The translations under genes and the position numbers were made by a program. Below, one piece after another: positions 1 to 20,788 of a stretch of DNA of 20,788 bases. Within the stretch, counting starts at the first letter, position 1. Each line of letters opens with the position of its first letter. Source of the DNA: a virus; the IMG/VR virus record IMGVR_UViG_3300047548_002047, positions 1 to 20,788 of that record, one strand, 5' to 3'. A model generated the notes under the pieces. It had not been told where the DNA came from, did not search any database, and worked only from the letters and a program-made list of their open reading frames with translations.

Positions 1-390
1 GGCCAGCCAACCAGCGAGAGGGCCGAAAGGATCCAGAGCGAGTTCAGCGCCGAAGCCAGCCAGATCAGCGACCCCCTCCATGGGGTCGCTGAGCCAGCCA
101 GACATACCTGTTTCTTTGTTCGCAGAAGTCAAACCCCATCGTGTCAGCACATCTCGGCCGGAAAGCCGGTTTTCTGCAGAGAGAGGACTGGCCAGTTGGT
201 CAAACCAATTTGACACGGGCTCCCCACCCGCGATGTCTCGAACGATCGAGCCGGGTAGGTCGAGAAAATTGCCGAGCGAGGCCACAGCCCCCAAGCCCGC
301 CTCTCCGACTTGGCTGAGTAGAGAGGTAGGGCTTTGGCTTGTCGCGACCGGTGATGTTGTTTTCCGGAGAAGCTCTTCAAGCGTTGCCAC
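1..390 (-). CDS. N-terminal 130 residues of a large phage protein, possibly internal virion or tape-measure-like (runs off left edge)
   Basis: An open frame without stops starts at a GTG (388-390) and continues through base 1, so only the first 130 residues are present. The start is supported by a GAGG Shine-Dalgarno (397-400) six bases upstream, which overlaps the TGA stop of the preceding gene. The protein begins with a short Ser/Thr-rich stretch. Next come a small-residue hydrophobic segment (SLLSQVGEAGLGAVASLGNF, about residues 24-43) and LDLPGSIVRDIAGGEP. A polar stretch (SPLSAENRLSGRDVL) follows, then a second Gly/Ala/Leu-rich segment near the edge (GVADLAGFGAELALDPFGP). The style resembles the start of very long phage internal virion, ejection or tape-measure-like proteins; that is an impression from composition and not a motif match. 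Competing short frames here, on either strand, lack this upstream signal. Confidence 0.7.
   Translation of the reverse strand, partial: MATLEELLRKTTSPVATSQSPTSLLSQVGEAGLGAVASLGNFLDLPGSIVRDIAGGEPVSNWFDQLASPLSAENRLSGRDVLTRWGLTSANKETGMSGWLSDPMEGVADLAGFGAELALDPFGPLAGWLA
66..91. repeat. 10-bp perfect inverted repeat with 6-nt loop
   Basis: CAGCGACCCC (66-75) is followed by a six-base loop and the exact reverse complement GGGGTCGCTG (82-91). It lies inside the coding sequence of the left-edge gene, where it encodes SDPMEGVAD. The mRNA could form a stable GC-rich hairpin with an ATG in its loop. No U-tract follows in the transcribed direction, so it is not a typical intrinsic terminator. It may simply reflect codon choice. 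Confidence 0.6.
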
Positions 391-398
391 GGGCTGCC

Positions 399-3341
399 TC
401 AGTTGAATGTTGGATACATGGGTGCGTCTTGGTATTGATACCTGTTTCTTTCGATCTCTTGTTTGCTTTTGTCTCTCAGGCTGTTGATGCGTCTCGCAAA
501 GACTGATTTCTGCTGCGAAGTGAGGTTGTCGGTCTGCCGCAAGTCTTGTAGCACTCTAAAAAACTCAGGGCCCCCTTGGTACTTCGCCGCTTCCGATTTG
601 TATCTTTGGTCAAGCCAATATCCGCTGTCAGTTGCCGCTCTCATGTAAGTCCACAAATCCAACACATCGCTTTCGGCGACATCGGTTCCACTCTCCACCA
701 TGTACGAGTGTGCCGATGACAAAACGGACGTCGGATCTTCTGCGTCTACGTCTCGGTTCTGTGAAACGGCATGTAGGAATGGCGACAATGGCGTCCCGTC
801 GTCGCGAACACCAGTCACCAAGTTGCTGCGGATAGCCGCTCGATCCTGCTGGTTTTGTGCGGTGTTTGGTGCCGCCATCGAAAGTGCGCTCGGCGAACTA
901 CCAGCACTGCTGCTGATCGGGTTTGCTGCCAGAGCAGTGGCAGGCAGCACACCGGCATTCACAGCCCGGACCAATGCTGCGCGGTTACGGCGCTCGAGGG
1001 TTTTGTTTTTCTTGGCGGCAGCACGCTCAGCTGCTGCTGCTTTTCGCGCAGGCAAGGAATCTCGTTTGGCCTGTGCCGACGCCTCAGCGGCACCCTCAAG
1101 ACGGCGAAGCTCGTCCTGGAGGCCTGTGTTATACTCCAGACGTCCTGTCTGGTTGAGGGCGCGGAGCGCCCCTAGTCTGTTCGTGCCGTACATACCGGTA
1201 CTATTGCCCGGGCCCACGAAACGCTCAGACTGCATGCCGTATGTCTTCCTGCGGCTCTGCATTGGGTCATCGGCATATCTCAGAGTACCCTTGTACTCCT
1301 CTGTCTCAGTCTCAGAGCCATCCAGCATGGCACGTGTCCGGTTCAGGTAAAACTCGTCATGACCGCCGGGGGCTTGCAGCCTCTCGTCGTTTGCGTCGAG
1401 TTGGGCAAGAGCTTGGCCTTGCTGGTATCTTTCATACCAGCCGCTGGGTGTTGCGTCGATACTGCCGGGCAGCAACCCCGATGGGGTGTTCTGACCGCCC
1501 GTGACGTAGGGACTGTCCGGGGACAGGGCACCACCGGAAAGGTGTGCTCTGTTACGAATAGGGTTCATATCTGCGTTGGGGTTGCGACTGCGGTACTGTG
1601 CGATCTCTTCCTGGGAAGGAACAGGCCTTCTGTTCAGGATTGCGTCCCCGTGCGTACCTCGGCGCTGCGCATCTGCCATGAGCAGCTGCTTGTGTTCCGG
1701 TTTCAAACCGGCAAAATCTGGGTGTTCTTGCGCAAAATAGCTTCGCTCGAATTCAGGCAAGCCCATCATGCTTTTGCGTATATCGGCGGCTTTTTCGTGC
1801 GAAAAGGCTCTTTCTGGGAACCCCAATCTAAACTCGTCCAGCTTCTGAGTGATTTCTGCCAGGCTCTGATCCCAATCTACTATTTGCTCCGAAGTCAGAC
1901 CTTGACGCATGGCGTCATCCGTCATGCGATCCACAGGGTTTTGCCTGCGGTTTGTGGGTGCGGGCTGTGGACCTTCACCCTCAACACCAAGGAAGGCGTT
2001 TCTCCGGGCACGGTCAAAGTCTGTCACCAGAGGGATCTGCTGACTGCTGCTAAACGGGGACCCTTGCATTGCTAGCATTGCTGCTGGTCCGATCCCAGAC
2101 CCCACTGCCATCAGAGAAGGCATGATGCTTCGCATACCCGGCTCTAAGCTGTACTCGCTTTGTTGTAAAAACGAAGGAAGCTGGCCCCCTTCGTCCGACC
2201 CCCACGCCGGACGTTGCATCCGACTAAGTGCGTCGTGTCGCTGCTGCTCTTGCAAAAGGATGTCAGAAAAAGGTGGCGGTCCTGTCAAAGTAAAGGGACC
2301 TGGCATGCGCGACTGCAACCGTGATGCCGCCTGCGAGTCGGCTGCCTGTTGCTCCCGGAGTTGAAACCCACTCACCCGAGGAGGCATTCGCGGGATATCA
2401 ACCGCAGCCTCGTTGACGCTGACGACAGGTCTTCGTAGAGTCAGTACGTCGAATCCGGGGGTATTTATATCCGCGAGGGTTGAAAGAGGGTGTTTTGTCA
2501 TCATCTCATCGTGATACGGATCTAAAAACCTACCGGGCCGACCGGGTTGTGTGTATATCCTTTTTGGAGGGGCAGTCTCACGCGAGACAGCCGGGGCTCT
2601 GTCGGCGCGCAGCCCCAGAAGATCTTCGGCGTCTACTCGTGGCTTGCTCCCACCAACCTCTTCTCCGACAGCTGGTGGCTGCGGAAAAACAAACCCCGGC
2701 GGCTGCATCATACCTGTCATGATGTATGGCGACCGCATCCGACGGCGTGCTGTGATCGGGTTCATGTCATCAACCTCTGGTCCTACGGGCGTGAACGGAT
2801 GAAACATTTGCGACTGCGGGTGTGCGCTTCGTGTCGTCAGGCCGACAGGCCACTGAGCGTCCACCAAACCTTGTGCGACAGTACCGACAACGCTCCAAGG
2901 CGAATTGCGGCGGGGGTCTTGCGCAGAGGCAAACGGTCGTGTAAGGGGATTGACTACCGGCTGTGCTGGGTTGTACGGGTTGGGTGCCGGACGTTTAGAT
3001 GCGGACAGCGCAGCAAGCCTGGCCGATCTCTTCGCCCAAACCCCGGGCCGCCACGAGGTGTCGAAATACTCCTCGGCGGCCTTGTCAAAACCGTAGTCTT
3101 GAAGGCTCCGCCCATATCTCTCACTGGTCTTGCCAACATGCCCCTCACCCTCCTCAACCATCCGAATGGCTACTGAGGGTGAGTACCTGTGCGGCCACGA
3201 TCCGTCGGGGCTGGCCAGTGCCCGCACGACAGGATGGACCGCCACCTTGTCTGTGTCGACGTAGCGGGCCGGTGGCCGTGGTTTCATTTTCGAGTAGTCG
3301 TAAACCGGACCCTTCGTGGGGTCGAAAAAAGCATCAGCCAT
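399..3341 (-). CDS. Large low-complexity phage protein, 980 residues, function unknown (candidate internal virion protein)
   Basis: The start chosen is ATG at 3339-3341, because GGGAGG (3348-3353) lies six bases upstream. The open frame extends further to 3524, but that part overlaps the preceding gene in another frame and is not needed. The protein begins MADAFFDPTKGPVYDYSK and is rich in Pro, Arg, Ser, Gln and Met, with many short proline-broken segments that suggest extensive disorder. A small-residue hydrophobic stretch (MPSLMAVGSGIGPAAMLAMQ) lies near the middle. A charged Ala/Lys/Arg helix-like region covers about residues 741-790, and the last 100 residues look more folded (SDVLDLWTYMRAATDSGYW). 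No enzymatic motif was recognised. Its position after the tail genes and before another long gene fits an internal or ejected virion protein, or an unusual tape measure. This role is inference only. Confidence 0.75.
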   Translation of the reverse strand: MADAFFDPTKGPVYDYSKMKPRPPARYVDTDKVAVHPVVRALASPDGSWPHRYSPSVAIRMVEEGEGHVGKTSERYGRSLQDYGFDKAAEEYFDTSWRPGVWAKRSARLAALSASKRPAPNPYNPAQPVVNPLTRPFASAQDPRRNSPWSVVGTVAQGLVDAQWPVGLTTRSAHPQSQMFHPFTPVGPEVDDMNPITARRRMRSPYIMTGMMQPPGFVFPQPPAVGEEVGGSKPRVDAEDLLGLRADRAPAVSRETAPPKRIYTQPGRPGRFLDPYHDEMMTKHPLSTLADINTPGFDVLTLRRPVVSVNEAAVDIPRMPPRVSGFQLREQQAADSQAASRLQSRMPGPFTLTGPPPFSDILLQEQQRHDALSRMQRPAWGSDEGGQLPSFLQQSEYSLEPGMRSIMPSLMAVGSGIGPAAMLAMQGSPFSSSQQIPLVTDFDRARRNAFLGVEGEGPQPAPTNRRQNPVDRMTDDAMRQGLTSEQIVDWDQSLAEITQKLDEFRLGFPERAFSHEKAADIRKSMMGLPEFERSYFAQEHPDFAGLKPEHKQLLMADAQRRGTHGDAILNRRPVPSQEEIAQYRSRNPNADMNPIRNRAHLSGGALSPDSPYVTGGQNTPSGLLPGSIDATPSGWYERYQQGQALAQLDANDERLQAPGGHDEFYLNRTRAMLDGSETETEEYKGTLRYADDPMQSRRKTYGMQSERFVGPGNSTGMYGTNRLGALRALNQTGRLEYNTGLQDELRRLEGAAEASAQAKRDSLPARKAAAAERAAAKKNKTLERRNRAALVRAVNAGVLPATALAANPISSSAGSSPSALSMAAPNTAQNQQDRAAIRSNLVTGVRDDGTPLSPFLHAVSQNRDVDAEDPTSVLSSAHSYMVESGTDVAESDVLDLWTYMRAATDSGYWLDQRYKSEAAKYQGGPEFFRVLQDLRQTDNLTSQQKSVFARRINSLRDKSKQEIERNRYQYQDAPMYPTFN

Positions 3342-3347
3342 GGGTCG

Positions 3348-3353
3348 CCTCCC
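3348..3353 (-). promoter_or_regulatory. Shine-Dalgarno GGGAGG that sets the start at 3341
   Basis: On the minus strand GGGAGG is followed by six bases (CGACCC) and ATG at 3341. It sits in the 49-base gap (3342-3390), the longest non-coding stretch in the window. I saw no convincing -10/-35 promoter pair in that gap. Confidence 0.75.
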
Positions 3354-3390
3354 GAGAGGATCGTACCAGCCCCGGACCGTGCCGTCTATC

Positions 3391-4473
3391 TCAGACGACC
3401 TGCCAGACTCTTGCCTCACCTGGGCAGACCACGTACACCCCGGTAAAACCAGCAAACGACCGAGTGTGGTCCCGGCCCAGTGCGACTGCGATTCTGTGCG
3501 ACTGTTCCACACAGCTCTCCACAAAGATGGCGGGGAGACCGGTGTTTATCTGGTTCGCAGCCCAAGCGGCAAACATCTCCGCCTTCCACTCGGGGGTGTA
3601 CCTCGCCCGTCTCTCCTGCAGAGTTGGCTCCCCCCTCATCTGCAAAACGTCAACATCAATTCTCTTCTCCCGCAGCCACTGACGTGTCTCTCCTGCGTAC
3701 TTGCGGAGGCGAGCAGTCACCACAAGCGGGATGCGACCGCGTCTGGGGGCGTATCGCAAAGGGGCGGTGCGCATCCAGGAAACGTACTGAGGTCCATCGT
3801 CATCGACAGCCGCGGGGCAGTCCTCGCACAACACTCCGTCAAAGTCGCACGCCATGCCTGGCAGAAAGACACTGTTGAACAGATTCCACTCCAAAAAGTG
3901 TGGGTATGGCAACGTCTCCGCCCACAGGTCAGGCATCCGCTTGCTGTCAGGCGCACAATACACCGTCGCCGTCGTCACCTGCGAGGCCGTCCCACGCACA
4001 ATAGGAATCGTGTCCTGCAAACTGCGGCCTGTCATCGAAGTGTCGTCAACAACAAGCACATGCGCCGGACGATCTGTACCCTGCAGTCGAAACCCATGCC
4101 CCGCCGGAACAACATCCTTCTCGCTTTGCCGCACCACCAGCAGAGGTAGGTGCATCGTCATGGCAAGAATGGATGCCGATGCCAGACCGCTGCGAGACAC
4201 CCCCGCAATGGCGTCCACGTCTGCCGGGATTCGCGGCAAGAGCTTCAGCGTGTCAACAGCTAACTGCTGCGTCGTGACAAACCGCACCGGAGACTGCGAC
4301 TCTACGATTCGTGGAGCCAACTCTGCCAGTGCTGAAAGTCTAAACGCTGCTGTGCTGTACACCCGGCGGCGGCCGAAGGAGTCACGGCTGCCCAACAGCA
4401 CCTGAGGAAACCGACTTGCCACAGCAGTGGCACTGCTCTCAGGAAACACTCCGAGAAAGACTCGATCACCCAT
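3391..4473 (-). CDS. Phosphoribosyltransferase fused to a HAD-like domain
   Basis: This 360-residue protein has two recognisable enzyme parts. Residues about 65-185 form a type I phosphoribosyltransferase core: VDAIAGVSRSGLASASILAM (87-106) matches the early strand and loop, and VLVVDDTSMTGRS (139-151) is the PRPP-binding motif with its two adjacent Asp. Residues about 205-350 look like a HAD hydrolase: ACDFDGVLCED contains D210 and D212 (DxDG motif I), PLVVTAR (249-255) fits motif II with T253, K297 could be the motif III lysine, and AIFVES (315-320) sits where the final acidic motif is expected, though it is ES and not DD. The first 60 residues are unassigned. PRTases join a base or similar group to PRPP, and HAD enzymes often remove phosphates; the substrate is unknown. 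The start overlaps the upstream stop by eight bases (ATGGGTGA), suggesting coupling. It is an unexpected metabolic gene in a tail operon. Confidence 0.88.
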   Translation of the reverse strand: MGDRVFLGVFPESSATAVASRFPQVLLGSRDSFGRRRVYSTAAFRLSALAELAPRIVESQSPVRFVTTQQLAVDTLKLLPRIPADVDAIAGVSRSGLASASILAMTMHLPLLVVRQSEKDVVPAGHGFRLQGTDRPAHVLVVDDTSMTGRSLQDTIPIVRGTASQVTTATVYCAPDSKRMPDLWAETLPYPHFLEWNLFNSVFLPGMACDFDGVLCEDCPAAVDDDGPQYVSWMRTAPLRYAPRRGRIPLVVTARLRKYAGETRQWLREKRIDVDVLQMRGEPTLQERRARYTPEWKAEMFAAWAANQINTGLPAIFVESCVEQSHRIAVALGRDHTRSFAGFTGVYVVCPGEARVWQVV

Positions 4474-4822
4474 CGCCCACTCCCGCCCCTATCGCATGCT
4501 GAACAGCCCACCCAGCGCGGTTCAGCAGGCTCTTCCTCTCGTCACAACCGCACGGCCCCACCAACGCGGAGACTCTCTCCTCGGTGATGCCCACAGCAGA
4601 CAACCCCCGTGATATTGCGTTGCCTATTGCAAAGCCAGAGGGCTCTCCTCCAGCCGCATGGATTGCGTCCTTGATTGCAGCCACGCGGGAGCAACACGTT
4701 TCATCGGGCACTAATAGCCGACGCATGCCGGCACCAGTGATGCTGCCGCGTATCAGCTCTGAAAACTGAAGCGTCAAAGCTGACGCCTTGTCTTCTGGTA
4801 TCTTACCTACAGCTTTGGGCAC
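4466..4822 (-). CDS. Small protein with a CGCDERK motif, function unknown
   Basis: This 118-residue protein starts at GTG (4820-4822). The preceding stop codon is part of its Shine-Dalgarno (TGAGGTGG), so the two are tightly linked. Cysteines occur as two pairs: C43-C44 (DETCCSRV) and C91-C93 in GPCGCDERKSLLNRAGWAVQ (89-108). The second motif resembles short Cys-x-Cys-x2-Arg-Lys-x2-Leu-Asn signatures that I associate with small phage proteins, but I cannot name a family. Four cysteines could bind one metal ion or form disulfides. The middle (about 46-85) reads as helical. It directly precedes and overlaps the phosphoribosyltransferase/HAD gene by eight bases, so the two may be made together; a shared function is only possible, not shown. 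Confidence 0.72.
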   Translation of the reverse strand: MPKAVGKIPEDKASALTLQFSELIRGSITGAGMRRLLVPDETCCSRVAAIKDAIHAAGGEPSGFAIGNAISRGLSAVGITEERVSALVGPCGCDERKSLLNRAGWAVQHAIGAGVGDG

Positions 4823-4830
4823 ACACCACC

Positions 4831-5730
4831 TCAGTCTATTGGGAAGATTTCTGGAACGCCAAAGGAAGGATTACTGCCGTTAAAGGGGTCTACCGGCGAG
4901 TATGTCGTACCGCACCTCCAGTTTGGGGACCCAGGGCCGCCAAAGCCAGGCTCACAGTCCCGCACCCAAAGAAATCGATGTGAGGTGCGACAGTTGTACC
5001 TATCCCCGCCGGTAGCCAGCACAATGTCAGTCCGAAACTGTTGATACGCACAATACCCGAAAGCAAACGGGTAGTACACAACCAGCAGCACAAAAGCCTG
5101 CTCACGCACACCACCCGAAGTGGTCGTGCTTACGACACGCACCACAAATCGCCGCCGGCCTTCAGAGCAGAAAGCACCAATGCTACAAGGGTCCATCACG
5201 TAGGGCAGGCCTGCGCAGCAGTTGCGGGGGTCTACTGGTTTTTCGTCCCGGTCTAGGCAACGGCAGCATTCAGTGCATATGGTGTCATCGCCTTGCACGA
5301 GTGAACACACTGGTAGCTCCTCACTCACCCAGCAGTTGCTGCATCCGTAGTTGGTCAGCAAAAACTCACCAACGTATTTTGAGGAGGTGCAAAGACCAAA
5401 TAGGTTGTTGTCGTACCGTGGAGGGCGACCCATGCCGTATATGGGCGGCATCCGCAGCAGGTACCTCCTCTGAAAGTTGTTTTCGTACGCAAAGTTGCTG
5501 TTGCCCGGAGGAACCCAATTGCATATGGGCCCGGGAACCAAGTCAAAATAGCCGCTTGTCGTTTGGGTGCTGCACGGAACATACCCAGCACCTCCGTTGC
5601 TGGGGCGGACGCACACAGGACAGCCCCGGTCTGTGACACCGTTGACTCCGGACTCTGGCGCATACATGTGACTGCACCGCTGCCGGAACATTCCAGGCTG
5701 CCTCAGCCATCGCACGCACTGCACAGACAT
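4831..5730 (-). CDS. Cysteine-rich phage protein (paralogue A), 299 residues
   Basis: The protein has 22 cysteines in 299 residues, often clustered (CTECCRC and NCCAG near the middle). Its first 53 residues share a spaced pattern with the neighbouring gene at 5732-6532: C5, W8, G13, F15 and C19 fall at identical positions, followed by GCPVCV and GAGxVPC. The later parts also align loosely (a RRFVV strand, an LLVVYY strand, then a Cys-bearing stretch), so the two are probably full-length tandem paralogues. No signal peptide is visible. The cysteine density suggests disulfides or metal sites. A surface-exposed virion or tail-tip role is possible from the position after the hub-like gene, but nothing in the sequence proves it. 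The ATG at 5728-5730 lies one base beyond the preceding stop; its ribosome site is weak. Confidence 0.75.
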   Translation of the reverse strand: MSVQCVRWLRQPGMFRQRCSHMYAPESGVNGVTDRGCPVCVRPSNGGAGYVPCSTQTTSGYFDLVPGPICNWVPPGNSNFAYENNFQRRYLLRMPPIYGMGRPPRYDNNLFGLCTSSKYVGEFLLTNYGCSNCWVSEELPVCSLVQGDDTICTECCRCLDRDEKPVDPRNCCAGLPYVMDPCSIGAFCSEGRRRFVVRVVSTTTSGGVREQAFVLLVVYYPFAFGYCAYQQFRTDIVLATGGDRYNCRTSHRFLWVRDCEPGFGGPGSPNWRCGTTYSPVDPFNGSNPSFGVPEIFPID

Positions 5731-5731
5731 G

Positions 5732-6532
5732 CTACACCGCCGTCAGCGTTAAGTAGACGTAAAAATTGTTTACAAAGTTGGTGTTCGGCAGCAGCCAGAA
5801 CCAAGGGCTGCGCATTAGGGGAGTACCCGTCGAGTAAAAAGCTGCCGTGGGCCCGCCAGCGGAGGGCTGCCATGATGAAGGTACCGTCAGACAGTCGTTA
5901 CTGTATGCCGTGAACCTCAATATGTACTCTGTACTCGGCCTGCCAAACAAACCACACAGAGGGTGGCTGACAACACTCCTCCAGTTCACACTCAGCACCC
6001 ACAACACTTTGTTCTTGCTCGAATCCCACTGAACTTCGAGCTCAAACCGAGGGCGTGCCACAACCGGGGTGTCGACTATGCCAGGGGATGTGCCATCCAA
6101 GCATGTTTGACTGAACGCATCTACCGGAGTCAAGTAGACGGTGGTGATTTTCTGCGAGTCGTTGTTGTCGTCAAAATAGACCACCAACTCTTTCTCGGCT
6201 GACACCCACAGGCAGTCAACGTCTCCGTGATGAACCAGATCCCAGCTGTTTGCTGTGTAGCTGTTGGGTAGATTGGTATTCCACACCCACAATGGATCTG
6301 TATTTGGTTTGACCACACTACCAATCGACAACCGATATCGAAACTTGGCCCGCTCTGACGGAGGCGACCCGCTGACCTGCGGGCAGGCGTCACAGGGCAC
6401 CAACCCAGCACCAGGCAGTGGCGTCACACACACGGGGCACCCCGGAGTACCAACCATAGGCTCCATGGGTTGCGCACATTCGGTCGAAAATGTGCCCACA
6501 CCAGACAGCCAAGTGTAGCATCGCGTTGTCAT
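5732..6532 (-). CDS. Cysteine-rich phage protein (paralogue B), 266 residues
   Basis: This is the shorter partner of the gene at 4831-5730. The N-terminal module has cysteines at 5, 19, 32, 35, 47 and 50, with the shared W8, G13, F15, GCPVCV and GAGLVPC; the rest contains only four more cysteines. After residue 60 the sequence alternates hydrophobic and polar residues (KELVVYFDD, FELEVQW, VLWVLSVNW, STEYILRFTA), which suggests a beta-sandwich-like fold. That fits an exposed tail or capsid appendage, but no named family was recognised. The ATG (6530-6532) is one base after the upstream stop, with AGGG seven bases before it. Tandem duplication followed by divergence, with gain of cysteines in paralogue A or loss in this one, is the simplest history. 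Confidence 0.75.
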   Translation of the reverse strand: MTTRCYTWLSGVGTFSTECAQPMEPMVGTPGCPVCVTPLPGAGLVPCDACPQVSGSPPSERAKFRYRLSIGSVVKPNTDPLWVWNTNLPNSYTANSWDLVHHGDVDCLWVSAEKELVVYFDDNNDSQKITTVYLTPVDAFSQTCLDGTSPGIVDTPVVARPRFELEVQWDSSKNKVLWVLSVNWRSVVSHPLCGLFGRPSTEYILRFTAYSNDCLTVPSSWQPSAGGPTAAFYSTGTPLMRSPWFWLLPNTNFVNNFYVYLTLTAV

Positions 6533-6533
6533 G

Positions 6534-7316
6534 TCAATACCCTGGAGGAGTCACAGGGGTGTCGAGGCTGACGCACAGCTGCAGCTCACTCTGTTCGCCG
6601 GGTGCTGGCAGAGACAGTGTTAGTGTGCCGTCAAGGATGACGCTGCTGGTGACGTCATCGCCCGTACCGTCTGTCACTGTCAGGTAGTCGCCCACATCCA
6701 AAAACCAATCGCTGGAAGACTGTCGCCAAGTCATCGAGTAGACGCCTGCAGGCAGCGTCACTGTGTACTGACCGAACACCAACACGACTGAGTCTTTGTA
6801 TTCAACACTCCACCGTCTGACTGTCCTGATTGGGGGTGCGGTAGGGTCGTCCTGCTGTATTATCAGGTCGTACTCTTCAACGCACTCACACCCACAACCC
6901 GCATCATCGGGCGGTGATTTTTCACTGGCAGCCGGAATCACAGTTGCGACCCCGTTGACCGGCTGATGAACCACACGAAAGCCAACACCTGCCGAAGACA
7001 TGTACCACTGATCGATGACCGGTCCGACTTCCTGGCCAACGGCAACCAAGCCGTCAACCAACACACTGCGGGGGCGATCCCACAGCAGGCTTTCAGACAT
7101 CTTTCCAGACGCGATAGGCTTAGAGCCGTTTACAAAAAACAAACCGTACTTGGCGTTTGGCTTTCGCCCAAACGCAGACCCAGACTCGAACTGCCCTCGC
7201 ATGTGCACCACGGCGTGCGCCGGTACCTCTTCCCCTGAAAGATTCTTCCAAGGAATGACCGCCGTCAAGCCCGTCGCGTCTCTCTGTACCTCAACTTGCG
7301 TCCTATTCTGCACCAT
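6534..7316 (-). CDS. Beta-rich putative tail or virion appendage protein
   Basis: The ATG at 7314-7316 is chosen because GGGAG lies seven bases upstream; a GTG one codon earlier is also possible. The protein is 260 residues. Its first part (IPWKNLSGEEVPAHAVVHMR, about residues 22-41) has a pattern I associate with phage virion proteins, and the whole N-terminal half reads as short beta strands. A short acidic cysteine cluster (DDAGCGCECVEEYD) separates it from a C-terminal beta domain (WSVEYKDSVVLVFGQYTVTL, YSMTWRQSSSDWFLDVGDYL). No enzyme motif is present. It overlaps the end of the hub-like gene by 14 bases and is followed by the two cysteine-rich paralogues. A tail-tip or receptor-contact role is inference from gene order. 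Confidence 0.7.
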   Translation of the reverse strand: MVQNRTQVEVQRDATGLTAVIPWKNLSGEEVPAHAVVHMRGQFESGSAFGRKPNAKYGLFFVNGSKPIASGKMSESLLWDRPRSVLVDGLVAVGQEVGPVIDQWYMSSAGVGFRVVHQPVNGVATVIPAASEKSPPDDAGCGCECVEEYDLIIQQDDPTAPPIRTVRRWSVEYKDSVVLVFGQYTVTLPAGVYSMTWRQSSSDWFLDVGDYLTVTDGTGDDVTSSVILDGTLTLSLPAPGEQSELQLCVSLDTPVTPPGY

Positions 7317-9015
7317 CACCCCACTCCCTGATTGCTCTTTGCTGCCATCTTATCACAGCTGGAACACCAAGAATAGCCATCGCATGGGCTCTTCTCACAG
7401 ACGAGCTCGGCACCCCCCGGTCAAACTCGATCTGTCTTGAAGCGATCGTTCTGTTGACCGCGTGTGCCCCCTCGCCACAAGTCAAGATGTGTTGTACTTG
7501 CAGCACAGCACCGTCACATCGAAGGCCCAGTTGGGGTGTTGCATATGTGCAGTGCTGCCCCGCCTTTGGCGCCCACAGTGACTGAGAGGCGTTGATCGCA
7601 GCCGTCGCTTTGGTGTCAAGAGACCCTTGGTTTGTGCTGACAGCCACCTGCGTCTGCGAAGCTGAATACTCAACTACTGTCTTTTTCCTGTCTTCAAGCC
7701 GTATCGTGTGGTAGCCAACACCAGAAGCAGCCACCTCCTGCTGTGATTCAGCACACACAAGCGTGCCTGTGCTGAACTGTCGCAACTCAAAGGTGCACTC
7801 TAAGTATAGCTCGGCAGGATACCACTTGCCTTCGTGTGTCAAAAAGATCGGTCGATTGAAGAACACCATGCCTTCCTCGCCGTCAAAGACGTGCGACCGT
7901 TTAACTCGATCTCCAACGGCCGTTGCGTCTGTGTTGGGTGGTGCAGCTGCGTTGTCGTCGTCCTCCTCTTTTGTGTATCGACCGTAAACCAAATATCGCC
8001 GGTACGACTCGTCTTCTCGGGTGTTATCTGCCGCAAGCAGATGGTTTTTTAGAGGCAACACCTGCCACCGTTGATTGACCGTGCCGCTACCGTCGGGCAT
8101 TGCCCAGGACGCTGGATTTGGGTCTGCTGGCGTGGCTGGAGATCCCGCCGCAAAACCCTTGATACGGTATGCTCGCCGAACATACCCATCTGCTTGCTCT
8201 TTGTCGTCGGCGTCAAGTATGCCCCCATCGGGTTGTACAGAGACGGGCGGTGTCAGCTCCCAGCCTTTAACTGGATTTCCGTTGGCGTCAACGGCTCCGG
8301 TGTCAGGCGCGTAGCTTAGCTCGTTGATCGGCTTCCACGAGCCATCAGTCTCTCGACCGACTGCTTCGAGAAAAAATCGGGCCTGCATCCAAGACGGTTC
8401 AAAAACAACCTTGGCCCATCGAGGGGGCACCGCCGGGTCAAACGCATCTGTGTACACAAACCGAAGAGTCGTCGGCAACGACAAACCAGTACCAAGTCTT
8501 ACGACTTTGACTGGCTCAGTGCCAAACCCAAGTGTCAAAGAGTACCCGACAGAGTCCAACAACTGTCGAAGCTCAGTCAGCGGATCAGCGTTTTGCCAAT
8601 GCACGGGGATGAAGTGGTCGTTTGGCAGCACGCTCACATTCGCCGAGGGTTCTCCGATTGCCGTCAAAAGCAAAGAAGCCATGTCGCGAAGTCCCAGAGG
8701 CCGGGACACACCTCCAGCTCTCGGAACATTGTAACTGCCGCTGACAGGTGCCGCTCGTGTCCACCACACTCGCCTGTCTTTCAGGACAATGTGGATCTGC
8801 CGGCCACCCCCGTCAAATCGAACAGAGCTGAGATCAATAAGACACTGAGGTAGCGTAACTGACGTACCGTCCCAAGACATCGTCAGCGTACCCTGCGCCG
8901 GGAAGTTGGAATCCTGTGGAAGAGCCACCAGAGATGCCACGTCTGGGTCAAACCCGGTAGTCTGCGTATAGACGCAACTGACCGGTCGGAGGATTCCGGG
9001 GAAAGACCAAGGCAT
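7303..9015 (-). CDS. Putative tail hub or baseplate protein
   Basis: This 570-residue protein starts at ATG 9013-9015, with AGGAG (9022-9026) six bases upstream that includes the stop of the preceding gene. The N-terminal 110 residues read as beta strands (GTLTMSWDGTSVTLP, QIHIVLKDRRVWW). At about 110-178, RDMASLLLTAIGEPSANVSV is followed by DPLTELRQLLDSVGYSLTL and VKVVRLGTGLSLP. A helix that scans for a low-complexity position followed by a beta hairpin is typical of phage hub proteins of the gp27 or late-control D type, which form the trimeric ring under the tail tube. The rest carries loops and strands without a recognised enzymatic motif. Gene order (after the tail-tube-like gene) agrees. 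Confidence is high for the gene and moderate for the role. Confidence 0.72.
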   Translation of the reverse strand: MPWSFPGILRPVSCVYTQTTGFDPDVASLVALPQDSNFPAQGTLTMSWDGTSVTLPQCLIDLSSVRFDGGGRQIHIVLKDRRVWWTRAAPVSGSYNVPRAGGVSRPLGLRDMASLLLTAIGEPSANVSVLPNDHFIPVHWQNADPLTELRQLLDSVGYSLTLGFGTEPVKVVRLGTGLSLPTTLRFVYTDAFDPAVPPRWAKVVFEPSWMQARFFLEAVGRETDGSWKPINELSYAPDTGAVDANGNPVKGWELTPPVSVQPDGGILDADDKEQADGYVRRAYRIKGFAAGSPATPADPNPASWAMPDGSGTVNQRWQVLPLKNHLLAADNTREDESYRRYLVYGRYTKEEDDDNAAAPPNTDATAVGDRVKRSHVFDGEEGMVFFNRPIFLTHEGKWYPAELYLECTFELRQFSTGTLVCAESQQEVAASGVGYHTIRLEDRKKTVVEYSASQTQVAVSTNQGSLDTKATAAINASQSLWAPKAGQHCTYATPQLGLRCDGAVLQVQHILTCGEGAHAVNRTIASRQIEFDRGVPSSSVRRAHAMAILGVPAVIRWQQRAIREWGDGAE

Positions 9016-9024
9016 GCCCTGCTC

Positions 9025-9783
9025 CTACACAATCGGTGGGATTGTAAACGAACTGAAGCCTTGTGCGGTGGTTGCCTCCATGACATACCGCCACTGCACA
9101 CGATACATCTCATTTCCCTGCGGACTCAAATCCGCGGGTGCGTCGTACGTGATGACACGCATCTCTTCGTGTTCGATTGATGGGTATAACGGTGACGGTA
9201 TTGAGGGGTACGCTGTGCGACCAACGGCCTCGCCCTCTTGCAGGTACAGGAATGTGCTGGCGCTCTGTAGCTGCTGTCGCTGCGGCTCCCCGCTTTCCTG
9301 CGGAGAGTAGACCCACTTGGGGCCACCAGTGCCTTGAATCGACACCCGGTGCTTCCAGCTGTGCAACCCACTGCCTGTTCGCACTTCCGCGCGCAGAACA
9401 ATCGCATACGTGCGCGCGTCGAGGTATTCGACCTGCTGGCCCCACGGCCCTTGGTCATACCGCGGAGGCATCAACACCTTCACGCCGCCGAATGTTGCCG
9501 CATTCGACAAGACGTGTCTTGTCGGAGTCGTACCGTCAGCCAGGTACAAACCAAAATCTTGGTAGTCGACAGCGTACGCCTGTTCCATCGAAGCAAGAGC
9601 AGCAGTCAACGCCGCCTTGGTAGCCGTGTCGTTTGCACCTCTCGGGACGCGTTTGACTCCGAGAATCGTGTACTCATACACAGTACCCATGCGCCGGCGC
9701 AAATCGTCGAAGATCGCCTGTGTGGAGATTCGCACGGCACACTCATCGACTGCGTGTGAATATGATCCGTACTTGAAGATCAC
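9025..9783 (-). CDS. Putative tail protein, 252 residues, function unknown
   Basis: The start is GTG (9781-9783), overlapping the previous stop as GTGA, with a strong GGGAGG (9792-9797) eight bases upstream. The protein opens with IFKYGSYSHAVDECAVRIS and contains helical (AALTAALASMEQAYAVDYQD) and beta-rich parts (TYAIVLRAEVRTGSG, RVITYDAPADLS, YRVQWRYVMEATT). The mixture fits a small tail or baseplate component. No family was recognised with confidence. It is placed between a proline-rich protein and the hub-like protein, and is only nine bases from the latter, so it probably belongs to the same tail module. Confidence 0.75.
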   Translation of the reverse strand: MIFKYGSYSHAVDECAVRISTQAIFDDLRRRMGTVYEYTILGVKRVPRGANDTATKAALTAALASMEQAYAVDYQDFGLYLADGTTPTRHVLSNAATFGGVKVLMPPRYDQGPWGQQVEYLDARTYAIVLRAEVRTGSGLHSWKHRVSIQGTGGPKWVYSPQESGEPQRQQLQSASTFLYLQEGEAVGRTAYPSIPSPLYPSIEHEEMRVITYDAPADLSPQGNEMYRVQWRYVMEATTAQGFSSFTIPPIV

Positions 9784-10649
9784 AGCACGTACCTCCCTTC
9801 AGGCTCGACAGGAAACCGTTTGGCTGTCGTGACAGCTGTCGGCTCGACAGGGGCCGTCGGCCGCAGCATCGGTACGCTGTGTATCGTGAACGGCGGCAGC
9901 TGAACGCCGTCCATGATCCTCAGTCGATCGACTTTGGCGAACTCCCTGAGCACTGCGTTGACATCAGCACCTCTTGGAAAAACAAACTCTGCGTCGGCGG
10001 TGCGACCGGAAGACGTCTGCAGGTCGACAGGGTCTGCTGGGCGTGCGTGATTTTTTGGTTGCTGCAGAGGCACAGCAGACATCCCTACGACTGTCTCAAA
10101 AGGCAATTCAATCGCAGACTTTCCGCTACGGGTTGAGCCGCCTATCACCTCGGCAGGTATCCCCTCCACGATGCGACTGGCATAGAAGTCCGCCGGCGAG
10201 GTCGACCGAGTCTGACCTAATGTTGGTTGGGCAGAGTCGCCCTCTCTCGCGAATGCTGCTCTCGCCTCTGCTGCCGGCGAGATGCTCTGCTGCGGCGGCA
10301 GTGGAGACACGTCGCCTCCACGAATGCTTTCCGCGTACGCAACAGTGGCGGCGGCACCGGCATCAACAGGGCGAACAGCTGCAGATGCCTGCTCACCTAC
10401 ATTGAGAGACGGCAAGACTGCGTGCGCGGCGGATCCTGGTACTACTGGCTTTGTACTGAGGTGTGCTTGGCTGCTTTCAAAAGACTCAGGGTCCCGTACA
10501 ACAGCCTCGGGAGTCGGTGCGGGCGGGGCTTGATCTGGGTCAGCCGATCGTATCAGACCCCACTGCTCCTGCAAATGCTCTTGCGGAATCTCGGGCAGCG
10601 GGCCGGCTGTCTGCTGGAGCAAACGGATTAAATCGTCGATCACCGCCAT
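9780..10649 (-). CDS. Proline- and alanine-rich linker-like protein, 289 residues
   Basis: The ATG at 10647-10649 gives MAVIDDLIRLLQQTAGPLPE, a plausible amphipathic N-terminus, although no clear Shine-Dalgarno is seen upstream. The next 160 residues are rich in Pro, Ala, Ser and Glu and look disordered. The C-terminal 70 residues (FVFPRGADVNAVLREFAKVD, RLRIMDGVQLPPFTIHSVPM) look folded. Residues 171-178 (GSTRSGKS) match the Walker A consensus, but no Walker B or other NTPase feature surrounds them, so I do not call it an ATPase. Its first 110 bases overlap the end of the upstream gene in another frame. It is probably a tail-associated protein by position. The C-terminus overlaps the next gene by GTGA. 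Confidence 0.68.
   Translation of the reverse strand: MAVIDDLIRLLQQTAGPLPEIPQEHLQEQWGLIRSADPDQAPPAPTPEAVVRDPESFESSQAHLSTKPVVPGSAAHAVLPSLNVGEQASAAVRPVDAGAAATVAYAESIRGGDVSPLPPQQSISPAAEARAAFAREGDSAQPTLGQTRSTSPADFYASRIVEGIPAEVIGGSTRSGKSAIELPFETVVGMSAVPLQQPKNHARPADPVDLQTSSGRTADAEFVFPRGADVNAVLREFAKVDRLRIMDGVQLPPFTIHSVPMLRPTAPVEPTAVTTAKRFPVEPEGRYVL
9792..9797 (-). promoter_or_regulatory. Shine-Dalgarno GGGAGG for the GTG start at 9783
   Basis: GGGAGG on the minus strand lies eight bases before GTG at 9783 and within the coding end of the upstream gene. It makes the unusual GTG start convincing. Confidence 0.7.
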
Positions 10650-11268
10650 AATGCACAACCCAATTTATGGTCATCGAGTTTCTGGCAAACGTAGAACACC
10701 GCTGCAACAGCTTTGGTGTGTTGGCGCCGTACCGCCACCAATGCCGCCACGTCTTGGCAAACTGTTCGACCGATAATCCGATAGGGTTGGCATACGATCC
10801 TTTGTCGCACCCCTGCCGGGTCTGGCATGGTACCGGAGTCCCTAGTGGCAGGTCAACCCGGTCACCACTTGCACTGTAGTACAGCTCGCCACTGCTGTGG
10901 TCAACAGAGTACCTTCGACAGGTGTCACAGCTAAGCTCAGATAGGCGTGGCTTACTTATCTGCAGTCGAACAGTGTCAAACAGTCGACCCCACGCATCGG
11001 CTTCCTGCTCTCGCGTCTGTCGGAAGACAGAGAGCAGCAGATGGGATACCTGATGATCCTGTTCTTCTGGCAGATTTGCCAAGTATCGATGAACCCGTTC
11101 AGCATCCAAACCGAACACGAACGGTGGCCGAAGTACTGATCGAAGGCAGGCTGCAGGGTTGGCTGTGACTTCCCGCAAAACACTCTGCTTGTCTGCGCAC
11201 AGCATCGGCCTGTAGCAGCAGAAGCCGACGTCGACGGTGAAACCGTCATCGATCTCAGGAGGAATCAC
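10540..11268 (-). CDS. Cysteine-containing protein after the tail-tube gene; possible tail assembly protein
   Basis: The open frame reaches 11325, but the likely start is GTG (11266-11268), which overlaps the upstream stop as GTGA and has GGAGTGG (11276-11282) seven bases upstream. The product is 242 residues. Four cysteines form a plausible zinc site: C114 and C117 in SCDTCRRYS, C148 in VPC and C154 in GCDKG. The middle (EQEADAWGRLFDTVRLQISK) is helical. Position directly after the tail-tube-like gene is where tail assembly chaperones occur in many long-tailed phages, which makes that a hypothesis. The last 37 residues overlap the next gene in another frame; the end could be real, or the gene could really end near VVHYGG by a frameshift. 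I cannot decide by eye. Confidence 0.72.
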   Translation of the reverse strand: MIPPEIDDGFTVDVGFCCYRPMLCADKQSVLREVTANPAACLRSVLRPPFVFGLDAERVHRYLANLPEEQDHQVSHLLLSVFRQTREQEADAWGRLFDTVRLQISKPRLSELSCDTCRRYSVDHSSGELYYSASGDRVDLPLGTPVPCQTRQGCDKGSYANPIGLSVEQFAKTWRHWWRYGANTPKLLQRCSTFARNSMTINWVVHYGGDRRFNPFAPADSRPAARDSARAFAGAVGSDTIG

Positions 11269-12131
11269 GGCGATACCACTCCGACGTTGAATACCGGAAC
11301 CGTCGTCTGCCGAGCAGCTATCCACGTCTCAGGCAGTCGAATCTCCTCGGATGCGCCCTGAATGGGTGGTGCCTGTGGGTTGTTCACGGCCTTCGGCATG
11401 TTGATGGTGAAGGTGTCTGTACCGTTTGTGACGGCCAAAGACAACGCAGCACCAGCAGCACTGTCACGGTACGTCCAGTAGTGCCCTTTATTTGCCGCGG
11501 TATATGGGACTGAAAATGCCATCAGCACCTGTCGCGACCCCTGACCGATGTCACTGAAGGTGACGGCTCCGTTAAAGCTCGATACCAGGTTGCGACGCAC
11601 AACCCAAACAAATCTGTCGAGGTCAAACGCGCCGGCCGCCAGAGTCGCAGTCACTCCTCCAGAAAACGGAAACAGTCTTTTCACCGTCCCGGCCGTGAAG
11701 ACGTATGAGGAGTCTTCGACCTCGTCCTGAGCAACCCAAGTCGACTCTACCTGAACAGGCAGCGTGCCGATCTGCCCGCGAATCAGCAGCTGGTCAAGGT
11801 AGCATTTTTGGTATCGGTGAACGGCCCCTACCGCGTTGACTACGATCTCGACAAAACTCAGGCTTTGGTCGGCTGTGTAAGTGCCCGTTGCCAGCGTAGA
11901 ACCGGCCAACGGCAGCAGCTGTTGAAGCAGCGGAATTGTCAGGTCGTGCACAAGCGAAAATCTGATGCGGCGAGCGCCCGTTCCCATTCGTTCAATGTTT
12001 GGATCAACATTGCCGCAAATGGCATCCGGGTTGACAACCCGGTCGACGTTTACGTCGGGCACCCACCGGGCGAAACATTGCGTGCTGCCACCAATACTGA
12101 CAGCAGCACTCACCCCAACGGACACTGGCAT
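11265..12131 (-). CDS. Putative major tail (tube) protein
   Basis: This 288-residue protein starts at ATG 12129-12131, with AGGGAG six bases upstream that includes the TGA of the previous gene. It is rich in Val, Ala, Gly and Thr and alternates hydrophobic and polar residues, suggesting a mainly beta fold. The section RIRFSLVHDLTIPLLQQLLP, followed by SFVEIVVNAVGAVHRYQKC and LLIRGQIGTLPVQVESTW, resembles the strand-helix-strand and ring-packing regions of tail tube proteins: a charged loop, a strand pair, then a small-residue 'G-x-x-G-x-LPVQVE' strand. Gene order (after a terminator-like gene) also fits. If correct, the phage has a long tail. A capsid or decoration protein is the main alternative. 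Confidence 0.62.
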   Translation of the reverse strand: MPVSVGVSAAVSIGGSTQCFARWVPDVNVDRVVNPDAICGNVDPNIERMGTGARRIRFSLVHDLTIPLLQQLLPLAGSTLATGTYTADQSLSFVEIVVNAVGAVHRYQKCYLDQLLIRGQIGTLPVQVESTWVAQDEVEDSSYVFTAGTVKRLFPFSGGVTATLAAGAFDLDRFVWVVRRNLVSSFNGAVTFSDIGQGSRQVLMAFSVPYTAANKGHYWTYRDSAAGAALSLAVTNGTDTFTINMPKAVNNPQAPPIQGASEEIRLPETWIAARQTTVPVFNVGVVSP

Positions 12132-12142
12132 TTCTCACTCCC

Positions 12143-12673
12143 TCATCGGTTGTGCCGCACTATCACAAAAAACACCAGCACACAGACCTGTTGGCTGTTT
12201 TCCAACAGGGACCTCGCCTCGGCAGGGACTTTCTGCATGACTCCGCAGTAGTACGGATCATACACAGTCACATCTGAATCCTGCAAGAATGGGTTTGGCA
12301 CAACGAGAATCGCCTTGCGAATCTCGTTGGCCCAAGCTTGGTATGTTACGAACTGCGCTGCTGGTGTGTGCGGTGTGTTGTCTATGATCTGCACCGCGAC
12401 CTGCACTCGCTCGTCATGCTGCCTGTTTGTGCCTCCTCCAGTGTCGGAAACAGGCAGCAGCGTAACCCGAATGGCCGGCATGATGCAGTTCGCAAACCCA
12501 GCTGCTGTCCTGTTTGACGGGCTGCCTTCGGGCACTCTCCACACCTGCACAGCCTCGCTGCGCACGGACCGAATTGGCTCTCCGGCAACAGCCGTAAGCT
12601 GTCCCGCTGTCGCCAAGGCCTTGATCAAGGTGACAGTGCGATTCAGGATGTTGGCCTCTGGCGAAACTGCCAT
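12143..12673 (-). CDS. Putative tail terminator (tail completion) protein
   Basis: The ATG at 12671-12673 shares a base with the upstream TGA (TGATG) and has GGAGG (12679-12683) five bases upstream; the GTG just before it would be too close to that site. The product is 176 residues. It has an N-terminal helix (ILNRTVTLIKALATAGQL), a central beta part (RVQVAVQIIDN), a helix (WANEIRKAILVV) and a C-terminal strand (VCVLVFFVIVR). That order matches small tail-terminator proteins that cap the tail tube and join it to the head. It sits between the adaptor-like and the tube-like genes, the usual place. The call rests on layout and size, not on a motif. Confidence 0.6.
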   Translation of the reverse strand: MAVSPEANILNRTVTLIKALATAGQLTAVAGEPIRSVRSEAVQVWRVPEGSPSNRTAAGFANCIMPAIRVTLLPVSDTGGGTNRQHDERVQVAVQIIDNTPHTPAAQFVTYQAWANEIRKAILVVPNPFLQDSDVTVYDPYYCGVMQKVPAEARSLLENSQQVCVLVFFVIVRHNR

Positions 12674-13824
12674 CACGTCCTCCGCACGGTACCGAAGTCA
12701 CCGAGACGATAGCGCATCCACTCCCGCAGCTCCGGTCGCATTGAGGGGGCAAGCCTTGCGTCTGCGGTAAGTGCATCAACAGTGGCCTGCTGGATTCTTC
12801 GCTGGGAAACCAACAGCTCTGATTGGTCGCCAACGGGCCTCGCGCCCATCTCAGACTCAATCAGCTTCTGCAACAACACCGACATGGCACCTTCTGCCAC
12901 GTCGATGTGAGACGACACGTTGTACGCAACGGCTGTCCTGCTCACACCGGTCTCCCAGATCTCGACCGATGTGGGACTCAGATACTCCGTAATCAGATAC
13001 TCCGGTGACCGGTTAAACCGAACGTCTCCTGCCGAGATCTCACCGAACAGTCCGGATGGTTGGGTTGTGTCTTTGCTGAGCCGCAGGACACAACCAACCC
13101 ACTCCTCTACTGCAACTGCATTGGAGAACGTCACCACTCCGTTGCTGACAGACGCGGTTCCTGATTTCTCCAAAACCACAACCCTCTCCGGCACACGCTG
13201 CTGGTACACGTACCTCAGCACCGATTCGTTGTTGACTTCTGTCGGGATCCACAGACACCACCGCCCCGGAAACCGCGGCGATGCAACAAGAGAGTATACG
13301 TTCGGAACTACCGGGCTCCAATTAAACCCGTCCTGGAGCCGCTGCGTTGTGAGCAGGTCGAGCCGACGCATCACCCAGTCGTTGCGGCTCTCGATGATCT
13401 GTGCAACATCACCAACCGTGTCTGACAGCGGATACAACACCTGCTGGGCCACGTACGACACGTTTGTGAGGTCGCTGGGTGGGTGCTGCCCCGACACCAA
13501 TATCAACTGAGTGTCGCTTAGTCGCTTGTAAACTGGAAACCACGTCCCATCGATTTTCACGTGCCACGCCTGCATGTCCGCAGGCCACACAGCACCCTGC
13601 AGGGTTAGGGTGCGAGTGGACGCCGTGAAACTGACAGTACCCTCCGCCCTCTTGAGAGACAGGTTCAGTCCACCCAAGCGAGCGAAATAGTTCCACGCGT
13701 GCATGCTGAGCAGCCGAGACCACCCATTAAACACGGCGGTGTGCGCCTTTGCCTCCAAGGCACCGGCTAACACCGTGTTCAACTGAGTCGCCAAGTGCGC
13801 AAGCATGTCTGCAAACGTGATCAT
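12673..13824 (-). CDS. Putative head-tail adaptor/connector protein
   Basis: This 383-residue protein begins MITFADMLAHLATQLNTVLA (ATG 13822-13824, overlapping the previous stop by ATGA). After an N-terminal helical part come WNYFARLGGLNLSLKRAEGT, TLTLQGAVWPADMQAWHVKI and DGTWFPVYKRLSDTQLILVS. This pattern (aromatic-rich strand, 'G-T-V' strand, then a tryptophan and an 'I-D-G' beta turn) resembles phage proteins that join the portal to the tail. The C-terminal third has helices (DVAEGAMSVLLQKLIESEMG and RRIQQATVDALTADARL). No enzyme motif. It is placed two genes after the portal, which fits. The exact component (adaptor, stopper or connector) is uncertain. Confidence 0.62.
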   Translation of the reverse strand: MITFADMLAHLATQLNTVLAGALEAKAHTAVFNGWSRLLSMHAWNYFARLGGLNLSLKRAEGTVSFTASTRTLTLQGAVWPADMQAWHVKIDGTWFPVYKRLSDTQLILVSGQHPPSDLTNVSYVAQQVLYPLSDTVGDVAQIIESRNDWVMRRLDLLTTQRLQDGFNWSPVVPNVYSLVASPRFPGRWCLWIPTEVNNESVLRYVYQQRVPERVVVLEKSGTASVSNGVVTFSNAVAVEEWVGCVLRLSKDTTQPSGLFGEISAGDVRFNRSPEYLITEYLSPTSVEIWETGVSRTAVAYNVSSHIDVAEGAMSVLLQKLIESEMGARPVGDQSELLVSQRRIQQATVDALTADARLAPSMRPELREWMRYRLGDFGTVRRT

Positions 13825-13955
13825 GATTCAGGCACCTGTTGCGGCGGAGTTGTGGCTTCCAGCGTTTTCAGCAGCTGAAGCAGGTACTCGACCCCTTCCC
13901 CACTGCCGAGGGTTTCTCTCAGAGTTTTTTCAAGTGCTTGCATTTTTGCGGTCAT
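13821..13955 (-). CDS. Small 44-residue protein, translationally coupled on both sides
   Basis: Start ATG (13953-13955) overlaps the upstream TGA as ATGA, and its own TGA (13821-13823) overlaps the next ATG in the same way. The product begins MTAKMQALEKTLRETLGSGE and continues with a leucine-rich amphipathic helix (VEYLLQLLKTLEATTP) and a proline-rich tail. With four-base overlaps at both ends and a sensible reading frame, it is very likely a real gene, although short. It may be a head or neck accessory protein or a chaperone; the helix and acidic/leucine content would fit a small coiled oligomer. No family recognised. Confidence 0.6.
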   Translation of the reverse strand: MTAKMQALEKTLRETLGSGEGVEYLLQLLKTLEATTPPQQVPES

Positions 13956-14644
13956 AAGTCTTCTCGCAACAAGGGGATCTTGGACGCCGCCTTTTTAATC
14001 GACCCGGGCTTTCCTGGGTCGTCGATGACGGGGGCTTTCATCATCTGATCGGCTGTTACGTCAGGAGCTGCGTGGCGGTGTAGAATCTCCTCTCGAACGT
14101 CGCGAGGGTCAACCCCGTCGAACTCGCCAGTCTGAGCGTACACTTCTTGGATGTGCTGCATAGCGTACTCAGACATGCGGTCCTGCCGCACGACGGGTGC
14201 TTGCTGCTTGGGATGGATTTCCCAATCACCCTCTACCGTGCAGTTGCGGTCACGCATCGCCTGTTTCACAGAGTCCAATGGGTGCTTGTGCGTCACAATA
14301 GCCGCGGGGTCTCCTGGAAACCTTGCAAGCCCTCGATACACAACCGCATCTGCTGGCAAGTCTTCGCCTGTCAGCTTACGGTAGTTGTTGCGGTACAGGT
14401 TCAACATCGGCTCGCAGCCGCGAAACTGCTCTTGTACTGAAGGTGTGTTGGCGTGCAAAACGCGGTCGCAGATGCCTGCTGTTGGCGCTTTCCGCACAGC
14501 CAGCATCGCCGCCATGCGCACAGACTCACCACGCGAGATCATGCTGTTGAATGCTCGAACTGCGGGAGCACCAGCCCGCTGAACCGCAATCCACTGCATC
14601 TCATCCTGTGCGTTTTTGAATCGAGGGGGTTTGTTTGCGGACAT
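13952..14644 (-). CDS. Hypothetical protein after the portal, 231 residues
   Basis: The open frame reaches 14662 at a TTG, but ATG at 14642-14644 is preferred, with AGGA eight bases upstream. It overlaps the end of the portal gene by 44 bases. The protein begins MSANKPPRFKNAQDEMQWIA and is mostly helical with basic segments. A stretch LPADAVVYRGLARFPGDPAA carries a YRGL sequence that recalls the arginine motif of ADP-ribosyltransferases, but neither the Ser-Thr-Ser nor the Glu-x-Glu motif is present. The C-terminus (GKPGSIKKAASKIPLLREDL) is lysine-rich. The location, between portal and adaptor, is where scaffold, protease or capsid genes are often found, but the protein fits none of these clearly. 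Confidence 0.65.
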   Translation of the reverse strand: MSANKPPRFKNAQDEMQWIAVQRAGAPAVRAFNSMISRGESVRMAAMLAVRKAPTAGICDRVLHANTPSVQEQFRGCEPMLNLYRNNYRKLTGEDLPADAVVYRGLARFPGDPAAIVTHKHPLDSVKQAMRDRNCTVEGDWEIHPKQQAPVVRQDRMSEYAMQHIQEVYAQTGEFDGVDPRDVREEILHRHAAPDVTADQMMKAPVIDDPGKPGSIKKAASKIPLLREDL

Positions 14645-16790
14645 CGTTGCGTTCCTGTTCAAAAATCAGCTGTTGCAGGTGTACCTCGTCTGCCTGCTGC
14701 AACCTCTGCATGTGTTCGGTTTGCTGCCACTGCAGTCGTGCGGCCTGTGCCGGTGCCATACCCTGCTGTTTGTACTGAGTATCAACCAGTCTGCCAACAG
14801 CTCGGGCCTGCAAATCCTGGGCAGCGGCTTCAGCTTTCTGGATGTCTGCCTGTGTCTTTGCAGCCTCAAGTTGAGCCGCTTGCTGCTGCATCTGCAGCAC
14901 GGCGGGGTCTGGCTGCGGCGGTTGCCACGGACCGATCAACAACGGCTCGATGTTGCGGATCTGCATCGCAGATGCGTACAACTGCATAAACCCGTTGAGC
15001 GGGTCTGTGTTTCCCGTCTGTCCGGCGTACTGCTGAAGCACCGGCAGCCAGAACGGCGCGATCTTTTCGAGCTGTGCGATGTCGCGGTCGCGGTCCGGAC
15101 GTGCCATGTCTGTCGCTTCAACCGAGACGTCCACTTCTTGAATCATTCGGTCGAATGGCATGGACCGCACAAGCTGCTCCCAGCACATCGCGCCCCAATC
15201 GCCGAGCAATCCGGCAAGCCCTGGACCGGCCATGTACTGAGCAGACAGCCAGAGCTCTTTCTTGCCGATGTTTCTCACCGCGGTTGCAACATCCTGTGCC
15301 ATCTTCTCAGGGCGAACTTGGCTTGCTTGCTGCCTCAGTGAGATGTCGGCAGTCACACGGGCCTGTCGCTGGCTGACACCGTACGCCGTGTCATCAAGGC
15401 CTGTGGTCAGTTTGAACTGGTTGTCAAGATACTGGATCCACCCCAGCAGGTCACCCTGCACCTCAGGACGCCGGATAAACTGCACGACTTGGTCAAGTGG
15501 CAAACCGGCGGCGCTGTTGACTTTGATGAAAGCTGGGTTCTGTTCGCTCTGAATGGCGGCCTGCACGTCCCCAACGACGTGCTCAAGTGCTGCGATAATA
15601 TCTCGGCGACGGTCCCACGACAGCTCCAGCATGGTGACCAACAACAGGTTCATCGCCAACAAAGCGCCAAGACCGGGCGTGAATGGAGCCATCGGCCACA
15701 CCGTGTTCGAGATCGGGTAGAAATCGATCTGCTCGAAAGGCCATCGCCGGTCTTTCCACAGCTCAGAAACGGCCCCGAAGCGGCTTGTTCTCCACAACAA
15801 ACAGCCTCGGATCATGTCTGCAGTTCCTTCCTTCACAACCGGTGGTGGCAGGTTGAGAGGGTGCGGCACGTTCATCGACAGGGCCAAGTAGCAGTAGTCA
15901 CCTGACAGCGCGTCTAACGCCTGCCCCAAGTCTGCACGAACGCCCGTTGTCCGGACACCAAGGCCGCACCGCGACCACACCTCATACCACTCCATCTGGT
16001 CTTCATAGACCTTTTGCTGCGCGGTGCTCTCCTGCAGCTTACGATACTCGGAACTGACACTTGTGCCCCGATCCGCGAGGTATCCTGGTGGGTACCCAAA
16101 CCTGCGCTCCACCACGCTGATGGGCTCGACATGTCGGCGTGCACACCACCGCACGTCACGCAGCGTGGGGTCTTTGGCGTCCGGATCCAAAAACAGATTG
16201 TCTACCGTGTCGTGAAACGTGCCAACGCGTGGCTGCGAAGTAACTGGATCGGCAAACGTCTCCGTCCACAGTAATCCCCGACCAGTCACCAGCGCGTCCT
16301 GAATTGCCATCTGAATGTCTCGGACAACGCCGCCGGGGTGCTTTTCGACGATGTGTTCGAGGACTTTCTGGCACAGGTCCGCTCGTACTTGGTTGAGAGC
16401 TGCCTCCATCTGCTGTTGCTGCTGAATCTGCTCTAGGCTCGTTGGGTTGTTGACGCCCAGTGCTTGAGCGTACACCGTTTGATCTGGCTTAGAGCGAACC
16501 ATGACCTGCCGAGAAGGGTGCCGCCAAAACAAACCGGGGCCTATGATCGCAACAAGGTCGGCAGCCCTGTTCAAGCTGATTCGCATGGTTGGCTGCGCAA
16601 GGTCTGGGTAGAACTCGCTGCGAAACTCATCCTGCCACATCGCGTTCGGCGAGTTGCCCATGAAGTGCCGGCAGATTCGAGCTACTTTGTCAAACCGCTC
16701 ACGAGACTTCTGTGCAGCCTGAAATCGTACGAACCACTGTGTGACCAGTGGCTGTAGCAGAAAGTTTTGAATGTCCTGCAAAGTGACCAT
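14601..16790 (-). CDS. Portal protein
   Basis: This 729-residue protein follows the terminase closely and has the size and layout of a large phage portal, which forms the dodecameric ring through which DNA enters the capsid. It begins MVTLQDIQNFLLQPLVTQWF and has a typical helical N-terminus. A Q-run (121-127) follows. The middle includes EQIDFYPISNTVWPMAPFTPG and a long helix-rich stem (QVRPEKMAQDVATAVRNIGK) with 'DISLRQQASQVRPEKMAQDV' reminiscent of portal wing/stem segments. From about residue 620 to the end it is a glutamine- and alanine-rich, highly helical tail (LQMQQQAAQLEAAKTQADIQ), often seen as the portal barrel region. Assignment rests on length, layout and position. Confidence 0.85.
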   Translation of the reverse strand: MVTLQDIQNFLLQPLVTQWFVRFQAAQKSRERFDKVARICRHFMGNSPNAMWQDEFRSEFYPDLAQPTMRISLNRAADLVAIIGPGLFWRHPSRQVMVRSKPDQTVYAQALGVNNPTSLEQIQQQQQMEAALNQVRADLCQKVLEHIVEKHPGGVVRDIQMAIQDALVTGRGLLWTETFADPVTSQPRVGTFHDTVDNLFLDPDAKDPTLRDVRWCARRHVEPISVVERRFGYPPGYLADRGTSVSSEYRKLQESTAQQKVYEDQMEWYEVWSRCGLGVRTTGVRADLGQALDALSGDYCYLALSMNVPHPLNLPPPVVKEGTADMIRGCLLWRTSRFGAVSELWKDRRWPFEQIDFYPISNTVWPMAPFTPGLGALLAMNLLLVTMLELSWDRRRDIIAALEHVVGDVQAAIQSEQNPAFIKVNSAAGLPLDQVVQFIRRPEVQGDLLGWIQYLDNQFKLTTGLDDTAYGVSQRQARVTADISLRQQASQVRPEKMAQDVATAVRNIGKKELWLSAQYMAGPGLAGLLGDWGAMCWEQLVRSMPFDRMIQEVDVSVEATDMARPDRDRDIAQLEKIAPFWLPVLQQYAGQTGNTDPLNGFMQLYASAMQIRNIEPLLIGPWQPPQPDPAVLQMQQQAAQLEAAKTQADIQKAEAAAQDLQARAVGRLVDTQYKQQGMAPAQAARLQWQQTEHMQRLQQADEVHLQQLIFEQERNDVRKQTPSIQKRTG

Positions 16791-16800
16791 GGCTGTCTAC

Positions 16801-17115
16801 TCAGTCACGAAGGTTCATGAATTTGTACACACCGCGCGGCGCCCAGCAGCCCTTCTGTCGCACAAAATCGTTTGTCTGCAAAGCAGGGTCGCCGTACAAC
16901 CGGCAACCTGCATACCGGGTCATACGAGCGGATTGGTCGTGCCCGCTGAAAACGATCAGGTCGACCAAACCGTCCTCGCCAATCGCAGTCACCGTCGCGA
17001 CCTGCATTGGTTCTGTGACAACGGCGTTGGGCCACCAAAACACAGAGTCGCCCAAGGCAACTTGGAGTTTTTTCCCTTCAACAACTACCTCGCGGTACAG
17101 ATCACCAAGCTTCAT
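16801..17115 (-). CDS. Hypothetical protein between terminase and portal, 104 residues
   Basis: The start is ATG (17113-17115), preceded by AAGGTG about seven bases upstream. The product MKLGDLYREVVVEGKKLQVA reads as beta strands: KLQVALGDSVFWWPNAVVTE, then PMQVATVTAIGEDGLVDLIV and a positively charged C-terminus (RQKGCWAPRGVYKF). It may be a small SH3- or OB-like beta barrel, but no named family was recognised. The location between terminase and portal fits an accessory packaging or portal-associated protein. The next gene (portal) begins about ten bases after its stop. Confidence 0.7.
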   Translation of the reverse strand: MKLGDLYREVVVEGKKLQVALGDSVFWWPNAVVTEPMQVATVTAIGEDGLVDLIVFSGHDQSARMTRYAGCRLYGDPALQTNDFVRQKGCWAPRGVYKFMNLRD

Positions 17116-17123
17116 GGTACACC

Positions 17124-18860
17124 TTAATCAGGAGCTCCGAGGAGGACACCAGTTCGGATTCTACCACGTTTACGAGACGCTGCCAAGCCGTCAAAGTACT
17201 TCGTTTCTCTCTCGAACGCGGCCACCCATGGATCGCCCGCCTGCGCGGCGACAGGGTGTGGTTGATATGCTGGGTGGCTGCCGGCCCAGTACTCCCCACA
17301 ATCCAGCACGTCGTGAATCTGACCGTCTGCAAGCCTCTCCTTGACATCATCCTTGTGAACAGCTCGCATGGTGCGGGTCAGCTGTCGTACGAGGTGAGGG
17401 CATGTGTGCAACACGACTCGAAGCTGTGGGCGACCGCACGGACGGTCCGTTCGCATCCAACCACGAAGAGCGGTTGATCGAGTGATCCACACAGGGTCCG
17501 CGACTTGGAAGTGAGATCCTGTGGTGTAGCAGGAGAGACCTTGCGCCAAGAAGTGCTGGCTGTAGTGCGACATCACTCGTAGGTTGTGGCCCATAGGCGT
17601 CTGCTCTCCGGCCTTCTTGTCGATGATGAACCGGCGATATACTCGGTGCTTGTCAGCAAACAGAACTCTCCTGGCAATCTCACGAGCATCAATCCGTTCG
17701 ACTGCGAGCTCTCGGTATATCACAAAATACGGCTCTCCGTCATCCCAGTAATCCGGGGTCGGTACGGCACCCCACAATAGTGCAGGTCTTTGTGTACCCG
17801 GGTCCAAGATCAAGTCTACGGTCCAGTCAGAAGGGGCGTTCCAGTTGTTCTCTCGGAGAGCAACAGCGACTCTGTCTTCTGCTGAAACCTGCAGCCCGAT
17901 TCCGTGCTTAGTCGTACTGAACTCAGGGTATGCGGCCGTGAGGTGCGTCGAAAACTCTCCGAGGTCGCGAGCTCGAATCTGCGCATCAGTCCAGCCGGCT
18001 CTTCGCAAGTCTTTCTGTCTTTGTGCAATGAACGGCGTCTTCGATCCAACAAACTGAAAATTCACGAAATCCGCCCGCGGTTTTTCTCCGCGAGCGACTG
18101 CGTCCATGTCTTCTGTCGTTCGTGCGTACAGGTCTGCCAATGCGCTGCAATTTGGGTCCGGCCAAGAAGACCAATACAGGCGGCCAGCACGGTCAGACAA
18201 TCGGCTTTGCCATTCTGGGTAGTGATTGTCATTTTCAATTTCTTCGTCGATCCAGATACGGTTCACGGGGTCGCCGCGTTTCACCTTCGCGGTGGACGCA
18301 TAGGCGTAAACAACACTCCCGTTTCGCAAAGTCATCGACGTCAGTTTATGCTCGCCGCGGTTCTCCCACGTTTCACTGACGACCATATCGTCGGGGATAA
18401 ATGCAGGACCAGGCATGCGACGGGTGGGGTCGAGATCTTCGTCTCCGGGAACAACACCGGGAGCCCACGCCCGGATAGCCCCTGTCTTCTCGTCGACCAC
18501 CACGTCGAATGCCCCCGGCATCCGCAATAGACGGTACAAGGTCTGACCAATGTGGTTGAGCTGCAGGCCGATCATCCACACGACGACTGGGCGGTTCTGC
18601 CAAGCAGGCTCCCGAACCCGAACACGCGTCCCGTCGTGGAATACGATCTCCCTGTCGAGTAGATACGCTGCGATGATTGCAGCGACAATCATGGACTTGC
18701 CAGACCGCGTACCTCCTCGTACAAGGATTTCAGTCGCATCGCAAGTGATCACGGGCTCTTGGTGCTTCGCAGGGCGAAACACAGAGAAGGCGTCTTGTTG
18801 CTTGCGCTGCAAACGGGCAGCCGCCTGCAACGCCAGTGTGAGGTCTTTCTGTGTGAGCAT
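17124..18860 (-). CDS. terL: Terminase large subunit
   Basis: The protein packages phage DNA into the capsid using ATP and cuts it. The start used is ATG 18858-18860, which shares a base with the upstream stop (TGATG); a GTG just before it is possible. In the 578-residue product, GGTRSGKS (49-56) is Walker A and IWIDEE (202-207) is Walker B with its catalytic Glu. The C-terminal RNase H-like nuclease is supported by acidic residues in DLILDPGTQ (D349 and D353), FIIDKKAGEQ (D414) and HDVLDCGEYW (D517 and D520). RARDLGEF (about 296-303) corresponds to the usual linker 'GEF' segment. No fusion or frameshift is seen. The overall length is typical for a large terminase. Confidence 0.95.
   Translation of the reverse strand: MLTQKDLTLALQAAARLQRKQQDAFSVFRPAKHQEPVITCDATEILVRGGTRSGKSMIVAAIIAAYLLDREIVFHDGTRVRVREPAWQNRPVVVWMIGLQLNHIGQTLYRLLRMPGAFDVVVDEKTGAIRAWAPGVVPGDEDLDPTRRMPGPAFIPDDMVVSETWENRGEHKLTSMTLRNGSVVYAYASTAKVKRGDPVNRIWIDEEIENDNHYPEWQSRLSDRAGRLYWSSWPDPNCSALADLYARTTEDMDAVARGEKPRADFVNFQFVGSKTPFIAQRQKDLRRAGWTDAQIRARDLGEFSTHLTAAYPEFSTTKHGIGLQVSAEDRVAVALRENNWNAPSDWTVDLILDPGTQRPALLWGAVPTPDYWDDGEPYFVIYRELAVERIDAREIARRVLFADKHRVYRRFIIDKKAGEQTPMGHNLRVMSHYSQHFLAQGLSCYTTGSHFQVADPVWITRSTALRGWMRTDRPCGRPQLRVVLHTCPHLVRQLTRTMRAVHKDDVKERLADGQIHDVLDCGEYWAGSHPAYQPHPVAAQAGDPWVAAFERETKYFDGLAASRKRGRIRTGVLLGAPD
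17975..18007 (-). repeat. 33-bp segment of the terminase also found in the upstream gene (30/33 match)
   Basis: This stretch and 19753-19785 differ at only three of 33 bases, including 19 identical bases in a row. In the protein the copy encodes RRAGWTDAQIRA. Both copies are in the same orientation, 1778 bases apart. Confidence 0.75.
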
Positions 18861-20788
18861 CACTGCACCCCACCGTACTGATTGAACCGACCGGCGGCTT
18901 GCTGCAAGAGATACTGCCCAATCGGACTCATGAGAGACGGCAGCTCAGACCTGTCAAGTGGCGACCGAGAGCGTGTCACACCAAACAGCTCCCCAAAGGT
19001 CTGCCGTGCACGCGGAGACGCCTGCATCAGCCTCTGAGGCATCATCGCACCACCGCTTTGGTAGGCGTCTTGCATGTTGCGTTGCAAACGGGACAGAGGG
19101 CCTTGCAGAGCTGGAGACGACGTGTTGACGCCCTGCAGCAGTGCTGCTTCGATGGCGTCTGCGACTTGCTCCTCGATTGCTTTTTGCTGCATGCTGCCAA
19201 CCATGTTTTGATTTGCAAACACATCCCCCCGCAGCCAATGCACCAGCTCGTGTGGAGCCGTTGCCGGGTTTGCCTGAGACCCGAACACTATGTTTCCCGT
19301 GAGGCCTTGCGGCTCTCGGAAAGACATGTCAATCCGTCCATACGCGTTCGGGGCGCGAACGGTTTCTTCAGGAAACACAGCAGATGCTTGCTCTGGAGAA
19401 GCAACCATGCCAACCGGGGACATCGGTCTTTCAGGTATCGCAGGCGTCGACGGCGCAAAAGCACTGGCTTGGTTGGCACGAGACTGCCGCATACCTTCGA
19501 CGATCTGCAACGCTGCGTCTCGGGCTTGCTCTGGAGTGGAATAGACGGGCCAATAGTCACTCTGCTCAGCCATCGCAGGGACCGCCCACTCCCCGTCAAT
19601 TTTAGCCGCAAACCCCCGCATCGGCCGTATAAGCCGTCGACGGTCTGCCGTCATGGAGACCGATCGTGGGTGGATAGTGATTTCCGGATCCACTTGGTTG
19701 TAGTCAGAGTACGTGACGGGTTGGGTTGAAGGCCCACCCAGATTCAGTGCTTGAATCTGCTCGTCTGTCCAGCCGGCTCTTCGCAGAGCAATTCGCCGCT
19801 GCACCGGATCCACTTGGTTGTATTCTGCCGAATTCAATCTCAACCGGCTGTTCGCAAGTTGCCGGCCTTCGGTCGGTGTCAAACCACCAACCAATGTCTC
19901 AACTGCATCATCCACACCTCGCTGTGCCTGTGTGGCGTTAATCTGTGCAGCCAAAGCTGCATCCGAGGCAGAGTCAGCCTGCTCACGCCGAAGCTCAGCA
20001 GCAACAGCACGAGCTGCAGACCCTCTCTGCGTATCAATTTTGTTTTCCATCCGCCGTGCAGCTGCCGCCTGTTTGGCAGCCTCCTGTGCGGCCCGACGCT
20101 CAGCTTGCATTGCCTCTTGCCGAGGTCTAATCGCAGCTTCCAACCGCTCAAGCTCTGGGTCTGCCTTCGTGGTCCTTTGTGTGACAGGATTCAGCACTGT
20201 ATCGTCAGGCTGAAATGCCACAGTCAGATCCTGAACGCCGGGGTTTGGTTTAGGTCGCAGAAGTCGACGTGCTTCTGTGGACGAAACACCTGACAAGGCT
20301 GTGTCTACAATGTCAGAAAGCTGCTGCTCTCCACGAATGTTCTCTCTACGTAACGAAGCGTTGACCGCGCGGATGGCGGCGTCCAAGGGGTCCTCTGGTT
20401 TTTTAACTCGCGGTTTACGAACAGGCCTGGTCGTTGGTGCCGCTGGCGTTTCGACCGGCATCGGAGCTGGATCAGGCAGCACAGCCTCGATCGGGTTTTT
20501 GGGCGTTGCTTCAGTCACAGACTGCTGGGCCGCTGCTGCCATCGCAGCCTGTGCAGCAGGCCCGTCGGCCGCAGTCGGAGGAACGGCTTCACCCCGCGTA
20601 CGGTCCCAGCCTGTCCACTCCCACTGCTTGGTAATACCGTTCCACTTGTGCTTTTCTCTCCGGCCAAAAACAAGCTCTTTTTTGCTCGCCAGTTCGTCAA
20701 GGGTTGTCGCCGGCGTTTGAAGTAGAGCCATCTCTTGTGGAGTGAACATCTGCTCTACAGAAGGGTTCGTGCTCAACCAATTCTGCAA
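18860..20788 (-). CDS. Alanine-rich protein with an HELVH zinc-protease-like motif, N-terminus truncated by window edge
   Basis: At least 642 residues are in the window; the frame is open at the right edge, where the first codon is TTG, so the true start is probably outside. Residues 1-205 are Ala/Pro-rich with few folded segments. About 205-290 is a charged helical region (ERLEAAIRPRQEAMQAERRA). Residues 323-368 carry two YNQVDP copies around LRRAGWTDEQIQALNLG. At 513-517 HELVH matches the zincin HExxH motif, with EEQVADAIEAAL (539-550) as a possible third-ligand helix. The ending is FNQYGGVQ. No other protease feature is visible. Its place directly before the terminase suggests a virion or head-maturation protein; an alternative is an ejected protein that acts on the host. 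Confidence is high for the gene and low for protease activity. Confidence 0.72.
   Translation of the reverse strand: MQNWLSTNPSVEQMFTPQEMALLQTPATTLDELASKKELVFGRREKHKWNGITKQWEWTGWDRTRGEAVPPTAADGPAAQAAMAAAAQQSVTEATPKNPIEAVLPDPAPMPVETPAAPTTRPVRKPRVKKPEDPLDAAIRAVNASLRRENIRGEQQLSDIVDTALSGVSSTEARRLLRPKPNPGVQDLTVAFQPDDTVLNPVTQRTTKADPELERLEAAIRPRQEAMQAERRAAQEAAKQAAAARRMENKIDTQRGSAARAVAAELRREQADSASDAALAAQINATQAQRGVDDAVETLVGGLTPTEGRQLANSRLRLNSAEYNQVDPVQRRIALRRAGWTDEQIQALNLGGPSTQPVTYSDYNQVDPEITIHPRSVSMTADRRRLIRPMRGFAAKIDGEWAVPAMAEQSDYWPVYSTPEQARDAALQIVEGMRQSRANQASAFAPSTPAIPERPMSPVGMVASPEQASAVFPEETVRAPNAYGRIDMSFREPQGLTGNIVFGSQANPATAPHELVHWLRGDVFANQNMVGSMQQKAIEEQVADAIEAALLQGVNTSSPALQGPLSRLQRNMQDAYQSGGAMMPQRLMQASPRARQTFGELFGVTRSRSPLDRSELPSLMSPIGQYLLQQAAGRFNQYGGVQ
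19684..19702 (-). repeat. 19-bp direct repeat, copy 1 (YNQVDP codons)
   Basis: On the plus strand CCGGATCCACTTGGTTGTA occurs here and again at 19804-19822, exactly 120 bases (40 codons) apart in the same orientation. Both copies read the same frame and encode YNQVDP. Confidence 0.85.
19753..19785 (-). repeat. 33-bp segment shared with the terminase gene
   Basis: Copy of the segment at 17975-18007 with three mismatches. It lies between the two 19-bp direct repeats and encodes RRAGWTDEQIQA. Confidence 0.75.
19804..19822 (-). repeat. 19-bp direct repeat, copy 2 (YNQVDP codons)
   Basis: Second copy of the 19-base direct repeat, flanking the terminase-like segment on the other side. Confidence 0.85.

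Follow-up and report, generated by a model that had tools for sequence, protein, structure and literature searches.

What is the role of two neighbouring cysteine-rich proteins that begin alike and then diverge? This question is raised by the viral record IMGVR_UViG_3300047548_002047 of IMG/VR, which was analysed here as a whole (20,788 bases, the window). Two open frames on its minus strand follow each other closely. Protein B (266 aa, 5732..6532) starts after a gap of one base behind the upstream gene, and protein A (299 aa, 4831..5730) after another one-base gap behind B. The original prediction counted 22 cysteines in one and 10 in the other, and these numbers were found again in A and B, respectively. 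It also saw in the pair tandem paralogues, perhaps varied at a host-contact surface. Our preferred reading, held with moderate confidence, is that A and B are virion proteins located at the distal tail of an uncultured tailed phage, either in the tail tip or as side adhesins, with a common N-terminal module that would act as a docking tag and C-terminal parts that would be displayed.

The common N-terminal module

First, the similarity between A and B is confined to about 53 residues at the N-terminus. BLASTP aligns residues 1-53 of A with residues 1-47 of B (42% identity over 53 columns, E=2e-7), and the local score of 96 was reached by 0/2000 shuffles, which gave 25.3 +/- 4.9 (z=14.4). In the alignment, the module covers residues 1-56 of A (5563..5730, minus strand) and residues 1-52 of B (6377..6532, minus strand). 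C5, W8, G13, F15 and C19 coincide without a gap and are followed by GCPVCV and GAGxVPC, the latter reading GAGLVPC in B; the original prediction had described exactly this arrangement, with the right coordinates and frames. The coincidence at the five positions was seen in 0/200,000 composition shuffles. The five common cysteines are spaced C-x13-C-x12 or 17-C-x2-C-x11 or 12-C. At the codon level, identity over the 49 sites of the module amounts to 27 for first, 25 for second and 14 for third positions, a pattern which indicates that the module is translated, constrained sequence in which the protein sequence is held. The same codon is used for 8 of the 22 amino acids common to both modules. 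Because third positions agree at just 14 of 49 sites, the duplication or exchange that produced the two copies is judged to be old.

The remaining 214 residues of B and 243 residues of A have no similarity detectable by sequence. Their local score of 32.0 equals that of shuffles (mean 32.1; z=-0.03 local, 0.27 global). Thus, the claim of tandem paralogues holds for the N-terminal module and does not extend to the C-terminal parts, and the adjacent duplication proposed with it lacks support for whole proteins, since only about 53 residues are common to both. As judged from sequence, A and B are neighbours sharing a module, and full-length paralogy is not demonstrated. It is conceivable, if doubtful, that they are nevertheless full-length paralogues whose C-terminal parts kept one fold while diverging past sequence recognition, which would be compatible with the docking-tag reading. 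In favour of such an origin, A and B stand in tandem, have similar lengths and align in small islands of the global alignment, such as WVS-x-E after a cysteine. However, 959 of 2000 shuffles reach the C-terminal local score while the module stayed 42% identical, and 17 cysteines lie beyond residue 55 in A against 4 in B. Single-sequence AlphaFold models had a mean pLDDT of 32 for B (residues 2-266) and 34 for A, values too low to inform on either fold. What the pair presents is the composition of an anchor-tag pair, that is, a common N-terminal module (z=14.4) in front of C-terminal parts (z of about 0) which are unrelated as far as sequence comparison reaches.

The search for homologues of the GCPVCV module that was suggested with the original prediction was run by patterns, by profile and by alignment scan; the module was found beyond A and B in none of the searches made. 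A DNA pattern for CPxC..P..GxG..PC, in which one cysteine codon was fixed as TGC so that some relatives could be missed, hit 24 stretches. Six loci had the protein motif in an open frame, none of them with the C5/W8/G13/F15/C19 part, as judged by eye on the residues shown. When a profile of the module was run over the ORFs of 124 sequences, only A and B exceeded the threshold, and the next best match (E=0.011, in L020 and L025) consisted of the CPxC..PC stretch alone. The alignment-based scan for the module returned no relative, and viral contigs scanned for close relatives with A, B and the terminase gave no match. A profile search of the PDB yielded chance-level matches only, the best being ovomucoid at E=0.067.

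The cysteine pattern itself invites another explanation. With one more cysteine roughly 12 residues behind it, CPVC looks like half of a zinc ribbon. The module might then be a small finger for zinc or another metal, and A and B non-virion proteins, for example late regulators or assembly factors, whose cysteines bind metal in the reducing cytoplasm. In line with this, among PHROGs, Pfam and NCBIfam, to which A has no match, B matches a single family, PF18912 DZR_2, through residues 14-50 (E=0.0065), at 16.7 bits and thus below the curated cut-off of 27. We regard this explanation as unlikely, because A has no DZR_2 match at E<=0.1, the spacing of the five common cysteines is not CxxC-CxxC, and a site after the tail genes together with variability across relatives fits a regulator poorly.

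Gene order and conservation up to the slot

The long plausible genes of the window all lie on the minus strand. In reading order, they begin with a gene cut by the contig end, the large terminase (17124-18863), a small gene and the portal (729 aa, 14601..16790), which matches PF16510 P22_portal (E=1.6e-10) as well as phrog_1216 and phrog_156. Conserved genes follow, including a tail-tube-like protein (288 aa, 11265..12131), a homologue of which (L027:13614-14480) matches phrog_290 'minor tail protein' at E=1.4e-4. Then come proteins of 292 and 252 aa, a hub-like protein (570 aa, 7303..9015) and an adaptor-like protein (261 aa, 6534..7319). B and A stand directly behind the adaptor, in the position referred to here as the slot, and are followed by a 118-aa gene, a phosphoribosyltransferase-like gene and a 1041-aa gene. 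'Hub' and 'adaptor' are labels by gene position with no family match behind them, and the hub-like protein has no significant match in PHROG, Pfam, NCBIfam or PDB. The term 'tail block' is likewise provisional, being taken from the portal and one tail-tube-like match.

Related contigs were collected by portal and hub scans, one of these scans being limited to the best 80 of 117 relatives. Of 32 sequences with a hub match, one being the source record itself, we removed duplicates as well as loci that stop at the hub or shortly behind it, which left ten IMG/VR records (L027, L028, L033, L039, L040, L041, L043, L049, L050 and L058). L041 and L043 have near-identical hubs and were both kept because their slot proteins differ; the four records of the L041 type (L041, L043, L049 and L050) form one clade and are not independent. 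For L028, L033, L049 and L058, the start of the slot was set by hand. The 60 loci L064-L123, drawn from the best 80 of 117 relatives, are mostly divergent portal relatives with 24-32% identity. Only L099, of the L058 group, has a hub or adaptor match among them, and their other cysteine-rich ORFs bear no resemblance, by eye, to slot proteins. Outside these contigs, tblastn against 50,697 phage records found no relative of the terminase and portal of this phage or of a relative's hub; there was no match in plasmids for a relative's portal, nor in phages for the slot protein of L039 or for the adaptor of a relative. Hub and portal alignment scans of a bacterial and archaeal genome collection detected no relative, though scans of this type work through a small number of peptide patterns and may overlook distant ones.

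Conservation was assessed by tblastn (E<=1e-3) against the ten related records. The portal (47-54% identity), the tail-tube-like protein (46-49%), the 252-aa protein (53-65%) and the hub-like protein (40-45%) are matched in 10/10, the last being also the last gene before the slot to be conserved at near full length. The terminase is matched in 7/10, because three loci stop short of it, and in 13/13 records that were searched whole. The adaptor has matches in all ten as well, with a best piece that ends at residue 117-136 in seven and at residues 154, 170 and 217 in the other three. Its N-terminal part is thus conserved and its C-terminal part variable, with SGSGSG/SSSSS tracts in L027, L028 and L033. 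A and B, by comparison, are matched in 0/10. The pair stands where the tail gene block ends distally, at a place where the content differs among relatives. Other genes lack matches too, which tempers a simple reading of the slot: both genes that follow A, of 118 and 360 aa, are equally found in 0/10, as is the 292-aa gene (9780-10658, minus strand) inside the conserved block by tblastn, and the 1041-aa gene is found in 3/10. At the place of the 292-aa gene, relatives have a similar-looking gene start.

Several other features of these contigs were recorded. The 360-aa phosphoribosyltransferase-like protein (3391-4473, minus strand) matches PF00156 at residues 85-200 with 27.9 bits against a cut-off of 26.3, and residues 244-282 give a weak polynucleotide-kinase match (phrog_415, E=0.0043). 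The terminase and the gene upstream of it have a short LRRAGWTD-like stretch in common (19694-19804, minus strand, in the latter; E=4.4e-5, 49% identity over residues 280-317). In L035, the terminase frame (6807-9605) has 932 aa and 17 cysteines and is matched by the terminase of the window in two pieces (residues 2-522 and 521-578), which suggests an insertion that keeps the frame, for example an intein. Upstream lies an ORF that may be related to GIY-YIG endonucleases, which it resembles. At the left contig end (1-390, minus strand), the first 130 aa of a protein are encoded, and they contain the motif GNxLDLPGSxxRD. This type of start is found in two genes of relatives, one of which precedes the terminase (858 aa in L027, 700 aa in L124), while the other, giant and cysteine-free, lies farther on (1628 aa in L128, 1842 aa in L125). 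The right-end ORF (18860-20788, minus strand) is similar to the C-terminus of the gene that precedes the terminase. With an N-terminal piece of such a gene at the left end and a C-terminal match at the right end, this contig seems to be a linear fragment. Upstream in L027, a conserved gene of 380 aa, possibly the capsid gene and with no significant family match, falls outside this contig.

Slot proteins of the relatives

Cysteines make up 7.4% of A and 3.8% of B, against 0.95% (60/6293 residues) over the other 16 genes pooled, one of which is cut by the contig end. Two of these 16 are about as cysteine-rich as B, namely 10540-11325 (3.8%) and 4466-4822 (3.4%). The former (minus strand, 261 aa, 10 cysteines) is a conserved protein of the block, present in 10/10 relatives at 28-38% identity. 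The original prediction called such a density of cysteines uncommon, but in this slot it is common, exceeding 5% in 6/10 relatives.

The slot after the adaptor is filled in all ten relatives examined. Six of the slot proteins are cysteine-rich (5.3-9.7%): those of L027 (230 aa, 13 cysteines), L028 (175 aa, 17), L033 (175 aa, 13), L039 (715 aa, 61), L058 (642 aa, 34) and L040 (445 aa, 35), the last located just behind the end of the adaptor frame. They are like A and B in their position after the adaptor, in high cysteine content and in N-terminal cysteine clusters, and unlike them in sequence, with no detectable homology; their N-terminal parts carry CC or CCC clusters and not C5-W8-G13-F15-C19-GCPVCV. 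The four proteins of the L041 clade (473-484 aa; 3, 7, 6 and 5 cysteines in L041, L043, L049 and L050) each start with MQLGRCCKCN. High cysteine content is therefore not required in the slot, as 4/10 relatives have a cysteine-poor protein there, and this counts against our reading. In this clade, a second slot gene follows, also cysteine-poor and of 280 aa (listed in three, with an 85% match in L049). Two consecutive slot genes hence occur in the L041 clade as well as in the window. An all-versus-all comparison of slot proteins (E<=0.1) detected homology only between L039 and L058, within the L041 clade, where first and second slot genes form separate groups, and between the modules of A and B.

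N-terminal cysteine content was compared in 11 slot proteins, among them A and B but not L049, and the first 55 residues of these contain 5.5-14.5% cysteine. An N-terminal excess at P<0.05 was found in five of the 11 (L033, L041, L043, L050 and B), three of which come from one clade. It is significant in B (P=0.006) and not in A (P=0.38), L027, L028, L039, L040 and L058. A general N-terminal cysteine tag in slot proteins is thus a lead and not a result.

The slot proteins of L039 and L058 share repeated cysteine-rich domains. When a profile is built from both L039 copies, its match in L058 is interrupted exactly between positions 49 and 50, and the approximately 230 residues in between match PF03781 FGE-sulfatase (L058 20165-22093, residues 99-303, E=1.1e-33). 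From this alignment, the FGE-sulfatase domain is read as an insert on a cysteine-rich scaffold. Among the first-slot proteins of eight relatives scanned (L043 and L049 were outside the scan), PF03781 is found only in L058, and neither A nor B has it. The L039 repeat was also considered for A and B and was rejected, the profile giving E=0.7 for B and leaving A unlisted. Retroelement-driven variation found no support either: RVT_1 was found in 0/16 records, the source record included, which may be fragments, and the FGE part is invariant among L058, L059 and L099. These three differ by one substitution before the FGE part and, in L059, by a 78-base in-frame difference after it; in L059, otherwise near-identical to L058, this is a deletion in the cysteine-rich part.

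The genes behind the slot bring up a further alternative, in which A and B would be morons, accessory cargo carried behind the tail genes whose function has nothing to do with the particle. Post-slot genes are mostly unshared, as the counts above for the 118-aa, 360-aa and 1041-aa genes show, and those of relatives match sugar- or methyl-transfer families: PF11051 in L028 (21121-22128, E=3e-18) and Methyltransf_24 in L027 (19951-20535). Genes at 11665-13585 of L128 look glycosyltransferase-like by eye alone. However, cargo would be expected to be absent from some relatives, whereas a slot protein follows the adaptor in every one of the ten examined, cysteine-rich in six, and the adaptor turns variable in its C-terminal part just before the slot, suggesting co-variation of an interaction. 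We therefore hold cargo to be quite improbable.

A candidate docking tag and known receptor-binding proteins

In the docking-tag reading, the module of about 53 residues would bind both proteins to one common site, for which the preceding adaptor or the hub is the most plausible candidate. The unrelated C-terminal parts would be displayed domains that contact a receptor or bind sugars; that of A would be stiffened by disulfides, that of B has few cysteines, and two different domains behind one tag would give two contact specificities per particle. The virion location of A and B is read from gene order, and the docking role and display of the C-terminal parts are drawn by analogy; these points, like the receptor contact and the preference for disulfides over metal, should be taken as tentative. 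Most likely, the slot is a variable receptor-contact slot in which A and B are probably interchangeable host-contact parts. The conserved hub and adaptor N-terminal part, the filled yet variable slot and the FGE/lectin-like domain in L058 together favour a host-contact surface. That part of the original prediction is accordingly strengthened by the real module, by the position after conserved tail genes and by the difference in slot content (0/10 for A and B, 10/10 for the genes before them), with placement in the virion still a matter of gene order. It weighs against the reading that the role of the module rests on two copies in one contig.

A broader version of the model can also be imagined. 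The N-terminal cysteine cluster, different per sub-lineage down to the bare MQLGRCCKCN, might lock interchangeable display proteins onto the adaptor like a plug in a socket, by disulfide or metal. We consider this improbable; if it were true, host-contact domains, lectin-like inserts included, would be freely exchangeable. In either form, a slot that is conserved in position, variable in sequence and mostly cysteine-rich marks genes for host-range testing. It may also help to predict receptor-binding proteins of uncultured phages that homology searches cannot reveal. A limited search of open-licence literature found no description of such a slot.

Two known systems come close. In Klebsiella phages, short N-terminal attachment peptides have been proposed for receptor-binding proteins with varying central parts, according to the portion of the source used here (PMC6872550). 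These modular proteins combine a variable main part, a depolymerase, with an N-terminal anchor or a short conserved N-terminal peptide, which is proposed to fasten them either to a second receptor-binding protein or directly to the tail. In this composition, A and B are like them. They differ in that their tags are cysteine modules, which the Klebsiella tags are not described to be in that portion (PMC6872550), similarity having been checked through family libraries only. Furthermore, the two tag copies are neighbours within a single genome, and the family searches showed no depolymerase domain in A or B. The second system is Mtd, the receptor-binding protein of a Bordetella phage, whose fold is the FGE subclass of the C-type lectin fold, as stated in the excerpt of the source used (PMC5006420). 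Mtd-type receptor-binding proteins are diversified by a retroelement, and L058 is like them in having PF03781 at the equivalent slot, whereas A and B, with no PF03781 and from a set of 16 records with no RVT_1 match, are unlike the type described in that excerpt (PMC5006420).
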